The notes under the pieces are model-generated. The model saw nothing but the letters and a program-made list of their open reading frames with translations, searched no databases and was not told the DNA's origin. From Candidatus Bathyarchaeota archaeon (GTDB lineage: Archaea > Thermoproteota > Bathyarchaeia > TCS64), in the NCBI GenBank assembly GCA_026014875.1, contig JAOZHO010000018.1, positions 1 to 63,388 of the forward strand: a DNA stretch of 63,388 bases, in the 5' to 3' direction. Positions 1 through 63,388 of this stretch are shown here, in pieces; position 1 is the first letter of the stretch; each line of letters starts with the position of its first letter. Position numbers and translations under genes: made by a program.

Positions 1-1
1 C

Positions 2-214
2 CTGGAGAACATGGGCGTCATGGACCGGGTGAGGGACCTCGTGATGCTGGTGGGCCCCCAGGCCGAGATACCCGAAGACCTGGAGCAGACCCCCCTCATC
101 ATGGGGATATGCCTCCACCACCTCAAGGACGAAGGGCGATACGTCGTAGGCTGCCCGCCGAACAACGACAAGATGCGCGAGGCCATCATGGCGCTCACCG
201 GCATCGAGGCATAG
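2..214 (+). CDS. C-terminal fragment, possibly DUF362-like
   Basis: The reading frame is open from base 2 and ends at TAG 212-214, so the gene enters from the left and only about 70 C-terminal residues are visible. They contain a motif reading GICLHHLKDEGRYVVGCPP, in which a lone Cys is followed some 15 residues later by GCPP. This resembles the end of DUF362-type proteins (inference from memory of the family). The ATG at 11 is probably internal. Function is unknown; the assignment is weak. Confidence 0.45.
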   Translation: MENMGVMDRVRDLVMLVGPQAEIPEDLEQTPLIMGICLHHLKDEGRYVVGCPPNNDKMREAIMALTGIEA

Positions 215-295
215 GCCACTCGTGACGCAGCGCGTCCCATTTCGTATCCGTCTCTAAACGGGCGAAGCCATATAACCGAGCCCACTGTCTGAATA

Positions 296-1414
296 TTGAA
301 CGCGATGACCGACTTTCACAAGGAGAAGGCCGACGAGGCCATCGAGACACTGAAAACGGGGGGCGCCGACGCCCTCCTACTGTTCCCGGGGGCCGACATC
401 GACTACTACACCGGATTCTCGATAGGACCCAGCGAGCGCCTCGCAGCGGCCCTCATCCCCTTCACAGGAGACCCCGTCCTCGTGGTGAACCACCTCGAAG
501 CGGAACTCCGGGGCCAGAAACCCTGGATCACCGACGTGGACACCTGGCTGGAGCACGAGGACCCCGTGGAGATCCTGGCCCAGAACTTTGAGCGCCTCGA
601 CCTCGACGGCGCCGTGGTGGCCATCAACGAAGACGCCCCATGGGGCTGGATCAACAGGCTAAGGGACAGGCTCCCCGGGCTACTCTTCGTCGACGCCACA
701 CCCTACCTGAGCCAGATCCGGATGGTGAAATCCCCGCAGGAGCTCGACTGGATGAGGATGGCCTGCGCCATCACCGACAAAGCCCTCGAGACGGGCTTCG
801 AGAGGCTTCACACCGGTATGACCGAGAAGGAACTCGCCGGCTTCATCACAGCCGAGATCAGGTCCAAAGGAGGCGGAGCAGGATATGCTGGAGTCCTGTT
901 CGGCGAGAAGGCCGCCCTCCCCCACGGCAAGCCCGGGGAGAGGAGTCTGGAGCCCGGAGACTGCGTCCTCGTGGACATGGGGACCAATATTCAAGGCTAC
1001 TTCTCGGACCTCACCCGAACAGTCTTCTACGGCGAGCCCACCGCGCGCCACGCAGAGATCTACGACCTCGTGCACGAGGCGAACAGGGTCGCCTACGAGG
1101 CGGCGAGGCCCGGGGTCTCCTGCGGGGAGCTCGACTCCGTGGCGAGGAAGGTGATCGAGGACGGGGGCTACGGGGAGTATTTCATCCACCGCCTGGGCCA
1201 CGGGATCGGCCTCCAAGGCCATGAGCATCCCTACATAGTCCAGGGCAACGAGCTGGAGCTGGAGCCCGGGATGACATTCACCATCGAGCCGGGAATCTAC
1301 ATTGTGGGCGAGGTGGGAGTCCGGGTCGAGGACACCGTCGTGTGCACCGCCGGGGGGTGCGAGCGCCTCACCCGGCTGAGCCGGGAGCTCACCTCCTACC
1401 CCGTCACATCCTAA
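296..1414 (+). CDS. M24 family metallopeptidase (Xaa-Pro dipeptidase type)
   Basis: Cytosolic dinuclear-metal peptidase of the creatinase/prolidase fold, about 370 residues, the usual length. An N-terminal creatinase-like domain (about 1-130) is followed by the pita-bread catalytic domain. All five metal ligands are visible: Asp in LVDMGTN, Asp in SDLTRTVF, His in HGIGLQGHEHP, Glu in FTIEPGIY and Glu in VRVEDTVV. These predict cleavage of X-Pro dipeptides or related substrates; the substrate cannot be told from sequence. The start is TTG 296 or ATG 305. A second M24 paralogue lies at 39.4-40.6 kb. The methyltransferase-like gene follows after 12 bases, suggesting cotranscription. Confidence 0.92.
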   Translation: MNAMTDFHKEKADEAIETLKTGGADALLLFPGADIDYYTGFSIGPSERLAAALIPFTGDPVLVVNHLEAELRGQKPWITDVDTWLEHEDPVEILAQNFERLDLDGAVVAINEDAPWGWINRLRDRLPGLLFVDATPYLSQIRMVKSPQELDWMRMACAITDKALETGFERLHTGMTEKELAGFITAEIRSKGGGAGYAGVLFGEKAALPHGKPGERSLEPGDCVLVDMGTNIQGYFSDLTRTVFYGEPTARHAEIYDLVHEANRVAYEAARPGVSCGELDSVARKVIEDGGYGEYFIHRLGHGIGLQGHEHPYIVQGNELELEPGMTFTIEPGIYIVGEVGVRVEDTVVCTAGGCERLTRLSRELTSYPVTS

Positions 1415-1426
1415 AGAGGGACCCCC

Positions 1427-1783
1427 TTGGCATCCGTCCTCACCTACGCCGCCCTGATCCTCGGGGTCCCGTTGGCCCTGGTGGGGGTCATCGTCTGTGT
1501 ACGGTGGCAGCTCTTCTGGAGACGGAACTACGACGGAAGACTGATCACCTACGGGCCCTTCTCGTGGGTACGACATCCCTTCTACTCGGGTTTCCTCGCA
1601 TTCACCATAGGCCTAGCGTTATCCATGCCGGCCTCCGATACCATCGCGCTTTCGATTATCTCGGCTGTGAGCATCTTCTATTACATGCCGAAAGAGGAGG
1701 CGGAGCAGCTTCGACAGCACAAGCGAGAATACGAGGAGTATATGGAGCAGGTGCCCTGGAAGCTGATTCCCCGGGTCTATTAA
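1427..1783 (+). CDS. Small membrane methyltransferase, isoprenylcysteine/phospholipid methyltransferase (ICMT/PEMT) type
   Basis: A 118-residue protein with hydrophobic segments at about 3-25 and 48-80. It carries the ICMT/PEMT hallmark G-x-F-x-x-V-R-H-P-x-Y-x-G (GPFSWVRHPFYSG, about 43-55) and a C-terminal K-E-E-x-x-x-L-x-x-H....Y-x-x-Y-M stretch ending in VPWKLIPRVY. That is the S-adenosylmethionine-binding signature of short ICMT-like integral membrane methyltransferases. The substrate (isoprenoid, lipid or small molecule) is unknown. It starts at TTG 1427 just after the M24 peptidase gene and is probably in the same transcript. Confidence 0.8.
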   Translation: MASVLTYAALILGVPLALVGVIVCVRWQLFWRRNYDGRLITYGPFSWVRHPFYSGFLAFTIGLALSMPASDTIALSIISAVSIFYYMPKEEAEQLRQHKREYEEYMEQVPWKLIPRVY

Positions 1784-1975
1784 AGGAGAGAAACCAAGAA
1801 GATTACCCAAGCCGTCTCGAAGCCTCCTAGGTGCATCTCAGGGAGTTGGGGGTGGTCCAGCGGATTCATTTCTCCCTGTCAAACCACGCGCGCGAAAAAT
1901 AATTCGGTAGAATTTACTCACGCGCGGTTTATCTTCAACACACGTGCGAATCTCTATACTTGCATCCAAGTGGCT

Positions 1976-2021
1976 TCAATAGAAGTCTTTTAACTCCCCT
2001 GTTCCACAATTTGTTCTTAGT
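1976..2021 (+). promoter_or_regulatory. Probable promoter of the FtsX-type permease gene
   Basis: The 238-base gap 1784-2021 holds no gene. An archaeal TATA-like element (CTTTTAACTCC, about 1986-1996) lies about 26-36 bases before ATG 2022, consistent with a nearly leaderless message. Two GCGCGC-type motifs lie further upstream, at about 1889 and 1921. Confidence 0.4.
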
Positions 2022-4784
2022 ATGTACAGCTACGCTCTAAAGCGTCTTATCCGAGGAAAAGGGGTTTTCCTTGCGCTGTTTCTGAGCGTAGCCTTGGCCG
2101 CCACCTTATTCTCAGGCATCCTTCAGGGAGCCGATGCCGTGAGCGCTTCCATGCTTGACATGGTCGAGGGAGCCACAGACGTGGATCTAGTCTTCTCAGC
2201 CGAAGACCGAGACCTCACGAGGACCTCCCTCAGCGCAGTGGAGGATGCCATCGGAAACCTCGAGAACGTGGCCTGGGTTGAGCATCTGATACGCAGCGTT
2301 GAACAAGGAATAGGGCTGGGCATCGAGGTCAACGTCACCGGGGCGGAATCCGCGATGCCTTTCACGGTCGTAGCCCTGGCCAACGACTCGCCCCTTATTG
2401 CAGGGATCGAGGGACTAGACGCCCTCGAGCTGGGCATGATCTATGTGGAATCGGGATCCCTGAACTCTTCGCTGTTCAATGAAGGCGATCCGGTCACCCT
2501 GAGGGTTCCCACTTACATCCCTGGAGGAGATATCCTTGACATTCAGAAGCGTTATGCCAAGTTCACCGTCGGGGGTGTGGTGAAGATCGATGACCGGCTG
2601 TTCTCCATAGCCTACGGTAGGTACTCCGATTTTCTCGTCTCCTTGCTCACGGGTACCAGCACAACAAGTCGGAGACCCACACACAAACTCATCATAATGA
2701 GCGAAGAGACGTTTCTCGGCTGGATAAATTGGATTTATGGTGAAGGACGGAGGCACACCAGGGTATTGGTAGCCGAGACGATCGTCGGCCTCGATCGGGA
2801 TAGTTTGCTAAACCCCTGGAACATAGCCAACTCTAGGAGGGATGTGCGTCTGGTTGCTGAACGGGTCAACAGCATCGGAGCCCAGTTCGGCTTTACTCTT
2901 ATCGATTACCTAGGTCAACTGTTGGAGAGCATCGAGGCCGTCTCCGAAAATATGAAGAGCAATACCCTGCTCGTGGCTGCCCCCATTTTCTTCACCGCCT
3001 GGTATCTGGGTGTCACTGTCTCGGAGATATCCCTCAACCAGCGCCGCAGGGAGATAGGGCTCTTTTTCACCCGAGGGTTCTCTCACAGGCAGGTCATATA
3101 CATCCTCCTCTTCGAGGTATTGCTCGTCGGCATCCTCGCGGGAGCCGTGGGGCTAATCATGGGATCGATCATTTTTCCCTTGGCAATATCTGGTATGAGA
3201 CTCTCACAAGCCTTCAGCGCGATTTCACCTGTCACCGCAGGGGTCTCCTTCGCTTTCAGCGGGGCACTCGCCCTCATGGTCATGTATAAGCCTGCCCAGA
3301 GAGCCGTTTCCCAGGAGATTATCGACGCTCTGAGAGAGTATCAGAGTGAGGAGGAGGATTCAGTAGACGCGTGGCACACCCCCGCCCTCGCCCTGATTCT
3401 GGGCCTATACCGGGTGGCGATGCTGGTCATGGGGGTTACTGTGGAGCAGTTCAGGCCTGCCACGGGGAATTTTATCGTCTTCCTCGCTTACTCGACGTGG
3501 TGGGGAGTCGACTTCATACTCACTTACATCGCGCCCATTCTCCTCTTCTGGGGGTTCACGAAACTCACTGTTCAGCATTTTTCGTGGTTCCCAGGGATCC
3601 TGGAGCGGATAAACAGAGTTCTGGTGGGGGATATAGCCCAGTTCTCAGCTCTGAGTGCCCGGAGGAACGTTAGGCGGACTGCTGCCTCGACGTTTATGGC
3701 GGCACTCATTCTGGCCTATGGGATTTCCGTCATCGGGGGAATAGCGAGCACGGACGACTTCACTCAGAGATTTGTAATGCACACCATTGGAGCCGACGCA
3801 TCAGTCTGGCTATTCGACGGCGGGTCGGCAGAGGAGATCATGGGAATGGTGGAGGGGATAGAGGGAGTCGAGGCCGCGACCGTCGAGAAATGGTTTCAGG
3901 CACAGAGCGCTGCCGGGGTCATCATCATCAGGATGATTGACCCCTCCTCGTGGAGGAACATCGCATACATGGAAGAAGGATGGATTCAGGACGCAGAAGC
4001 ATTCTCCCTCATGAATGAGACCAGCAACTATGCTCTCCTCGAGAAGGGGGCGGCCCAGCTCACGGGGGCGGCGAAAGGCTTCCCTTGGCTCATCCAGTTG
4101 GGAGATAAGGTGCACACCTTCATAGTGGCCGATCTCTACGGCAGGGACCCTGGGGCTACTATTCGCATCCAGAACCCCACTCTCTACATCTCGGACACAT
4201 ACCCCATCAAGGACAAGTACATCGACTCTTCCAGATTGCTAGTCAAACTAGAAGAAGGCGCGGATCCCGCGAGGATAAGAGCGGAGATCGAGGCCCTGGA
4301 TCCAGACGTTGAGGGGGTGGAGATCGCAGATGAGATTGTCAGCGTGGCGGTCGGCAACCCTTTCTTGGCCAGCGCCCGGCAGGTGGGGGAGCTGGGGGTC
4401 TCCTTCGCCGCCCTCATTTCATCACTGGGGATAGTGCTGATCGTCTCGACGGCCCTCGCGAGCAGGAGGAAGGAGCTCACGGTGATGGCTATCAGAGGTT
4501 TTTCCAGCCGCCAACTAGCAGTGATCCTACTCGTGGAGAACCTGGGGATGACCCTTTTCTCCATCGTGATAGGCTTGACAGTCAGCCTTGTGATGCTCTC
4601 GGGGCAGACGGAGCTTGTGAACTCAGCCTTACCCTTCTTCATTCAGAGGCGAGTTGTTTTTCCACTCTCAGCCCAAATCAAATTGGCTGCTGTAATCGGG
4701 ACCCTCTTGGTCTCGACGATTGTCCCAATACTTCTCTCAGTCAGGAGTATATCCAACAATCCACTGTGGAGGACGCATGAGTGA
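2022..4784 (+). CDS. ABC transporter permease, FtsX/MacB type
   Basis: A 920-residue membrane protein. It has an N-terminal anchor (about 12-34), a large extracytoplasmic domain (about 35-310), a first FtsX-type helix bundle (about 315-420), further helices near 450-520, a second soluble domain (about 570-780) and a C-terminal FtsX bundle (about 790-910). The two-bundle layout and RRREIGLFFTRGFS / RRKELTVMAIRGFS loops are typical of large LolE/MacB-like permeases. It forms an exporter or mechanotransmission complex with the ATPase gene 28 bases downstream. Substrate is unknown; lipoprotein or envelope substrates are common in the family. Confidence 0.9.
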   Translation: MYSYALKRLIRGKGVFLALFLSVALAATLFSGILQGADAVSASMLDMVEGATDVDLVFSAEDRDLTRTSLSAVEDAIGNLENVAWVEHLIRSVEQGIGLGIEVNVTGAESAMPFTVVALANDSPLIAGIEGLDALELGMIYVESGSLNSSLFNEGDPVTLRVPTYIPGGDILDIQKRYAKFTVGGVVKIDDRLFSIAYGRYSDFLVSLLTGTSTTSRRPTHKLIIMSEETFLGWINWIYGEGRRHTRVLVAETIVGLDRDSLLNPWNIANSRRDVRLVAERVNSIGAQFGFTLIDYLGQLLESIEAVSENMKSNTLLVAAPIFFTAWYLGVTVSEISLNQRRREIGLFFTRGFSHRQVIYILLFEVLLVGILAGAVGLIMGSIIFPLAISGMRLSQAFSAISPVTAGVSFAFSGALALMVMYKPAQRAVSQEIIDALREYQSEEEDSVDAWHTPALALILGLYRVAMLVMGVTVEQFRPATGNFIVFLAYSTWWGVDFILTYIAPILLFWGFTKLTVQHFSWFPGILERINRVLVGDIAQFSALSARRNVRRTAASTFMAALILAYGISVIGGIASTDDFTQRFVMHTIGADASVWLFDGGSAEEIMGMVEGIEGVEAATVEKWFQAQSAAGVIIIRMIDPSSWRNIAYMEEGWIQDAEAFSLMNETSNYALLEKGAAQLTGAAKGFPWLIQLGDKVHTFIVADLYGRDPGATIRIQNPTLYISDTYPIKDKYIDSSRLLVKLEEGADPARIRAEIEALDPDVEGVEIADEIVSVAVGNPFLASARQVGELGVSFAALISSLGIVLIVSTALASRRKELTVMAIRGFSSRQLAVILLVENLGMTLFSIVIGLTVSLVMLSGQTELVNSALPFFIQRRVVFPLSAQIKLAAVIGTLLVSTIVPILLSVRSISNNPLWRTHE

Positions 4785-4812
4785 TTCAAAGAAAAATCGG
4801 AGCGAATAGACC

Positions 4813-5697
4813 ATGGCAGTAGTAGTGAACGATCTAGTCAAGATATACTCACTGGGCTCCTTGGAGGTCCAAGCCCTAAGAGGCCTAGACCTAACCATAG
4901 AAGAAGGAGAGATGGTCGCTCTCATAGGCCCCTCGGGCTCGGGAAAGACCACGTTGCTGAACATCATCGGGGGCTTGGACAAGGCTTCCGCCGGCAGCGT
5001 CAGAGTATTCGATCAAGAGATAACCCGCCTAGGCCTAGGGGACCTCGTGGAGTACCGGAGGAGCATCGTGGGCCACGTCTTCCAGACAATGAATCTGATC
5101 CCGACGCTAACCGCGGCGGAGAACGTCGAGTTACCCCTGGTAGCCCTGGGGGCCTCCAAGGAAAAGAGGATAAACCGTGTGGATGAGCTCATGCAAATAG
5201 TCGGCCTCGGAGACAGGATGAGTCACAAGCCCGGAGAGCTGAGCGGCGGGGAACAGCAGAGAGTGGCTTTGGCTGCCGCTTTGGCGAACGACCCCCCGCT
5301 GATTCTTGCGGATGAACCCACGGGGGAACTAGATACTGCAAACGCCCGTATAGTCGTCGACTATCTCTCACGGGTGAACACGGAGATGGGGAAAACAATA
5401 CTGATGGTCACCCATGACCCGGCGGTGTCCAGGGTCGCCGACCGTATTCTCCGCATTCAGGACGGCGTCATCGAGGCGGATACAGCTTCGGTGGGAGCCG
5501 AGGTAGACGTCCCCGCTTCTTATGTCGATATGCTGCGGAGCCGTATAGAGGAGATCGACATGCAGTTGGTTGATCTGGACGATTTCTTCAGGAGTGGAGA
5601 GATCACTGGGGAAGGCTACGTGGAGCGCCAGACTGGGCTAAAGGGCACTCGCTCGGTTCTAGTGGAGGAGCTTCACAGACTGGGGATCGTTCACTAG
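4813..5697 (+). CDS. ABC transporter ATP-binding protein, LolD/MacB type
   Basis: A 294-residue ATPase with Walker [11 protein letters not shown] (about 39-48), signature [12 protein letters not shown], Walker [13 protein letters not shown] and switch His in VTHDP. GELD near Walker B is usual for the LolD/MacB subfamily. A C-terminal extension of about 65 residues (from about 230) is charged and helix-rich and lies beyond the normal LolD end. It lies 28 bases after the FtsX-type permease gene, with which it must form one complex. Family assignment is firm; the exported substrate is unknown. Confidence 0.93.
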
Positions 5698-5770
5698 TCC
5701 CTAATGCATTATCAAACGCACTATATTTCTTACAAATAAGTAGAAAATCTGGGATGATAGGAAAAGTGGG

Positions 5771-6529
5771 TTACTCCCTCACACTCTTGAGGTCGTGGAC
5801 CTCGATTGCTCCTAGGTACATCTCCGTCAGGTGAGGGTGATTCAGAAGCTCATCCGCTTTTCCCTCAAATGTGAACTTCCCCCCTCTCATCATGTAAGCC
5901 AAGTCCCCGATCTCAAGCGCTCGACGAGCTCTCTGCTCGACCACGACGATGGGCAGACCGGTGGTTTCAGCCATCTCCTCAAGTTTATTGAGGACGTCGG
6001 TGACGAGCTTGGGCATCAGCCCTGCGGTGGGCTCGTCCACCAGCATTATTTTTGGGTCCCTCATCAGGACCATGCTCTCTGCGAGCATCTGACGTTCGCC
6101 CCCGCTCAATGTTCCTGCATCCCTCTTCATGTAGCCTTTCAGCCTAGGGAACAAAGATAAAACCATCTCCAGCTTGTCCTGGACCAATTCTTTGTCGTCC
6201 ATGATGAATGACGCCATCGTGAGGTTGTGCTCAACGCTGAGATGGCTGAATATATTTCCCACTTGGGGCATGTATCCTATACCCAGCTTTGTGCGTTCAT
6301 GGGGAAGCATATTTGTGATGTCGTGACCATCGAAAAGGACCTGTCCCGAATAGGTCGTGACCAGCCCCATGATGGCCTTCATGAGCGTCGTTTTTCCTAC
6401 CCCGTTGGGCCCTACCACGACGGTTACTTCACCCGGCTTTGCCTTGAAATCAAGGTCGTAGATAACATGGATTGGCCCATAGCCGGCGTTGAGCTGTTTT
6501 GTTTCCAAGATGGCTGACATATCATTCAC
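5771..6529 (-). CDS. livF: Branched-chain amino acid-type ABC transporter ATPase LivF
   Basis: A 252-residue ATPase with Walker A GPNGVGKTTL (about 40-49), signature LSGGERQML, Walker B IMLVDEPTAGL and His-loop position filled by VEQR, the LivF-type substitution. The start codon overlaps the 3' end of livG by 8 bases, so translation is probably coupled. It energises import through LivH/LivM of a substrate captured by LivJ: branched-chain amino acids, other amino acids, or amides/urea in some family members. Confidence 0.92.
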   Translation of the reverse strand: MNDMSAILETKQLNAGYGPIHVIYDLDFKAKPGEVTVVVGPNGVGKTTLMKAIMGLVTTYSGQVLFDGHDITNMLPHERTKLGIGYMPQVGNIFSHLSVEHNLTMASFIMDDKELVQDKLEMVLSLFPRLKGYMKRDAGTLSGGERQMLAESMVLMRDPKIMLVDEPTAGLMPKLVTDVLNKLEEMAETTGLPIVVVEQRARRALEIGDLAYMMRGGKFTFEGKADELLNHPHLTEMYLGAIEVHDLKSVRE

Positions 6530-7280
6530 CCAAATATGACGTTATGACCCTCGGGTCCTCGAACACTTCCTCTGCCGTTCCCTCGGTCAGCAGCTTACCC
6601 CGGTCCATAGCGAAGACGTGGTCGGCGTATTGAGCTGCGACCTCGAGCCTGTGCTCGATAACGAGGAATGTAAGACCCATCTCATCCCTGAGCCTGAGAA
6701 CATGATTGAAGATCTGATGGCATAGCTTCGGGTCGATGCTCCCCACGGGCTCATCCAACAGGATGGTCTCAGCGCCACACATGAGCGCTCTCCCAATTTC
6801 CAGAAGCTTTAGCTCGCCACCGCTAAGGGTATTCGCCGGCATGTTCCAGACGTGCTTTAGGCCTAATACCCCGAGAAGCTCCGAAGCCTGCTTGACTGCG
6901 GTAACCTCGCTGTCCATCCAACTTGGCTTAAAAAGGGAAAAGAAGATGTTCTCTCCCGCGTTTTTCGGCACCGCCACGAGCATATTCTCCAACGTGGTGA
7001 GGCTGAGGAAAGGGGAGGCGATCTGGAATGTCCGAACGAGTCCACGCCTAGAGATCTTGTACATGGCCTCCCCCGTGATGTCCTCATCGCGGTAGTACAC
7101 GTTTCCCTCTTCTGGGTTGTATATTCCTGAGATGCAGTTCACCAGAGTGGTCTTCCCACAGCCGTTGGGTCCGACGAGGAGGTATATGCCCCCTTCTTTC
7201 AGGCCGAAGCTGATGTCATCTACCGCGGCGAATTTTCCGAAGTATTTCCGCACATTCTCGATTTTCAGGACTTCGGACAT
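6522..7280 (-). CDS. livG: Branched-chain amino acid-type ABC transporter ATPase LivG
   Basis: Walker A GPNGCGKTTL, signature LSGGELKLLEIGRAL, Walker B TILLDEPVGSID and VIEHR in the switch region mark LivG. I place the start at ATG 7280 (MSEVLKIENVRKYFG), where the ABC fold begins. The frame stays open to 7412, but the extra residues run through the AT-rich promoter region and are not protein-like. It pairs with LivF as the heterodimeric ATPase of the importer. A palindrome and TATA-like sequence lie just upstream. Confidence 0.92.
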   Translation of the reverse strand: MSEVLKIENVRKYFGKFAAVDDISFGLKEGGIYLLVGPNGCGKTTLVNCISGIYNPEEGNVYYRDEDITGEAMYKISRRGLVRTFQIASPFLSLTTLENMLVAVPKNAGENIFFSLFKPSWMDSEVTAVKQASELLGVLGLKHVWNMPANTLSGGELKLLEIGRALMCGAETILLDEPVGSIDPKLCHQIFNHVLRLRDEMGLTFLVIEHRLEVAAQYADHVFAMDRGKLLTEGTAEEVFEDPRVITSYLGE

Positions 7281-7301
7281 TGATATCATCTTCGTATTTG
7301 T

Positions 7302-7335
7302 GTCTGTATTATAAATTGTTTCGGAACGATTCCGA
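7302..7335 (-). promoter_or_regulatory. Promoter and possible operator upstream of livG
   Basis: On the minus strand, a perfect inverted repeat TCGGAA-CGA-TTCCGA (7321-7335) is followed by a TATA-like stretch (ACAATTTATAATAC, about 7303-7317), then ATG 7280 about 25-35 bases on. The palindrome overlaps the BRE/upstream side of the TATA box, a usual place for an archaeal operator. Which regulator binds is unknown. Confidence 0.45.
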
Positions 7336-7354
7336 TAGAGTATAGCACTTTTAG

Positions 7355-7374
7355 TAAAAAATAAAAAAAATTTA
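7355..7374 (-). terminator. T-rich terminator after livJ
   Basis: Read on the minus strand, livJ ends at 7384 and is followed within 30 bases by two runs of 8 and 6 T residues. Archaeal RNA polymerase terminates at such T tracts without a strong hairpin. This would separate livJ from livG/livF, which have their own promoter. Confidence 0.5.
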
Positions 7375-7383
7375 GGGGTCTCT

Positions 7384-8694
7384 CTAGTCGAGACCGGGTG
7401 GGATAAAGCCAAGCTTGTCAGTGTACCATTCGACGGTGCCGTCGAAAGTAAAGTATTTACCGTAGAGGGTATGCTCTGTTAGTTCGCCTTTTAGTCCGTA
7501 GCCCCAGATCTCATAGTCGGGCGGGAACCTGTCCCCGTCCGCGTTGAGTTTGCACCATCCACTTGTACCGTAGTGCTTCTCGCATATCGGATGGATAAAG
7601 GGTATGATATCCGCCGCAACTACTCCCTGGGTTTCAAGGACAGCTTCGGTTAGGACCCATGCGATGTCGTATGTGCAAGCTGAATAGTAGCCTAGGACCT
7701 GACCCACGAGTGGGAAGTATGTGGCGTTCAACTCTCTGAATTTCGGAGAGGTGCCTGGAGCTGCTAATGTACTGGGTACTTGTAGGTGGGCTGCCTGCGT
7801 AGGCGCGTCGTCTCGTATGCGCTGTGTGATGGCTGTTCCATCTGTTCCGAACCATCGAACCTGGTTGTAGATCGTGTCGTATGCTTCTACCTGAGTGAGC
7901 ATTATGGCTGCTTCGGAGAAAGCAATCACCAAGATAGCGGAGGCATCAGCACCATACTCAGCGACCATTTCATCGGCGATGCCCTCAAGGGTCTGCAAGT
8001 CAGAGGCGAACTCCTTCGACTCGGGGTTGTAGGAAACCCTCCAACCAGTCTCGGATACCATTTCTCTATTGTCGAGCTCACCGATTAGCAGGTTGTAGAT
8101 TCCATCGGCCCAAGGGTCAGCTCTCTGAATGACTGCTACAGCTTTGATGCCCCAAGCATAGAGCATCTCTGCGATAGCGTCAGACTGCACGACGTCGGTT
8201 GGGCACATCCTGTAGACGTTGTCGTCGGGGATCGCCAGGGTTGGGGCTGTTGAAGACGGACTGAATAGCAGCATGTCTTGCTCATTCACGTATGATAGCG
8301 CCGACAGAGCCTGAGAGGACCAACGACCTCCGATGACAAGCTCAATACCGAGCGTTTGGAATCCCTGAACTTTCGCTAGGTGTACCGCCGGTGTCTCCTG
8401 AGCGTTGTCGTTTTTGAACTCTATGTCAACGTCGTAGCCAAGCATGCTCAGGTACTCATTGATCCTCGGCGTGAGGATATCATCCATCAAGGGCTCGAGT
8501 GTTTCCAAGCTAGCATCGTCCGAGTAAATGTTTCCTATTTTAATTGTTTTCCCGTCAAGTGGTATCTCTGTGACATATTCAGTCTCCCCCGCCTTTTTAG
8601 GGGCTAGGAAGTATCCCGCGCCAGCGCCGACCACTAGGCCAACTACCAGTAAGATAACAAGCATATTATTTGAATTACCGCTCATTGTATTCAC
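7384..8694 (-). CDS. livJ: Periplasmic-type substrate-binding protein of the Liv importer
   Basis: A 436-residue type I periplasmic-binding protein. An N-terminal hydrophobic segment (about 9-27, MLVILLVVGLVVGAGAGYF) acts as signal peptide or membrane anchor, and the mature domain starts with KTIKIGNIYSDDASLETL. Two-lobed features (GRWSSQALSAL, LLFSPSSTAPTLA, VAVIQRADPWADGIYNLL) match the Leu/Ile/Val and amide-binding family. It captures the ligand outside the cell for LivHM. It is divergent from livHM across a shared promoter region. Confidence 0.9.
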   Translation of the reverse strand: MNTMSGNSNNMLVILLVVGLVVGAGAGYFLAPKKAGETEYVTEIPLDGKTIKIGNIYSDDASLETLEPLMDDILTPRINEYLSMLGYDVDIEFKNDNAQETPAVHLAKVQGFQTLGIELVIGGRWSSQALSALSYVNEQDMLLFSPSSTAPTLAIPDDNVYRMCPTDVVQSDAIAEMLYAWGIKAVAVIQRADPWADGIYNLLIGELDNREMVSETGWRVSYNPESKEFASDLQTLEGIADEMVAEYGADASAILVIAFSEAAIMLTQVEAYDTIYNQVRWFGTDGTAITQRIRDDAPTQAAHLQVPSTLAAPGTSPKFRELNATYFPLVGQVLGYYSACTYDIAWVLTEAVLETQGVVAADIIPFIHPICEKHYGTSGWCKLNADGDRFPPDYEIWGYGLKGELTEHTLYGKYFTFDGTVEWYTDKLGFIPPGLD

Positions 8695-8888
8695 CTTTTT
8701 TAGTGTATCAATTCTCTATCTATAACTATTTAAGATTTTCAGGAATAAGTATAAGCTTTTTTTAATTGAATGTTTAGTTAATAACCTCTAATTTTATCGT
8801 TTTATAATTACATCAAATAAAGGCGCGCGAAAAACGTAAATGGCGAAAAGCTATTAATTTAGTAGAGTTATGCACTAATGGACTTAAA
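8695..8888. promoter_or_regulatory. Divergent promoter region between livJ and livH
   Basis: A 194-base AT-rich gap between the divergent genes. On the minus strand, a TATA-like element (ATCTTAAATAG, about 8723-8735) lies about 30 bases upstream of the livJ ATG. On the plus strand, CTATTAATTTAG (about 8851-8862) precedes livH by about 28-38 bases. A GCGCGC motif lies at about 8822-8828, between the two. No reading frame of note. Confidence 0.5.
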
Positions 8889-9848
8889 ATGGCATTATTT
8901 CCCCCTTTATGGGTGAACGCAATCACCTACTCAAGCATGATCACAATACTCAGTATTGGTTTTACGCTGACGTACTTGACAGCAAAAATCCCTAATTTCG
9001 CCCACGGAACCTATGCGGGAGTAGGCATTTATGTGGTCTGGACCCTTTCAAAGATCTATGGATTTTCACCCTATCTTGGTTTTCCATTAGCCTTCGTAAT
9101 TGGGGGGATCGTTAGTTTAATTCTATATGTAACAGTGATCCGTGTCATATCACGGTTGGGAGGCGGGGCCGTTGTCCTCACCATTTCGACCCTAGCAATC
9201 CAGATATTACTCACCGCTATACTCAGCATCTATGTCTACTGGGCACGGGGGATATTCGGCACATATGGCATGGGGTTCATGTTGAAAGAATTCGATTTCA
9301 AGATTGGAACGTATCCCGGCATATTTCCCATGTCTTTCCTCATATGCTTCGTGGTAGTAATTTTACTCCACATTTTGTTGACCCGCACAAAAACCGGCAT
9401 CGCTATGAGGGCAACCGCCGAGGACCCTGAACTTGCCTCTGTGCTGGGAATTAATATCGATATGATTCAAAAATTATCCTGGTTCCTAACCGGAGGACTC
9501 GCCTGCCTGGCCGGGGCCATGTATCCCCTTTGGTTCCAATCATATCCGAAATCAGGGGGGATGATCATGACCAGCATCATGGCGGGGAGCCTTCTGGGGG
9601 GATTCGACAACATCTACGGCGCCATTGTCGGGGGATTTGGCGTCGGGTTCTCGGAGATTGTTTTAACCGCTTGGTTACAACAACAATTAGGCCCCTGGGT
9701 GGGAAGATGGAGGCCAATAATACCGATGGCCATCCTGGTCGCGGTGCTTCTCTTTGAGCCAAGAGGTCTGACTGGATTATATGAGCGCATTAAAGCCAGC
9801 ACGATCGGGGAGCGGGCATTAGCGATGTTGGGGAAAGAGGAGGAATGA
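8889..9848 (+). CDS. livH: Branched-chain amino acid-type ABC permease LivH
   Basis: A 319-residue polytopic protein with about eight hydrophobic helices. It has the LivH features GFTLTYLTAKIPNFAHGTYAG near the N terminus and the EAA-like loop ATAEDPELASVLGINIDMIQ at about 175-195. It pairs with LivM, whose gene starts 4 bases downstream, to form the channel. Start ATG 8889 follows a TATA box by about 30 bases. Confidence 0.92.
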   Translation: MALFPPLWVNAITYSSMITILSIGFTLTYLTAKIPNFAHGTYAGVGIYVVWTLSKIYGFSPYLGFPLAFVIGGIVSLILYVTVIRVISRLGGGAVVLTISTLAIQILLTAILSIYVYWARGIFGTYGMGFMLKEFDFKIGTYPGIFPMSFLICFVVVILLHILLTRTKTGIAMRATAEDPELASVLGINIDMIQKLSWFLTGGLACLAGAMYPLWFQSYPKSGGMIMTSIMAGSLLGGFDNIYGAIVGGFGVGFSEIVLTAWLQQQLGPWVGRWRPIIPMAILVAVLLFEPRGLTGLYERIKASTIGERALAMLGKEEE

Positions 9849-9852
9849 TGAA

Positions 9853-11013
9853 TTGATAGATCTCCTTGGTTTAACGGTGAGCCAGGCCTCGGGCTTATCT
9901 CAACTGATCATTGATATCGCCATGTATTTCGGCGCCTTCGTTATAGTTGCGATGGCATTGAACTTCCAGTATGGAAACGCTGGAGTCCCGAACATGGGAT
10001 GTGCGGTTCAGGTCATCGCCGGAGGATTCACCGTCAGCGCAATCACGACCCGGGTCACATTTATGATAGTAAAAGCTGCGGGGCTACCCTTAATGCCCTA
10101 TGCATCAGATTACGACTGGGTATACAACAACCCACACAATGTTGCTGTGGTGACGAACCCGTTCATTGAGACGCATACAATGCTCGGCATCTCACTTTTA
10201 CTCTTCTCACTGGCGTTAGCATTGGTCTTGGGATCTGCGATTGGATACATAATCTCATTGCCGGCCATCAGGCTACGGTCCACCTATCTAATGATCACAC
10301 TGATCACTATGGCGGACGCGTCCCAGATCTTCGGCAGAAACATACCAGCAATATGCGGTGGCACCCTTGGAGTGTTCGTCCCGAACGTCTTCGCATGGTA
10401 TCTGGGGAACCGAGGGATTATACTGGCCGTGGTTACCCTGTTAATTGGCATCATCGCCTTTTTCATATTCAGGACGATGCTAAACTCTCCTTATGGCCGG
10501 TTGATGAGGGCAATAAGGGAAAACGACGGTACAGTTGAAAGCGTCGGGAAGAACGTCGTGGGTATCCGGAGGAACATATTGATGTTTGCTTCGGGGATCA
10601 CCGCCTTAACGGGGGTCATGTGGGCCTTCTACGCTTCATACGTTGTCGATAATCTTTTTATGAGGGCCGATTGGACCTACTGGCCCTGGCTCATGTTGAT
10701 TCTCGGCGGGCCTGGGAACAACGCTGGAACATTCCTAGGCTGTGCACTCATCATCGCTCTGAGGAGGATCATCCTCATATCCAAATGGTCCTTAGAGCAG
10801 TACCTCTTCTTCCCTATCGCCTATGTCGAAAACATTCTCTTGGGTGTACTCCTGATCGCTGTCATCATCTTCAGGCCGCGGGGTTTGATCCCCGAGAAAC
10901 TGCTTTACATACCTGGCATAAACTACCGGAAAATGGTGACGGGGGAGGCCCAAGTCGATTTGGGGGATTCAGCAATGCCTAAGGCTGAAACGGAAGGGGG
11001 AGAGCCCGAATGA
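9853..11013 (+). CDS. livM: Branched-chain amino acid-type ABC permease LivM
   Basis: A 386-residue permease with about nine helices. The family motif [19 protein letters not shown] lies at about 35-54, and the cytoplasmic coupling loop [21 protein letters not shown] is near 215. The start is TTG 9853, just after the livH stop. Its TGA stop overlaps the ATG of a 42-residue membrane protein (ATGA), so the two are likely translationally coupled. Confidence 0.92.
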
Positions 11014-11138
11014 ACTGGGACTCCATACTATTCTGGGTCATGATACTCCTCTGGGTCATTATGCCTGCCTTCATTGCCTACGACGAGATAAAGGAACGCA
11101 GGGCCCTCGCCGAAGCCTTGAAAGGGGAAGAGCCATAA
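11010..11138 (+). CDS. 42-residue single-span membrane protein coupled to livM
   Basis: A short gene whose ATG overlaps the livM stop (ATGA). The product begins [21 protein letters not shown], one hydrophobic helix of about 18 residues rich in Trp and Met, followed by a charged tail of about 20 residues ([21 protein letters not shown]). Codon use and the overlap argue that it is real. It may be a small accessory subunit stabilising or regulating the LivHM permease; that role is inference and I recognise no family. Confidence 0.65.
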
Positions 11139-11219
11139 CTGCGCTTTGAGGGCCCCTCTTTTACTAGAAGCTATTCTGAAGCATATGTAATAAGAAAGTG
11201 AAGGCTGAGATCCACTGAT

Positions 11220-11582
11220 TCACTTCGTATTTATTGTGTAATAGCAACCCAAGCCATCTAGGGCCTCATCGATCTTCCCCAAAAGCTTCTCGACCTGTTC
11301 CATGTCGGGGTTCTTATCCCACTCGTAGAAGAAATCATACTCTCCAAGTTGCTGATGGGCTTTACTGACGAGCCTCACGGGCTCGTAGCAGTCGACGTAC
11401 GTCCTCTCCATGTTTTTCAAATATGCGTCCCAGTCTCGAGTGTTGCTCTGCGACGGATAAGGCAGACACTTGTGGCTGAACTTTAGGCTGGTGGCCTTCG
11501 ACATTTCAACTGCCACCGCCTCCAGCGCCTTGATCGCTTCGAGGATGGGTGGACCATAAATCTTGATGTAACTCTTAACCAT
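11220..11582 (-). CDS. Hypothetical protein, 120 aa, helical
   Basis: Not recognised. The protein is mostly helical with amphipathic N-terminal (IYGPPILEAIKALEAVAVEM) and C-terminal (MEQVEKLLGKIDEALDGLG) helices around a central Tyr/Trp/Cys-containing part. There is no signal peptide or membrane helix. It stands alone between the livHM operon (opposite strand) and nop10. Its own promoter would be the AT-rich 11590-11640 gap. Confidence 0.7.
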   Translation of the reverse strand: MVKSYIKIYGPPILEAIKALEAVAVEMSKATSLKFSHKCLPYPSQSNTRDWDAYLKNMERTYVDCYEPVRLVSKAHQQLGEYDFFYEWDKNPDMEQVEKLLGKIDEALDGLGCYYTINTK

Positions 11583-11654
11583 GCATCTCGCCTGTAACTT
11601 TATGGGGGATGGCGAGTTTTTAATATTGTCCCCTCGCCCGAGGCGCCCACCAGA

Positions 11655-11846
11655 TCATGCGGAAAGCGTTTTCTCTTCCTTTTCGCGCGCCATTCGGCGC
11701 ATTTTTATCCGATATTTCCTGTATCTGTCGTCCAATGAGAACTTGGCGGGATGAGGGATCTTGACGGAGCCTCCACACTTGGGGCAGGCGTCCGTTTTGA
11801 GGGTGTATCTATCGCATTTCTTGCAGTGCCTCAGGAGCCATACCAC
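11655..11846 (-). CDS. nop10: H/ACA RNP protein Nop10
   Basis: Component of archaeal H/ACA small ribonucleoproteins that guide pseudouridylation with Cbf5, Gar1 and L7Ae. The 63-residue product has the Nop10 zinc ribbon (CKKCDRYTLKTDACPKCG) and the conserved PHPAKFSLDDRYRKYR motif that contacts Cbf5. I choose GTG 11846 because a GGAGG Shine-Dalgarno lies 7 bases upstream and family members start at this position; an upstream GTG at 11900 would overlap the aIF2-alpha gene. It is the last gene of the aIF2-alpha operon, a classic archaeal arrangement. Confidence 0.93.
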   Translation of the reverse strand: MVWLLRHCKKCDRYTLKTDACPKCGGSVKIPHPAKFSLDDRYRKYRIKMRRMAREKEEKTLSA

Positions 11847-11857
11847 CGTGGAGCCTC

Positions 11858-12658
11858 CTAGCTTCTGGTGAAGGAGACTTTGCCGTCGTGGTTCTCCCAA
11901 GCCTCTGTCGCGAACTGGACCACCTTGTCGAGGGCATTCTCCGCCTTCTTATAGTCCTCGGCGGTGACCTCGATCCGGTATTTCGGCGACGCCAGGCTGT
12001 AGAGGTTAGCCTCCGCATCGTACTCTGCGGCGATCTTCCTCGCCTCGTTGAGGGTCTCCTTGATATCCTCGATGCCCCTCGGGGCTAGGGAGGTGATCTC
12101 CAGCTCCCCCTGGATGGTCACGCCTTTGACCACGATCTTGTCCTTGGCGATCGCGGCTAGAACCTTCGAGGCCTTCTTGGTGACCCCGGCCTCGTGGAGG
12201 GCTTCGGCCCCACTTTTGGCCGCGGCCTCGAGGCCATCGTAGAGGCTGCCGTAGTGCTCGACTATCTTGGTCCCCGTCTTGGCGTAGAAATCGTTCACGT
12301 CGACTTTGAGCTTGGCCGCAGCCGCCGTGATGAGGGTTTCGGCCTTGCGGTGCTTCTTCCACTCCTCGAGCTTCTTCCTCTTATCGTCTTGGGTGACCCG
12401 CCTGAGAGAGAGGTCTATCTGACCCTTGGAGGGGTCGACCCGCTGAATCTGGAGGACCATCTTCTGCCGCTCCCTGACGTGGTTCCGGATGTTCCTGACC
12501 CAACGGGATGATATCTCCGAGATGTGGAGGAGCCCCTCTTTTCCGCTGTGCTCGTCGAGGACGACATAGGCCCCGTGACCCACGACCCTAACGACGGTGG
12601 CGACGACGAGGTCCCCGACCTCGGGCCACTCGGGCTTCCCCATGCTCAATCTGCTCAC
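11858..12658 (-). CDS. Translation initiation factor aIF2 subunit alpha
   Basis: A 266-residue alpha subunit of the ternary complex that delivers Met-tRNAi. It has an N-terminal S1 domain (about 10-90; GDLVVATVVRVVGHGAYVVLDEH, GLLHISEIS, IDLSLRRV), a central helical domain and a C-terminal alpha/beta domain (about 170-266) that binds the gamma subunit. The GTG start overlaps the S27e stop (GTGA); an ATG lies 15 bases further in. It is downstream of L44e and S27e and upstream of nop10, an order widely kept in archaea. Confidence 0.96.
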   Translation of the reverse strand: MSRLSMGKPEWPEVGDLVVATVVRVVGHGAYVVLDEHSGKEGLLHISEISSRWVRNIRNHVRERQKMVLQIQRVDPSKGQIDLSLRRVTQDDKRKKLEEWKKHRKAETLITAAAAKLKVDVNDFYAKTGTKIVEHYGSLYDGLEAAAKSGAEALHEAGVTKKASKVLAAIAKDKIVVKGVTIQGELEITSLAPRGIEDIKETLNEARKIAAEYDAEANLYSLASPKYRIEVTAEDYKKAENALDKVVQFATEAWENHDGKVSFTRS

Positions 12659-12855
12659 CCCAACACGGCGATGACTGGGCCGTTGATCTTGGCCTTCCCA
12701 CCGGTCGGCTCAGCCAGAGTCTCTCCACAGGTCCTACAGTTGATGGTGTGGGTCGTGTGGCTGAATACTATCTGCTCGCTCTCGCAGGTCCTGCAGCGGA
12801 CCCTGAGGAACGCCGAGGTCGGCCGGGGTATGAGTTCCTCCCACTCCATCGACAT
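12655..12855 (-). CDS. rps27e: 30S ribosomal protein S27e
   Basis: A 66-residue zinc-ribbon ribosomal protein with two CxxC pairs (RVRCRTCES and INCRTCGET), ending in KINGPVIAVLG. The start MSMEWEELIPRP is fixed by the TGATG overlap with the L44e stop at 12855-12857. It belongs to the priS-GINS-L44e-S27e-aIF2-alpha-nop10 operon. Confidence 0.95.
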   Translation of the reverse strand: MSMEWEELIPRPTSAFLRVRCRTCESEQIVFSHTTHTINCRTCGETLAEPTGGKAKINGPVIAVLG

Positions 12856-13130
12856 CAGACAACCTCCGCCTTCTTGAGCCTGATGCCCTTCCTCTGGAGG
12901 ATGTAGTCGCACTCCCCGCACTTTAGCATCAAGCTATGCTTCTTGGAGACCTTAGCCTGGTTGTGCTGGCTGGGGAACTTTTGGCCGCCGTAGCCCTTCT
13001 TCCGCCTCGCCTGGTGCCTCTCCCCCTTCTTCGCGCCCCTCCTCTTCCCAGCCTTGTAGAGGGAGACAGAGTGATCGGTATGGGTGTTGCACCTCGGACA
13101 GAAGGTCCTCATGGAACTGGGAATCTTCAT
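12855..13130 (-). CDS. rpl44e: 50S ribosomal protein L44e (eL42)
   Basis: A 91-residue E-site ribosomal protein. It has the two zinc Cys pairs (FCPRCNTHT near the N terminus, KCGECDY near 71-77) and the basic RRGAKKGERHQARRKKGYGGQ stretch with the family's KFPSQHNQAKVSKKHSL segment. It overlaps the GINS gene stop by 4 bases and S27e by 3. Confidence 0.96.
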   Translation of the reverse strand: MKIPSSMRTFCPRCNTHTDHSVSLYKAGKRRGAKKGERHQARRKKGYGGQKFPSQHNQAKVSKKHSLMLKCGECDYILQRKGIRLKKAEVV

Positions 13131-13693
13131 TTTGAAATCTCCACCTCTTTTGCGATGCCCCGCCTTATTAGGTTTTCAGCGTTCTCCACCGGGAGAGACA
13201 CGACATCCTCGGGATCGAAGGGGCCGTAGGTCTTCATGTCGATCCCCATGATCGCGGGGACCGCCTGAAGGAACCGTACCACCTTGAGACCCGACCTTTG
13301 CCGGGGCTTTGCGTCTACCTGAGGCATGCGCCCCATTAATATATCTTTCAATCTCCCTTCGTGGCTCATCAGCACGCTCCGGAGGTCGCTGAGGAAACTC
13401 CTCTCCACCTGGGTCAGAGAAGATCCGGCGATCGCGACCCTGTCCAGCTCCGCCTCCACGATCTTCCTGAGCCTCGCGCTCGAAAGCTCCTTGAGCAGCC
13501 TCTCAGCGTTCACCTGCTCCTTCTCCGCGATGCGACCCTTCAGGGAGGTCTTATCGAGCATCCGGTTCTCCCCCCTGATCTCTGCGAGGTAATCCGTCAT
13601 CTCCCCGAAGAAATTATCCGGGAGCTCCTCGAGTTCCCCCGATCGCTTCTCCCTCCGCCAGGCATCCAAGAGCCTCGAGTATCTATCCGTCAT
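13127..13693 (-). CDS. GINS complex subunit (Gins51/Sld5-Psf1 type)
   Basis: About 188 residues. A helical A-domain comes first; the small B-domain lies at the C terminus (VRFLQAVPAIMGIDMKTYGPFDPEDVVSLPVENAENLIRRG), the Gins51 domain order. GINS bridges MCM helicase, RecJ/GAN and primase at the archaeal fork. The start MTDRYSRLL is chosen because its ATG forms an ATGA overlap with the priS stop. Placement directly after priS links it with primase. Confidence 0.9.
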   Translation of the reverse strand: MTDRYSRLLDAWRREKRSGELEELPDNFFGEMTDYLAEIRGENRMLDKTSLKGRIAEKEQVNAERLLKELSSARLRKIVEAELDRVAIAGSSLTQVERSFLSDLRSVLMSHEGRLKDILMGRMPQVDAKPRQRSGLKVVRFLQAVPAIMGIDMKTYGPFDPEDVVSLPVENAENLIRRGIAKEVEISK

Positions 13694-14925
13694 CTCACAA
13701 CCCTCGCCGACTTTCTGCACAGGAGGAACATCGCGACCGCCAAGGGGAGCTCCCTGGTCTCCTCCTCGAATGGTCCGTAAACCTCTCCTTGAAGGTTGAT
13801 CTCAGGGGCCCGCCTGATGTAGACCTTCTCAGTCCCCTCTTTGAATGCGACAGCCATGGTGAGGGGGTCATAATCCGGCAGGTCCTCCATGGGGACGTTC
13901 TGGGTGAGCCACCCCGTCTTGCCGTGGAGAGTGTTGGGCAGCCGTATCAGCCTCCTGAGATCGGTGGTCACCACGGTGTCGATCGCCGAAGCCTGCTCAT
14001 CCACTGCGGCATCGAGCAGTTTCCCCATAGACTTCTTGTCGATATATCTCACGATGCGGCTGGGGTGCTGATTCATCAAAGATGATAGAATCTCATCTTT
14101 CTTCTCAATCAGATCTCGGGTCGTATTTCTACCGAGTTTCAGCGCCTTGATCTCCTCGGGCGTCGACTTACCTATGAAATCGTAGAGGGCCCTAATCGTT
14201 CTCCCCCTCCAACCACCGCGTCCTAGCATAGACCCTCCTCCCACCTGCCTCGACGTGAGGCCCTGATACTCCGCCTCGATCCCAATCCCCAGGACGTAGT
14301 CCACCACCTCCCGCCTTGCCAGCTGGTCGAGGCCCTTCGCTAGCGGGCTCCTAACGTGGACGTGGTATCCCCTGTTCCCCGAGAAGTTCACCGTGAGTTC
14401 AGAGGGTTGGAAACCAAAGTCCTGGATCAGGATATCGAGGAGCTTCTGGGCCTCATACTTGGCCGCCTCGAGGCAGTTTTCGCAGAGCCAATTCTCTTCG
14501 GTGAAGGTTGCTTTGCCACAGCCCGGGCACCTCTCCGGGGGATGACCCTTCCCCGCCTCCCCGCAGGTTTTACAGGTCCAAGTGTCATGGATCTTTTGGC
14601 AGGGGAGGTAAAAGTGGTCGGCGTCTATGTCGAAGATGAGGTCCGCACCAATCCAGCCCTTTTCCGCCATCGGAGCCCGGGGCTCCTCGTAATAGGCCCC
14701 CGAGAAGTAGGAGTGGGCGGGGGAGTAGTTCCTCAGATATCTCCTGAGCTCCTCGGTGTCCTCGAACCCGATGTGGCGGAACATGGTCCTCCCCCCGAAA
14801 GAGAGGAACCCGAACTCTCGCTGCTTGATCTCCGTGGGGGCTTCCACGTGCTGGGCGCCGGTGGAGTAGAATCTACTGAACTGCTCTAGGACGTACTGCT
14901 CGCTTCCCCAGTCCTGCTCAGCCAT
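13690..14925 (-). CDS. priS: DNA primase catalytic subunit PriS
   Basis: Small subunit of the archaeo-eukaryotic primase. The start is MAEQDWGSEQYV (ATG 14925), giving about 411 residues. The catalytic DID motif is clear (ADLIFDIDADHFY). A knuckle of Cys residues (CKTCGEAGKGHPPERCPGCG plus CENC) forms the zinc-binding insert. NFSGNRGYHVHVRS is the primase SGxxGxHxH motif, and RLIRLPNTLHGKTGW is conserved near the C terminus. The frame stays open to a GTG at 14967, inside the TATA region, so I reject that start. First gene of the GINS/L44e operon. Confidence 0.95.
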   Translation of the reverse strand: MAEQDWGSEQYVLEQFSRFYSTGAQHVEAPTEIKQREFGFLSFGGRTMFRHIGFEDTEELRRYLRNYSPAHSYFSGAYYEEPRAPMAEKGWIGADLIFDIDADHFYLPCQKIHDTWTCKTCGEAGKGHPPERCPGCGKATFTEENWLCENCLEAAKYEAQKLLDILIQDFGFQPSELTVNFSGNRGYHVHVRSPLAKGLDQLARREVVDYVLGIGIEAEYQGLTSRQVGGGSMLGRGGWRGRTIRALYDFIGKSTPEEIKALKLGRNTTRDLIEKKDEILSSLMNQHPSRIVRYIDKKSMGKLLDAAVDEQASAIDTVVTTDLRRLIRLPNTLHGKTGWLTQNVPMEDLPDYDPLTMAVAFKEGTEKVYIRRAPEINLQGEVYGPFEEETRELPLAVAMFLLCRKSARVVR

Positions 14926-14950
14926 CGGGTTCCCACTGAATAGGATTTTC

Positions 14951-14966
14951 GAACCTTTAAAAACCA
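14951..14966 (-). promoter_or_regulatory. Probable priS operon promoter
   Basis: On the minus strand, TTTTTAAAGGTTCG lies about 27-40 bases upstream of the priS ATG 14925. It fits an archaeal TATA box and sits just after the stop of the upstream 52-residue gene. Confidence 0.4.
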
Positions 14967-14968
14967 CT

Positions 14969-15127
14969 TTATATCAGGGCTGGGGCATCCATAGTCCTGA
15001 AGCCGTTGTGCTCGCAGTTCCCACAGAACTCCGGGTTGTACTTAACGAGGTTGTTGTACCTGTTGCAGAAGTGGAGCCCAGATTTGATCAGCCGTAAAGC
15101 CCTCTCCCGCCGCTCCTCGTCGCGCAT
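14969..15127 (-). CDS. 52-residue Cys-rich protein between priL and priS
   Basis: A short gene in the priL-priS gap. A strong Shine-Dalgarno (GGAGGAGG) sits 5 bases before ATG 15127. The product starts with a charged helix (MRDEERRERALRLIKSG), then HFCNRYNN and EFCGNCEHNG, giving a C-x15-CxxC-x-H pattern that could bind zinc. It ends NGFRTMDAPALI. The ATG is 24 bases after the priL stop, so it is probably cotranscribed with priL. I do not recognise the family; a primase- or replisome-linked role is inference from position. Confidence 0.7.
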   Translation of the reverse strand: MRDEERRERALRLIKSGLHFCNRYNNLVKYNPEFCGNCEHNGFRTMDAPALI

Positions 15128-15150
15128 CGCTTCCTCCTCCGGCACACCAA

Positions 15151-16233
15151 TTATTTTGTTGTCTGTGTATTCGGGGCTTCATCCCCGCTTTCCAGCCCCT
15201 GTTCTCTCTGGATGTCCCTCACCTTGATCCTGTAATAATGTAAAGGGTGCTTGATGTGCTGGCAAAGCCTCTCGGGGTTGTAGCATACGCTATGGGTCTT
15301 GAAGGTGGAGCAAGTGGGCGGCGTATACTTGGTCCGGCTCCCCCTGAGCCCAGCGATGTGCTCGATCTGGTATCGGGTGAACTGCTCGTCGAAGTCGGTG
15401 ACAGACACGAAGAGATTCACGATCTCATCTATGTCCATCCCCACGTTGATAAGGAAGGACGTGAGGCCGAACCGCTCCATGTGACTGAGCCTCTTCCCCG
15501 CCAAGAGCCCCTCGAACGCGTGCCGGATGCATGGGGGAAACGCTTCAGTCACGAGCTCCGAGGGAAGATCCCTCCCCGTCAGCCTCGACCTGTTCTCCTC
15601 GAAAACCTTCTGGAGACTCTCCACTTTCACCCCGAGGGGCCCGGGGAGGGATATCTGGCGGCGCCTTGAGACCAGATCCGCGATCCGCCTCTGGATCTCC
15701 TCCTGCAGGAGCCTGCTGACCTCCCTTCTGGTGAGGAGGACGTAGCCCCCCCTCATCAACCGGTTCACGATCTTCCACTCGGGCTCCCTGAATCCCGCAG
15801 CGTTCCTCAGGTAATCTTTGAAGAGCAACTCGAACCTGTATAGACGCCCGTCGAGCCTCTCGTCCACGAGCCTGAGGGTCCACCCGAACTCGAGCCTCGC
15901 GATCTTGGCCAAGCGCTCCTCCGTCTCGTCCTTCAGGAGCCCCTGGGCCCTCACCGCCTCCGAGAGGGCGTATCGCCTGAATAGGAACTGCTCTCCCATG
16001 GCGGTTACGAACATGTTACCCACCGGGAATGATAGCAGCTCCGTGATGGTGTCCCCCAGCTCGGGGCTGGCTTCACCTTTCATTATGGCCTGGGCGACTC
16101 GCCTCTCGGCCCTGTCCAGCACTTTGGCGTGCCCCGGATCCATGAGATCCTCCAGGGTCAGGCCTAGGGCCTCGACGAGCGTAACTGCATCGTTGAGGAA
16201 GGGGTATTTGGCGGCCTCCCTCTCGGAGATCAT
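15151..16233 (-). CDS. priL: DNA primase large subunit PriL
   Basis: A 360-residue regulatory primase subunit that holds a C-terminal 4Fe-4S cluster and aids initiation of RNA/DNA primers with PriS. Four cluster cysteines are visible: AFPPCIRHAFEGL (about 239), TPPTCSTFKTHSVCYNP (two) and RLCQHIKHPLHYY. LSHMERFGLTSFLINVGMDIDEIVNLF is the typical PriL helical core. The C-terminal tail after the last Cys is short and acidic. PCNA lies upstream on the same strand. Confidence 0.95.
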   Translation of the reverse strand: MISEREAAKYPFLNDAVTLVEALGLTLEDLMDPGHAKVLDRAERRVAQAIMKGEASPELGDTITELLSFPVGNMFVTAMGEQFLFRRYALSEAVRAQGLLKDETEERLAKIARLEFGWTLRLVDERLDGRLYRFELLFKDYLRNAAGFREPEWKIVNRLMRGGYVLLTRREVSRLLQEEIQRRIADLVSRRRQISLPGPLGVKVESLQKVFEENRSRLTGRDLPSELVTEAFPPCIRHAFEGLLAGKRLSHMERFGLTSFLINVGMDIDEIVNLFVSVTDFDEQFTRYQIEHIAGLRGSRTKYTPPTCSTFKTHSVCYNPERLCQHIKHPLHYYRIKVRDIQREQGLESGDEAPNTQTTK

Positions 16234-16381
16234 TTTGGGGCCACTTCCAAACCTATGGAAACACGGGTGGCTTTATCCTTTTTCTCGGAAGATGCTGGAC
16301 GAGATTGTTGATCCGTCTATTTCTCCTGGGCAGCATATGCTAAACAGAGGACCCAGAAAATACAAGAGGGCCTGAGGGGAA

Positions 16382-17134
16382 TCAGACGCCGATGCATGGC
16401 GCCAGATAGTATATCAGGCGGCCCTGGGGGAGCTCGAAGTCCATCTTGATGGGCATGTCCGTGGAGAGCTCCAGTGTGGCGACCTCGCTGGAGGCCGTGA
16501 CGGCGTTGACGATGTCCTGGAGGTAGCTCAGCGTGAACGTGGCGCTCGCGTCCTCCTCCACCTTGAGCTCTAGGAGCTCGTCGGAGTCCTTCTCCCACTC
16601 GCTCAGGGCGCTACCCATGTCCCCGGTGGCGCTCACCTTGAAGACATCGCCCGCGACCTCCACTTTGACGTGCTCGCTCACCAGGGTTGAGTCCCTGATG
16701 GCCCTCCGGAGGCTCTGGGTCAGGATCCGCGCTGAGGCCTTGAAGAATATCTTGGGCTGGGGCACCTCGTCGTCGAGGGGCTCCAGGACGGGCATCGCGA
16801 ACCTCCTGGTGTGGCCGCCTCTCTTGCAGTGGATGATGAGCCTGGCGTTCTCCTCGTCGTGCTTTATCTTGACGTTCTCGTCCTTGTCCACCCTGTCGAT
16901 GAACTTGAGGAACTCCCCGATGTTCAGGGTGAGCCTGTTCTCCCCCTCGCAGGTGTACTTGTCGAAGAACTCGCTGGGGAGCTCAAAGTCCACCATGGCG
17001 ACGTGGCTAGGGTCCATGGCCAGCAGCTTCATCTGGGCCTCGTCGATGTTGAACGTGCCCTCGTCGACGATGACCGATAATGCCTTCACCAGGTTTCGGA
17101 AGGTGTCGATTCGCGATAGTTCTACTTCAAACAA
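16382..17134 (-). CDS. pcn: DNA polymerase sliding clamp PCNA
   Basis: A 250-residue clamp with two topologically related domains. Landmarks are LVKALSVIVDEGTFNIDEAQ, LLAMDPSHVAMVDFELPSEFF and the C-terminal DMPIKMDFELPQGRLIYYLAPCIGV, which carries the LAPCI-like end of archaeal PCNAs. It tethers PolB/PolD, Fen1 and ligase to DNA. A single pcn copy is visible in the window. It starts at ATG 17134; a TATA-like AT stretch lies near 17175-17190. Confidence 0.96.
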   Translation of the reverse strand: MFEVELSRIDTFRNLVKALSVIVDEGTFNIDEAQMKLLAMDPSHVAMVDFELPSEFFDKYTCEGENRLTLNIGEFLKFIDRVDKDENVKIKHDEENARLIIHCKRGGHTRRFAMPVLEPLDDEVPQPKIFFKASARILTQSLRRAIRDSTLVSEHVKVEVAGDVFKVSATGDMGSALSEWEKDSDELLELKVEEDASATFTLSYLQDIVNAVTASSEVATLELSTDMPIKMDFELPQGRLIYYLAPCIGV

Positions 17135-17204
17135 TGGAACCCCTCAGTTTTGACGGTGGTTACGACTGTACCTAAACACGGAGATATCTAAAAAGGTGTC
17201 CCCT

Positions 17205-17528
17205 TCAGGAATAGCTTCGCCATGTGTGTCCGCATTTGGTGCAGCGGAAGAACTGGGTGGCGCTCTCGTCGATGCCCCGGGTCTGGACCATCCACCAGTA
17301 GGCGGTGGCGTTGTCGCATTTCGGGCATTTGGCCTTGGTTTGGGGGAGGACGCTCAGTTTTCTCTCCTTCTTCCCGATTACGACGATCTTATCCTGCTTC
17401 TTGTTGTTTCTGGGGATGATTATCTCGGCCTCCATCTGCTCCTCGGCCCCGCACTTTGGGCAAACGTACGCCTTCTTCTCGGAATCTGGCTTTAGCGCCG
17501 TTCCACACTCTGAGCAGAATTTCATCAA
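17205..17528 (-). CDS. tfs: Transcript cleavage factor TFS
   Basis: A 107-residue two-zinc-ribbon protein. The N-terminal ribbon is FCSECGTAL...YVCPKCGAEE. The C-terminal ribbon is CPKCDNATAYWWMVQTRG...FFRCTKCGHTWRSY, with the acidic hairpin pair Asp-Glu in GIDESAT that enters the polymerase secondary channel. It rescues backtracked RNA polymerase by transcript cleavage. It is separated from PCNA by 70 bases. Confidence 0.95.
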   Translation of the reverse strand: MMKFCSECGTALKPDSEKKAYVCPKCGAEEQMEAEIIIPRNNKKQDKIVVIGKKERKLSVLPQTKAKCPKCDNATAYWWMVQTRGIDESATQFFRCTKCGHTWRSYS

Positions 17529-17585
17529 GAAACTTCCCCGCCGCCTACCTTTACCCTGAAGAGTTGTTTTTAAAGCTTATGTTCG

Positions 17586-18062
17586 TTAATCCGGTTTGAA
17601 GGATTCTGCTAAAAGCCCGGCGACTCGGAGCGCCTCTGGGTATAATCCTGTTCTCGATGTGATCTTCAGGACTCTTTTTGCTGTTTTTTCGTCTATGCAG
17701 ACTGCGATGGGTGGAGTTGGGCTCTGGCTGTTTTGTGGGGGCTCTTGGAATCCCAGGGCTATGACGGGTTTCCCGGTCTCTCGGGATAATCTGTGGGGGT
17801 CGATCTCTGCGCCGTCGTTGAGGAGGTCTCGGTGGAGGAGGATGACCCTGATCTGGGGGTGGTGGTTGGAGCGTCTGATCGTCTCAGCCACTTCCGTGGT
17901 TATCGATGGGCCTCCGGAGCTGGTTTTGAGGACTCCGTCGAGCCAGTGCTTCCCCCTGAATATCACGCCGACGGTTTCATGGGTGCCCGTGTCGGGGGTG
18001 CTCCACGAGGCGAGCCCGAGGACTCTTATCTCTCTCTTGATCTCCCGGAGTCTAGTGCTCAT
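17586..18062 (-). CDS. DUF99 family protein
   Basis: A 158-residue archaeal conserved protein; DUF99 is structurally related to endonuclease V. Typical blocks are present: IRVLGLASW, VGVIFRGKHWLDGVLKT, PQIRVILLHRDLLNDGAEIDPHRLSRETGKPVIALG. An internal IAVCIDEKTAKRVLKIT motif and a SRTGLYPEALRVAGLLA tail complete the family pattern. Biochemical function is not established. It lies between rpoL and tfs on the same strand. Confidence 0.85.
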   Translation of the reverse strand: MSTRLREIKREIRVLGLASWSTPDTGTHETVGVIFRGKHWLDGVLKTSSGGPSITTEVAETIRRSNHHPQIRVILLHRDLLNDGAEIDPHRLSRETGKPVIALGFQEPPQNSQSPTPPIAVCIDEKTAKRVLKITSRTGLYPEALRVAGLLAESFKPD

Positions 18063-18096
18063 GATGCACCCTCCCTTTTAGGGCGTCTCGGGGGTC

Positions 18097-18384
18097 CTAG
18101 TTGTTCTTGGCGATCTCTGCCTCGAATTTCTTCACAAAGTCTGCGAGCTCTTTCTTGGCGTCGTTCGCAGCCTTGATGAGAACTTTGTCAAAGTTCTTCC
18201 CCCTCTTGAGGGTGACGTAGAAAACGGATCTGTCCATGAGGGGGTGGGGCTTAGAGTATCCCGCCATCTTGACGTTGCTGTCCTTAAGGAGGGAGCTCTG
18301 GAGCAGGTTGAGGAGGGTGTGCCCCTCGCCGCTGAACTCCATCTCGAGCATCTTACCCTCTTCCATGACTTTGCGGAACTTCAC
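18097..18384 (-). CDS. rpoL: DNA-directed RNA polymerase subunit L
   Basis: A 95-residue subunit equivalent to Rpb11, which pairs with subunit D during polymerase assembly. The landmark is EMEFSGEGHTLLNLLQSSLLKD...AGYSKPHPLMDRSVFYV. I start at GTG 18384 (KFRKVMEEGKMLEME), which overlaps the csl4 stop (GTGA). The longer open frame would add 19 residues translated from within csl4. Confidence 0.95.
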   Translation of the reverse strand: MKFRKVMEEGKMLEMEFSGEGHTLLNLLQSSLLKDSNVKMAGYSKPHPLMDRSVFYVTLKRGKNFDKVLIKAANDAKKELADFVKKFEAEIAKNN

Positions 18385-18953
18385 GCGAGCTCCTCCTTCC
18401 CGTAGCTGGAGGCGATCTTTCTTCTCTCGCCCCGGTCGCATTTGGAGCAGTTAAGGCGACCCCGCTGGAGCTCCAGGAGGGTCCCGCATCTGCTGCAGTG
18501 GCCGTAGACCACGCCGTACTCGGGGCCCCTGACGGAGAGCAGGATCATCCTGTTCTTGGTGTTGATGATCCTCGCCTTGATGATGTCGCTGTTCTTCATC
18601 GCCATCGCCATGTCCCTGGAGAACTCCCTCTCGACGCTGCTGACGTGGACCTCCCCCGTCCACGGCTTGGTCACTGCTTTGCCGTCGATCCTGAATATGT
18701 CCACCCTGGCGTCCCTCCTCATCACGGAGCCGACCTCCGCCATGACGTCTAGGCCCTCCAGGGGGAGGACGAGGTCCCTGGTCTTCTTGGCTACTTTGAC
18801 CCGCCTGTCCTTGAGGTCATATTTGGCTCTCCCGAGCTCAGCGGATCGGACGTTCCCGTCCAGTTGGTAGGCTCCTGGGCCCTCTTGGAGGACCTCGATC
18901 ACCGCGAGTTTCTCGCCGGGGAATACGTCTTTGTCTTCCATCTTCTTCGCCAT
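18381..18953 (-). CDS. csl4: Exosome RNA-binding subunit Csl4
   Basis: A 190-residue cap protein of the archaeal exosome. It has an N-terminal domain (VFPGEKLAVIEVLQEGPGAYQ), a central S1 domain (about 70-145) and a C-terminal zinc ribbon (CSRCGTLLELQRGRLNCSKCDRGERR). It recruits DnaG/substrates to the Rrp41-Rrp42 core. First gene of a csl4-rpoL pair, a common archaeal linkage. Confidence 0.94.
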   Translation of the reverse strand: MAKKMEDKDVFPGEKLAVIEVLQEGPGAYQLDGNVRSAELGRAKYDLKDRRVKVAKKTRDLVLPLEGLDVMAEVGSVMRRDARVDIFRIDGKAVTKPWTGEVHVSSVEREFSRDMAMAMKNSDIIKARIINTKNRMILLSVRGPEYGVVYGHCSRCGTLLELQRGRLNCSKCDRGERRKIASSYGKEELA

Positions 18954-19326
18954 TTTCTTTGGACTCCCATAAACGGTGTGTTGGATCGTGATCTATCTTT
19001 GAACCCCATATTGGCTCGTAGAGCTATACTTTTAGGGTTCAGGGGCTGTAATCACGCCTCTTTTTTATAAACCCTGTGATCGTCTCAGCCGCACCGGACA
19101 TTCTCACCTGATCGTGATAAATCGTTTAAAGTGAGTTTTTGTCGAGATCGCAGAGGAGAGCCCACCCTTTTTAACGGAGGGCAGGGAGGATTTCGTAGGT
19201 AAAATGCGCTTTTTTCATTGATTACTTGTTTTTCATTGCAGACCGTTTATTTTTTCTCCGGACTTTTTTTATTCAAAGGTGAAAAATTTAAATAAACTCC
19301 TGAGTTTTTTGTTATAGGTAAGTAAT
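18954..19326. other. Intergenic region between csl4 and a small zinc-protein gene
   Basis: A 373-base non-coding stretch. It holds a TATA-like GTTTAAAG at about 19124-19132 on the plus strand with no convincing reading frame downstream until 19327, so a short RNA around 19155-19200 is conceivable but not supported. A clear TATA box (AAAAATTTAAATAAAC, about 19283-19298) sits 29-44 bases before the small gene's ATG. Confidence 0.4.
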
Positions 19327-19488
19327 ATGAAGTGTCCAGTTTGCGGTGGATCTGCCAATCCTACTGGTAAGGAGTTCAAATTCGGGGTCTTTGACGGGAA
19401 GCAGCACAAATGCGAAGCTTGCAGTAAGACATTTAACGCCTTTTACAGGGACGGTAAGTTCACTCACACGGTGCCTAAGCCTAAGTGA
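19327..19488 (+). CDS. 53-residue zinc-ribbon protein
   Basis: A short gene with its own TATA box about 30 bases upstream. The product begins MKCPVCGGSANPTGKEFKFG and continues with HKCEACSKTFNAFYRDGKF, so two CxxC knuckles form a likely zinc ribbon like those of transposase- or transcription-linked ribbons. The tail FTHTVPKPK is basic. Codon use looks genuine, and it is followed by a T-rich tract. A DNA- or RNA-binding role is inferred; no specific family is recognised. Confidence 0.75.
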   Translation: MKCPVCGGSANPTGKEFKFGVFDGKQHKCEACSKTFNAFYRDGKFTHTVPKPK

Positions 19489-19519
19489 TAGTCGGGGGCA
19501 TTAGCCCCTTTTCTCTTTT

Positions 19520-20551
19520 TTAATCTGTTTCTAGGTAGCCTTGGGCCCAGGTGTTTTCCCATGTTTTCTGGTTGAGGGTTATGAGGGTCTCGTTGGGGGT
19601 GAGGGTGGGGCGGGTGGTGTCGGGGGGGTTGTCGATGGCGATGCGGGGGCAGGCGGTGTCGACGTAGGCCTGGGGTTCGGTGAAGTTGGCGAGGGTGTCC
19701 GTGGTGATCATGTCGAGGAGGATGATGGTGGCCTGTCTGCCGTGTTCCCTGAGGAGTCTCTGTAGGCGTCGGGCCTGGGGGATGTGGCGTTGGCCGGGCT
19801 TGGTGCTGACGAGGATGCCCCAGGTCTGGGCGCTCTTAGCGGCGTTGATGGCGGCCATACGTTTCATGGCGAGGCGGGTGACCTCCCGTTCGGGGAGTAG
19901 TTGGGCTTCCATGGTGTAGGGGTTGGCGGTGGCGATGGGTTTCCCGGTGGTGGCGGCGAGGCCGAGGGGGTGGAATCGGCCGGCTCCGATGTGGAGGTAT
20001 CCCTCGACTGTGTCGGCGATGGCCCGGGCGGCGGTGTAGTCGCAGCCCAGGATTTGGCCGGGGTGGGTGGTGGTGCCTGTGCCTGTGGCGGTGCGGATTC
20101 CGTGGGCTTGGAGTGTGTCGGCGACCTCCTGGAGGCGGTGGACGTGCTGAATGGTGGTGGTGAGGCCGACTCCGTCCCAGTCTTTGATGAGGGTGATGGC
20201 TTTCAGGGCGAGGGTGGGGGCGTCGAAGTCGTAGGCGGCCTCGACGTAGAGGACGGGGGTCTCAGATTCGATCATGGGGCTGTGGCCGTAGTGGACTATG
20301 AGGTCGGCGTCGATGGTCTGGGCCTGGGTGAGGGCGAGGTCGCAGGCGCCGTAGCAGGAGTCGCCGCTGATGATGATCTCTGCGCCTGTCTGCTCTGTGA
20401 GGGTCTTGGCTAGGGTGAATGCTGTGGGGCGGAGGCCGTCGGGAAGCTGGAGGAGGACCCTTGTGGCGTTGCGTTCCTTGATCTCCCGGGCCACCCGTTC
20501 CTGGTCGAGGTCGTGCATGGGGGTCACTGTGAGGGCTGAGGGGTTACCCAT
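19520..20551 (-). CDS. dph2: Diphthamide biosynthesis enzyme Dph2
   Basis: A 343-residue radical enzyme that transfers the 3-amino-3-carboxypropyl group of SAM to the diphthamide His of EF-2. The three cluster cysteines lie in the expected domains: DSCYGACD (about 65), QILGCDYTAARA (about 169) and DTACPRIAID (about 301). LLQLPDGLRPTAFTLA is the N-terminal family motif. Codon use is unusually extreme (GTG/GGC-rich on the coding complement) but the frame is intact. L10e lies 50 bases upstream. Confidence 0.95.
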   Translation of the reverse strand: MGNPSALTVTPMHDLDQERVAREIKERNATRVLLQLPDGLRPTAFTLAKTLTEQTGAEIIISGDSCYGACDLALTQAQTIDADLIVHYGHSPMIESETPVLYVEAAYDFDAPTLALKAITLIKDWDGVGLTTTIQHVHRLQEVADTLQAHGIRTATGTGTTTHPGQILGCDYTAARAIADTVEGYLHIGAGRFHPLGLAATTGKPIATANPYTMEAQLLPEREVTRLAMKRMAAINAAKSAQTWGILVSTKPGQRHIPQARRLQRLLREHGRQATIILLDMITTDTLANFTEPQAYVDTACPRIAIDNPPDTTRPTLTPNETLITLNQKTWENTWAQGYLETD

Positions 20552-20601
20552 TTTTATCCTTATCAGTGGGATCAGAGGGGTTGGGCTCTGTGCCCAGAAT
20601 T

Positions 20602-21093
20602 CTAGTTCTTTATGACGACGATTCTGCAGGGGACGGGGAATTTGTCCTTGGCCCGTTTGAGGGCTGTCTTGGCGCTCTCGATGTTCTCCTCTTCCACCTT
20701 CGCGACGAGGATGAGTTTGTTCATCTTGAGGCGGGCGGCGGTGCCGACGGCTTTGCCGTAGGCTCTTGCCATGCCTTCTTGGAATCTGTCTGCCTGGGCG
20801 ACGTTGAGGCGCTTGTGTTCCCTGAGGACTTGGTGGGGGAATGGCACTATCTTGAGGAAGAAGTTATCTCGTCCCAGGGGTTCGAGGGTTCTGTTGGCTG
20901 CGATGCGGGCGGCTTCTAGGGCGTTGTGGCGTATCTGGCCTGCTTTGCGGTTGCGGAGTTCGACGGTGTAGCTGAAGTCTCTGTTGGGGTTGCCCATGGT
21001 GAATTTGACGATCTTGCTGCCGGGGATGCCGCCCATGTACTCGCGGCGGGCGTATGACATGTTCTTCTTGACGCGGAAGTTGCTGGCGTTCAT
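20602..21093 (-). CDS. rpl10e: 50S ribosomal protein L10e/uL16
   Basis: A 163-residue uL16-family protein. Family blocks are FRVKKNMSYARREYMGGIPGSKI, LRNRKAGQIRHNALEAARIAANRTLE, NFFLKIVPFPHQVLREHKRL and GMARAYGKAVGTAARL. It lies at the subunit interface near the peptidyl transferase centre. It starts at ATG 21093; a TTTTTAAG tract is at 21122-21130. Confidence 0.95.
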   Translation of the reverse strand: MNASNFRVKKNMSYARREYMGGIPGSKIVKFTMGNPNRDFSYTVELRNRKAGQIRHNALEAARIAANRTLEPLGRDNFFLKIVPFPHQVLREHKRLNVAQADRFQEGMARAYGKAVGTAARLKMNKLILVAKVEEENIESAKTALKRAKDKFPVPCRIVVIKN

Positions 21094-21540
21094 CGTTATC
21101 GTGATGCTGGAGGGGTTGGGTCTTAAAAACTTGTTGGAGGGGGTGTTCCGGGGGCTTGTGTGAGGGGGTTGTTTTCGGGGTTTTTTTGTTGTTTGGCGGT
21201 GTTTTACGGGTGTTTTTGGTATTGTTTTGCTACTGTTCAGCTACTGAATGGCTGCTGTTTCGCTCGGGTGGTTGGGGTTTGTGGTTTCCGGGTGTTTTTC
21301 GGTTTTCTTTCGGTGTTTGGAGTGTTTTTCTGGGTTATTCGGAGTAAGAGTATGTAGTTTTCGTATTCGCGTCGGTGTCTCGGAGAATCTTTCAGCCACG
21401 GTAAAAATTAAGTAATCCGTGGAAAGGAGCAGATTCAGGTTTCATGCGTCGTTTCTGATGGATGGGCCTGTGAGAGAGAAGATGGTGGGCATTTCATCGC
21501 GGTCGCGTTGAGCGATCATACCCTCTGTTGAGGGATCGAT
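21094..21540. other. Long GT-rich intergenic region
   Basis: About 450 bases without a supported gene, strongly G/T-biased on the plus strand between 21130 and 21340. Short tandem GCTACTG-like units (GCTACTGttcaGCTACTGaatgGCTGCTG) lie at about 21229-21257. Two overlapping frames of about 65 codons exist here but give only Phe/Gly/Val-rich low-complexity peptides, so I do not call them. It includes copy 1 of the dispersed repeat described below. Confidence 0.5.
21181..21253 (-). repeat. Dispersed repeat, copy 1 (AGCCATTCAGTAGC family)
   Basis: Read on the minus strand: AGCCATTCAGTAGCTGAACA, then GTAGCAAAACAATACCAAA, then an ACACCGCCAAACAAC block. It matches copy 3 at 63043-63130 over the same three blocks with short gaps, and copy 2 at 62348-62410 in part. 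Function unknown. Confidence 0.6.
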
Positions 21541-21723
21541 TTGGATAGAATGAAGATCGTGGATGTGAGCGCCTTCGAGGACGATGTGCACGAGAAAATT
21601 ACTGGAGGTGTTTTCGATCCCGAGAGATTCGATCTCGTCCGTGCGGGGAAGGGCGCATCGAAAGAGGCGATCTGCGAGCTGGTGGAGGACGCTCCCACGG
21701 TCGCCCTTGCGGTTGTCAACTAG
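21541..21723 (+). CDS. Small hypothetical protein, 57-60 aa
   Basis: Starts at TTG 21541 or, more likely, ATG 21550 (MKIVDVSAFEDDVHEKITGG). The sequence is acidic and well balanced (FDPERFDLVRAGKGASKEAICELVEDAPTVALAVVN) with coding-like third positions, unlike the opposite strand. Not recognised. Its last 25 bases lie inside a segment similar to 23467-23490, where the opposite strand is coding, so it may be a chance frame in decayed sequence. Confidence 0.4.
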   Translation: MDRMKIVDVSAFEDDVHEKITGGVFDPERFDLVRAGKGASKEAICELVEDAPTVALAVVN

Positions 21724-21792
21724 ATCTCATCTCCTCTGCCTTTCATCGATCGACTACTCCATGGTCGATAGCTTCCTGTGGCCAAGATAGAG
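21698..21792. repeat. Duplicate of the permease 3' end and small-gene start
   Basis: About 95 bases recognisably similar, in the same orientation, to 23467-23563. Shared blocks include CGGTCGCCC(T/C)TGC(G/A)GTTG(T/C)CAACTA and ACTCCATG. On the minus strand, 21754-21792 translates to LYLGHRKLSTME-stop, matching the C terminus LYTGYRKLSNME of the ABC-2 permease ending at 23525. It is the remnant of a duplicated permease gene. Confidence 0.65.
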
Positions 21793-21883
21793 CCGTATCC
21801 GGCCGCCACCCCGGGACAGGCGCGCAGGCGGACTGGACAATTCATATAGACATTTGCTCAAGATATTCCGAGGGGTCTGAGAC

Positions 21884-22372
21884 TTGGGGCTTCTAGAGTG
21901 GCTTGGAGGAGTAGAAAAGGGTCAATACGACGAAGCCATCGCAAGATGCGACGCCATAGAGGAGAACTTGAAAGCCAAGGAGCGGGAGCTGTCAAGGGTC
22001 GAGGCGGAGAACGCCGAACTGCATAGGGCGAGTCAAGAGAGTCTGGCTGAGCTCGAAAGACTCGAAGAGAAGCTGAATTCGAAGGAAGACGAGATCACGA
22101 ACCTCAGGGCGGAGAATGCTGATCTAAGCGACAAGTACAACGGGGCTCTCAGGGAATGCGAGAAAACTGAGGAGGGCCTCGACTCCATGGCGGAGAAGGT
22201 TTCCGAGCTCAACGCGGAGAACGCGCAACTGAGGCGCATACACACCGAGGCCAATGAGAGATTTGAAGACCTCCAGAAGCACCAGGAAGAGAAGGAGAGA
22301 GAGCTCTCGGAATTAAAGGCGGAGAACGCCGAGCTGCGGGAGATAACCAGAACAGATGAGGATTCGCTATGA
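21884..22372 (+). CDS. Coiled-coil protein, possibly the N-terminal part of an interrupted gene
   Basis: A 162-residue protein starting at TTG 21884 (MGLLEWLGGVEKGQYDEA). From about residue 25 it is one long heptad-repeat coiled coil with four spaced (A)ENAEL / ENADL / ENAQL repeats (about 40-45, 80-86, 112-117, 145-150). There is no membrane segment. It ends at TGA 22370-22372, and the same frame stays open for another 101 codons, suggesting a longer ancestral protein. Function unknown. Confidence 0.6.
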   Translation: MGLLEWLGGVEKGQYDEAIARCDAIEENLKAKERELSRVEAENAELHRASQESLAELERLEEKLNSKEDEITNLRAENADLSDKYNGALRECEKTEEGLDSMAEKVSELNAENAQLRRIHTEANERFEDLQKHQEEKERELSELKAENAELREITRTDEDSL

Positions 22373-22678
22373 ACCATCGCGCGCTCCGGCGCGCGGAAAC
22401 TGAATCTCCCTGAGATACCTTCCAGCAAAACCCTGGAGAAGGCCACAGAGCAAGTTAGAGGGATAATTTCAAAAATTTTACCATCGAACGAGATCGACAT
22501 CGAGGAGAACAAGGAGGAGATATGGAAGGATCTATCCTCGACATACTTCAAATACGACGACGAGTCCCAGAAGATGGCCTTCCGAGAGGTCCTGAAGGAG
22601 ATATACGCGCAGATAGAGGAAGGCAGATGGGACGAGATTTACCGGAAGATATACGGGTTGAACAAGAAACGGACGTGA
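22373..22678 (+). pseudogene. In-frame continuation of the coiled-coil gene after a TGA codon
   Basis: Open for 101 codons directly after TGA 22370-22372, in the same frame, ending at TGA 22676-22678. The translation is protein-like: NLPEIPSSKTLEKATEQVRG, then EENKEEIWKDLSSTYFKYDD, then REVLKEIYAQIEEGRWDEIY. No ATG, GTG or TTG occurs in its first 60 codons, so it cannot easily start alone. Most likely a nonsense mutation split one gene; stop readthrough is an alternative. Confidence 0.5.
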
Positions 22679-22767
22679 GCGGCTCTTCACTTCGTCACGT
22701 GCGTGTTCACCCCCGGGATTTTTCCATCAACATCCTCGATGAATTCCCGATACTCCAGTGCACCGGG

Positions 22768-22974
22768 ATGCAACGCCATATCGCCAAGCTCTTCGTTTTC
22801 TCCCTCTACCGCCTCTACAAGGAGCAGGGCGAGGCGTTCGTCCCCAAGCTGAAGAGCCTGCATTCCTCGGGGTCCAGCAAGTCGCCCTGGGAGCTAGGCA
22901 AGGAGCGGGGATTCGACATCAGGACGGAGGAGTTCTGGGGGAAGGGCATGAGGCAGGCCGAGAAACCTCTCTAA
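22768..22974 (+). pseudogene. C-terminal remnant of an M3 oligoendopeptidase F gene
   Basis: Sixty-eight codons encode LFVFSLYRLYKEQGEAFVPKLK, then SSGSSKSPWELGKERGFDIRTEEFWGKGM. This matches the end of PepF-type peptidases (a LY.LYKE.GEAFVPKY..LLS.GGS.SP..L....G.D......FW pattern, from family knowledge). The zinc HExxH domain and everything upstream are absent; the frame before it is not PepF-like. A dead fragment. Confidence 0.7.
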
Positions 22975-23169
22975 AATGCGAGGAAGGCCAGCACGTACGA
23001 CTCCATCCTGGACTCTTTCCTCATCGGGAGGGACGTGATGGTCGAGGTCCACGTGGAGGAGAAGGAGCCCAGATACGTAAAGACGCGGCTCAGCAGGAGG
23101 ATCAAGGCAAGGTTCATCGAGGACATCGTTGACGCGAATGTCATCAACGGCGTCCTATATCTCGAGTAG
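22975..23169 (+). pseudogene. Fragment of an unrecognised gene after the PepF remnant
   Basis: Open frame directly after the PepF stop codon, in the same frame. It encodes STYDSILDSFLIGRDVMVEV, then RYVKTRLSRRIKARFIEDIVDANVINGVLYLE. The first possible start is GTG 23035, which would cut off the well-formed N-terminal 20 residues, so I treat it as a 5'-truncated remnant. Not recognised. Confidence 0.45.
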
Positions 23170-23239
23170 TAGATCGCTGCCCCGCTGCAAGATAGGGGTT
23201 TTTTAAAAAATAGGGTCAGTGCGGACACCTTGGGAGCGC

Positions 23240-23488
23240 CTACTCGGACCAGGTATAGTTCGAGAACTCGATGGCCTCGATTATGGGCTGGCTGAAGTCG
23301 ACGTCGTCGCAGTCGAAGGTGTACATCACGAAGCCGTCGAAGGCGAAGAAGTGCATCCTCCGCCTGTGGTAGATTATCCTGGGATTCGCTATCTCCACGA
23401 GCCTCAGGAAGTCCTCTCGCCTGAACTTCACCCTGTACGAACTCGCCTGCATCGTCGTCGTAGCCGCGGTCGCCCCTGCAGTTGCCAA
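23240..23488 (-). CDS. Small hypothetical protein, 70-82 aa
   Basis: Starts at TTG 23488 with a low-complexity Ala/Thr lead, or at ATG 23452 (MQASSYRVKFRREDFLRLVE). The body is rich in aromatic and charged residues (RIIYHRRRMHFFAFDGFVMYTFDCDDVDFSQPIIEAIEFSNYTW), suggesting a small alpha/beta fold. Not recognised. It sits 37 bases after the ABC-2 permease gene on the same strand, and its start region is duplicated at 21.7 kb. Confidence 0.65.
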   Translation of the reverse strand: MATAGATAATTTMQASSYRVKFRREDFLRLVEIANPRIIYHRRRMHFFAFDGFVMYTFDCDDVDFSQPIIEAIEFSNYTWSE

Positions 23489-23524
23489 CTATGTCTCACC
23501 TCCATCCGTCTTTCTCATTCAGAC

Positions 23525-24094
23525 TTACTCCATGTTGCTGAGCTTACGGTAGCCGGTGTAGAGGAGCACGAGGCCCACCGCCCAGGCTAAGGGCATTTGA
23601 AGCCAGGGCATGTCTAGGACTATGTCGGGCAGTATCATCGTGCCCAGGACGATGAAGGCGACGATTTGGATGTTGATCATGTAGGCCGCTGACTTTTGAT
23701 GGTAAGCCGGGTTGGCGAAGGAGAGGCCCAAAGTTATCGTGGAGTTCGCCATTGCTATCAGCAGGGCCTTCCCCATCTCAATGAGGAAGGGCACCGAGAA
23801 TACCAGGTTGAACCTCAAGGCACTGAAACCCCAGATGGCCACCATGACGGGGACCACTAAGAGCCAGGCCTGCAGGAGCTTCGCCTTCATGAGCCGGGGG
23901 ACCCCTCCCGGGGTCTTCCTGTAGATGAACAGGGCCTCTTTGCCCCTGATCGTCGCCTCGGAGCACAGGAAGAGGGCCATCATCGTCGACATGAGGAGGC
24001 CCATCATCTGGGCCCCGCTGGCGTCGTCGACGAATGTGAAGTTCATGACGACCACCAGGCCCAATATGTAGCCTATCTGGGACAGGTTCTCCAT
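23525..24094 (-). CDS. ABC-2 type permease, second subunit
   Basis: About 189 residues starting MENLSQIGYILGLVVVMNF, with GGAG immediately before the ATG. Six hydrophobic segments are visible, with an amphipathic coupling element ATIRGKEALFIYRKTPGGVPRLMKAKLLQAW after the second. It is shorter than typical ABC-2 permeases and starts 11 bases after the first permease stop, so the two probably make a heterodimer. A degraded copy of its 3' end lies at 21754-21792. Confidence 0.75.
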   Translation of the reverse strand: MENLSQIGYILGLVVVMNFTFVDDASGAQMMGLLMSTMMALFLCSEATIRGKEALFIYRKTPGGVPRLMKAKLLQAWLLVVPVMVAIWGFSALRFNLVFSVPFLIEMGKALLIAMANSTITLGLSFANPAYHQKSAAYMINIQIVAFIVLGTMILPDIVLDMPWLQMPLAWAVGLVLLYTGYRKLSNME

Positions 24095-24104
24095 TCTCCT
24101 GGTG

Positions 24105-24938
24105 TTAGTCCTTGAGGGAGGAGACCAGCAGCGACCCGAAGGAGCCGCCGCCCCCCAGCTGTTTGACCGCCTTGAAGAAGGTGCCATCCGGCCCCACCAC
24201 GGTCACCCCCATACTCGCCGGCTCAAGGCTGTAAGCCCTGTCGGTGACCTTCCAGCCTATGGCGAGGATAGTCGCCATGAAGACGAGCATCCCCCCGACG
24301 CGGGACACTGTGAGCATCCCCACGGCCCCGATGTTCGCCGGGTTCCTCGCGAAGGCCACGATGAGCTCCGCCGCCCAGGAACTCGGGAACAATCCGAGCA
24401 GCGTCTTCACCAGACCGTTTGTGCCTGGGTCAAGCAGGAGGCTGAATATGTTTCCATTCATCATTGCGTACATGAAAGCCACCATGGGGAGGGCCATGAT
24501 GAACGCCAGAGCCTTGCCTATGTCCTTCCCCTTCGCAGTCCTGCCGATAGTGGTCCTGGCGACGGCCGCGAGGACCGTGCCCACCCAGAACGACCCTAGG
24601 CAGGTCACGAACGCCATGAGAATAATCACGGCGATCTGAACGTAGCTGAGGCCCAGAGGCGTCAACAACGCCGTGAATAACCCCACGGCCAGCGTGGCGA
24701 AGATCGCGTAGATGGGAGTCTTACCCACGAACTCACCCACCAGCACGTCCCCCGGCCTCACCGGGGCCTTGAGCATGAGCTCCACCTGGGCCACGCCGCC
24801 CTCCTCCTTGAGGGCGCTGGAGACGGGGATAAGCACCAGGAACGCGGAGAACATGAACAGTATGATCTCGAAGAGCGCCACGGCTATCTGGCTCACCAGC
24901 AGCTCCTGGAACTCCCCCACCATGGACCGAACCAGCAT
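24105..24938 (-). CDS. ABC-2 type permease, first subunit (N terminus uncertain)
   Basis: From ATG 24938 the protein has 277 residues with about six helices and the coupling motif ALKEEGGVAQVELMLKAPVRPGDVLVGEF. The same frame reads on upstream for 46 protein-like codons (NPKWLVIAKNEYRVQTSWIR, then PFAAAGLLAVWVFYL), a typical cytoplasmic lead plus first helix, to about 25076, overlapping the ATPase gene. No ATG/GTG/TTG lies there; the only plausible start triplet is ATA 25076-25074. Either a start codon was lost or an unusual start is used. Confidence 0.75.
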   Translation of the reverse strand: MLVRSMVGEFQELLVSQIAVALFEIILFMFSAFLVLIPVSSALKEEGGVAQVELMLKAPVRPGDVLVGEFVGKTPIYAIFATLAVGLFTALLTPLGLSYVQIAVIILMAFVTCLGSFWVGTVLAAVARTTIGRTAKGKDIGKALAFIMALPMVAFMYAMMNGNIFSLLLDPGTNGLVKTLLGLFPSSWAAELIVAFARNPANIGAVGMLTVSRVGGMLVFMATILAIGWKVTDRAYSLEPASMGVTVVGPDGTFFKAVKQLGGGGSFGSLLVSSLKD

Positions 24939-25059
24939 GGGGGCGAGGTAGAAGACCCAGACGGCTAGGAGCCCCGCCGCCGCGAAGGGGACGTACCTCC
25001 TCAGACCCCTGATCCAGCTGGTCTGGACCCTGTACTCGTTCTTCGCGATGACGAGCCAC

Positions 25060-25845
25060 TTAGGGTTTGACGTTATGCTCCCTCCATGCGAGGAGTTCTC
25101 CGTTATCGACGCCGCCGGTGAGGGCGATGAAGGCCTCCTCCAGGGTCTCCTTCCCCGCCTGGGCGATGATCTCCTCCACGGTGCCCACCGCGATGAGCCT
25201 CCCCTGGTTGATGATCCCGATGCGGTCGCAGAGCTCCTCCACCACGGGCAGCAGGTGGCTGCACATGAAAATGGTCTTCCCCGCCGAGTCCGCGAGCTCC
25301 TCGATGAGCTCCTTCACCATGTGGGCCGCCCTCGGGTCCAGCGTCGAAGTAGGTTCATCCAGGAACACGATGGGGGGGTCGTGGATCAGGGCCGCTGCGA
25401 GTAGTAGCTTCTGCTTCATCCCGCTGCTGTACCCCTCGATGAGGTGGTTCCTCCGCCCATCCAGATCGAAGAGCTTCAGCAGCTCATCGATCCGGCCCCC
25501 CAGGATGTCCCCGGGGACGTCGTAGAGGGCCCCCATGAACTCCAGGAACTCGTACCCGCTCAGCTTCTCGTAGAGCCCCGGGGACTCCGCGAGCATCCCG
25601 GTGACCCGCTTCACGTCGTCCGGCTGCTCCCGGATGTCGTATCCCTTCACGGTGGCCGAGCCCCCGCTGGGCTTTATTATGCAGTTCAGGAGGCGGATGA
25701 CTGTGGTCTTCCCCGCCCCGTTGGGACCCAGAAGGCCGAAGGTCTCCCCCTCGTAAACCGTGAGGTCGAGGCCGTCCACGGCCTTTATCTCGTTTCCTTT
25801 GCCGTAATACTTCGACAAACCTTTCGTCTCTATCACAATGTTCAT
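25060..25845 (-). CDS. ABC transporter ATP-binding protein (ABC-2 exporter)
   Basis: A 261-residue ATPase with Walker A GPNGAGKTTVIRLL (about 39), signature YSSGMKQKLLLAAAL, Walker B IVFLDEPTSTLD and CSHLL in the switch position. SSGMKQK instead of SGGQ is common in the CcmA/drug-export branch. It drives the two ABC-2 permeases encoded downstream. Upstream, a winged-helix regulator gene ends 4 bases away, so the exporter is likely controlled within its own operon. Confidence 0.92.
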   Translation of the reverse strand: MNIVIETKGLSKYYGKGNEIKAVDGLDLTVYEGETFGLLGPNGAGKTTVIRLLNCIIKPSGGSATVKGYDIREQPDDVKRVTGMLAESPGLYEKLSGYEFLEFMGALYDVPGDILGGRIDELLKLFDLDGRRNHLIEGYSSGMKQKLLLAAALIHDPPIVFLDEPTSTLDPRAAHMVKELIEELADSAGKTIFMCSHLLPVVEELCDRIGIINQGRLIAVGTVEEIIAQAGKETLEEAFIALTGGVDNGELLAWREHNVKP

Positions 25846-25849
25846 GTTA

Positions 25850-26212
25850 TCAACTCAGTTGACCTTGACTTCCGGATTCTCCGGGTTTTCTTCGGGCCCC
25901 GTCGGTGAACAGCTGCTGCATGCTCCGGCGGTAGCCCTCGAAAGCCTCCCTGCCGCTCCGGGTGAGGCTTAGCTTCGTGTTGGGCTTTTTCCCCACGAGC
26001 TCCTTCTCCACGTCGATGTACCCCGCCGCCTCGAGCCTGCTCATGTGGCTGGAGAGGTTGCCGAAGGTCATCCCCGTCTGGCGCATCAGGAACAGAAAGT
26101 CGGCGCTCTCACCGACGTAGAGGTGGGCGACGATGAGGAGCCTCGCGGGCTCGTGGATCATCTTATCGATGTCCCGGACCGAGGGGAACTCCTCTAATCT
26201 GTTCTCAGCCAT
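25850..26212 (-). CDS. Winged-helix transcriptional regulator (DUF2582/MarR-ArsR-like)
   Basis: About 120 residues starting MAENRLEEFPSVRDIDKMIH. The HTH core is PARLLIVAHLYVGESADFLFLMRQTGMTFGNLSSHMSRLEAAGYIDVEKELVGKKPNTKLSLTRSGREAFEGYRRSM, the one-component winged-helix type commonly encoded beside ABC-2 exporters. The last residues are basic and disordered. It overlaps the end of the upstream small membrane gene and precedes the ATPase gene by 4 bases, so local autoregulation of exporter expression is likely. Confidence 0.85.
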   Translation of the reverse strand: MAENRLEEFPSVRDIDKMIHEPARLLIVAHLYVGESADFLFLMRQTGMTFGNLSSHMSRLEAAGYIDVEKELVGKKPNTKLSLTRSGREAFEGYRRSMQQLFTDGARRKPGESGSQGQLS

Positions 26213-26418
26213 CGACCCCCACATCCGTGATCTTGGGATATTTCTGCACTAAACGCCGGAGAGTCACCCCCCCATAGGCCAACATCGGCAACCCCAAGGG
26301 GATCAATGCATAGGCCATCCTCGTTGTAGGCGTGGTACGCCCTCCTCTTCAGGCCGTCGATGTCGAGGGCGTCTCTCAATTCGCTCAACTGGGCCTCGTA
26401 AACCGCCTTGCGAGACAT
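26205..26418 (-). pseudogene. Small membrane protein gene with a frameshift, or two overlapping small genes
   Basis: ATG 26418 opens a frame MSRKAVYEAQLSELRDALDIDGLKRRAYHAYNED that loses sense after about residue 34. The next frame then reads MAYALIPLGLPMLAYGGVTLRRLVQKYPKITDVGVDG, starting at its own ATG 26318 and containing one hydrophobic helix. Together they make a sensible cytoplasmic-helix-plus-membrane-anchor protein, so a +1 frameshift is likely; alternatively, two overlapping small genes. It has a TATA-like CATATATG at the start and heads the exporter operon. Confidence 0.55.
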
Positions 26419-26492
26419 ATATGCTTTGTAGCACAAAGCTTGCGGTCGCAGTATCCGACTTGCGAAACAACAACGATTTTTCTGAGAACGCT

Positions 26493-27059
26493 CTAACCTG
26501 GGCGCACGAAGAGTTGGTACTTCTCCTCCTCGGAGAGCTCCTTGATGACCCTGCGGCCCAGCAGCTTCACCGGGTCCGTGAGGTTCACCCTGCTCTGGAG
26601 ATCCTCGAACCCGTCGAAGGGGACCCTTTCCCTCTGCTCTATGATCTGCCACATCAGCCGCTTCCCGATCCCCGGGATCAGCTCCATGGCGTGCATCCGG
26701 GGCGTCAGGGGCTGAGAGTTGTTGAAGAAATGGATGAACCGGGCCTCGTCAGCCCTGATTATCGCCTCCAAGGCGCCGGGGAGTTCCGCCCTCGCCCCCG
26801 AGGTGAGATCATCGTAGGTGATGCGCCCCAGTATGTGCTCCACCTTGGTGCGCCCCTTCTTCCCCACGTAGATCCTATCCCCCGGGACGAACCTCGCGTC
26901 CTTCTGAGGGACCGCCTCGAGGAGGGTGAAATAAGAGTCCCCGACGATCTGGATCACCGCCCGCCCGTGGTACTGGGACCGTTGGGCGCCTGGTCTGCCG
27001 TGGGGGAGCTCGTCGAGGACGTATGCGTTCTCCTCGTACTTCTTCGGGGGTCTCAGCAT
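26493..27059 (-). CDS. DUF655 family RNA/DNA-binding protein
   Basis: A 188-residue archaeal protein. The N-terminal beta-rich part (YVLDELPHGRPG...AVIQIVGDSYFTLLEAVPQ...GDRIYVGKKGRTKVEHILGRITYDDL) is followed by a helix-hairpin-helix segment (MHAMELIPGIGKRLMWQIIEQRERVPFDGFEDLQSRV). This is the DUF655 architecture. It is regularly found next to rpoF and L21e genes in archaea, suggesting a translation or RNA role; function is not established. Confidence 0.9.
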   Translation of the reverse strand: MLRPPKKYEENAYVLDELPHGRPGAQRSQYHGRAVIQIVGDSYFTLLEAVPQKDARFVPGDRIYVGKKGRTKVEHILGRITYDDLTSGARAELPGALEAIIRADEARFIHFFNNSQPLTPRMHAMELIPGIGKRLMWQIIEQRERVPFDGFEDLQSRVNLTDPVKLLGRRVIKELSEEEKYQLFVRPG

Positions 27060-27093
27060 GGGGTTTCCCGGGCCTAGAGGTCTCGCGGAATAC

Positions 27094-27414
27094 TTATGCG
27101 GACCTGTATTTCTTAATTATCCCTAAAATATTGCTCATGAGGTCCTCGGAGATGATCCTGCGCCGCCCCAGGAAGGTCCTCACCTCCCCGATGCTCTCCG
27201 GGAGGGCGTTCACGATCTGCACAGCGAGGACCCTCTCCACGCCGGCCTCGATGAGCTCGCCCAGCATAGCCTCCCCCTTTTCGGAGTCCAGCTTGGTGAA
27301 CCTCACCGTGTAATCGTGCACCCTTCTCTGGAGGGGGTCCAGATCCTCGAGGTTCTCCTCCAGAATCTTCCTCGCCTCTGCTACAGTGATAGGCCTCTTC
27401 TCCTCGATGGACAT
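27094..27414 (-). CDS. rpoF: DNA-directed RNA polymerase subunit F (Rpb4)
   Basis: A 106-residue helical stalk subunit that pairs with subunit E (Rpb7). Motifs are PITVAEARKILEE, LDPLQRRVHDYTVRFTKLD and VQIVNALPESIGEVRTFLGRRR, then ILGIIKKY. It lies between L21e and DUF655 on one strand with short gaps, a conserved archaeal neighbourhood. Confidence 0.94.
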   Translation of the reverse strand: MSIEEKRPITVAEARKILEENLEDLDPLQRRVHDYTVRFTKLDSEKGEAMLGELIEAGVERVLAVQIVNALPESIGEVRTFLGRRRIISEDLMSNILGIIKKYRSA

Positions 27415-27425
27415 TCTCTAAAACC

Positions 27426-27719
27426 TCAACCGCGGTGCTTCTGGATGTGCTCTCGGCGGGCGATGACCAGTTTAGAGGTCTTCCTCTGAGGGATGTCGAG
27501 GACGAACGCATTGCCCCTCTTCTCCACCACCGTCGCCACCTTTCCCTGGAACCGCTTATGGGGCATCCCCTTCTGGATCGCAGGGTCGATGTTGATGACC
27601 ACCTTATCGCCCAACTCGTACTGGGCGAGGAGCCTGCTGAGCCCTAGTTTACCCTTCTCCCTCACCTTCTTGGTGAGCACGCTGCGGCTCTTTCTTCGTG
27701 GTCCATGAGATTTTGGCAT
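27426..27719 (-). CDS. rpl21e: 50S ribosomal protein L21e
   Basis: A 97-residue protein with MPKSHGPRRKSRSVLTKKVREKGKLGLSRLLAQYELGDKVVINIDPAIQKGMPHKRFQGKVATVVEKRGNAFVLDI, the complete L21e SH3-like fold, ending in a basic tail. It starts 10 bases after the srp54 stop and likely shares its transcript. Confidence 0.96.
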   Translation of the reverse strand: MPKSHGPRRKSRSVLTKKVREKGKLGLSRLLAQYELGDKVVINIDPAIQKGMPHKRFQGKVATVVEKRGNAFVLDIPQRKTSKLVIARREHIQKHRG

Positions 27720-27729
27720 TGGTGCGGCC

Positions 27730-29055
27730 TCATCCGAGCTTGAAGGGCATCCGGCGGAGCATCCTCCGTCGACCCTTTAGCTGCCTGAGCATCTTACGCA
27801 TCGCGTTATACTGCTTAATAAGTTCTCTTACTTCCTTCTCGGTGGTCCCTGAGCCCCGGGCTATGCGCCTGACCCGGGAGGCGTTTAGGGTCTTGGGCAC
27901 CTCCCTCTCCTGGGGGGTCATGGAGTCGATGATGTACTTCCACCTGTCCATCCTCTCCTCCGCCATCTCCAGCTGATCCTCCGGGAGCTGGTAGCTGAAA
28001 CCGGGGACCATGCTGAGCACCTTCTGGAGGGGGCCCATCTTCCGCATCGCCTCGAACTGTTGGTACATGTCCGCGAGGGTGAACTTCCCGGATAGCATCG
28101 CGTTGAGGTCCTTCTGGGAGACATCCACCTCCGCCTCCTTCACCTTCGCGACGAGGCTCTCGATGTCCCCCATCCCCAGGAGCCTCCCGATGAACCGCCC
28201 CGGCACAAAGGCCTCCAGGTCCTCGATCTTCTCCCCCACACCGATGAACTTGATAGGCGCCCCCGTCGCCGCAACCCCGCTCAACGCACCCCCACCCCGA
28301 GCAGAACCGTCCAGCTTAGCGACGATGATGGAGCCCACGTCGGTGGCCTCATTGAAAGCCGCGGCGTGGACCGCCGCCTGCTGCCCGATGGTCCCGTCCA
28401 GGACCAGGATGATCTCTTGGGGTTTGACGGCTGAGACGATCTTCTGCATCTCGGCGATGAGAGATTTCTCCTCCTTGTGGCGCCCCGAGGTGTCCAGGAT
28501 CACCACCTCGTAGTCCTCAAACTTTTTGACGCCGTTCCTAGCGACCTTGACGGGATCTGTGCTCCCTGGCTCCCCGTAGAAATCCACGTTGATGGACTCG
28601 GCGAGCTGCTGGAGCTGGTCGTAGGCCCCGGGCCTGAAGGTGTCAGCGCAGATCAGCGCCGGCTTCAACCCCCGCTTCTGGAAGTAGCGGGCCAGCTTCG
28701 CTGCCTGGGTGGTCTTCCCGGAGCCCTGGATCCCGATGAGCATGATGATGTTCTGCCTTCCGGGGCGGATCTCCAGTTGCTGGGGCTTCTCCCCCACGAA
28801 GTTGGTGAGGGAATCGTAGACCGTCTTTACCACGTGTTCCTTGCGGCTGATGCCGGGGGGCAGCTTCTCGTCGAGGGCCCGCTTCTGGATGTCTTGGCTC
28901 AGCTCCATGACGAGCTGGACGTTGACGTCGGCTTGGAGGAGGGCCCTCTGGAAGTCTCTGACCAGCTCCTTGACGAGGTCCTCGTCCACCACCGCCGCCC
29001 TGAAAACCTTCTGTAGGGCGTCGTAGAGGCTCGAGCCCAGCTTCTCCAGCACCAT
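27730..29055 (-). CDS. srp54: Signal recognition particle GTPase SRP54
   Basis: A 441-residue N-G-M protein that binds signal sequences and 7S RNA. P-loop GIQGSGKTTQAAKLA lies at about 108. The G3 motif reads DTSGRHK (usually DTAGR) and G4 reads AKLDGSARGGG (usually TKLDG). The M domain starts near 300 with GPLQKVLSMVPGF and carries RVRRIARGSGTTEKEVRELIKQYNAMRKML. It heads a transcript with L21e, rpoF and DUF655. Confidence 0.96.
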   Translation of the reverse strand: MVLEKLGSSLYDALQKVFRAAVVDEDLVKELVRDFQRALLQADVNVQLVMELSQDIQKRALDEKLPPGISRKEHVVKTVYDSLTNFVGEKPQQLEIRPGRQNIIMLIGIQGSGKTTQAAKLARYFQKRGLKPALICADTFRPGAYDQLQQLAESINVDFYGEPGSTDPVKVARNGVKKFEDYEVVILDTSGRHKEEKSLIAEMQKIVSAVKPQEIILVLDGTIGQQAAVHAAAFNEATDVGSIIVAKLDGSARGGGALSGVAATGAPIKFIGVGEKIEDLEAFVPGRFIGRLLGMGDIESLVAKVKEAEVDVSQKDLNAMLSGKFTLADMYQQFEAMRKMGPLQKVLSMVPGFSYQLPEDQLEMAEERMDRWKYIIDSMTPQEREVPKTLNASRVRRIARGSGTTEKEVRELIKQYNAMRKMLRQLKGRRRMLRRMPFKLG

Positions 29056-29145
29056 CTATGGAATCTTCTCCAATTTTCGGCTACTACTCAGGCTCGCACG
29101 AATGTAAACGTTGTTCCAATGCCCCCGGAGCCGTTGAACCCTGGT

Positions 29146-29514
29146 TCATGTCTTCTTGCGGCTCGACTTCCTGGCCCGCTTCTTCTTCTTGGGGGCAGCC
29201 TTGGGCTTCTCCGCCTTCACTGTTTCCTTCTTTTTACCCTTCTCGTGGACCATGCGGACGTGCTGCTTCATCCCCTGGGCTGTGTTGAACCCTTTCCCGC
29301 AGACGGGGCAGGGATGAATGATCTCGGCGATCTCCACCACTTTCCCCAGGAGCTCCTTCCGCATCTCGGCCATGAGCCGCTCCCCCTGGGTGTAGGATAG
29401 CCCCCCGGTCTTCAGGACGAGGCCCACGGTGAGGTTGAAAGAGTTGAACTTGCCCTCGTTCCTCGCGAGGCCGATCTCCCCCACGACTCCCTTGATCTTT
29501 TCGTCGGCCTTCAA
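29146..29514 (-). CDS. C2H2 zinc-finger protein with basic tail
   Basis: A 122-residue protein. The N-terminal half is an alpha/beta region (KIKGVVGEIGLARNEGKFNSFNLTVGLVLKTGGL). A single classical C2H2 finger follows (CPVCGKGFNTAQGMKQHVRMVHEKG). The last 35 residues are a Lys/Arg-rich tail (AAPKKKKRARKSSRKKT) typical of nucleic-acid binding. A TATA-like TTTTTAAAG lies upstream at about 29573-29582. Function unknown; it could be a chromatin- or ribosome-associated protein. Confidence 0.8.
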   Translation of the reverse strand: MKADEKIKGVVGEIGLARNEGKFNSFNLTVGLVLKTGGLSYTQGERLMAEMRKELLGKVVEIAEIIHPCPVCGKGFNTAQGMKQHVRMVHEKGKKKETVKAEKPKAAPKKKKRARKSSRKKT

Positions 29515-29643
29515 TCATTCACCCCGGGGACTCAAAAAGTTCCAGTGCTTCAGAATCTCAATGGGAGCCGGCTTTAAAAATTCTGTTGTGGGCTACGCGG
29601 ATCCAGGACCCGGGAAAAGTTGGGGGAGAGCCTTGGCGGGGCC

Positions 29644-30720
29644 TCAGCTCTTGTACCTGCCGTACTTTTCGACGGCCCGGGCCACCGCGTTGTAGTTCTC
29701 GAGGGGGGTGTACGCGTTCAGTGTGCATCCGGGGCCGACGATGAAGCCTCCGCCTCTCCCCGCCCGCTCGATGGCGTCCTTCACGGCCGCCTCCACCTGC
29801 CTAGGGGTGCCCTCGAGGAGGGTCTTATTCCTGTCGACCCCCCCGACGATGCAGAACTTGTCCCCGTAGATCTCCTTCGCCTTCTCCACGGGGGTGAAGA
29901 GGGTGTCCTCCCAGTTGATGGCGTCCACAGGGTAGTTCTTGAACCAGCCCTCCTCCATGTAGCCTCCGTCCTTCTGGGGGTCTTCGCCTCCAGCGCTGCA
30001 GATGTGGAGGAGCTTGATGGGGGCGTCGCTGACTGCGTCCAGCACTCTCTTGTCGTAGCCCAGGGCGTATTCCTCGAGCTGCTCCTTGGTCATCCTGGAC
30101 CAGATGTCCCCGCCCCCGCCGATGCCGAAGAAGACCCCTGTGGCCCCCTCCGCCATCACCTCCTTCGCGAAGTCGATGGTGGTCTGGGTGATGGTCTCCA
30201 GCCCCTCCCTGAGGGCGTCGGGGTTCTCCGCCATGTCGGTGTAGACCCTTTCGGGATCGGAGACGCCGTGGAGGGCCTGGACGATGGGGCTGGGGATGGT
30301 GTAGATGAAGGGCATCCCGTACAGCTCCTTCGAGAGAATCTCGACGCATCGGAGGGCCTCCCGGAGCTCCTTCCGGGGGTCCAGAACCCAGAGCTTCCCC
30401 CAGTCACCGGGGGTCTTCACCGCGACATCTAATGTGGAGGGGGATTCGTCGTTGTCCTCCCAGCGGAACTTGGATCCCCACTGGCAGGCCATGAACCTGT
30501 AGAACGGCGTGACCTTGAGGAGGTCCATCTTGTAATCCAGGGACCTCAGGAGAGCCAAATGAGCCCGGGCCGACTCCTCGCCGTCCCTGTTCGCCTTCTC
30601 CCAGCTATAATACTTCAGGAAGGGGACCGCGGGGAAGTGGCCCCAAAGGGCCCAGGGCACCCTGTCCGGGACCCCCCGGCGCATCACGGCCATGACCCGT
30701 TCGTATCTATCAGACGCCAT
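29644..30720 (-). CDS. Uroporphyrinogen decarboxylase-like protein (MtaA/CmuA type)
   Basis: A 358-residue TIM barrel of the URO-D family. A zinc-type H-x-C...C set is visible (LLHICSAGG at about 238 and VGPGCTLN near 332), as in methylcorrinoid:CoM methyltransferases, rather than the Arg/Asp residues of heme-pathway HemE. Motifs RMTKEQLEEYALGYDKRV and NWEDTLFTPVEKAKEIYG fit. It could transfer a methyl group between a corrinoid protein and a thiol; the acceptor is unknown and no corrinoid protein lies nearby. Confidence 0.8.
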   Translation of the reverse strand: MASDRYERVMAVMRRGVPDRVPWALWGHFPAVPFLKYYSWEKANRDGEESARAHLALLRSLDYKMDLLKVTPFYRFMACQWGSKFRWEDNDESPSTLDVAVKTPGDWGKLWVLDPRKELREALRCVEILSKELYGMPFIYTIPSPIVQALHGVSDPERVYTDMAENPDALREGLETITQTTIDFAKEVMAEGATGVFFGIGGGGDIWSRMTKEQLEEYALGYDKRVLDAVSDAPIKLLHICSAGGEDPQKDGGYMEEGWFKNYPVDAINWEDTLFTPVEKAKEIYGDKFCIVGGVDRNKTLLEGTPRQVEAAVKDAIERAGRGGGFIVGPGCTLNAYTPLENYNAVARAVEKYGRYKS

Positions 30721-30753
30721 TTACAATCATCAAAAAGAGGCCTCATCTGGTTG

Positions 30754-30804
30754 AAAAACCCCCCGAAGGGGGAGTCAGGAAAAAAGCGGCGCCCTGTTAG
30801 GCGC
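30754..30804 (-). terminator. Two tandem hairpin-T terminators after the thrC region
   Basis: On the minus strand, GCGCC-TAACAG-GGCGC (30804-30789) is followed by CGCTTTTTT, then CCCCCTTCGGGGGG (30772-30759) by TTTTT. Both are hairpin plus T-run signals. The first overlaps the TAA of the homoserine-dehydrogenase-like remnant, so that remnant marks the operon's original 3' end. Confidence 0.65.
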
Positions 30805-30937
30805 AATCAGCGACGTTCAGCAGACCCCGGATCGGGCCAGAGGCGGTCTCAGTGGGCCCCGCCCCTTGACCAATGACGGAGACGGGCCTCGCCCACCCCT
30901 TCGGGTAGAACTTGAGTATCTGTAATCCATCGCGGCA
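30797..30937 (-). pseudogene. Homoserine-dehydrogenase-like C-terminal tail, in frame after thrC
   Basis: The 46 codons directly after the thrC TGA, in the same frame, encode LKFYPKGWARPVSVIGQGAG and PTETASGPIRGLLNVADCA, then TAA. The GxGAGxxETAS motif and short helix are the C terminus of archaeal homoserine dehydrogenase. There is no start codon, and the remaining roughly 290 residues are absent. It is probably what a deletion left of a hom gene once in the thr operon; a thrC readthrough extension is the alternative. Confidence 0.6.
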
Positions 30938-32227
30938 TCACTCCTTCCTTGAGCCCTTCAGGGCGAGGCTGTTCAGGGCCTCCTCGACGCTCGCGAGGTC
31001 GGCGTTGACCACCATCGGGGTGTTGGAGAACCTGGGGCTGACCCCCTCGATGACCCCGGTGTGGTAGTTCACTGTGGCCCCGGGGTCCTTGAGCAGGTTC
31101 CCCGTTAGGATGCACACCACGTCATCCTCGGGGTCGATGGCCCCCACATCCACCAGCTTCCTCGCCCCTGCGACGGAGGCTGCCGAGGCCGGCTCGCACC
31201 CTATGCCGCAGCGGTCCACCACCGCCTTGGCGTCCATGATCTCTTGGTCGGAGACCTGCTCCACGACGCCGTCGGTCTCCTCGATGGATCTGATGGCCTT
31301 CTTCCAGCTCACGGGGTTACCGATCTTGATCGCGGAGGCCACTGTATGGGGCTCCATGGGGGTCAGGGATTCCTCCCGTTCAGCCCAGAGGCTGTAGAAT
31401 GGGTTGGCCCCCTCCGCTTGGATTGAGGCGAGGCGGGGCACGCTATCGATGAGCCCCTGGGATTTTAGCTCCCTTAGGGCCTTCCCGAACGCTGAGGTGT
31501 TCCCCAGGTTCCCCGCGGGGAGCACTATCCAGTCCGGGGGCTCCCAGCCCCTCTGCTGGATCAGCTCGAAAATTATGGATTTCTGCCCCTCGATCCTCCA
31601 GGGGTTCACGGAGTTGAGGAGGTAGAGCCCCAGCTCCGCCGAGGCCTCTTGGACCAGCCACATCGCGGCGTCAAAGTCCCCCCGGATCTGGAGCACCGTG
31701 GCCCCGTAGCTGAGGGCCTGGGCCAGCTTGCCTAAGGCGATCATCCCCTCGGGTATGAAGACGACGCAGTTCATCCCGGTGGTCGCCGCGAAGGAGGCGA
31801 GGGAGGCAGAGGTGTTCCCCGTGGAGGCGCAGGCCACGGAGGAGACGCCGAGCCGCATCGCCTCGGAGACCCCTACCGTCATCCCCCTGTCCTTGAAGGA
31901 GCCGCTGGGGTTCTCACCCTCATGCTTGACGGCGACCTTCCCTATCCCGGTGTACTCGGTGAGCCTCCTGTGAGAGTATATGCTGGTATTGCCTTCCTGC
32001 CTGGAGACGATCCGGTCCACATCCAGCCCCGGGTAGACGAGCTCCTTGAACCGCCATACCCCGCTACCGTATGGACCACTGCGCTGCGAGAGCCTCCCAT
32101 CGAAGAGGTCCCTGTCGACCCAGGGGAACTCGTGCACCACCTCCAGGAGCCCTCCGCACTCGCATCTCAGCCGCAGCCCGAGCTCGAAGTCCCGGCCGCA
32201 GTCCACGCACATAAACCTTGAAGTCAT
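30938..32227 (-). CDS. thrC: Threonine synthase
   Basis: A 429-residue PLP enzyme converting O-phosphohomoserine to threonine. An N-terminal zinc knuckle (CVDCGRDFELGLRLRCECGG) precedes the fold. The PLP lysine lies in ENPSGSFKDRG (about 109), the phosphate loop in STGNTSAS and the Gly-rich loop in LPAGNLGNTSAFG. It overlaps or abuts thrB (next start 32228), forming a thrB-thrC unit. The last residues KGSRKE are followed by TGA and an in-frame homoserine-dehydrogenase-like tail. Confidence 0.95.
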   Translation of the reverse strand: MTSRFMCVDCGRDFELGLRLRCECGGLLEVVHEFPWVDRDLFDGRLSQRSGPYGSGVWRFKELVYPGLDVDRIVSRQEGNTSIYSHRRLTEYTGIGKVAVKHEGENPSGSFKDRGMTVGVSEAMRLGVSSVACASTGNTSASLASFAATTGMNCVVFIPEGMIALGKLAQALSYGATVLQIRGDFDAAMWLVQEASAELGLYLLNSVNPWRIEGQKSIIFELIQQRGWEPPDWIVLPAGNLGNTSAFGKALRELKSQGLIDSVPRLASIQAEGANPFYSLWAEREESLTPMEPHTVASAIKIGNPVSWKKAIRSIEETDGVVEQVSDQEIMDAKAVVDRCGIGCEPASAASVAGARKLVDVGAIDPEDDVVCILTGNLLKDPGATVNYHTGVIEGVSPRFSNTPMVVNADLASVEEALNSLALKGSRKE

Positions 32228-33160
32228 CTAGATCGCCCTCGCCCCCAGCCTGCTCGGCCGGGTCAGATATGTCTCACTCGCGACCCCCGCCTCCTCGAAG
32301 GCCTCCGCCATAGCCTTCCCCACCCGGGCGGTGTCCCCGCCCACGGCGAAGAGGGAGGGGCCTCCCCCTGAGATGGAGCATCCGAGGGCCCCCGAGTCCA
32401 GGGCCGCTTGCTTCACTTTCCAGAAGCCGGGTATCATCTCTGCCCGCCTCGGCTCCACCAGTTTGTCGCTGATGCTCCTCCCGAAGAGATCAACGTCCCC
32501 CATTGCGATAGCGGCCGCCATCCTGGAGGCGCTGCCCACGTTGTGGATCGCGTTCTTCAGTAGAACTTTCTCGGGGAGGAGGGACCTTGCGAGCCTCGTC
32601 TTGTTCTCGTAGTAGATGTCTGGGGCCACCACCACGATATCGAACATGGGCGGTTCTAGGCGCACCACGTCATAGTCATCTCCTACCATCACGAACCCTC
32701 CCAGCAGGGAGGCGGAGACGTTGTCAGCGTGGGGGCTCCCGGCCACCGCCGCCTCCCCCTGGGCTGCCAGCTTCACCGCCTCGCTGTCGGATAGCTCCAG
32801 CTTCAGCAGCTGTATGGCTGCGTAGGCCGCGCCCGCGGCCGAGGCGCCCGAGGAGCCCATCCCCTTTCCGGGTGGCACCCCTTTCTCGATCTCGACGACG
32901 AATCCCTGATTGTCATCGTAGTGATCCAGTACGTGCTGCAGTACGGCTCCGGCGCTGTTCGAGTCTGGGTCCGTGGGGATCGACCCCGCTTCGGGGCCCT
33001 TCACGATGACCTCGACTCCGGGCTCCGGGACCCGCTCCACCCTCAGGGTGTCTCCTATCTCGTCTAGGGCGATTCCGAAGACGTCGAAGCCGGGGCCGAG
33101 GTTGGCTATGGAAGCGGGAGAATATACTTCAATCTGTTTGGCACTCATCTGGCGACTCAA
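32228..33160 (-). CDS. thrB: Homoserine kinase (GHMP family)
   Basis: A 310-residue kinase phosphorylating homoserine for ThrC. The GHMP motifs are complete: motif 1 YSPASIANLGPGFDVFGIAL (about 12-31), the ATP loop KGVPPGKGMGSSGASAAGAA (about 88-107) and motif 3 GCSISGGGPSLFAV (about 255). The start may be ATG 33160 or ATG 33148. thrC follows directly. Confidence 0.95.
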   Translation of the reverse strand: MSRQMSAKQIEVYSPASIANLGPGFDVFGIALDEIGDTLRVERVPEPGVEVIVKGPEAGSIPTDPDSNSAGAVLQHVLDHYDDNQGFVVEIEKGVPPGKGMGSSGASAAGAAYAAIQLLKLELSDSEAVKLAAQGEAAVAGSPHADNVSASLLGGFVMVGDDYDVVRLEPPMFDIVVVAPDIYYENKTRLARSLLPEKVLLKNAIHNVGSASRMAAAIAMGDVDLFGRSISDKLVEPRRAEMIPGFWKVKQAALDSGALGCSISGGGPSLFAVGGDTARVGKAMAEAFEEAGVASETYLTRPSRLGARAI

Positions 33161-33381
33161 GCACCCAGCAACCTTCGATCACTTCACTTGAATAATAGGT
33201 CTTAAGGATTTCATTCTCTGAAAAAATGGATCTATTAAGATAGAACGTGGAAAAGAGGCTTTTTAGCCCCTGGTCCGGGGCCGTCCCTCTCGCATAGATT
33301 CATGCGCCACACGCGCGTGCAGATTTCGCAATCTCTATAAGGTGAAATCAAGATGATATCCTCGACTCCAGAGGATTTTTA

Positions 33382-34527
33382 ATGAATTACCGTAAATTTG
33401 GGAAGCTCGACTGGGAGGTCTCCGTCCTCGGTTTCGGGGCCATGAGGCTTCCCATCCTCGACGGGGACAGTTCCAAGATTGACGAGCCCGAGGCCATCAA
33501 GATGATCCGCCACGCCATCGACAACGGCGTCAACTACGTGGACACCGCCTATGGTTACCACGGCGGAAACAGCGAGAGGCTCGTCGGGAAGGCCCTCAAG
33601 GACGGTTACAGGCAGAAGGCGGCCCTCGCCACCAAGCTCCCCACATGGCTCATCGAGACCTACGAGGACTTTGACAAGTATCTGGACGAGCAGCTCGGGA
33701 AGCTCCAGGCGGACCGCATCGATTTCTACCTCCTCCACGGCCTCAGCCGGAACCGCTGGCCCAAGGTCCGGGACCTGGGGGTCACGAAGTGGGCCGAGGA
33801 GAAGATCGAGGAGGGTAAGATCGGTCACATCGGGTTCAGCTTCCACGACGACTACTCCACCTTCAAGGAGATCATCGACTACTACGATGGATGGACCTTC
33901 TGCCAGATCCAGTACAACTACATGGACGCCGAGTCGAGCAGCAAGGGCCCCGGGGTCGAGGGGCTCAAGTACGCCGCCGCGAAGGGGCTCGCAGTCATCA
34001 TCATGGAGCCCATCCAGGGGGGGCGCCTCTCCATGACTCCTCCTGCGGAATTACAGATGATCTGGGACGAGGCCGAGACGAAGAGGACGGGGGCCGAGTG
34101 GGCCCTCCAGTGGGTCTGGAACCAGCCCGAGGTCTCCGTGGTCCTCAGCGGCATGAGCATCATGCGCCATGTCGAGGAGAACCTGGTGAGCGCCGGCCGC
34201 TCCGATCCGGGAACCCTCACGGAGGAGGAGCTGGCCCTCGTGGAGCGGGTCCAGAAAAAGTACGGCGAGCTCGGGTACATCGGCTGCACCAAGTGCGATT
34301 ACTGCCAGCCCTGCCCCCATGGGGTCCTCATCCCCGACATATTCGAGGTCCTCAACCAGAACTACACCAGCACCAGCGACGAGACCAAGGCGGCCTATCA
34401 TGCGGCGGTCCCCGAGGAGGGGCGGGCCAGCCACTGCGAGCAGTGCGGAGAGTGCGAGGAGCAGTGCCCCCAGGGCCTCCCCATCATGAACCTGATGCGG
34501 GGGACCGCGAGGGTCCACGACCGCTGA
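33382..34527 (+). CDS. Aldo/keto reductase with C-terminal ferredoxin domain
   Basis: A 381-residue protein. The AKR barrel (1-290) has the catalytic Tyr and Asp (VDTAYGYHGGNSE) plus Lys (ALATKLPTW) and His (YLLHGL). The C-terminal domain carries two 4Fe-4S Cys sets (CTKCDYCQPCPHGV, CEQCGECEEQCPQGL). This fused family is widespread in anaerobes and may couple the AKR to ferredoxin; the substrate is unknown. It starts at ATG 33382 after an AT-rich leader with GCGCGT and a TATA-like stretch. Confidence 0.92.
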   Translation: MNYRKFGKLDWEVSVLGFGAMRLPILDGDSSKIDEPEAIKMIRHAIDNGVNYVDTAYGYHGGNSERLVGKALKDGYRQKAALATKLPTWLIETYEDFDKYLDEQLGKLQADRIDFYLLHGLSRNRWPKVRDLGVTKWAEEKIEEGKIGHIGFSFHDDYSTFKEIIDYYDGWTFCQIQYNYMDAESSSKGPGVEGLKYAAAKGLAVIIMEPIQGGRLSMTPPAELQMIWDEAETKRTGAEWALQWVWNQPEVSVVLSGMSIMRHVEENLVSAGRSDPGTLTEEELALVERVQKKYGELGYIGCTKCDYCQPCPHGVLIPDIFEVLNQNYTSTSDETKAAYHAAVPEEGRASHCEQCGECEEQCPQGLPIMNLMRGTARVHDR

Positions 34528-34637
34528 GCCCCTTCTCCTCATTTTCTGTAGGGAGCAGGCCGCAACTGCGGACCCCTTTTAAACCAATCCACCCTAACTC
34601 AACAAGCCAGTCCGGACCATAGATCTGGTGATGAAGA

Positions 34638-36137
34638 ATGGAGTTCGACCTCGAAAGATATCAGCCGATGCCGGTGCGCTACGAGCTACGGTACGTTATG
34701 CTCAAGAAACTCAGGGAGGGGATCGATCCCCTGCCCGACATCCAGGGTAGAGACGAGACCAAGCGGGACGTCATAAGGGCCGTGCTGAGCAACAGCCACC
34801 CCTACCTCGTCTCCCGGGAGGGGACCGGGAAGACCCGCCTCGCCGAGAGCCTAGCGAAGCTCCTGCCCCCGGTGCCCAAGGTGAAGGGCTGCCCCTACAA
34901 CTGCGACCCCAAGTGGCCCCCGGAGTGGCGGTGCCCCAGCTGCAGGCACGAGGAGGACCCGGAGATCGAGATCATCGCCGGGAAGGAGAGGTACAGCCGT
35001 ATCCAGGGGAACGAGTACACCAACGAGGCGAAGATCCTCGGGGTCAAGGACATCCAGGCCATCATCCAGGGGGTGAGCCCCACAGACCTCCGGGCGTTCA
35101 TCGGCACCGGAGTCCTCAGGGGGAACCGGGGCGTCGTCGCGGTGGACGAGCTCCCCGCGATCCCCACGAAGGTCCAGGTGCTCTTCCACCCCATGCTCCA
35201 GGAGAACAAGATCATCCTCGAAGAGTACGCCTGGGAGCGCCCCATCGACATCTTCTTCGTCGCAACCGGGAACCCCACGGGCTTCGCCCACGTGAACAGG
35301 ATCCCCGAGCCCCTCCTGGACAGGCTGGAGCTCATCCCCATGGGGCTCCCCGACGAGCCCGTGGAACGGGACATCATATTCAGGGAGCGCTTCAGGGTCT
35401 ACGACGAGTTCTTCACCGACAGGGCCGACGAGGCCCCCCAGGAGCCCCTCTACATCACCGCCGCCTCCCTGAAGCGGAAGGTGGCCGCCCCCTGGTGGAT
35501 CGTGGACATCATCGTGAAGACCACCCGGTACACGAGGGAGTGCCCCAACATCGACAGGGGCGCCAGCATCCGAGGGAGCATCAAAGCCCTGGACCACACA
35601 TACAGCACCACCGAGATGCGCGGGGGAAGGGTCTCGAGCCTCGGGGACGCCGCGGAAGGGCTCCAGCTATCCCTCAGAGGAAGGGTCCGCCTCAGGGCCG
35701 ACCTCATAGGCTTCGACGACCGGGCGAGCACGCAGATGAGCCAGACGGCGAGGGTCGTCGAGGACATCCTCTGGTACGCCGTGAGGGATGTAGGTGAAAG
35801 AATTCTCACCGGCTTAGAAGAGAGCAGAGCCCTCTCCCGGGAGGTCTCGGAGCTCCTCTCAGATAAGGGAGCCATTCCCGAGGGCCTAGAGTCCTATCCG
35901 AGGTTCGCCGAAGCCCTGGAGTGGATGAACGAGTCGGGCCCCCAGGAGCTGGAGCACCTCGTCACCGACCTCGAGGACCAACTCAGGAGCGGCAGCGCAG
36001 GGGCAGACCCCCGGGACGTCGAGGAGTACAGGCGGTCCGCCCTGGAGTTCCTCGGGAACGCCCTCTTAGCCAAGGAGATCATAAGGAGCCTCCCGGACAT
36101 CGACGGCCTCTACATCCCCAAACGGATGGAGACATGA
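34638..36137 (+). CDS. AAA+ ATPase, Mg-chelatase ChlI/BchI-like, with zinc-knuckle insert
   Basis: A 499-residue ATPase. Walker A SREGTGKTRLAESLAKLLPP (about 56-75), Walker B GVVAVDELPAIP and sensor ATGNPTGFAHVNRIPEPLLDRLELI follow the ChlI pattern. An insert after Walker A contains CPYNCDP...RCPSCRHEEDPE, four Cys likely to bind zinc, not found in standard ChlI. A helical C-terminal domain of about 130 residues follows. Its stop overlaps the VWA-domain gene start (ATGATG), so the two form a MoxR/chelatase-like pair. No tetrapyrrole genes flank it, so true chelatase activity is doubtful. Confidence 0.85.
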   Translation: MEFDLERYQPMPVRYELRYVMLKKLREGIDPLPDIQGRDETKRDVIRAVLSNSHPYLVSREGTGKTRLAESLAKLLPPVPKVKGCPYNCDPKWPPEWRCPSCRHEEDPEIEIIAGKERYSRIQGNEYTNEAKILGVKDIQAIIQGVSPTDLRAFIGTGVLRGNRGVVAVDELPAIPTKVQVLFHPMLQENKIILEEYAWERPIDIFFVATGNPTGFAHVNRIPEPLLDRLELIPMGLPDEPVERDIIFRERFRVYDEFFTDRADEAPQEPLYITAASLKRKVAAPWWIVDIIVKTTRYTRECPNIDRGASIRGSIKALDHTYSTTEMRGGRVSSLGDAAEGLQLSLRGRVRLRADLIGFDDRASTQMSQTARVVEDILWYAVRDVGERILTGLEESRALSREVSELLSDKGAIPEGLESYPRFAEALEWMNESGPQELEHLVTDLEDQLRSGSAGADPRDVEEYRRSALEFLGNALLAKEIIRSLPDIDGLYIPKRMET

Positions 36138-37384
36138 TGCAGCGAACGGCCCACCGGAACCCCTGCAGCGACCTCAGCGACGACCGCCTAGAGATCCTCA
36201 GGGAGATCGCCAAGATGCAGATGGGCCACGGACTCGACTACGACTCCAAGATCATGGACAGGGCCCGGAACAGGTCCGTGGAACGGTTCCGCCGGTCCCA
36301 GGAGCGTAAGGAGCAGGCGGAGTCCATGCTCGAGGAGCTCAGCGCTGAGCAGATGAGGGAGGCCGTGGAGAAGCTCCTCGCCTCCCAGGGGAGCCTCGAT
36401 GAGATCCTGGAGGGGATGACCCACCAGGAGGAGAGGCTCAGCCTCGAGGCAGAGGTGGAGGAGCTGAACCGGGAGTCCCAGGGGGTCATCAAGAGGGACT
36501 TTGACGACATCTTCTCCGAGTTCGGTCAGAGGGGCCTCACCGACGCCCGGAAGCCCAAGCTCACACTGACCTCTAAGGGGGCCCAGCTCCTGGGGAAGGG
36601 TTTCCTCAGCAGGATTCTTCAGCGCCTCGCCCGCCACGGCGTCGGCCCCCACAGGATCGAGGAGGTGGGTCACGGGGCCATGCTCGCCAGCACCATCCGC
36701 CCCTACGAGGCGGGGGATCCCTACGAGAGGATCAGCATCGAGAAGAGCCTCGTCTCGACCCTGGAGAGGGGGGGACGCCTCGGGGACTTCAGGGTGGACG
36801 ACTTTCGGGTCTTCGAGGCGGTTCACAGCACCGATGTGGTCTTCGGGGTACTGGTGGACCAGAGCGCCTCCATGAACCGCGGGGGGAAGCTGGAGGCCGC
36901 GGTGGAGACGGGGCTCGCCCTCGCCGAGCTGATGCGGAGCCAGTTCCCCGAGGACAGGCTCAGGATACTGGCGTTCAGCGAGGAGGTCCGGGAGGTGGTG
37001 CCCTGGGAGCTCCCTGAGCTCGTGGTCCCCATGGGATACACCGACATCCGGGGCGCCCTCCGGGAGTTCAGGCTCTCCGTGGCCCACGAGGCCGGGAACA
37101 AGCAGGCCCACCTCATCACCGACTCGGCCCCCAACTACGAGGACGGGGAGTACGTGGGCTTCGAGAAGGCCCTCGCCGGGGTCGTCGAGGAGGCCCAGAG
37201 GTACAGGGCCGCCGGCATCGTGCTCAACATAGTGATGCTGGACGAGGACGACAAGCTACGGGAGATGGCGAAGACGATAGCCCGCCAGAACCTGGGGAGG
37301 GTCTTCTTCGTGAAGCCGGGGCAGCTGGGGGACGCGCTGGTGGAGGATTATCTGATGTCCAAGAAGGAGTTCCTCAGATTCTAG
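36134..37384 (+). CDS. VWA-domain protein, ChlD/CobT-like partner of the AAA ATPase
   Basis: About 416 residues from ATG 36134, overlapping the ATPase gene end. A charged helical N-terminal half is followed by a VWA domain (about 235-416) with the MIDAS motif LVDQSASMNRGG (DxSxS) and, later, Thr/Asp in GYTDIRGAL and DSAPNYEDG. It ends LVEDYLMSKKEFLRF. The pair resembles chelatase I/D or MoxR-VWA systems, which insert metals or remodel target proteins. The target is unknown. Confidence 0.85.
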   Translation: MMQRTAHRNPCSDLSDDRLEILREIAKMQMGHGLDYDSKIMDRARNRSVERFRRSQERKEQAESMLEELSAEQMREAVEKLLASQGSLDEILEGMTHQEERLSLEAEVEELNRESQGVIKRDFDDIFSEFGQRGLTDARKPKLTLTSKGAQLLGKGFLSRILQRLARHGVGPHRIEEVGHGAMLASTIRPYEAGDPYERISIEKSLVSTLERGGRLGDFRVDDFRVFEAVHSTDVVFGVLVDQSASMNRGGKLEAAVETGLALAELMRSQFPEDRLRILAFSEEVREVVPWELPELVVPMGYTDIRGALREFRLSVAHEAGNKQAHLITDSAPNYEDGEYVGFEKALAGVVEEAQRYRAAGIVLNIVMLDEDDKLREMAKTIARQNLGRVFFVKPGQLGDALVEDYLMSKKEFLRF

Positions 37385-37547
37385 GCGCGCGCTGCGTCCC
37401 TTTACGTCCATTCCAATGGAGTCTCGTCCCAGATCATTCAGGGACTGGGCTTCTATCTGCGCCTTTGGAACGTTTTGAAGTCGAGCCGCAACCCTAAAGT
37501 TGAGATGCGTCCATGATGGGTGAGGTGCGAGTCCGTTGTCCGGTGAC

Positions 37548-37880
37548 ATGAAGGGTATGGCCGATCTCCTCCGCAGCGGGGCTACGATGCTGAGCAGGAG
37601 CTGCCCCGAGTGCGGGACCCCCCTGTTTCAGTTAAAGTCAGGGGATATAGTCTGCGCCAAATGCCAGAGGCGGGTCGTCATAGTCCCCGAGGGGGAGGAG
37701 GCGACCGCGGAAGCCGGGGTGCGGCTCGAGTCCTTGGAGACGGTCATCATCGAGAAGCTGGTCAAACTGGGCCAGACCATGTCCCGGGAGAGCGACCCCG
37801 AGGCCCTCAAGTCCCTCTCGGAGCTCATGGACTCCCTCCTGGGGAACCTGGAGAGGCTCAGGGCGAGCCGGACCGCTTAG
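37548..37880 (+). CDS. SSSCA1/autoantigen p27-like zinc protein
   Basis: About 110 residues from ATG 37548 (MKGMADLLRSGATML), preceded by GGTGA. Cys pairs CPECGTPLFQLKSGDIVCAKCQRR form a zinc ribbon followed by VVIV, the mark of the Sjogren syndrome/scleroderma autoantigen 1 family in archaea. The C-terminal half is a long amphipathic helix (LETVIIEKLVKLGQTMSRESDPEALKSLSELMDSLL). Function in archaea is unknown. Convergent with the EamA gene, with a 4-base overlap of stops. Confidence 0.88.
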   Translation: MKGMADLLRSGATMLSRSCPECGTPLFQLKSGDIVCAKCQRRVVIVPEGEEATAEAGVRLESLETVIIEKLVKLGQTMSRESDPEALKSLSELMDSLLGNLERLRASRTA

Positions 37881-38767
37881 AGCAGGGTTATCACTGCGGC
37901 CCCGGCCACGATGGCGAGGCAGCCGAATATTATTCTTGAGTTCAGCTCCTCGGAGTCTTTGAGCAGAATAGCGCTGAGGATGACCGAGAAGAGGGGGTTG
38001 GTGCCCCCGAGGGCTGTGACGACGGAGACCTTCCCGACGGTGAGCGCCGAGAACATGGCGAGCCAGGCCAGGGTCACCACCACCCCGTTGATGATGAAGA
38101 ACTTGCCGCCTTCCCAGTTGAACCGTATGTCGCCGGTTCTCCGAGTCAGGAGGAGGTAGGCCCCGAAGGAGACGATGCTCGCCAACGCCCCCACCACGGC
38201 TCCGAGGGCGGACTCGGGTAGGATGTTGAGGGCCGCCTTCCGGGTCACCGAGGAGGCCCCGTAGAATGTCGCGGAGGCGATGGGCAGCAGCAGTGCGTTG
38301 CTCTTGATCCCTTTCATCCCCTGGCCCCCGCTCCTCGCCGCGGCGATCCCCGCGACGACGAGGACCGTTCCCATGAGGGTTGAGAGAGCCACCTGTTCCC
38401 CCAGGAAGAGAGCTGCTAACAGGGTGGAGAAGAGGGGGCTGGAGCCTATGATGGTGGCGGCCAGGGCGACCCCGAGCTTCTCGATGGACATGAAGTTAAA
38501 CAGCCTACCCAGGGTGGATGCAAATATGCCCGATGCGATGAACAGGCCAATTGCGATCCAGTTGAACGCCTCCGGGGGATCGGCGATCACCAGCACCGCC
38601 AGGAGGATCACCTGGACGAGGGTTCCCACAATGACCCCGGTCATGGGATTCGAGTCCTTCATCCCCTTCCGGGCCAGCACGCTGCTGGCACCGTAGCAGA
38701 CGGCGGTGAAGAGGCTTAGGAGCTCCACGATCAAAGGGTCCACCCGGAATATCCCTGATGCGTCCAA
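37877..38767 (-). CDS. EamA/DMT family transporter
   Basis: A 296-residue protein with ten predicted helices in two EamA repeats (about 10-140 and 155-295), each with AxxYGASSVxxRKxx / FYGASSVTRKA signatures. Drug/metabolite transporters of this size export or import small metabolites or sugars; the substrate cannot be told. It starts at ATG 38767, 25 bases after tmk on the same strand. Confidence 0.88.
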   Translation of the reverse strand: MDASGIFRVDPLIVELLSLFTAVCYGASSVLARKGMKDSNPMTGVIVGTLVQVILLAVLVIADPPEAFNWIAIGLFIASGIFASTLGRLFNFMSIEKLGVALAATIIGSSPLFSTLLAALFLGEQVALSTLMGTVLVVAGIAAARSGGQGMKGIKSNALLLPIASATFYGASSVTRKAALNILPESALGAVVGALASIVSFGAYLLLTRRTGDIRFNWEGGKFFIINGVVVTLAWLAMFSALTVGKVSVVTALGGTNPLFSVILSAILLKDSEELNSRIIFGCLAIVAGAAVITLL

Positions 38768-38792
38768 TCTGACTTATATAAGGCGTGCTTCC

Positions 38793-39404
38793 TCAGGGCG
38801 CCTCTCGACTCTCTAGGAGCCCGTTGATGAGTCTCTGGATATCGGCTCGAACCTCGTCCCTGGGCCGGTCGGCCTCGATCCTCACCAGCTCTCCCCTCTC
38901 CACCATCCCCATGTAGATCTCCCGGACCTTCCTGAGGTAGTCGGAGACCTCGAAGACCGTCTTCGCCCTGTCGTTCACCCGCTGGAGGCTGTTCTCCGGG
39001 TGGATGTCCAGGAGGACGCCGAGGTCGGGCCGGGGGGCGAATCTGTTCATCTCCCTGATCCAGTCCAGGTCGATGCCTGTGGCCCCCTGGTAGGCGATGC
39101 TGGAGTAGAAGTAGCGGTCCGAGATGACGACTATGCCCCTCTGGAGAGCGGGGGTGATCACCTGCTTCACGTGCTCGTAGCGGTCCGCGGCGAAGAGGAG
39201 GGTCTCTGTCTCCAGGGTGAAGCGGTCCCCGTTCCTCTCGGCGTACTCCCTGATGAATGTGCCAATCCTGTCCCTGCTGGGCTCCGAGGTCTCGAGAACG
39301 TGGAGCCCCCGCCCCCTGAGCTCCCCGGCGAGGAGCTTGATGTGGGTGGACTTTCCGCTGCCGTCGATTCCCTCGAAGACGATGAAGACCCCGGGATCGG
39401 CCAT
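38793..39404 (-). CDS. tmk: Thymidylate kinase
   Basis: A 203-residue kinase phosphorylating dTMP. P-loop FEGIDGSGKSTHIKLL (about 9-24), DRY motif ISDRYFYSSIAYQG (about 95-108) and lid region NDRAKTVFEVSDYLRKV are present. EPSRDRIGTFIREY is the dTMP-binding Arg loop. It is adjacent to the EamA gene, with no obvious metabolic link. Confidence 0.95.
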   Translation of the reverse strand: MADPGVFIVFEGIDGSGKSTHIKLLAGELRGRGLHVLETSEPSRDRIGTFIREYAERNGDRFTLETETLLFAADRYEHVKQVITPALQRGIVVISDRYFYSSIAYQGATGIDLDWIREMNRFAPRPDLGVLLDIHPENSLQRVNDRAKTVFEVSDYLRKVREIYMGMVERGELVRIEADRPRDEVRADIQRLINGLLESREAP

Positions 39405-39447
39405 GTCCAGACTAATTATGTGATCGCTGTTAAATCAGTTTTGAGGC

Positions 39448-40596
39448 TTAGAGCTGGAACTGCTCCCGGTCGTAGTTGGTGAGGAACTCGGCCCGGTCCT
39501 TGTGGATGAGGACCATGTCCTCCACCCTGAGATAGTACTCCCCGGCCCGCCAGAGCTTGGGCTCCAGGCACATCACCATCCCCTCCCGGAGCTCGTGCTG
39601 GTTCGCGGGCCTGAGCCATGGGTTCTCGTGGACCTCGACCCCGATCTGATGGCCCACAGACCCGTGGGGGAGCCTCGCCCTCAGATAGTCCCCGTAGCCG
39701 TCCTCGTCGAGGAACTCCTCGATGCTGGGGAAGACGTCGCAGACCCTCATGCTCCCCTCGTGCATCTTGTCCACTGTCTCCACCACCGCCCTCTGGAGGG
39801 CCACGTAGCCCTTACTGATGTCCTCCCCCACGGGGCCCCAGTAGAAGCTCCTCCCCCAGTCGCTGCAGTAGCCGTCCATCACGAATCCCACGTCGAACGC
39901 GATACTAGTCCCGGCCACCAGCCCCTCGTCTCTGGGGTAGCTGTAGGGCTCTGGCGTGGGCTCCGAGCCCGACTTGATGAAGAGGCCGTTGGGCGGGAAG
40001 GAGATATCCGTGGCCCCGGCTTTCCGCCCCAGCATCTCGATGACTATTCTGAGCTCGTCCTGGGTGGTCCCCGACTCGATCCCCGGGATGACCTCCCCCA
40101 TCACCTCCTCGGTGACCCTGGCCACCCTCCTGAGGGCCTCGATCTCCCCGGGCTCCTTGATCATCCGGAGGTCGTCCATGAGGTTCGCAGCCCCCCTGAA
40201 GCGGGCCCCCTTGAAGCTCCTGGCCACCTCCCTCCATGTGGAGCCCCAGACGTGGTCCCCCACGCCGATCCTCCCCTCCTCCCAGCCCAGGTCCATGGCC
40301 ACCTTCTTTACCATGCCCGGGTAGCTCTCATCTTTTTCGAGGACCCTGGTGTCCCCGATCCACGAGTTCTCGCTGTGCCTTCCGGATGCCGGGGCCAGCG
40401 TGAGGATCGGCTCCCCCTCCCGGGGGACGAAGACGTTGTCCTTGGGGTGCATCAGGTCGACGCCCCGCCTCCACTCCACGGGGAGCCCCGTGAGGTACTG
40501 GAAGTTCTGGCAGGAACCGTAGACGACGAGGTCTATTTTTCCCGCCTCCATCTTCTCTTGGAGGCCCGCGAGCCTCCGGCTGAAGTTCATCGCCAA
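39448..40596 (-). CDS. M24 family metallopeptidase (second copy)
   Basis: A 382-residue Xaa-Pro peptidase-type protein, paralogous to that at 0.3-1.4 kb. Metal ligands: Asp in IAFDVGFVMDGYCSDWGRSF (two), His in GHQIGVEVHENPWL, Glu in CLEPKLW and Glu in LRVEDMVLI. GHQIG replaces the usual GHGIG. Substrate unknown. It lies just downstream of the phosphoribosyltransferase-like gene on the same strand. Confidence 0.9.
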   Translation of the reverse strand: MAMNFSRRLAGLQEKMEAGKIDLVVYGSCQNFQYLTGLPVEWRRGVDLMHPKDNVFVPREGEPILTLAPASGRHSENSWIGDTRVLEKDESYPGMVKKVAMDLGWEEGRIGVGDHVWGSTWREVARSFKGARFRGAANLMDDLRMIKEPGEIEALRRVARVTEEVMGEVIPGIESGTTQDELRIVIEMLGRKAGATDISFPPNGLFIKSGSEPTPEPYSYPRDEGLVAGTSIAFDVGFVMDGYCSDWGRSFYWGPVGEDISKGYVALQRAVVETVDKMHEGSMRVCDVFPSIEEFLDEDGYGDYLRARLPHGSVGHQIGVEVHENPWLRPANQHELREGMVMCLEPKLWRAGEYYLRVEDMVLIHKDRAEFLTNYDREQFQL

Positions 40597-40662
40597 CTCA
40601 GAGAATCTCCTGAAAATAGCTGGAACTGGGCCGATAAATGACTTTGCACAGGGGAGGGAGGC

Positions 40663-41457
40663 TCACCCGAGGCCTTCGAGGAGACGTTCAGCCGCCTCCT
40701 CGTACTTCGGGTACATCACGTCCACCACGGGTTCAGCCATACTAAACCACTCTGTCTTCTCCACCTCGGTTTCACAGTAGCCGTGGCCGTCCCCCGTCTC
40801 CACGTAGCTCTTCAGGTACACCTTGAGGAGGGTCTTCACCCCCTTACCCGAGCGCTCCACCTCCTCCTCGTACTTATAGTCCGGCTTCCCCACCACGGTG
40901 ACCATGTCCACGACGTTGATGCCGTTCTCCTCAAGCCTCTCCGTCACCCTCCGCAGGGTCCCCCCGGTGCTCGAGATGGGCTCCACCAGGAGGACGTTGC
41001 TCCCAGGGGGGATGTCGTTCGCGTAGAGGCGGGTCTCGCTGTACCCCGTGGTCTTCACTATCTCGATCTGGGTGGGGGGCGTGTACCCGGAGACATCGTC
41101 CACGTACTTCCGCTTCCCGATGACCGCCATGGGCTTCCTAGACTTTATGCTGAGGCTGGTGCAGATGGGGATCGCCATCGCCTCCATGGCCCCGATGACG
41201 TCCACCTCCGCCATGTCGGTGACCGCCATCACCGCGAGGGCGCTCTCGTCCAGGGTTCGGGCGTTGTGGCGGAAGAGGCGTTCGCTCACCTCCTCCACGA
41301 TGTAGTAATAATGGGGCACACCGTCCACGACGTGATAGGGCATGCCGTCGATGATGCTCCACCCCTCACGCTCCGGGAAGGTCTCCCCCTTGAACTCGAT
41401 GGCCACCTTCCTGAAGACCTCGACCCTCTCCATCTCCCTGAGAAGCTTCTCCAGCAT
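40663..41457 (-). CDS. Phosphoribosyltransferase-like protein with altered PRPP motif
   Basis: A 264-residue protein with a type I PRTase fold. An N-terminal part (FKGETFPEREGWSIIDGMPY) precedes VIGAMEAMAIPICTSLSIKSRKPMAVIGKRKY and the PRPP loop NVLLVEPISSTGGTLRRV (about 175). The normal PRPP motif has two acidic residues before the STGGT turn; here it is E-P, so PRPP binding or catalysis may differ. A C-terminal extension (about 205-264) carries ETGDGHGYCETEVEKTEW. It lies beside the AcnX/UbiD mevalonate genes. Confidence 0.72.
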   Translation of the reverse strand: MLEKLLREMERVEVFRKVAIEFKGETFPEREGWSIIDGMPYHVVDGVPHYYYIVEEVSERLFRHNARTLDESALAVMAVTDMAEVDVIGAMEAMAIPICTSLSIKSRKPMAVIGKRKYVDDVSGYTPPTQIEIVKTTGYSETRLYANDIPPGSNVLLVEPISSTGGTLRRVTERLEENGINVVDMVTVVGKPDYKYEEEVERSGKGVKTLLKVYLKSYVETGDGHGYCETEVEKTEWFSMAEPVVDVMYPKYEEAAERLLEGLG

Positions 41458-41505
41458 GAAATCGCCTTGCAGAACCCTAAGCCTGAAGAGTTTAAAATAA
41501 CCTGC

Positions 41506-41910
41506 TCAGCCCTCGACGACCTCGACGGTCCCCGCGTCGGCATCCACCCTGAGAACCATCCCCGACTCCAGCCCATTGAAGGCCTCCTCACCGATCCTGT
41601 CCACGAGGGGAACATCGGAGATGACGCAGCCAGTAGCAAGAATCGCCTCAGTCTCCAAGTTCACTATGGCCGCAGGAGCCGTCCCCAGTTTCGCCATACG
41701 GTAGATCACGTAGCTCCCCACGGTGCTCCCCTTCCCCGTCGGGAACACGAAAACCTTCCCCGTGACGCACTCACCATCCACGGCGTGCCCGGGCTCCGTC
41801 ACCACACCGGTAACCGGGTCGATCCCCCCGTAGAAGCTCACGGGGTCCCGGCTCACCAGAGCGACCCCCTCAGCTCGGCCCCCGACGATCTTCCGGCCCC
41901 TGATGATCAT
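41506..41910 (-). CDS. Phosphomevalonate dehydratase small subunit (AcnX swivel domain)
   Basis: A 134-residue small subunit of the aconitase-X family. Typical motifs are IVGGRAEGVALVSRDPVSFYGGIDPVTGVV, HAVDGECVTGKVFVFPTGKGSTVGSYVIYRMAKLG and AIVNLETEAILATGCVISDVPLVD; the Ser in KGST is the conserved catalytic serine. With the large subunit it dehydrates mevalonate 5-phosphate to trans-anhydromevalonate phosphate in the archaeal mevalonate pathway. The start overlaps the large-subunit stop by 4 bases. Confidence 0.92.
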   Translation of the reverse strand: MIIRGRKIVGGRAEGVALVSRDPVSFYGGIDPVTGVVTEPGHAVDGECVTGKVFVFPTGKGSTVGSYVIYRMAKLGTAPAAIVNLETEAILATGCVISDVPLVDRIGEEAFNGLESGMVLRVDADAGTVEVVEG

Positions 41911-43094
41911 GGCCTCCCCCCCAGAAGCTCCCGGGTCGTCCCCATCCGGGTACTCATCCCCATGCCCGCCATGTAGTGCCCCGCCTTGAAACTGTTCGTG
42001 GCCACCTCGGTCCAGCCCATCTCCCTCAACGGGGCCACCACCATACAGGTATCCCTGAAGACCCGGCCCCCCGCCGCCCTGATGGCTTCAACATGTCCCG
42101 CTTCCTCGGCCCGGGAGTAGACGCTCCGGCTCGTGAAGACCCAGAGCCTCCCCCCGAAATCCCTCCCCCCGACGAGGCCGGCTATCTCCCCCAGCTCCTC
42201 GAGGCTGGAATGAGGGCAGCCCAGGGCGATGATGGGGTCCTCGAGGGGCCCCGTGAAGCGGGCAGCGGCCTCCTCGACATCGCTTGCGTTCACCGTTAGC
42301 CTCTCGAGACCAGCCAGATATGGCCCCATGGCCTCCGCCTCCGGGGTCACCCCCTCCCCGTGCCAGAGGGCGATGCCCCCGCTCGTCGCACACGCTGCTC
42401 CCAGGGCCTTCTTTGACTCGAGGCTCGGGCTTCCCAGCCCCTTGAAGTAAGGAACCGTGGTCCCCAGCCTCTTCCCGGTGACGTAGCCAAGGGCGCTGTA
42501 AGCCATGATCGAATCCAGGTTCGCCTCGATCTCCACGACGGCCCCGGGCCTCCGGTTCTCGTCGAGGCGGTAGCCGTAGAGGGCTGCGAGGCCCGTCACG
42601 GCGCTTGCGATGGTGGTGGGGCCCGACTCCCTGTTGGTCCTGGCCCCTATCACCGAGTTGGAGAAGCAGACCGCCGAGGATTCCGCCCAAGCGATCTGGC
42701 TCCCGAAGCCGGGGACGTGGCCCGCCAGGTAGGGTGTGCATGTGCATGTGGGCTCGACCCCCATCCTCTCGAAGGCCGCGAGGACCCGCCTCTGCCCCTC
42801 CGCGAACTCCTCGGGGACCCCCATCTCCCTCCAGAACTCCATGTCCATCCCCGCAGGATTCAGAGTCGCCCTTATCCGGGCCCTGGCCCCGAGGTCCGCC
42901 TGCTCCACGAGCCAGCCCAGCCCCGCCTCCCCCAGATTTTTGTAGGAGACCCCGGAGATGTGAGCGCTCTCCACCGGGACCAGCCTCTCCGCCCCGAAGA
43001 CCTCCCCCAAGGCCACAAGGAGCTCCAGAAGCTTTGCCACCGCTGGACCCTCCCCGCCCCCCAGCATCGCCTCCTCCACTCTAGTCAACTGCAA
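41907..43094 (-). CDS. Phosphomevalonate dehydratase large subunit (AcnX)
   Basis: A 395-residue aconitase-X catalytic subunit with MQLTRVEEAMLGGGEGPAVAKLLELLVALGEVFGAERLVPVESAHISGVSYKNLGEAG, the family N terminus. Cysteines for the 4Fe-4S cluster lie in CTCTPYL (about 118), SAVCFSNSVIGARTN (about 142) and FRDTCMVVAPL (about 350). It is translationally coupled to the small subunit. With the adjacent UbiD-family gene it provides two consecutive steps of isoprenoid precursor synthesis. Confidence 0.93.
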   Translation of the reverse strand: MQLTRVEEAMLGGGEGPAVAKLLELLVALGEVFGAERLVPVESAHISGVSYKNLGEAGLGWLVEQADLGARARIRATLNPAGMDMEFWREMGVPEEFAEGQRRVLAAFERMGVEPTCTCTPYLAGHVPGFGSQIAWAESSAVCFSNSVIGARTNRESGPTTIASAVTGLAALYGYRLDENRRPGAVVEIEANLDSIMAYSALGYVTGKRLGTTVPYFKGLGSPSLESKKALGAACATSGGIALWHGEGVTPEAEAMGPYLAGLERLTVNASDVEEAAARFTGPLEDPIIALGCPHSSLEELGEIAGLVGGRDFGGRLWVFTSRSVYSRAEEAGHVEAIRAAGGRVFRDTCMVVAPLREMGWTEVATNSFKAGHYMAGMGMSTRMGTTRELLGGRP

Positions 43095-43148
43095 ACTGTT
43101 CCCCGCCTGGTTCTGATCTGAAACCCCGGCCCGGGATAAAAAACCTGA

Positions 43149-44501
43149 CTAGGGCTCCGAGGAGTATCTGTCCAGTATCCTCTTGACCTCTTCGGAAACC
43201 GGGATACCCGGCCTCTCGAAGCCCTCTCCCCCCAGGGGCTTGGTGGCGTCGAAGCCCACTTTGCACCCCAGCTCCTTCTCCTGGTCCGAGGTGGGGTCGA
43301 GGCTCGAGACCCTCACATTGGGGATCACGAGGAGGTCCTCGTCTCCCCTGAACCGGGTTGCGAGGGCCCACTCCACCTGCTCCATGTCGTAGGGGTCGAT
43401 GTCGGAGTCCACCACCCAGGCGTGCTTGAGGCTCGGGTGGGCGGCGAAGATGGCCATGAGCACGTTCTTGGGGTCCCCCTCCCGGAACTTCTCGAAGCTC
43501 ACCACGCAGTGGAGCCACCCCATGCCCCCCAGGGTCATGTTCACCCCGCGGACCGTGGGAACCACGTTCCTCACGTACTCCCAGATCCGCACCTCCCGGC
43601 CCAGCCCCATCAGGAGCCGATGCTCGGCACCCGCCGGCAGCAACCCCTCGTAAACGTAATCCTCCCGGTGCATCGCCCCCACCAACTCGATGACCGGCTG
43701 CTCCCTCGCCACGTCGGCGGTCCCCGAGAGATCCACGAAGGGCCCCTCCGTATCCGTCTCGTTCAGGAGCATCTTTCCCTCCAAGACCAACTCAGCATCC
43801 GCAGGGGCGAGAGCATCGACATGGGGGCACTCAGTCAGCTTAAGCCCACCGTTCAACAGGGTGTTCGCCATCTCGAACTCGCTCGTCCCGAAGGGAGCCG
43901 GATACGCTGCGGCGACGTAGACCGCAGGGTGAACCCCGATGGAGATGCTCACGTCGAGGCTGTCCAACCCCGCCTCCCGGGCCATCTGGCTCAGCCTGTA
44001 GAGGTGCCGGGGGACCACCCTGATCCCCATCCTCCCATCATCCTTCACCAGTAGCCTGTGGAACGAGACATTCTCCACCGAGCCGTCGGGGCTCCGAGCG
44101 TAGACGATCCCCGCGGTGATGTAGGGCCCCGGGTCCGTCTCGAAGTGGGTGAGTATCGGGAACTCGGAGAGGCGCGGCTCGTCATGGACCACTTCCTTGA
44201 CGGGGCCGTCACCCACATCGCACGGCGTGGGGTTCCTGACCGCTTCCAAAAGATGACCATACAGCTCGCTCGGCCCCACCCCGAGGGCCTCCAGTATCCT
44301 GGGGCGGGTCCCGCAGACCCCCCCTACGACCATGCCGCCATACTCCTTGACGCTCTCGAAGAGGACGGCCTTGCCCCCGTCGAACCTCCTCAGCGCCTCG
44401 GGGATATCATTCCTCACCGAGAGAGGCTCCCCTATGCGGACCAGCTCGCCCCTCCCCTCTATCTCCTTGAGAAATTCCCTTAGATCAGCCATTTTCTTCA
44501 C
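43149..44501 (-). CDS. UbiD-family decarboxylase, likely anhydromevalonate phosphate decarboxylase
   Basis: A 450-residue prenyl-FMN-dependent decarboxylase. The UbiD catalytic region is visible: the Arg/Glu set around NVSFHRLLVKDDGRMGIRVVPRHLYRL, EMLLNETDTEGPFVDLSGT and WVVDSDIDPYDMEQVEWALATRFRGDEDLLVIPNV. Placement next to AcnX large and small subunits indicates the archaeal mevalonate role (decarboxylating anhydromevalonate phosphate to isopentenyl phosphate). No ubiX lies in the window. Confidence 0.9.
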   Translation of the reverse strand: MKKMADLREFLKEIEGRGELVRIGEPLSVRNDIPEALRRFDGGKAVLFESVKEYGGMVVGGVCGTRPRILEALGVGPSELYGHLLEAVRNPTPCDVGDGPVKEVVHDEPRLSEFPILTHFETDPGPYITAGIVYARSPDGSVENVSFHRLLVKDDGRMGIRVVPRHLYRLSQMAREAGLDSLDVSISIGVHPAVYVAAAYPAPFGTSEFEMANTLLNGGLKLTECPHVDALAPADAELVLEGKMLLNETDTEGPFVDLSGTADVAREQPVIELVGAMHREDYVYEGLLPAGAEHRLLMGLGREVRIWEYVRNVVPTVRGVNMTLGGMGWLHCVVSFEKFREGDPKNVLMAIFAAHPSLKHAWVVDSDIDPYDMEQVEWALATRFRGDEDLLVIPNVRVSSLDPTSDQEKELGCKVGFDATKPLGGEGFERPGIPVSEEVKRILDRYSSEP

Positions 44502-44829
44502 CTTCTTTCCCGATGAGCCCCCGGGCCAGCTCCAGCAGGGTCCTCCCGGCCTCGTCGCCGAGCCCCACGGGCAGATTCACGCTCACCAGAGCCATCTTCC
44601 CCGTCAACGCCGCAAGCTGACCCCCCAGGATCAGCCCCAGCTGCCGGTCCCTGTCCCCCAGCAGGGACGAGGAAGACCTGTCCGGGAGAGTCACGGTCAG
44701 CGTCCCCATGCGGGGCCCCTCCCCCTCCCAGAAGAACGCCACCACAGCGTTATCCAACTCGGCGACCGCCCCCTGGAGCTTTCTCTCCTCGTGCCGAGCC
44801 TCACCGGTCGTGAACCCCAGGCTCATCAA
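44485..44829 (-). CDS. Proteasome assembly chaperone 4-like small protein
   Basis: A 114-residue protein overlapping the UbiD gene start by 17 bases. The core VVAFFWEGEGPRMGTLTVTLP, then SLLGDRDRQLGLILGGQLAALTGKMALVSVNLPVG, resembles eukaryotic PAC4/PSMG4 (W.G..P...L.VA, SLLGD, LA..T.KQVFVSYNL) from memory of the human protein. If right, it could assist 20S proteasome assembly; the operon link with mevalonate genes would then be incidental. The alternative is an unrelated PAC3/PAC4-fold protein. Confidence 0.5.
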   Translation of the reverse strand: MMSLGFTTGEARHEERKLQGAVAELDNAVVAFFWEGEGPRMGTLTVTLPDRSSSSLLGDRDRQLGLILGGQLAALTGKMALVSVNLPVGLGDEAGRTLLELARGLIGKEGEENG

Positions 44830-44915
44830 ATATCGATTCTCAAGACGCTTCTAGGCCAGTTAAGGATTCCCTTCACCCTGCAACCGTTAAAAGAGCCCCG
44901 GGGAGACGTGGATCC

Positions 44916-45641
44916 GTGGACCCCTTGAGACTCCTCGTCGTCTCCGACATCCACAGCAACCACATCGCCCTCCGGGCAGTCCTAGACGACGCAGCCCCCT
45001 GGGACCGGTGCATCTGCGCCGGGGACACCGTGGGCTACGGCCCCGACCCCAACGAGTGCATCGACGCCCTCCGAGACAACGGCTTCAGATGTATCAGGGG
45101 GAACCACGACCACGAAGTCATCACCGGAGACGCCTCCTCACCGGAGGGAGCCCCCGGAAATTTCCGCTTCAACCCCCGGGCCGCCAGAGCCATCAAGATC
45201 AACCGGGGCCTCCTCACCCCCGATTCGAGGGCGTATCTCGAGGGCTTACCGACCTCTCTGAGACTCAAGGTCGACGGCGTAAACATCGCTGTATACCACG
45301 GTAGCCCGCGGGCCCCCCTGAGCGAGTACATCATGCCCGAGGAGGCCAAGATGAGAGCGGCACAGCTGATCGCGGAGTCGGAATGCACCTTCCTCGTGCT
45401 GGGTCACACCCACAAACCCTACGCCATCGAGCACGGAGACGCCCTGCTCCTCAACCCCGGCTCGGTCGGGCAGCCCAGGGACGGCGACCCACGCGCCAGC
45501 TACGCCCTAGTAGAGATAGCCGAGGGGAAAATAAATTCATACATCCATCGAGTGAAATACGATATCAAGAGAACCCAGGAAAAGATGAAGAGACGGGGCC
45601 TACCGAAAACCCTCGCAACGAGGCTCGGACGCGGCCGCTGA
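44916..45641 (+). CDS. Metallophosphoesterase, YfcE/MJ0936 type
   Basis: A 241-residue calcineurin-like phosphoesterase. Metal ligands: SDIHSNHIAL (D-x-H), CAGDTVGYGPDPNECID (GD), IRGNHDHEV (GNHD), AVYHGSP (H) and VLGHTHKPY (GHTH). It hydrolyses phosphodiesters or phosphomonoesters; the substrate is unknown. It starts at GTG 44916 and is divergent from the PAC4-like gene across an 86-base gap. Confidence 0.92.
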   Translation: MDPLRLLVVSDIHSNHIALRAVLDDAAPWDRCICAGDTVGYGPDPNECIDALRDNGFRCIRGNHDHEVITGDASSPEGAPGNFRFNPRAARAIKINRGLLTPDSRAYLEGLPTSLRLKVDGVNIAVYHGSPRAPLSEYIMPEEAKMRAAQLIAESECTFLVLGHTHKPYAIEHGDALLLNPGSVGQPRDGDPRASYALVEIAEGKINSYIHRVKYDIKRTQEKMKRRGLPKTLATRLGRGR

Positions 45642-45680
45642 AAGATGACCCATGAGTCACTCGGCTTGGCAACTGATAGG

Positions 45681-45693
45681 AATTTAAATAAAG
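45681..45693 (+). promoter_or_regulatory. TATA box of aglB
   Basis: AATTTAAATAAAG lies about 34-46 bases before ATG 45727, a close match to the archaeal TATA consensus. GC content drops sharply around it. Confidence 0.6.
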
Positions 45694-45726
45694 CATTCCA
45701 CCTCACATATCTGGACGCGGGGAAAA

Positions 45727-47733
45727 ATGGCAAAAACAACCGACCAGGGCAGATTCGGCGCACTGACCGGGACACTGGGCTCCCTAATGCCCCGGATCAC
45801 TAGGAGAACCGCCCTAGAGCTGGCTGTCTTGGGCATGGTCGTGGTTCTCGCAGTTCTCTTCAGGGCCATGCGCGTCCGTTGGGGTGCCTATATGGACGCC
45901 TTCGACCCCCTCTTCCAGCTCAGGGTCACAGAGTACGTAGTCGAGAACGGCTATGCCTCATGGTTCTCGTGGGACGACAAAATGAGCTGGTATCCCTGGG
46001 GGAGGAACATCGCGACGTCGTCTTATCCCGGGGTTCCCTTCACGGGGGCCTTCGTCTACTTCGTCGCCAGGGCCCTCGGCCTCGACGTCACGGTCTACCA
46101 GGTCTGCCTCTACTTCCCGGTGCTCATGGGCGCGATCACATGCATCGTCGCCTACTTCCTGGGGAGAGACATGGGGGGCAGCTCCACGGGCCTCGTCGCC
46201 GCGTTCTTCATGGCCATCAGCGAGGCCTTCATCGGGCGCACCTCTCTCGGCTTCTACGACACCGAGAACATAGGCATCTTCGGGATGACTGCCATCACCT
46301 TATTCTTCCTCCGCTCCCTCGACTCGGATCGTTCGTTCAAGGAAAGGCTCGTATACGGAATAGTCTCGGGGCTTTTCCTGGGTTACACTTTCGCCTCCTG
46401 GGGCGCCACGAGATATGTTGTGGGTCTCCTGATTTTATTCGTTCTCGCAGTTCTCATCACGGGCAGATTCGAGAGACGCCACCTCGTCTCTTATGCCCTG
46501 ACTCTGGGAATTGGACTGGCCATCGCCGTCTTCGTACCAAGACTGGGCACAAAATACCTGATGAGTACCGAGAATATTGCGGCTATCCTTCTAGGCGTTC
46601 TGCTGACGGTTTACGAGTTCGCCCGCCATAAACTGGAGGAGCGGCAGACCGTGCTGTTGATCGGCGGACTGGTGCTGGCTCTAATTCTGGGCGTCTTCGT
46701 GCTCGAAGCATTGGGGGTGGCCAACCCTATCTCGGGTAAATTCCTGAGCGTCATCAACCCCACGCAATCCGCCGATAATCCTCTGTCCCAGTCGGTGGCT
46801 GAGCACAAGAGATCGGTGTGGGCCAGCTTCTTCGGGACCTTCGGAATCACCCTTCCCTTGGCCGTCCTAGGGGCGTATTTCTCCGTAAACAACCTCGACG
46901 ACAGACGCCTATATGGTGCGATCTTCTTCGTCACGGCCGTCTATTTCACGGGTTCCATGACTCGGCTTTCGCTGATCCTTTCCATCCCCGTGAGCCTGAT
47001 GGCCGCATTCGGCCTCACGGAGCTCCTCACGCCCTTCGTAGCCCTCTCAAAGAAGAAAAAGGACACCGGCAGGCGGCGAAGGAAGATTGTCTGGCAGGGG
47101 CTCAGCAGGGAACTCTCAATCGTCTTCACACTCTTCATCCTTGTCACGATCCTACCCTCCATCTGGAGCACCGCCAAGAGCGCCAACAGGCCCACCTCCA
47201 TGGCGTCCTCCAGCGTGCCCGCCCTCTTCGGGGACAGATACCCTCAGGACTGGCTCCAAGCCCTCAACTGGATGAAGGACAACCTCGCCGACGACGCCGT
47301 CGTGGTCTCATGGTGGGACTACGGCTACTGGATCGAGGCCATCGGGGAGCAGACAACCCTGGCCGACGGCGCCACGACCAATCGTTCGCAGATCGGGTAC
47401 ATCGGTAGGATAATGATGCTCAACCAGACGGAGTCGCTGCCCCTGCTCGAGGCCTACGATGCCACACATATCGTGGTCTTCAACACCTTCAACCCTAACA
47501 ACCGCGAGACCCAGTGGCCGTTCGGGGACAACGTCAAGTGGTCATGGATGGTCCAGATCGGGGAGCTTAAGCTCACCGACTACATCGACACCTCCACCGG
47601 TGAGACCACTGCGAGGTTCGAGGAGTCGACCCTCAACAGGCTCATGAACCTGACGCCGGACCCCGCCTACGAGCTGGCCTTCGCCTCGGAATTCACGTTC
47701 GTCCTGGTCTACGAGTTAGACTACGACGCCTAG
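45727..47733 (+). CDS. aglB: Oligosaccharyltransferase AglB (STT3 family)
   Basis: A 668-residue membrane enzyme that moves lipid-linked glycan to Asn in N-glycosylation. An N-terminal hydrophobic region with about 12 helices (about 35-460) includes the first D-x-D-like site YMDAFDPLFQLR and a DTENIG loop. The C-terminal external domain carries the signature WWDYGYW (about 532-538). Its 668 residues suggest a short-form AglB. It indicates that the S-layer or surface proteins are N-glycosylated. Confidence 0.95.
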   Translation: MAKTTDQGRFGALTGTLGSLMPRITRRTALELAVLGMVVVLAVLFRAMRVRWGAYMDAFDPLFQLRVTEYVVENGYASWFSWDDKMSWYPWGRNIATSSYPGVPFTGAFVYFVARALGLDVTVYQVCLYFPVLMGAITCIVAYFLGRDMGGSSTGLVAAFFMAISEAFIGRTSLGFYDTENIGIFGMTAITLFFLRSLDSDRSFKERLVYGIVSGLFLGYTFASWGATRYVVGLLILFVLAVLITGRFERRHLVSYALTLGIGLAIAVFVPRLGTKYLMSTENIAAILLGVLLTVYEFARHKLEERQTVLLIGGLVLALILGVFVLEALGVANPISGKFLSVINPTQSADNPLSQSVAEHKRSVWASFFGTFGITLPLAVLGAYFSVNNLDDRRLYGAIFFVTAVYFTGSMTRLSLILSIPVSLMAAFGLTELLTPFVALSKKKKDTGRRRRKIVWQGLSRELSIVFTLFILVTILPSIWSTAKSANRPTSMASSSVPALFGDRYPQDWLQALNWMKDNLADDAVVVSWWDYGYWIEAIGEQTTLADGATTNRSQIGYIGRIMMLNQTESLPLLEAYDATHIVVFNTFNPNNRETQWPFGDNVKWSWMVQIGELKLTDYIDTSTGETTARFEESTLNRLMNLTPDPAYELAFASEFTFVLVYELDYDA

Positions 47734-48008
47734 ACGTAGACGGGGGGTCTCGTCGTGCTTGATAGGACTTCGGTCCTTCATGGATACCCTTCTCGGAGAC
47801 CCCGATGTTGTGGATGACGCAAGTCTCGGCTCCGACGGAGTTCTTGCTTATTTTTCTCTCCGATGGGCTGGGTGTGGGCGTTGCCGGGCTGCCCCTTGAT
47901 AGGCGTGGAATTTATCTGAAAAACCGGTGCGATCCGGACGTTTTAAGGTCTTCCTCCGCTGGCGGTAGATTTTATAGGTTACTACCGTATGGGATCCTTG
48001 GTGGTTCT

Positions 48009-48482
48009 GTGACTCGGGGCAAGTTGGATGATCGGGATGTGCGGATCCTCCGGTTTCTCGAGAAGGACGCCCGGAACAGCTTTTCAGGGATCGCGAGGGA
48101 TCTGGGGGTTTCTATCGACACTGTCACGAAGAGGTACAGGAAGATGCTGGCGATGGGGGTCCTGAAGCGGACGACCATTCTCCTGGACCCGAGGGCGTTG
48201 GGGGTGGAGACCGTAGCGAGTCTCGAGCTGGAGATCGATTACAGCGGGGTCGATGAGCTGGTCGAGAGGATATGCGGTCTCCCGGGGATCGTCTTCTGCA
48301 CTCCGTCCCTGGGCAGGAAGGATATCTTCGCGATCGCCTTCCTCGAGTCGGTGGAGGAGCTGAGCCGCATCAACTTTCAGCTGAAGGGGCTCGAGGGGGT
48401 CAGGGAGGTGAAATCGAGCATATGGATCGAGGACTACATGCTCTGCCCCGAGAACTTTGACCTCTCCAGGGTGGTGACGTGA
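48009..48482 (+). CDS. Lrp/AsnC family regulator, first of a pair
   Basis: About 157 residues from GTG 48009. HTH: KLDDRDVRILRFLEKDARNSFSGIARDLGVSIDTVTKRYRKMLAMGVLKRTTILLD. The RAM domain follows (ETVASLELEIDYSGVDELVERI...IVFCTPSLGRKDIFAIAFLESVEELSRI). The frame is open for 68 more codons upstream to 47805, but these look non-coding. It ends by overlapping the second Lrp gene. The ligand is unknown, possibly an amino acid. Confidence 0.9.
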   Translation: MTRGKLDDRDVRILRFLEKDARNSFSGIARDLGVSIDTVTKRYRKMLAMGVLKRTTILLDPRALGVETVASLELEIDYSGVDELVERICGLPGIVFCTPSLGRKDIFAIAFLESVEELSRINFQLKGLEGVREVKSSIWIEDYMLCPENFDLSRVVT

Positions 48483-48946
48483 TGGCGGCCCTCGACGATA
48501 TCGACAGGTTCATCATCGACAGGATGACGGAGGACGCCCGGGCTTCATTCAGGGGGATGGCGAGGAAGCTCGGGGTCTCCCCTGACACGGTGATCGGAAG
48601 GTATCGGAGGATGGAGGAGCGGGGTTTGATCCGGGGCTCCACGACTGTATTCGACCCCGTCCAGCTCGGGTATCAGGGGATGGCGGCGTTTCACATCGAC
48701 ATGGATCCCTCCTCCCCTGATGGGGGCTCTAGGGGGGTGCTGGAGGCGTTGATCAAGCTCCCGAATATCATCGTCGCGACGAGGACTGTGGGGGACCACG
48801 ACCTGCTGGCTTTGGGGGTGGTCTTCGGGGTGGGGCATCTCGTGGAGCTCTCGGGGGAGATCGGGGGGATACCGGGGGTGAGGGATCTCCAAGTCTCCAT
48901 CTGGGAGACGGGGAGGGAGGTCTCTCCCAAGTTCTTCATCATCTGA
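48479..48946 (+). CDS. Lrp/AsnC family regulator, second of a pair
   Basis: A 155-residue paralogue: HTH ALDDIDRFIIDRMTEDARASFRGMARKLGVSPDTVIGRYRRMEERGLIRGSTTVFD and RAM ending SIWETGREVSPKFFII. The start is GTG 48479 or ATG 48482, overlapping the first regulator. The two share gene order and are similar throughout, consistent with tandem duplication; they may heterodimerise. Confidence 0.9.
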   Translation: MMAALDDIDRFIIDRMTEDARASFRGMARKLGVSPDTVIGRYRRMEERGLIRGSTTVFDPVQLGYQGMAAFHIDMDPSSPDGGSRGVLEALIKLPNIIVATRTVGDHDLLALGVVFGVGHLVELSGEIGGIPGVRDLQVSIWETGREVSPKFFII

Positions 48947-48992
48947 CGCTGGGGCTCAACCCTTATCAGTGGGGGATCCAATACCCAGCAGC

Positions 48993-49268
48993 ATGGCATC
49001 GAAGATCAAGGCGTCCCATATTCTCGTGGAGAAGCAGTCCCAGGCCCTCAAGCTCATGGAGGAACTGGAGGCGGGCAAGGATTTCAAGGGGCTCGCGAGG
49101 AAGCACTCCACATGCCCCTCGGGTAAGCGGGGTGGAGATCTGGGGAATTTCGGTAGGGGCCAGATGGTGAAGGAGTTCGAGACGGCGGCATTCGCCCTCA
49201 ATGTGGGGGGGGTCTCGGCGCCCGTGAAGACCCAGTTCGGCTACCACATCATCAAGAGGACCGGTTAG
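48993..49268 (+). CDS. Parvulin-type peptidyl-prolyl isomerase
   Basis: About 91 residues from ATG 48993: MASKIKASHILVEKQSQALKLMEELEAGKDFKGLARKHSTCPSGKRGGDLGNFGRGQMVKEFETAAFAL, ending VKTQFGYHIIKRTG. The Cys in HSTCPSG, the two His and the GDLG/FGYHII motifs are the complete parvulin active site. There is no signal peptide, so it is cytosolic. It accelerates prolyl cis/trans isomerisation. Confidence 0.95.
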   Translation: MASKIKASHILVEKQSQALKLMEELEAGKDFKGLARKHSTCPSGKRGGDLGNFGRGQMVKEFETAAFALNVGGVSAPVKTQFGYHIIKRTG

Positions 49269-49277
49269 CCGGCTCCC

Positions 49278-50339
49278 TCAGCTTATACCTGCGGTTCTCG
49301 GTCGAAGGACGGCATTCAGGGCGGTTCCGAGGAGCCCCATCTTATCCCTGACTATTTCTCGGTACACCTCGCATTCGACCCAGCATCCCGGGCATTCGCC
49401 CCTAGATATCCTGATACGGGCTGCCCCTGCTGCCTTTGAACTCCATATTTTCGAGAGGCTTTCATCCTTCACGTTGCCGAGGGCGTCCTCGATGAATATG
49501 CAGGGGTAGACGTTTCCGTATGGGTCGAGGAAAAAGGATGAGGATGCGGCTCTACAGGGGAGCCGTCTCCCACCGGGGTCCCTGATGTAGTCCAGGGCGC
49601 CCTGCATGTACCTGAGGTTGGTGACGGCGCGCCTCAAGCCCGGGTTCTCGATGAGAGCTTTCCCCATCGACTGAAGGGTGGGGAGGAGGCGCTCCGCGCA
49701 ATCCGATGGCGTCGGGGATGCCCCCCTGTTCCTGTAGTAGATGTCGCTGAAGTTCACGGGTCTGAAGCTGAAGTCGGCTCCTTGTCTCATGGTCAGGGAC
49801 CAGACCTCCGGGAGTTCTAGGTGGTTCTCGTTCGTGACGGTCATCCCCACAGAGACGCCGAGTCCTGCGTGTTCCTCTCTCAGGGAGCGCAGTCTCCTGA
49901 GGGTCTCGACTGCCCTGTCGAAGCTGCCTTCGATGCCCCTGATGGCGTCGTGGGTGCCCCCGACTCCGTCTAATGAAACGCTCACCCCGAGGCGTATGCC
50001 GTCGGCGTCGTGGAGCATCTCCCGTGTCGCCGCTTCTATCCTTCGGGGCGTCAGTCCGTTGGTGGGTATCCAGATGGTGGATCGGGGGAGGTGCCCCCTG
50101 ATGGCGTGGATCAGTTCGGGGAGGTCTTCTCGTAGATAGGGTTCTCCTCCCGTGACCTGGATCGATGTGATGTCCCTGAGGAAGCCCCTGTTCTCGCTGA
50201 GGAGGCCTTCGATCTCGTCCAGGGTCATCTCTCCTTTGCCCGGGTCAGCTGTTCTCCAGATTCCACAGGTCTGGCATTTGCCGTTGCACCTGTATGTGAC
50301 TGCGAAGTTGGAGATGTAGGTGGGGCGCGGGGATCGCAT
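49278..50339 (-). CDS. Radical SAM/SPASM-domain protein
   Basis: A 353-residue protein. The SAM-cluster motif is CNGKCQTCGIW (CxxxCxxC, about 18-25), the Gly-rich motif VTGGEPYLR. A C-terminal SPASM-like region has Cys in LPCRAASSSFFLDPYGNVYPCIFI and GECPGCWVECEVYREI. Family members modify peptides or act in cofactor synthesis; no precursor peptide is apparent nearby. Convergent with parvulin. Confidence 0.9.
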   Translation of the reverse strand: MRSPRPTYISNFAVTYRCNGKCQTCGIWRTADPGKGEMTLDEIEGLLSENRGFLRDITSIQVTGGEPYLREDLPELIHAIRGHLPRSTIWIPTNGLTPRRIEAATREMLHDADGIRLGVSVSLDGVGGTHDAIRGIEGSFDRAVETLRRLRSLREEHAGLGVSVGMTVTNENHLELPEVWSLTMRQGADFSFRPVNFSDIYYRNRGASPTPSDCAERLLPTLQSMGKALIENPGLRRAVTNLRYMQGALDYIRDPGGRRLPCRAASSSFFLDPYGNVYPCIFIEDALGNVKDESLSKIWSSKAAGAARIRISRGECPGCWVECEVYREIVRDKMGLLGTALNAVLRPRTAGIS

Positions 50340-50385
50340 GCCTGATCATATCCTTCAATATTTTCTGTATCTTATCTTTTGGGGT

Positions 50386-50400
50386 GGGCATAACATTTAT
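50386..50400 (+). promoter_or_regulatory. TATA box of the aIF5A gene
   Basis: CATAACATTTATAGCG lies at about 50389-50404, 43-58 bases before the preferred TTG start at 50447. The spacing allows a short leader. Confidence 0.4.
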
Positions 50401-50446
50401 AGCGATTAGCTCCGAAGTAGCTTCGAAAATCCAGAGGTTACGCGAG

Positions 50447-50845
50447 TTGTCATACAAGATCGCTAGGGTCGGGGACCTCAAGGTGGGCTCCTATGCCATC
50501 GTGGACGATGAGCCGAGCCGGATCATGTCCATCCAGAAGAGCAAGCCGGGGAAGCACGGGAGCGCAAAGTACAGGTGCTCAGCGGTGAGCCTCTTCGACG
50601 GCAGCAAGAGGAGCTTCGTGAGCCCCGTCGCCACCAGCATCAACATTCCCATCGTCGAGAAGAACGCCGCCCAGATCGTCTCCATGAATCCCAACGGTCT
50701 CCAACTCATGGACCTAGAGTCCTACGAGGTCTTCGAAGTCACCATGCCCAACGATAAGGATATCGTCGCTAAACTCGCAGCGGGTAAGGAAGTCGAGTAC
50801 TGGAAGATCATGGGCCGTTACAAGATCCAGCGAGTCAAGGGCTAG
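50447..50845 (+). CDS. eif5A: Translation factor aIF5A
   Basis: About 132 residues from TTG 50447 (SYKIARVGDLKVGSYAIVDDEPSRIMSI). The hypusination loop is KSKPGKHGSAKYRCSAV, with the Lys in PGKHG modified by deoxyhypusine synthase. The C-terminal OB fold ends KIMGRYKIQRVKG. The frame is open to 50384, but homologues start where I place the TTG. The modifying enzyme is encoded 14 bases downstream. Confidence 0.95.
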   Translation: MSYKIARVGDLKVGSYAIVDDEPSRIMSIQKSKPGKHGSAKYRCSAVSLFDGSKRSFVSPVATSINIPIVEKNAAQIVSMNPNGLQLMDLESYEVFEVTMPNDKDIVAKLAAGKEVEYWKIMGRYKIQRVKG

Positions 50846-50859
50846 GCGAAGGTTTTAGG

Positions 50860-51786
50860 ATGAAGCGCATCGAGCAGATGCGTCTAAGGGCCGGGATGAC
50901 CGTCGGCGAGCTGGCCAAGGAGATGCGCCGGGCCGGGGTCATCGGCGCGGGCAGGGTCGGCAGGGCCGTCGAGATAGTAGCGGAGATGTTCTCGGACCCG
51001 GACTACACGACATTCATCACCCTCTCGGGGCCCCTGGTGCCCAGCGGGATGCGCCTCATATTCAGGGACCTCATCAGGGACGGCTACGTCGACGTCGTGG
51101 TCTCCAACGGGGCCAACCTGGTCCACGACATAGTGGAGGCCATGGGGCGGGGCCACATGATAGGTGAGGTGGACGTCGACGATCGCGTGCTCCTGGAGAA
51201 GGGTATCAACAGGGCTTACGACATTTTCATCGAGAGCGACACCTGGATCGCCTTGGAGGAGTACATCGGGGGGGTTCTCGATGATATCCCGGAGGAGGGG
51301 AGGGTCGGGGTGCCCATCCACGGGCTGATCCGGGAGATCGGCCTCAGGATCGAGGACGAGGGATCGATTCTCGGGACGGCGGCCCGGAAGGGTGTGCCCA
51401 TCTTCAGCCCGGGGTTCCTCGACTCGATGCTCGGTATCCCCCTCTGGATGTACTCTAAGAGGAGCAGGCTCGTCATCGACCCCATCAAGGACTTTGACCT
51501 CCTCGCGGAGATGGTCTACGAGGCCAAAAAGTCGGGGGCCATCATCCTGGGCGGGGGGACCCCGAAGCACCACGCCCAGTACATGAACACGCTGCGGGAG
51601 GGGCTCGACGCGGCGGTGCAGATCAGCTCGGCCCGTGTGGATGATGGGAGCCTGAGCGGTGCGCCATTGAAGGAGTCGGTGAGCTGGGGGAAGCTGAAGG
51701 GGGACAAGTCTTCCACGATATTCGGGGACGTCACCATCGTGTTTCCCCTCATTGTGGCGGCTGCCCTCGAGAAGATAGAGGGTTAG
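50860..51786 (+). CDS. dys: Deoxyhypusine synthase
   Basis: A 308-residue NAD-dependent enzyme transferring the 4-aminobutyl group of spermidine to aIF5A. The active-site Lys lies in LSGAPLKESVSWGKLKGDKS. Other motifs are TLSGPLVPSGMRLIFRDLIRDGYVDVVVSNGANLVHD and AIILGGGTPKHH. It is directly downstream of its substrate's gene, so both are probably expressed together. Confidence 0.96.
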   Translation: MKRIEQMRLRAGMTVGELAKEMRRAGVIGAGRVGRAVEIVAEMFSDPDYTTFITLSGPLVPSGMRLIFRDLIRDGYVDVVVSNGANLVHDIVEAMGRGHMIGEVDVDDRVLLEKGINRAYDIFIESDTWIALEEYIGGVLDDIPEEGRVGVPIHGLIREIGLRIEDEGSILGTAARKGVPIFSPGFLDSMLGIPLWMYSKRSRLVIDPIKDFDLLAEMVYEAKKSGAIILGGGTPKHHAQYMNTLREGLDAAVQISSARVDDGSLSGAPLKESVSWGKLKGDKSSTIFGDVTIVFPLIVAAALEKIEG

Positions 51787-51878
51787 ATCCCCAGTTCATC
51801 GTTCCTGTTCTCAGTCCCCAGATTCATTCAGGATTCATTTCGAGAAGCTAAAATAATGAAAAGAGAGTACTGAGAACC

Positions 51879-52883
51879 ATGGGCGATGCATCACCAAAGG
51901 TGAAGGTAGCCGTCGTACAGGCCTCCCCCATCCTCTTTAATCGCGAAGCGACGGTCGAGAAGGCGCTTCATCTGGTCTCTGAAGCCGCGGAGAATGGGTC
52001 TAAACTGATTCTCTTTCCGGAGGCTTTCATCCCAGCATATCCCCGAGGATTGAGTTTCGGCACCGTCGTAGGCAGTCGAAAACCCGAGGGCCGTCTAACC
52101 TGGGAGAGATATTGGGCGAACTCGGTGGACGTACCCGGACCCACCACCGATAGAATAGGGGAAGCAGCGCGTCAAGCCAACGCATACCTGGCGATGGGTG
52201 TGATTGAAAGGGACAGCCAGTACAGCCGAGGTACACTATACTGCACGCTGCTCTATTTCGGCCCCGATGGTCGGTTGTTGGGCAAGCATAGGAAAATCAT
52301 GCCCACTGGGGCAGAGCGTCTGATATGGGGCGCTGGAGACGGGAGCACTTTAACCGTGATCAAGACTGAGATCGGGACCATCGGCGGATTGATCTGCTGG
52401 GAAAATTACATGCCCTTGGCCAGGACCTTCATGTATAGCAAGGGAGTCGAGATCTATCTCGCCCCCACGGCCGACGCTCGAGAACGGTGGCAGAGTACGC
52501 TTCAGCATATCGCCTTGGAGGGACGCTGTTTCGTCCTAGGCTGCAACCAGTACGTGACCAAGAGCATGTACCCCGCAGATCTGGAGGGGATCGAAGACCT
52601 TGAAGGGCTACCCGAGGAGATATGCCGGGGTGGAAGCGTTATCATCTCTCCCCTAGGCGAGGTATTAGCAGGGCCCCTCTACGGCGGAGAGGGCATCCTG
52701 TACGCCGATCTAGATCTCGCTCAAGTGGTGCGAAGCCGCTTCGACTTCGACGCCGTCGGTCATTATTCTCGACCAGATATTTTTCAACTACACGTCGACG
52801 AACGCTCTAAGCCATCGGTTCTCTCAAATGAAATAGACCAGTTTAAATCGCCCCCGGAATTCGATGAAACGGAAAAAAAGTAG
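51879..52883 (+). CDS. Nitrilase
   Basis: A 334-residue carbon-nitrogen hydrolase with catalytic Glu (LILFPEAFIPAYPRG), Lys (GKHRKIMPTGAERLIWGAGDGSTL) and Cys (GGLICWENYMPLARTFM). The AERLIWG pattern and length match branch-1 nitrilases, which convert nitriles directly to acids and ammonia. Base composition is less GC-rich than its neighbours, hinting at transfer. It starts at ATG 51879 after AATAATGAAAAGAG. It stands beside amidohydrolase and creatininase genes. Confidence 0.92.
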   Translation: MGDASPKVKVAVVQASPILFNREATVEKALHLVSEAAENGSKLILFPEAFIPAYPRGLSFGTVVGSRKPEGRLTWERYWANSVDVPGPTTDRIGEAARQANAYLAMGVIERDSQYSRGTLYCTLLYFGPDGRLLGKHRKIMPTGAERLIWGAGDGSTLTVIKTEIGTIGGLICWENYMPLARTFMYSKGVEIYLAPTADARERWQSTLQHIALEGRCFVLGCNQYVTKSMYPADLEGIEDLEGLPEEICRGGSVIISPLGEVLAGPLYGGEGILYADLDLAQVVRSRFDFDAVGHYSRPDIFQLHVDERSKPSVLSNEIDQFKSPPEFDETEKK

Positions 52884-52919
52884 AAACATTTGAATAGGAA
52901 TAACCTACGCGCCGGGAAT

Positions 52920-53081
52920 TCAGGCGAGGAACTCTAGCGCGTTGCCCCCGATGATGAGGGGCACGTCCTTCTCACCGTACTCCCAGATCTCGTACTCCTC
53001 TTTCTCCCGGTGCCCCTGATCGCTCGTCCTGTAGAGGTGGATGTGGGCGTCGACGATCTCGGTGCTCAATTTTGTCGACAC
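52920..53081 (-). pseudogene. Amidohydrolase-family remnant with internal deletion
   Basis: A 53-codon frame from GTG 53081. The start, EIVDAHIHLYRTSDQGHREK and EEYEIWEYGEKDVP, is the metal-binding N terminus of an amidohydrolase_2 protein (DxHxH). It then joins directly to the C-terminal tail of such proteins (LIIGGNALEFLA, as in xxILGxNAxxLLG). About 230 middle residues are missing, so it is a deletion derivative, not functional. Confidence 0.65.
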
Positions 53082-53160
53082 ACCATTTGATTGCATCTAT
53101 CAAAGTTCTCGCGGTGCCCGAGCCCAGATTATTTAGACTAGGTTCCGGCTACTGGTAACC

Positions 53161-53676
53161 ATGGAATCCGGTAAATTCGAGTCTGCAGAGGACGAGCTGG
53201 CTTATGCGAAGGACGAGTGGAGCACCCTCTACGCGATGATGTACTACCACCTGGCCAAGGAGTTCGCGGCGCTCGGGGAGGAGGGGGAGGCGGCCCTCAG
53301 GCGGGGGATCAGGAACTACGGTGAGGCTCGAGGCGCTAGGCTCAGCAAGAGACACGTTGAGGCGGGTCTACCGATCACAATGGAGACCCTCTTCACCAAC
53401 TACGACCTCCCCGGGGACAACCAGAGCAGGCGCAGGCAGGTCAAGCTGACGGAGGACGAGCGGGAGTCCTACACCCTGGTCTGCGGCCTAGAGAGGGTCT
53501 GGGCCTCCGAGGGGGGCGACGAGGGGGACCGCCTCGGCAGCATCTACTGCGACGAGTTCCACCAGGCGATGTGGGGCACATACAAGGAGGGCACCGTGGT
53601 CGAGCTCCCCGAGCTGCTCACGAAGGGGGACCCTCACTGCCACTTCGTGGTCTACCGCCGAAAGGACGAAGGCTGA
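53161..53676 (+). CDS. L-2-amino-thiazoline-4-carboxylate hydrolase-like protein
   Basis: A 171-residue protein of the ATC hydrolase family: DEWSTLYAMMYYHLAKEFAALGEEGEAALRRGIRNYGEARGARL and a C-terminal half ending GTVVELPELLTKGDPHCHFVVYRRKDEG. Cys/His in SIYCDEFHQAMWG and DPHCHF match the family's conserved residues. It might open amino-thiazoline rings or act on a related amide; the substrate is unproven. Neighbours also hydrolyse C-N bonds. Confidence 0.8.
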   Translation: MESGKFESAEDELAYAKDEWSTLYAMMYYHLAKEFAALGEEGEAALRRGIRNYGEARGARLSKRHVEAGLPITMETLFTNYDLPGDNQSRRRQVKLTEDERESYTLVCGLERVWASEGGDEGDRLGSIYCDEFHQAMWGTYKEGTVVELPELLTKGDPHCHFVVYRRKDEG

Positions 53677-53701
53677 CCGCCGGTTTAGAGACCCCAGACG
53701 A

Positions 53702-54517
53702 TTAGAGGGCCTCGGCGAAGAAGGCCTTCAACAGCTCCTCGATGGGCTTCCCCATAGCGTAGACGTTGTGCTCCACATCCGGGAAGATGTTGAGCTCCAC
53801 GACGCCTCCTGCGGCCTCGAGGGCAGCCGCTAGGGGCTTGGCGTTGGTCTCCGTCGGGATGTTAGCGTCCTTGAAGCCGTGGTAGATCGCTGTCCGGGGG
53901 AGGGGTGCACCGGGTTTCAGGGCTTGGAGTCTCAGCATGGGGTCATACGGATGAACCTTCGCGACGGCCTCGTCATCAGGGGTGTCCTCGGGGAGGCCGT
54001 AGGCCCTGATGCACGGGGCCTTGAACTTCTGCTCCCGGATCACGGCGGTGAGGTTCGCGACGGCCTGCATCACCGCGGCGGCCTTCACCTTCCCGGCGAG
54101 GGGCCCCAGCACAGAGTTCCAGATCAGGGCTCCCCCCAGGCCTCCGCCCATGAGCCCCGTTCGGGATGCGTCGACTCCGGGGCACTCCTCGAGGGCCTCG
54201 TAGAGGGCGGCGTTCGCGGCGACGGAGTCTGGGTTTCCCCAGTGGTCCCCGCAGGCGTGGGAGCCCGCTATGGCGCAGCGTCCTCCGGCCATGACTGCCC
54301 TCAGGTACGCCGTTTTGGACTCGGTGTCCAGCCAGTCTGACTCCCCGTCCCTCACATAGCCCCGGGCCCCGTGATGGTGGATCACCACCGGCACAGGCTC
54401 ACCGTTCCTGTAGCTTGCAGGGGTCCAGAGGTAGCACCACTCGCCCCCGGCCTTGAAGAAGACCTTCTGCTCCCCGTCCTTCAGGGGTGGAATCGCGGTC
54501 ATAGAATCACTGATCAT
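53702..54517 (-). CDS. Alpha/beta hydrolase
   Basis: A 271-residue hydrolase. VPVVIHHHGARGYV supplies the oxyanion segment. The nucleophile region reads GLMGGGLGGALIWNSVLG, where the usual GxSxG Ser appears replaced by Gly in MGGGLGG, which is odd. DVEHNVYAMG holds the catalytic His and FKDANIPTETNAK the acidic residue. Homologues include dienelactone-hydrolase and S9-like proteins. Activity is uncertain given the nucleophile. Confidence 0.75.
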   Translation of the reverse strand: MISDSMTAIPPLKDGEQKVFFKAGGEWCYLWTPASYRNGEPVPVVIHHHGARGYVRDGESDWLDTESKTAYLRAVMAGGRCAIAGSHACGDHWGNPDSVAANAALYEALEECPGVDASRTGLMGGGLGGALIWNSVLGPLAGKVKAAAVMQAVANLTAVIREQKFKAPCIRAYGLPEDTPDDEAVAKVHPYDPMLRLQALKPGAPLPRTAIYHGFKDANIPTETNAKPLAAALEAAGGVVELNIFPDVEHNVYAMGKPIEELLKAFFAEAL

Positions 54518-54600
54518 GCGTTGGTTTGTGGAGATAAAACAGTTGGCTGCCCGCGTTCATGTTAAGAACACCGTTGACGAGAACAAGGAACGGTGTTTGA

Positions 54601-55365
54601 ATGGTTCAGCTGGCTGAGAAGTCGTGGCCCGAGGCCGGGAAGATATTCGAGGAGAATGATGTTGCGATCCTCCCGGTGGGGAGCACGGAGCAGCACGGCC
54701 CCCACAACCCCCTGGGGACCGACCACCTCGTCGCCGCGAGGATGGCATTCGAGGTGGGGGAGAGGACCGGGGTACCGGTGCTCCCGGTCGTCCCGGTGGG
54801 GGTCTCGGTTCACCACAGGCAGTTCCCGGGGTCCCTCTGGGTGCCCCCCGATGCCTTCAGGGGCTACGTGAGGGCCATCGCTCTGGCTGCCGCGAGCCAC
54901 GGGGTCAAGAAGTTTCTGGTGATCAACGGCCACGGGGGGAATACTCCTAGTCTCATGGAGGTCGCCGGGGAGCTTCGCAGGGAGCACGGGGTCTTCGCGG
55001 CGGTCGCCTCCGCTTTCCCTCCGATGGATGGCCACGCCGGGGAGGGGGAGACCAGCGCCAACCTCTACTTCCACGGCCACCTCGTGGATATGTCAAAGGC
55101 CGTGGACACGAAGCAGAACGAGAAGCTGGGGGGCCTCAAGGTGGAGGGTTTCAACTTCGTCTACCCGGGGAGGTTCGCATGGGACACCCTGGACCTGAGC
55201 CCCACGGGGGTGTTGGGGAGCGCCGGGGCTATTATCCGGGCCACCACCGCCTCCGAGGAGAAGGGACGGGATCTCATGGAGCCCTACATCGACGAGCTCT
55301 GCGCCCTGATGGAGGAACTGAAGAAGGCGGACATCGAGGGGCTGTTGCCCAAGCCCCACAAGTGA
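54601..55365 (+). CDS. Creatininase family protein
   Basis: A 254-residue metalloamidohydrolase. Motifs: VAILPVGSTEQHGPHNPLGTDHLVAARMA (Glu, His, Asp ligands), GVSVHHRQFPGS, INGHGGNTPSLMEVAGELR and MDGHAGEGETSANLYF (Glu ligand). Family members hydrolyse cyclic amides or formamides (creatininase, MftE, ArfB). The substrate is unknown. Divergent from the alpha/beta hydrolase gene across an 83-base gap. Confidence 0.92.
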   Translation: MVQLAEKSWPEAGKIFEENDVAILPVGSTEQHGPHNPLGTDHLVAARMAFEVGERTGVPVLPVVPVGVSVHHRQFPGSLWVPPDAFRGYVRAIALAAASHGVKKFLVINGHGGNTPSLMEVAGELRREHGVFAAVASAFPPMDGHAGEGETSANLYFHGHLVDMSKAVDTKQNEKLGGLKVEGFNFVYPGRFAWDTLDLSPTGVLGSAGAIIRATTASEEKGRDLMEPYIDELCALMEELKKADIEGLLPKPHK

Positions 55366-55450
55366 CCCGGGTCGGGCAGGTACGCTGATCTCCGGAAGAT
55401 GATCGTAAGAGGAAAGAAGGGAGTCTCCCGATGGACTCCTATACGACTTT

Positions 55451-55954
55451 TTACCGTTTCTTGGGGACGCTCAGGGAGTCCCAGTCCCTCACCCTGAAAT
55501 GCTTGGCCAGCAAGACGATCTGCCCCACGTGCACCGCGTAGTGGCGGTATTGGCCGTTCAGAACCTCCATCAGCGTGGAGTCCTTCCCCATGAGAGTCAT
55601 GGTGCCTGTCAGGTCTTCCACCTTCAGCCCGTCGAGGGTCTTGAAGACTGCGCTCCACGCCTCGTTCCACCGCTCGGTCACGGCCTTCCTGGTGTCCTCA
55701 TCGGTGAGGGTGAACTCGAGGTCCCTGTGCCTCGCGGGCCACTCCTCGGCGGGTGCCAGGGGGCTGGTCCAGAGGGTTGTCATGTTCCCGGAGACGTGTT
55801 TCATGAGGATCGTGATGCTGTTGCTCTCCTCGTCTATCTCGATGGGGAACTCCTCGTCCTTCACCTGGGACAGGGCTCTGTCCGCCAGGGTCTTGAGACC
55901 GCGAAACTGTTGTCTCATGTCTTTCAGATAAATGGCTGCAACTTTTTCACTCAT
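55451..55954 (-). CDS. DUF1572/DinB-like protein
   Basis: A 167-residue four-helix-bundle protein of the DinB/YfiT superfamily. Metal-type His are visible in LMKHVSGNMTTLW, in the middle region and in YRHYAVHVGQIVLLAKHF, the DUF1572 pattern. Related proteins are thiol-dependent or metal-binding transferases; role unknown. The last residues are SLSVPKKR. A single gene between convergent and divergent neighbours. Confidence 0.85.
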   Translation of the reverse strand: MSEKVAAIYLKDMRQQFRGLKTLADRALSQVKDEEFPIEIDEESNSITILMKHVSGNMTTLWTSPLAPAEEWPARHRDLEFTLTDEDTRKAVTERWNEAWSAVFKTLDGLKVEDLTGTMTLMGKDSTLMEVLNGQYRHYAVHVGQIVLLAKHFRVRDWDSLSVPKKR

Positions 55955-56019
55955 CTTGATTCACTCACCCAACCCCTGCTAGAATCTAAACATTTCGTTA
56001 AGTGGCATCAGGTGTCGGG

Positions 56020-56364
56020 TTATTTCTCTATCCTCTGGGGCCCATCCCAGTAGAACAGGATGATCGCCTCCTTGGTGCATTTGGAGGCTCCATGCTTCTC
56101 CCCTTTTGGGGTATGGGTGAAAACGCCGTCCATGGGGGTTCTGACGCCGTCGGGGGACTCGATTTCGCCTGTGAGGCAGTAGATGAGCTGGTTTGCCTCG
56201 GGATGGCTGTGTATCTCGTCGGCCACCCCTACGGGGAATTTCAGCAGTGCCATCATGGCCCCCGTCTCCTCGTCTCTCCAGAGCACCTTCTGCTTCACGT
56301 CGGTCAGGTAGTAGCCTCTGGGAGGGTCTTCCCACTCGATTCCCTTCGTGTCTACTATCAGCAT
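56020..56364 (-). CDS. Cupin-domain protein
   Basis: A 114-residue single cupin: motif 1 FPVGVADEIHSHPEANQLIYCLTGEIESPDG and motif 2 GVFTHTPKGEKHGASKCTKEAIILFYWDG. Metal-binding His/Glu are present (HSHPEANQ, Glu in GEIES region, H in EKHG). Small cupins of this kind are often isomerases, dioxygenases or sensor domains; the substrate is unknown. Confidence 0.88.
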   Translation of the reverse strand: MLIVDTKGIEWEDPPRGYYLTDVKQKVLWRDEETGAMMALLKFPVGVADEIHSHPEANQLIYCLTGEIESPDGVRTPMDGVFTHTPKGEKHGASKCTKEAIILFYWDGPQRIEK

Positions 56365-56530
56365 TCACATTTCCTCCGTTTGGATCACTTGGAGAGATCC
56401 GGAAAAACATGGAAAAGGTTTGCCTTTCCACCTCTTCCGAATAGCGACACATGAGGGAGCACTTGATCTAATAATGCGATTTGATGTGTGGCTCCTCTCC
56501 ATTTTCGGGTCTGCGTGCATGTGTCCGTGT

Positions 56531-57298
56531 CTAAAGCGTTTTTATTTCCTCTCCATCCATCAAGGCGACCACTTCGATATACGGGTCAATGCCTGACGTC
56601 CGGATTTTTCGACCCAGCACCTCATCAACCTGGAAAACACCCGACGGATTATCCATATGCACCAGGATACGGACGGTGTTCTCGTTCCCCTGCTCTATCT
56701 CAACCCTCTTGATGGAGAGCGCGGATAAGGCGTGGATATCCACTTTCCCCGCGTTATATGGTACGCGCGCCCTCCCTTCCGCCATGTCCGTTCCGTCCCC
56801 CACGGTGATCGCGCCGGCCTCCAGGGTCAGGCAGTCGGCATCGTCGTCGTGGGCGAAGATGGAGTGGAGGATCTCCTGCCTTATCCTGAGGGCGAGGTCC
56901 TCGTCGGGGGTCACCTCGGCGAGGAGCCTGTCCAAGATGGGGCGGGCGATTATGCACCCGTGTAGGTGATGGTCTACTCTGTGAATCGAGTTCCCGATGT
57001 CGTGGAGATAGGCTCCGCAGAGGACGATGATCCGGGCGTCTACGTTGGAGATTCCGCTTTGCTCCGTGTTGCGCTCCACTTTATGGGTTAAAAGGTCGAA
57101 TATCTCCAGTGCGCTGCCCGCCGTTATCCTGGAGTGGACGACCCCGTGGTCGTTGTACTTCAGGCGGTTGACGGTCATCACGTTGGACATGTGGAGGCAG
57201 CCCTGGACCTCGGGGTCGTTCTCCAGGAGATGAAACATCCGCTTGACGCGGGGCTCCCCCAGATGGGAATAAACGAGGTCGGTGGATACTTGGGGCAT
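56531..57298 (-). CDS. HD-domain phosphohydrolase
   Basis: About 255 residues from ATG 57298 (MPQVSTDLVYSHLGEPRVKRMF); GAGAGG precedes it. HD signature: NRLKYNDHGVVHSRITAGSALEIFDLL, then VLCGAYLHDIGNSIHRVDHHLHGCIIARPIL and IRQEILHSIFAHDDDADCLTLEAGAI. The double-His pattern fits a metal-dependent phosphohydrolase, possibly on nucleotides. The C-terminal 90 residues form an extra beta-rich domain. An upstream extension of 45 codons is not protein-like. Confidence 0.87.
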   Translation of the reverse strand: MPQVSTDLVYSHLGEPRVKRMFHLLENDPEVQGCLHMSNVMTVNRLKYNDHGVVHSRITAGSALEIFDLLTHKVERNTEQSGISNVDARIIVLCGAYLHDIGNSIHRVDHHLHGCIIARPILDRLLAEVTPDEDLALRIRQEILHSIFAHDDDADCLTLEAGAITVGDGTDMAEGRARVPYNAGKVDIHALSALSIKRVEIEQGNENTVRILVHMDNPSGVFQVDEVLGRKIRTSGIDPYIEVVALMDGEEIKTL

Positions 57299-57496
57299 GT
57301 CTTTTCCTCTCTGCTGTTCGGACTCGGCGCGTCCGGCAGTGAATACGCGTGGCGTGCCATGGTTATCTCTTTCCATTCGCATGCATGCAGGTCGCCGGTC
57401 TACGAGCCAGAGTGAAGCCTTCAAATCGTTCACGATAATCCAAGGGCCGCAAGCCCCTTACCCGGGCTCGTTTTTTCCATGCTTGTGGGACGGTCT

Positions 57497-58603
57497 TCAG
57501 GTCTCGCCGGTGGACAGGTATCTCCCTATCTGGTCGGGGGTCATGTCCTTCATTCCGAGTTTCTCGGCGGAGACGCCCTCCTCCCAGTACATGGTCCCTA
57601 TGACGAGCTGAGCGAGGCTGACCATGGTGTCGATGGCCGGGGTGGGTATCCCCAGCTGGTCTCCGAGGGTCGAGATGAACACGTAGCCGTACATGATGTC
57701 CTCGCCGAATGCGGTCTTGGCTGCGAACTCATCCAGGGTGAGGCCGGGCCTCCAGGACCGGTGGCTGGCGAAGCTGCTGTAGACCTCGTACATCGTCTCC
57801 CCGTGGACCCCGTACTGGCCGTACTCCATCTTGAGGACCTCGGGCTTGGGCAGGAGCTCGATCCCCAGGGCTTTCCCGACGGCGATCCTCTCCTTGTCGA
57901 GGGCGTCCATTACGGCGGCGACTTTGGGGGTCATAAGTGTCCCGTAGAACTCGAGGTCGCCTCCGGTCTTCTCCCAGGTGCCCGTGTTGAGGAGGGCTGG
58001 GGGGACGTGGACCTGGAGGTTGGGGTTGGTGAGGCTTGTGTAGAGGACGCTCTCGGCCGCCTCACAGTTAGGGTAGAACTCGGAGACGACCCTCATCATC
58101 TCCGGGGTCCTGTTCCCCGGCATCGCCGCCGCCCAGAGATGGGCTTTGACGCCGTAGACGTTCATCACCCCGGGCTCGACCGGCTTCACGAAGTAGGGGA
58201 GTATGGCCCCCTCGCCCAGGATGGCGTCCTGGGGCGCGGTCTCTTTGAAATTCGGGTATGCCCTGAGGGCTGCGAGGTACGAGGACCAGTTCAGTATTAT
58301 CTGCCCCGGCTCCATGTACTTCGCTGCCTCGCCTATGAACTTATCGGCGCCGTAGGCTCTTATCGCGAGGAAGATCGCGTCGGCTCCTTCGATTGCCTCG
58401 GCCATGTCGGTGGTGATGACATCGGGCTTCACCTTCCCCTCCAGGTTTCCTATGGCCTCGATGCTGCCTCTCTCTTGGATGGCTTTGAGGTTTCTGTCGT
58501 ACTCGGGGAAGTCGAATATGTTCACTTTGAATCCTTTCATCCCGAGGTCGACGGCCATGGTCATTCCCCCGCTTCCGCAGCCCAGAATCGCGGCTCTTTT
58601 CAT
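57497..58603 (-). CDS. NAD/NADP octopine/nopaline dehydrogenase family protein
   Basis: About 368 residues from ATG 58603: Rossmann KRAAILGCGSGGMTMAVDLGMKGFKVNIFDFPEYDRNL, then IEGADAIFLAIRAYGADKFIGE. A C-terminal helical opine-dehydrogenase domain (about 185-350) contains GEDIMYGYVFISTLGDQLGIPTPAIDTMVSLAQLV. Opine-type or 2-hydroxyacid/imine reductase activity is expected; the substrate is unknown. It ends STGET. Confidence 0.87.
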   Translation of the reverse strand: MKRAAILGCGSGGMTMAVDLGMKGFKVNIFDFPEYDRNLKAIQERGSIEAIGNLEGKVKPDVITTDMAEAIEGADAIFLAIRAYGADKFIGEAAKYMEPGQIILNWSSYLAALRAYPNFKETAPQDAILGEGAILPYFVKPVEPGVMNVYGVKAHLWAAAMPGNRTPEMMRVVSEFYPNCEAAESVLYTSLTNPNLQVHVPPALLNTGTWEKTGGDLEFYGTLMTPKVAAVMDALDKERIAVGKALGIELLPKPEVLKMEYGQYGVHGETMYEVYSSFASHRSWRPGLTLDEFAAKTAFGEDIMYGYVFISTLGDQLGIPTPAIDTMVSLAQLVIGTMYWEEGVSAEKLGMKDMTPDQIGRYLSTGET

Positions 58604-59115
58604 CCCATTCACACCAATCGTTTCTAATCTTGAAATTTTTAATATAAACATGAGCACTTATGGTAAATTTTATAATTGAAACGGGCTAAATAAGGGCTTC
58701 TTACCAGAGATACTCGCAGGCCTCACCCGACGTGGTGAATTTAACTATTTGTGAAACTTCTGTGAGGCCTGAGGGCATCTCTGAGGCAAGCATTATGTGC
58801 TGCCAGTATATGTTCAACAGCTCCGGTTTGCACCGCGCGCGCAATAAGTTTGGTGCAAAATAGTTGTAATGTTTTTGTCTAGTGAATCAAGTATCCTCAG
58901 CGCCCTAGTCAAACAATGAGACTTTAAACCGGGTCCGGGACTTGGAGACCGTTTAAAGCGTCCGGGTCCGGTTCAGAGGTTCCCGCGCGCGCACGATAAA
59001 CACATATTAAGAGGCCCTTGCTTAAAATGGGTGATTCTGAAGGGGTTTTTTGAAGTCTGCCGAACTGCCTGAGATAACCATTGACGCAATCCCTTCGTAG
59101 AGTATATTTAGAGTA
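58604..59115. other. Intergenic region with inverted and direct repeats upstream of tfb
   Basis: About 510 bases with no supported gene. It contains a 10-base inverted repeat CAGGCCTCAC (58717-58726) and GTGAGGCCTG (58762-58771) with a 35-base loop, the direct pair CCGGGTCCGG near 58929 and 58962, a TTTAAAG TATA-like element near 58952, and GCGCGC runs at about 58836 and 58984. It may be the regulatory region of tfb. Confidence 0.5.
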
Positions 59116-60093
59116 GTGAAACGCGGGTTCCCAGATGGGACTCCAAAACTAGCGAAGAAAGGGAGTAGCGGCATGATCAAAAGTGAGAAAATCACGGTTT
59201 GCCCAGAGTGCGGCAACAACGATCTGATCCGGGACTACGAGGCTGGGGAGCTTGTCTGCGAGGGTTGTGGCATGGTTGTCTCATCCGAACTCTTTTCCTA
59301 CGGCCCAGAATGGAGAGCCTTCAACCTCGAGCAACGGGAGAAAAGAACCAGGGTGGGCGCGCCCCTGACTTGGACGATCCACGACAAGGGCCTCTCCACC
59401 ATCATCGACTGGACGGGAAGGGACATCTACGGCCGGGGGCTCAAGCCCGAGCAGAGGGCTCAGGCGTATCGCCTCAGGAAGTGGAACCGCCGGTCTAAGG
59501 TATCGGGGGCCAGCGAGAGGAACCTCGCGTACGCCCTCTCGGAGCTAACCAAGATAGCGTACAAGCTCAATCTACCCAAGAACGTCCTCGAGACGGCCTC
59601 GGTGATCTACCGCCAGGTCGTCAGGAAACGGCTCATCAGAGGCCGCTCCATCCAGGGAGTGGCCGCCGCCTCGATCTACATGGCATGCCGCCAATGCAAT
59701 GTCATCCGCACCCTCGAGGAGGTGGGAAAAGCCGCGAACATCACGAAGAAAGAGAGCGGCCGTAACTACAGATTCCTTCTCCGAAAGCTAGAGACCCGAG
59801 TTCCCCCGGTCGAGGCGAAGAGCTACGTCTCCAAATTCGTGAACCAACTCACGCTCTCGGGGAACGTCGAGAACCTAGCGATGCAGATCTTGGAACAGGC
59901 TGTGGCGATGAGGCTCACGAGTGGTAGAGGGCCGGCGGGGATCGCAGCCGCCGCAACCTATATCGCCAGTCTCCTCACAAACGAGCGCCGCACCCAGGGC
60001 GAGATCGCCAGGGGCGCCCAAGTCACAGAGGTCACCATCAGGAACAGGTACAAGGAGCTCACCCAAAAGCTCTCAATCGAGATGGACCTCTGA
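59116..60093 (+). CDS. tfb: Transcription initiation factor TFB
   Basis: A 325-residue TFIIB homologue that recruits RNA polymerase to TBP-bound promoters. N-terminal zinc ribbon: VCPECGNNDLIRDYEAGELVCEGCG. The B-finger/linker region contains SSELFSYGPEWRAFNLEQREKRTRVGAPLT. Two cyclin repeats follow (about 125-225 and 230-320). It starts at GTG 59116 or ATG 59173. The GCGCGC-flanked leader suggests regulated expression. Confidence 0.96.
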   Translation: MKRGFPDGTPKLAKKGSSGMIKSEKITVCPECGNNDLIRDYEAGELVCEGCGMVVSSELFSYGPEWRAFNLEQREKRTRVGAPLTWTIHDKGLSTIIDWTGRDIYGRGLKPEQRAQAYRLRKWNRRSKVSGASERNLAYALSELTKIAYKLNLPKNVLETASVIYRQVVRKRLIRGRSIQGVAAASIYMACRQCNVIRTLEEVGKAANITKKESGRNYRFLLRKLETRVPPVEAKSYVSKFVNQLTLSGNVENLAMQILEQAVAMRLTSGRGPAGIAAAATYIASLLTNERRTQGEIARGAQVTEVTIRNRYKELTQKLSIEMDL

Positions 60094-60303
60094 TAAAAGT
60101 CTAACGAAAAAAGGCGCGCGAGAGCCCACACACACCTTTTTTTTGATGCACCATTTACGCACCGGGTTTAACATGCGAATTGATTTCACGATATACTCAT
60201 TTGTCCCCTATTCAACCAATCGGGGCATTATTTTGGCGTAGATTATCAGCGCAAAATAACTTTAATTATTGCGCGCGCTTTTATCAAAGACTTAACTTTT
60301 TTA
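60094..60303. promoter_or_regulatory. AT-rich leader upstream of the AAA+/M41-like gene
   Basis: A 210-base AT-rich gap. It has GCGCGC motifs at about 60114 and 60272, a T8 tract at about 60137-60144 that could terminate tfb, and a TATA-like CTTAACTTTTTTAAT immediately before the downstream gene. No coding frame is supported. Confidence 0.4.
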
Positions 60304-61782
60304 ATGTTCACATTAAACAGGTGTTGGATGAAGCTCCAGTCGTTTGTCCCAAGGGATATCCGCTTATCCGATGATTTCGTTGGATTTCCATTGATACATC
60401 AGGACCTGTCGGACATTGTGAAATATCTTGGTCACTTGATCAGGATAACCCGGGAAGGAAAAGACGATTATAAGAGAATGCTGATAGCCGCTGAGAGTGG
60501 CTCGTTGTTTCTCGGTCATACGGGTGCGGGTAAGACTCATGCTCTTCACTGCGTGGTGAATGAGGCCATCAAACTGGATTATCATGCGGTTGATGGCAGT
60601 TTGATGCTGGGGAAGACGGTGATTGATCCCCAGGATGTTCGGGAGTTTTTTGATTCATGCAGGGTGATGGCGGAGGAGAAACCGCTTCTGATCGTGTATG
60701 ACGATGCTAGGCAGCTTCTTGGTTCGAGGCGTCGAGGGATGCATTCTGGGCCTGGGGACAACAATCAGGAGACGAGGCCCATGCTGTCGGAGTTCAGGAG
60801 GCAGATCGACGGGCTTCAATATTATGTTAACCCCGTCTACATCATCGTGACCTCGGCCACGCATATCTGGAACATCGACCGGCAGATAGCCAGACGTTTC
60901 TCGAGATACATCAGATTCCCGAGGCCCGAAGACGAGAGCAGGAAGTCCTTATTCGACTATTACCTCGACAAATTCGGTCATGAACCTGGAAGCATAGACG
61001 TGGAGACGCTGTCCTTCTTGACTGATGGTGTGCTCGCGGGTAAGATCGAGGAGATCGTGTCGAAGGCGAGTTACAAGGCGGATGTGGCCGGGGGAGAGCT
61101 GACCAACAAGCACCTGGTGATGGAAGTCATAAGATATCTTCAGGGCCCGCCGTCTGACACCTACCTCACCCATGAGAAAAAGATAGACCTCGCATACCAC
61201 GAGGCTGGGGGACATACTTTACCCGCCTACGCCGTGGGATTGGAGCCCATCCTGGTGACCATTACGCCGTCGGCTGATGGTACGTATGGTAAAAACTTCC
61301 ACAGGCACTCGGAGACTGTGCCTCCCGCGTCGGCGAAGTTCTTTTTCGCTAATGTGATCACGGGTATGGGGAGCACGGCGGTATATCAGGAGACGGGGAA
61401 GAGCAGGGAGGAGGGGAGGATGGGTGATTTGACCCGTTCATCGAAATCCGCCCTCGACCTGTATGCTTTGAAGAATCCCCTGGTTAAGATGAGTCTTGGG
61501 AGCGATGACACCTATCTTTCTCTGGGCCTGTTCAGCGAGGAGAACAGGATGGAGATCGAGGGAGAGATACAGAAGATCAAGGACGCCGCACTGGCGATCG
61601 CAAGGGACATCATAAGGAACTACAGAGACGAGATAACCACGTTCGCTGAGGAGCATCTGCTTATGAGAGAGATAATGGTGAGAAGCGAGATACTCCAGGT
61701 CTTGGGAGAACTCGGCGTAGAGCCCGGGCATCACTATGAGCAGATGTGTGGCACGCTCAGAGAACTGGGATACCCGGTTTAA
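60304..61782 (+). CDS. Soluble FtsH-like AAA+ protein with atypical M41-type domain
   Basis: A 492-residue protein; translation may instead begin at ATG 60328. The AAA+ module has Walker A GHTGAGKT (71-78), Walker B LLIVYDD (128-134, Asp-Asp rather than Asp-Glu) and an Arg-rich sensor segment RQIARRFSRYIRFPRP (about 193-208). From about 290 an M41-like domain follows: the FtsH AYHEAGH motif appears as AYHEAGGHTLPAY (H299-E300-A-G-G-H304, one extra Gly), and the family's third ligand position is Asp375 in MGDLTRSS. The N-terminal membrane helices of FtsH are absent. AAA-driven unfoldase or protease; activity uncertain. Confidence 0.85.
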   Translation: MFTLNRCWMKLQSFVPRDIRLSDDFVGFPLIHQDLSDIVKYLGHLIRITREGKDDYKRMLIAAESGSLFLGHTGAGKTHALHCVVNEAIKLDYHAVDGSLMLGKTVIDPQDVREFFDSCRVMAEEKPLLIVYDDARQLLGSRRRGMHSGPGDNNQETRPMLSEFRRQIDGLQYYVNPVYIIVTSATHIWNIDRQIARRFSRYIRFPRPEDESRKSLFDYYLDKFGHEPGSIDVETLSFLTDGVLAGKIEEIVSKASYKADVAGGELTNKHLVMEVIRYLQGPPSDTYLTHEKKIDLAYHEAGGHTLPAYAVGLEPILVTITPSADGTYGKNFHRHSETVPPASAKFFFANVITGMGSTAVYQETGKSREEGRMGDLTRSSKSALDLYALKNPLVKMSLGSDDTYLSLGLFSEENRMEIEGEIQKIKDAALAIARDIIRNYRDEITTFAEEHLLMREIMVRSEILQVLGELGVEPGHHYEQMCGTLRELGYPV

Positions 61783-61831
61783 ACTGGAGAACTATGCCTG
61801 CAATCATGTCTTAACTGCGGGGGACTTGGCA

Positions 61832-62164
61832 ATGGGGACCATTCTAACAATTGGATACGGCGGAAAGAAACCGGCGGATTTCTTCTCCGAGATCGAGGAA
61901 ATGGCCCCCGATTACATAGTGGATGTCAGAGAAAATCCCCATAGAGCATATCTTGGATGTTATACGAAAGCTCATCTCATAAAGAGATTCGACACTCAAT
62001 ATGTTTGGATAAAAGACCTTGGCAATCGCACTCGGACACTCCCCCCTCAATTGGTAAATGAGGAAGCGGGGATGGCCAAGCTCGAGGAACTGTGTGAAGG
62101 CACTAATAGAATCGTGCTCCTTTGTGCGGAAAAAATGAAGAACGATGCCATAGAAGCTATGTAA
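61832..62164 (+). CDS. Short DUF488-family protein
   Basis: About 110 residues from ATG 61832: MGTILTIGYGGKKPADFFSEIEEM, then IVDVRENPHRAYLGCYTKAHL, LGNRTRTLPP and a C-terminal RIVLLCAEKMKNDAIEAM. The usual DUF488 ending LLCaE...CHR is cut off: the Cys-Glu part is present but the following CHR is missing, so the protein is truncated by about 25 residues. It lies 49 bases after the AAA+/M41-like gene on the same strand. Role unknown. Confidence 0.75.
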   Translation: MGTILTIGYGGKKPADFFSEIEEMAPDYIVDVRENPHRAYLGCYTKAHLIKRFDTQYVWIKDLGNRTRTLPPQLVNEEAGMAKLEELCEGTNRIVLLCAEKMKNDAIEAM

Positions 62165-62229
62165 AAAAGAGAATCGTGGAAATTTTAAAGAGCCACGATT
62201 AAAGAGACGAAGACTCGCGTGTATACCAA

Positions 62230-62319
62230 CCGGGCTCGGTGGGATTCGAACCCGACCACCCGTGGAGACATCCCCCCCTCTATCCCAATCACACCAAGGT
62301 CAGACTAAATGGAACCCAA
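62230..62319 (-). other. tRNA-like element 1
   Basis: On the minus strand, TTGGGTTC at 62319-62312 can pair with GAGCCCGG at 62237-62230 (8 bp with G-U), like an acceptor stem. Near its 3' side is GGTcGGG-TTCGAAT-CCCACC, a T-arm with a bulge. A normal D-arm, U33 anticodon loop or 5-bp T-stem cannot be built. A shared GAGGGGGGGATGTCTCCA core links it to elements 2 and 3. It may be a tRNA pseudogene or tRNA-derived repeat. Confidence 0.45.
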
Positions 62320-62347
62320 AAAACGCTCCAATCCCCCTCCCCGTCAA

Positions 62348-62410
62348 AGCCATTCAGTACCAAACAACACCCGAAAGCAAACAGAAAACACCCCTAAAAC
62401 CAACCCCCCA
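62348..62410 (+). repeat. Dispersed repeat, copy 2
   Basis: AGCCATTCAGTACCAAACAA followed by CAAACAGAAAACACC-type sequence. It lacks the GCTATACCGTAGCAAAACAG block of copy 3 but is otherwise similar. Followed by CCCCCCACTAAACGGGGGG, a likely hairpin (about 62404-62422). Confidence 0.55.
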
Positions 62411-62567
62411 CTAAACGGGGGGAATGCCGTGGGCAGGCAGTCCCACTATTCATCCCAGTATCTAGGACGATGATACGCGCTGAAGAGCGAGACCGTTCAA
62501 TCGACTGAGGGTTCACGTAATATGACACTCTTTATATTTTTCAGAACGATATGAATCTGCGATTCCT

Positions 62568-62702
62568 ATGGGGAAGAGGAAGCTCACTCCAGCTTACAAG
62601 AAACGGATCATGCGTAAAGAGGCAGAAACGCATGGAAATGTCAGAAAAGGCTCGTATGCGGCCGAAGTCCAGAAACAAGTGGATAAAAGCAGATCCCGAT
62701 GA
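62568..62702 (+). CDS. Small basic protein, 44 aa, probably interrupted by a frameshift
   Basis: ATG 62568 lies 27-42 bases after a good TATA box (CTCTTTATATTTTT, 62528-62541). Product: MGKRKLTPAYKKRIMRKEAE, then THGNVRKGSYAAEVQKQVDKSRSR, very basic. After its TGA, the frame opened at 62551 continues sensibly (DPDETIISRLRQVAMEKPPISNPYVMKSRFRG) to 62790, so the real gene may be about 75 residues with a one-base frameshift near 62690. Not recognised; a DNA-binding accessory protein is plausible. Confidence 0.5.
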   Translation: MGKRKLTPAYKKRIMRKEAETHGNVRKGSYAAEVQKQVDKSRSR

Positions 62703-62910
62703 GACCATCATATCCAGGCTCAGGCAGGTTGCTATGGAAAAACCCCCCATCTCAAACCCATATGTAATGAAATCTAGGTTTCGGGGATGAATGACTGGAA
62801 GATATTTTCTGAAAACACATTCAGGGAATTAATCAGAATCTATGGAGCGTGCGCGAACGCCCCATACCATTTCTCCTTCACTCACACGCGCTGAAAAAGG
62901 GGAAGGATAC

Positions 62911-62976
62911 GGGAGATATCTCCACATGCGGCAGGGCTCGAATCCCCCCGAGCCCGCTAACCCTAAATTGGGCTCG
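62911..62976 (+). other. tRNA-like element 2 with flanking hairpin
   Basis: On the plus strand, GGGAGATATCTCCACATGCG then GCAGGGCTCGAATCCCCCCG AGCCCGC aligns with elements 1 and 3 (TCTCCA, GGG-YTCGART-CCC). CGAGCCC (62949-62955) pairs perfectly with GGGCTCG (62970-62976) across a 14-base loop, so an acceptor-like strand lies downstream of the T-arm-like part. tRNA-like but not a standard tRNA. Confidence 0.45.
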
Positions 62977-63042
62977 CACTCGCTAGTTAAGGAGAACGCC
63001 CTTCCAACTCTCCGACAGACAGAACAGCCCCTCACTCCCTCA

Positions 63043-63130
63043 AGCCATTCAGTAGCTATACCGTAGCAAAACAGCACCAAACAACATCCCCCAGCAGACA
63101 GAAAACACCGCCAAACAACAAAACAACCCC
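63043..63130 (+). repeat. Dispersed repeat, copy 3
   Basis: AGCCATTCAGTAGCTATACC, GTAGCAAAACAGCACCAAAC, then ACACCGCCAAACAACAAAAC, the longest copy. It matches copy 1 (21181-21253, opposite strand) block by block. It lies between tRNA-like elements 2 and 3. Confidence 0.6.
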
Positions 63131-63166
63131 CCCTAAACCAGGGGGAAGGGCGCACACCCACGACAA

Positions 63167-63242
63167 TGATGCGGGGGGGACTCGAACCCTACCCCCAATG
63201 GAGAAATCTCCCCCCTCTACCCCCTTCATTCACCTTGACATC
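63167..63242 (-). other. tRNA-like element 3
   Basis: On the minus strand, GATGT (63242-63238) can pair with GCATC (63172-63168). Between them lie GGGGGTAGAGGGGGGAGATT, then TCTCCATTGGGGGTAGGG and TTCGAGTCCCCCCGC. As in elements 1 and 2, the T-arm has GGG/CCC, an internal loop and GG/CC rather than five continuous pairs. No proper D-arm or anticodon arm is visible. Confidence 0.4.
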
Positions 63243-63388
63243 GCGCGCTAGGCTGTTTAGAAATTCATTTGATGAGGATAGATAGACTGGTTTATAGCTG
63301 ATTTCTGTGTTAACTTGATTGATAAATAGGTATAATGAGAAGACTAGAGTGCTTAAAATAGAAAAAAACCTAAAATCAATACCCGGTC
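63243..63388. other. AT-rich window end
   Basis: The last 146 bases contain a GCGCGC at 63242-63247, then AT-rich sequence with no supported frame; the next gene's promoter probably starts here (GCTTAAAATAG near 63351). Confidence 0.3.

Follow-up and report, generated by a model that had tools for sequence, protein, structure and literature searches.

Peptidases of family M41 are described by their HExxH motif. A preliminary description of the window (the 63,388-nucleotide contig JAOZHO010000018.1 of a Candidatus Bathyarchaeota archaeon, analyzed here over its full length) drew attention to an open reading frame at 60304–61782 whose product appeared to join an AAA+ module to an M41-like region with the motif HEAGGH, one residue longer than expected. 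The locus therefore raises the question of whether this protein is a dead protease that acts as a soluble unfoldase or a peptidase with a variant metal site. The reading we prefer, to which we assign a probability of about 0.5, is that it is a soluble AAA+ metallopeptidase with the FtsH/M41 fold, an active variant metal site and an AAA gate that does not thread its substrates; from sequence, conservation and fold we infer metal binding and catalysis.

The open reading frame is present and intact. The ATG at 60328 (M9 of the frame as originally read) is its most probable true start, since the seven closest sequences start there, a stop codon directly precedes this Met in the two closest homologues, and the sequence GGTG lies just 5′ of the ATG. 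The gene so delimited (60328–61782, plus strand) would encode 484 amino acids, and all residue numbers given here are counted from this Met, such that H291, E292, H296 and D367 correspond to the residues called H299, E300, H304 and D375 previously and the motif glycines are G294 and G295. The protein occurs in 10 of the 257 genomes of the class Bathyarchaeia, with nine full-length copies spread over three families. Pfam matches the window protein to AAA (4e-12, residues 60–198) and to Peptidase_M41 (PF01434; 2e-6, residues 280–457, 61165–61698 on the plus strand), the latter at 28.2 bits, just below the 29.9 cutoff; both domains are matched in all nine homologues, and the PF01434 score lies above the cutoff in seven of the ten genomes. 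No transmembrane stretch was detected in the protein (best 19-residue Kyte-Doolittle mean ≤1.4), and its N terminus is the AAA N-terminal motif, with no FtsH-type transmembrane anchor before it. The AAA+ module, the M41 region and the missing membrane anchor of the preliminary description thus all stand.

Comparison of the family with seven FtsH sequences by hhalign gave an alignment of 435 columns (E 2.8e-26) that runs through both halves of the protein. Structure prediction from the nine homologues alone reached a pLDDT of 48, and the M41 half was not predicted without FtsH rows; when the alignment was extended by 20 FtsH sequences taken from viral contigs, the monomer model reached a pLDDT of 87.4 and a pTM of 0.81, values to be read with the bias toward the FtsH fold that these added sequences introduce. 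Foldseek searches with this model matched FtsH, Yme1 and AFG3L2 over the full length, the best matches having TM scores of 0.66–0.72 (YME1 0.72, apo-FtsH 0.70). The FtsH/M41 fold proposed earlier is thus supported by a confident model as well as by profile alignment. In the model the zinc motif lies in a predicted helix (residues 282–302) followed by a beta hairpin (306–326), and D367 lies near the start of another helix (361–382).

The motif HEAGGH (residues 291–296, 61198–61215, plus strand) takes the form HE(A/S/F)GGH in 9/9 full-length homologues, at identities down to 55% and across the three families. The extra Gly is therefore conserved, the outcome that the preliminary description had named as support, and HExxH is absent throughout all nine proteins. 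The codons that specify HExGGH vary among the homologues. A sequencing or frameshift error was rejected as the source of the extra Gly, the additional codon being in frame and present in all nine; judged from the sequences, HExGGH is a real conserved variant. Between the second His and the M41 Asp there are exactly 70 residues in every homologue, compared with the x74 of Escherichia coli FtsH (PMC11266112). This Asp, D367, is the last residue of EEGRMGD (residues 361–367, 61408–61428, plus strand); it is invariant among the nine homologues, holds the position of the third ligand of M41, and is the proposed third metal ligand here. Invariant columns make up 78 of the 209 in the M41 domain (37%), and given this rate the chance that all six site columns would be invariant is approximately 0.002. 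An extra His that is invariant in the nine homologues, H325 (61300–61302, plus strand), is one of several newly invariant residues of the domain, the others being E355, E361, E362, and R364. Profile alignment places the additional motif residue as a one-residue insertion relative to FtsH: hhalign introduces one gap within the motif, which leaves the second His paired with the second His of FtsH. MAFFT shifts the motif by one instead, and because the two placements differ, the extra residue can be assigned to more than one position within HExGGH.

The AAA half departs from FtsH at a different set of residues. Walker A is kept (GHTGAGKT at residues 63–70, 60514–60537; G(R/K/H)TG(A/T)GKT in the family), as are the arginines of the second region of homology (IDRQIARRFSR, residues 183–193, 60874–60906), from which the PG of the FtsH sequence RPGRFD is missing, as it is in CdvC. 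No homologue carries an aromatic residue in the region of pore loop 1 (residues 91–101, 60598–60630): the Phe of FtsH FVG, the residue that grips the substrate in FtsH (PMC9020784), is replaced by Thr, Ala, Lys, or Glu, and the Gly is deleted. In Walker B (LLIVYDD, residues 120–126, 60685–60705; all four elements are on the plus strand) the catalytic Glu is replaced by Asp126 in 9/9 homologues, and the sensor-1 Asn is not conserved, being Thr, Ala or Glu in the family. Hence neither the aromatic FVG pore loop nor the Walker B Asp-Glu pair of FtsH is found here. These changes in pore loop, Walker B and sensor 1 make nucleotide-dependent assembly or gating of the peptidase a more likely function of the AAA module than threading of folded proteins. 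PADLOC matches to IetA and TRIP13 cover the AAA module only.

In the mechanism that we propose, H291, H296 and D367 would bind a metal at the putative site and E292 would activate water as the general base. The inserted Gly would be accommodated in an extra-wide turn of the helix, of the kind found in the HExxGH motif of dipeptidyl peptidase III (DPP III). There, the HELLGH motif binds zinc through an unusual helical turn of approximately five residues, mutation of either His or of the distal Glu abolishes both zinc binding and activity, and a form shortened by one residue is still active with Zn, Co or Ni (PMC3268031). The AAA module, with its nucleotide-binding and arginine-finger residues, would assemble and gate the peptidase on nucleotide, and the substrates would probably be cytosolic proteins or peptides that are flexible or have already unfolded. 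Among the three closest copies, dN/dS is 0.064–0.126 for the M41 half and 0.14–0.15 for the AAA half; the M41 half is under purifying selection no weaker than that on the AAA half, which by itself is no proof of catalysis. Counting against activity, the FtsH-conserved GGRxAE and the Ala that follows the second His have been lost around the site. We nevertheless favor an active metal site similar to that of DPP III over a dead protease working as a soluble unfoldase, because every metal residue is kept and it is the unfolding parts of the AAA module that are altered. Of the two readings left side by side at the outset, the variant zinc site thus gains from the conserved Gly and the dead soluble unfoldase is the less supported. 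Only tentatively, and at rather less than even odds, would we call the family an active HExGGH M41 metallopeptidase that is independent of DPP III and carries a CdvC-like, non-threading nucleotide gate.

The main rival is a pseudo-protease: zinc binding would be disrupted by the extra Gly, and the AAA module would act as a soluble unfoldase or remodeller, in the manner of the chloroplast FtsHi proteins. The FtsHi proteins show that M41 proteins can exist without proteolytic function (PMC8197885), Foldseek also matched Ycf2-FtsHi complexes, and a second archaeal AAA-M41-like protein, in genome G539, has lost the motif (HTAAE). FtsHi proteins, however, lose both the His and the Asp (PMC11266112), whereas the His, Glu and Asp residues and their spacing are invariant here, and what has changed is precisely what an unfoldase requires: the pore loop, the Walker B Glu and the sensor-1 Asn. 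We consider a pseudo-protease unlikely on these grounds.

Slightly less probable again is a repurposed metal site with a non-proteolytic role, be it metal sensing, a structural function or other hydrolytic or oxidative chemistry, in which H325 or E361/E362 would serve as extra ligands. The newly invariant residues of the M41 domain and the loss of GGRxAE are consistent with such a change of use, and HELLGH is also the iron site of aromatic amino-acid hydroxylases (PMC3268031); against it, the Glu that acts as general base in M41 does not vary among the homologues, and the M41 domain retains its usual layout.

A further alternative concerns origin, and is compatible with the metallopeptidase reading: rather than descending from FtsH as a whole, the protein may be a chimera of a CdvC/Vps4-like archaeal AAA module and an M41 domain, with ESCRT-like or membrane-remodelling partners as its targets. 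Consistent with this notion, the AAA half scores higher against CdvC than against FtsH both in the window protein (66.8 versus 28.7 bits) and in the most divergent copy (54.4 versus 41.7 bits), its second region of homology lacks PG as that of CdvC does, and nine of the ten copies are in genomes without a CdvC match (Fisher 3e-6), an association strongly confounded by clade. The hhalign alignment to FtsH, however, spans both halves, the protein has no MIT-like N-terminal region, and the AAA tree does not resolve the family's position, leaving it at the end of a very long branch (4.3 changes per column). We regard a chimeric origin as improbable. A mobile or viral origin was dismissed: neither the protein nor the family profile picked up a relative among viral contigs, and phage and plasmid collections yielded ordinary FtsH only.

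A separate search for M41 across the 257 class genomes returned exactly the same ten genomes and no ordinary FtsH; the family is thus the only M41 detected in these genomes. FtsH has been described as absent from archaea (PMC4343526). Among 398 genomes sampled across the phylum there was one further credible M41 hit, the G539 protein; a weak match in a coiled-coil-like open reading frame of genome G474 was taken as chance. The distribution of the family is patchy, and the copy in genome G013 (89% identity to that of the window) is nearer to the copies of another genus than to those of its own, which together hint at gene transfer or mis-binning. This patchiness is all that speaks for the accessory element suggested in the preliminary description; against it stand the lack of shared neighbors and of relatives in viral contigs, and the ordinary FtsH that was all phages and plasmids yielded. 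The CdvC ATPase is found at E ≤ 1e-90 in 204 of the 257 class genomes and in none of the listed genomes of genera g1, g3, g4, g5, and g6 (the window genome's family). Among 80 FtsH homologues from viral contigs, HEGGH ranks second among the zinc motifs, with 32 occurrences against 42 for the commonest form, HEAGH, both being HExxH. Literature searches for FtsH with HEXXXH returned only one unrelated degradome survey, and those for FtsH with Bathyarchaeota returned nothing.

Two genomes of a single genus share a neighbor; beyond these, no gene family recurs beside the AAA-M41 gene. The short DUF488 gene reported downstream (61736–62164) was confirmed (28.0 bits, cutoff 22.2) and its open reading frame overlaps the 3′ end of the AAA-M41 gene; DUF488 was not found beside the other copies, and we rejected it as an operon partner given the lack of recurring neighbors. 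On the other side, the AAA-M41 gene is adjoined by a multi-copy gene for a TFB transcription factor (59116–60093), of which the genome carries two further copies, on contigs C50 and C10, that are 94% and 91% identical over approximately 1.1 kb. The repeats described as tRNA-like contain no tRNA according to ARAGORN and Rfam; what they do contain is a 46-nt inverted repeat (62231–62276 and 62911–62956) that resembles a tRNA T arm (gattcgaaccc/gctcgaatccc) and recurs at many places in genomes of the same family. The last ~147 bases of the contig (63242–63388) are repeated, at up to 100% identity, at the ends of or inside contigs C1, C21, C38, and C50, and represent a dispersed repeat that breaks the assembly.

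If the metallopeptidase reading is true, the family would be the first soluble AAA-M41 enzyme of a non-FtsH type, and this among archaea, which have been described as lacking FtsH. A conserved AAA-M41 protein with HExGGH would offer a natural test of how far a catalytic zinc helix tolerates one inserted residue, and of whether nucleotide can regulate an AAA-protease that does not thread its substrate. Proteins of this kind could be overlooked, since searches with the curated HExxH motif miss the family and its Pfam scores fall on both sides of the cutoff.

Among known systems, FtsH, Yme1 and AFG3L2 (MEROPS M41, TIGR01241, PF01434) share with the window protein an AAA+ module followed by M41 over the whole length, the order His, Glu, His, Asp and, by the model, the fold; they differ in having HExxH where this protein has HExGGH, as well as membrane segments, the FVG aromatic, a Walker B Glu, the sensor-1 Asn and PG, and the TIGR01241 score here is 65.9 bits, far under the 600-bit cutoff. 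CdvC/Vps4 is the best match of the AAA half and likewise lacks PG, but it has no C-terminal M41 domain, and the window protein differs further in its non-aromatic pore loop and in having no N-terminal region before the AAA module; the CdvC model NF041006 scores 66 bits, over AAA only, against a cutoff of 650. The FtsHi pseudo-proteases similarly combine a divergent M41 domain with an AAA module, yet have lost the zinc residues that are all kept here. The G539 protein (L155:517–1956) is also archaeal, has no obvious membrane segment and is FtsH-like over both halves (TIGR01241 7e-26), but is only ~25% alike, has HTAAE for its zinc motif and is a single copy in 81 genomes of its own class; its Walker B is altered (VWED). 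DPP III (M49, HELLGH) has the same His-His spacing, with a Gly before the second His, in an unrelated fold without AAA and with a Glu ligand after 52 residues instead of an Asp after 70; the window protein shares the M49 motif spacing, but its Asp ligand, its FtsH fold and the absence of an M49 Pfam match set it apart from that family. The tubulin peptidases TMCP1/2 also carry HExxxH (PMC10499314).
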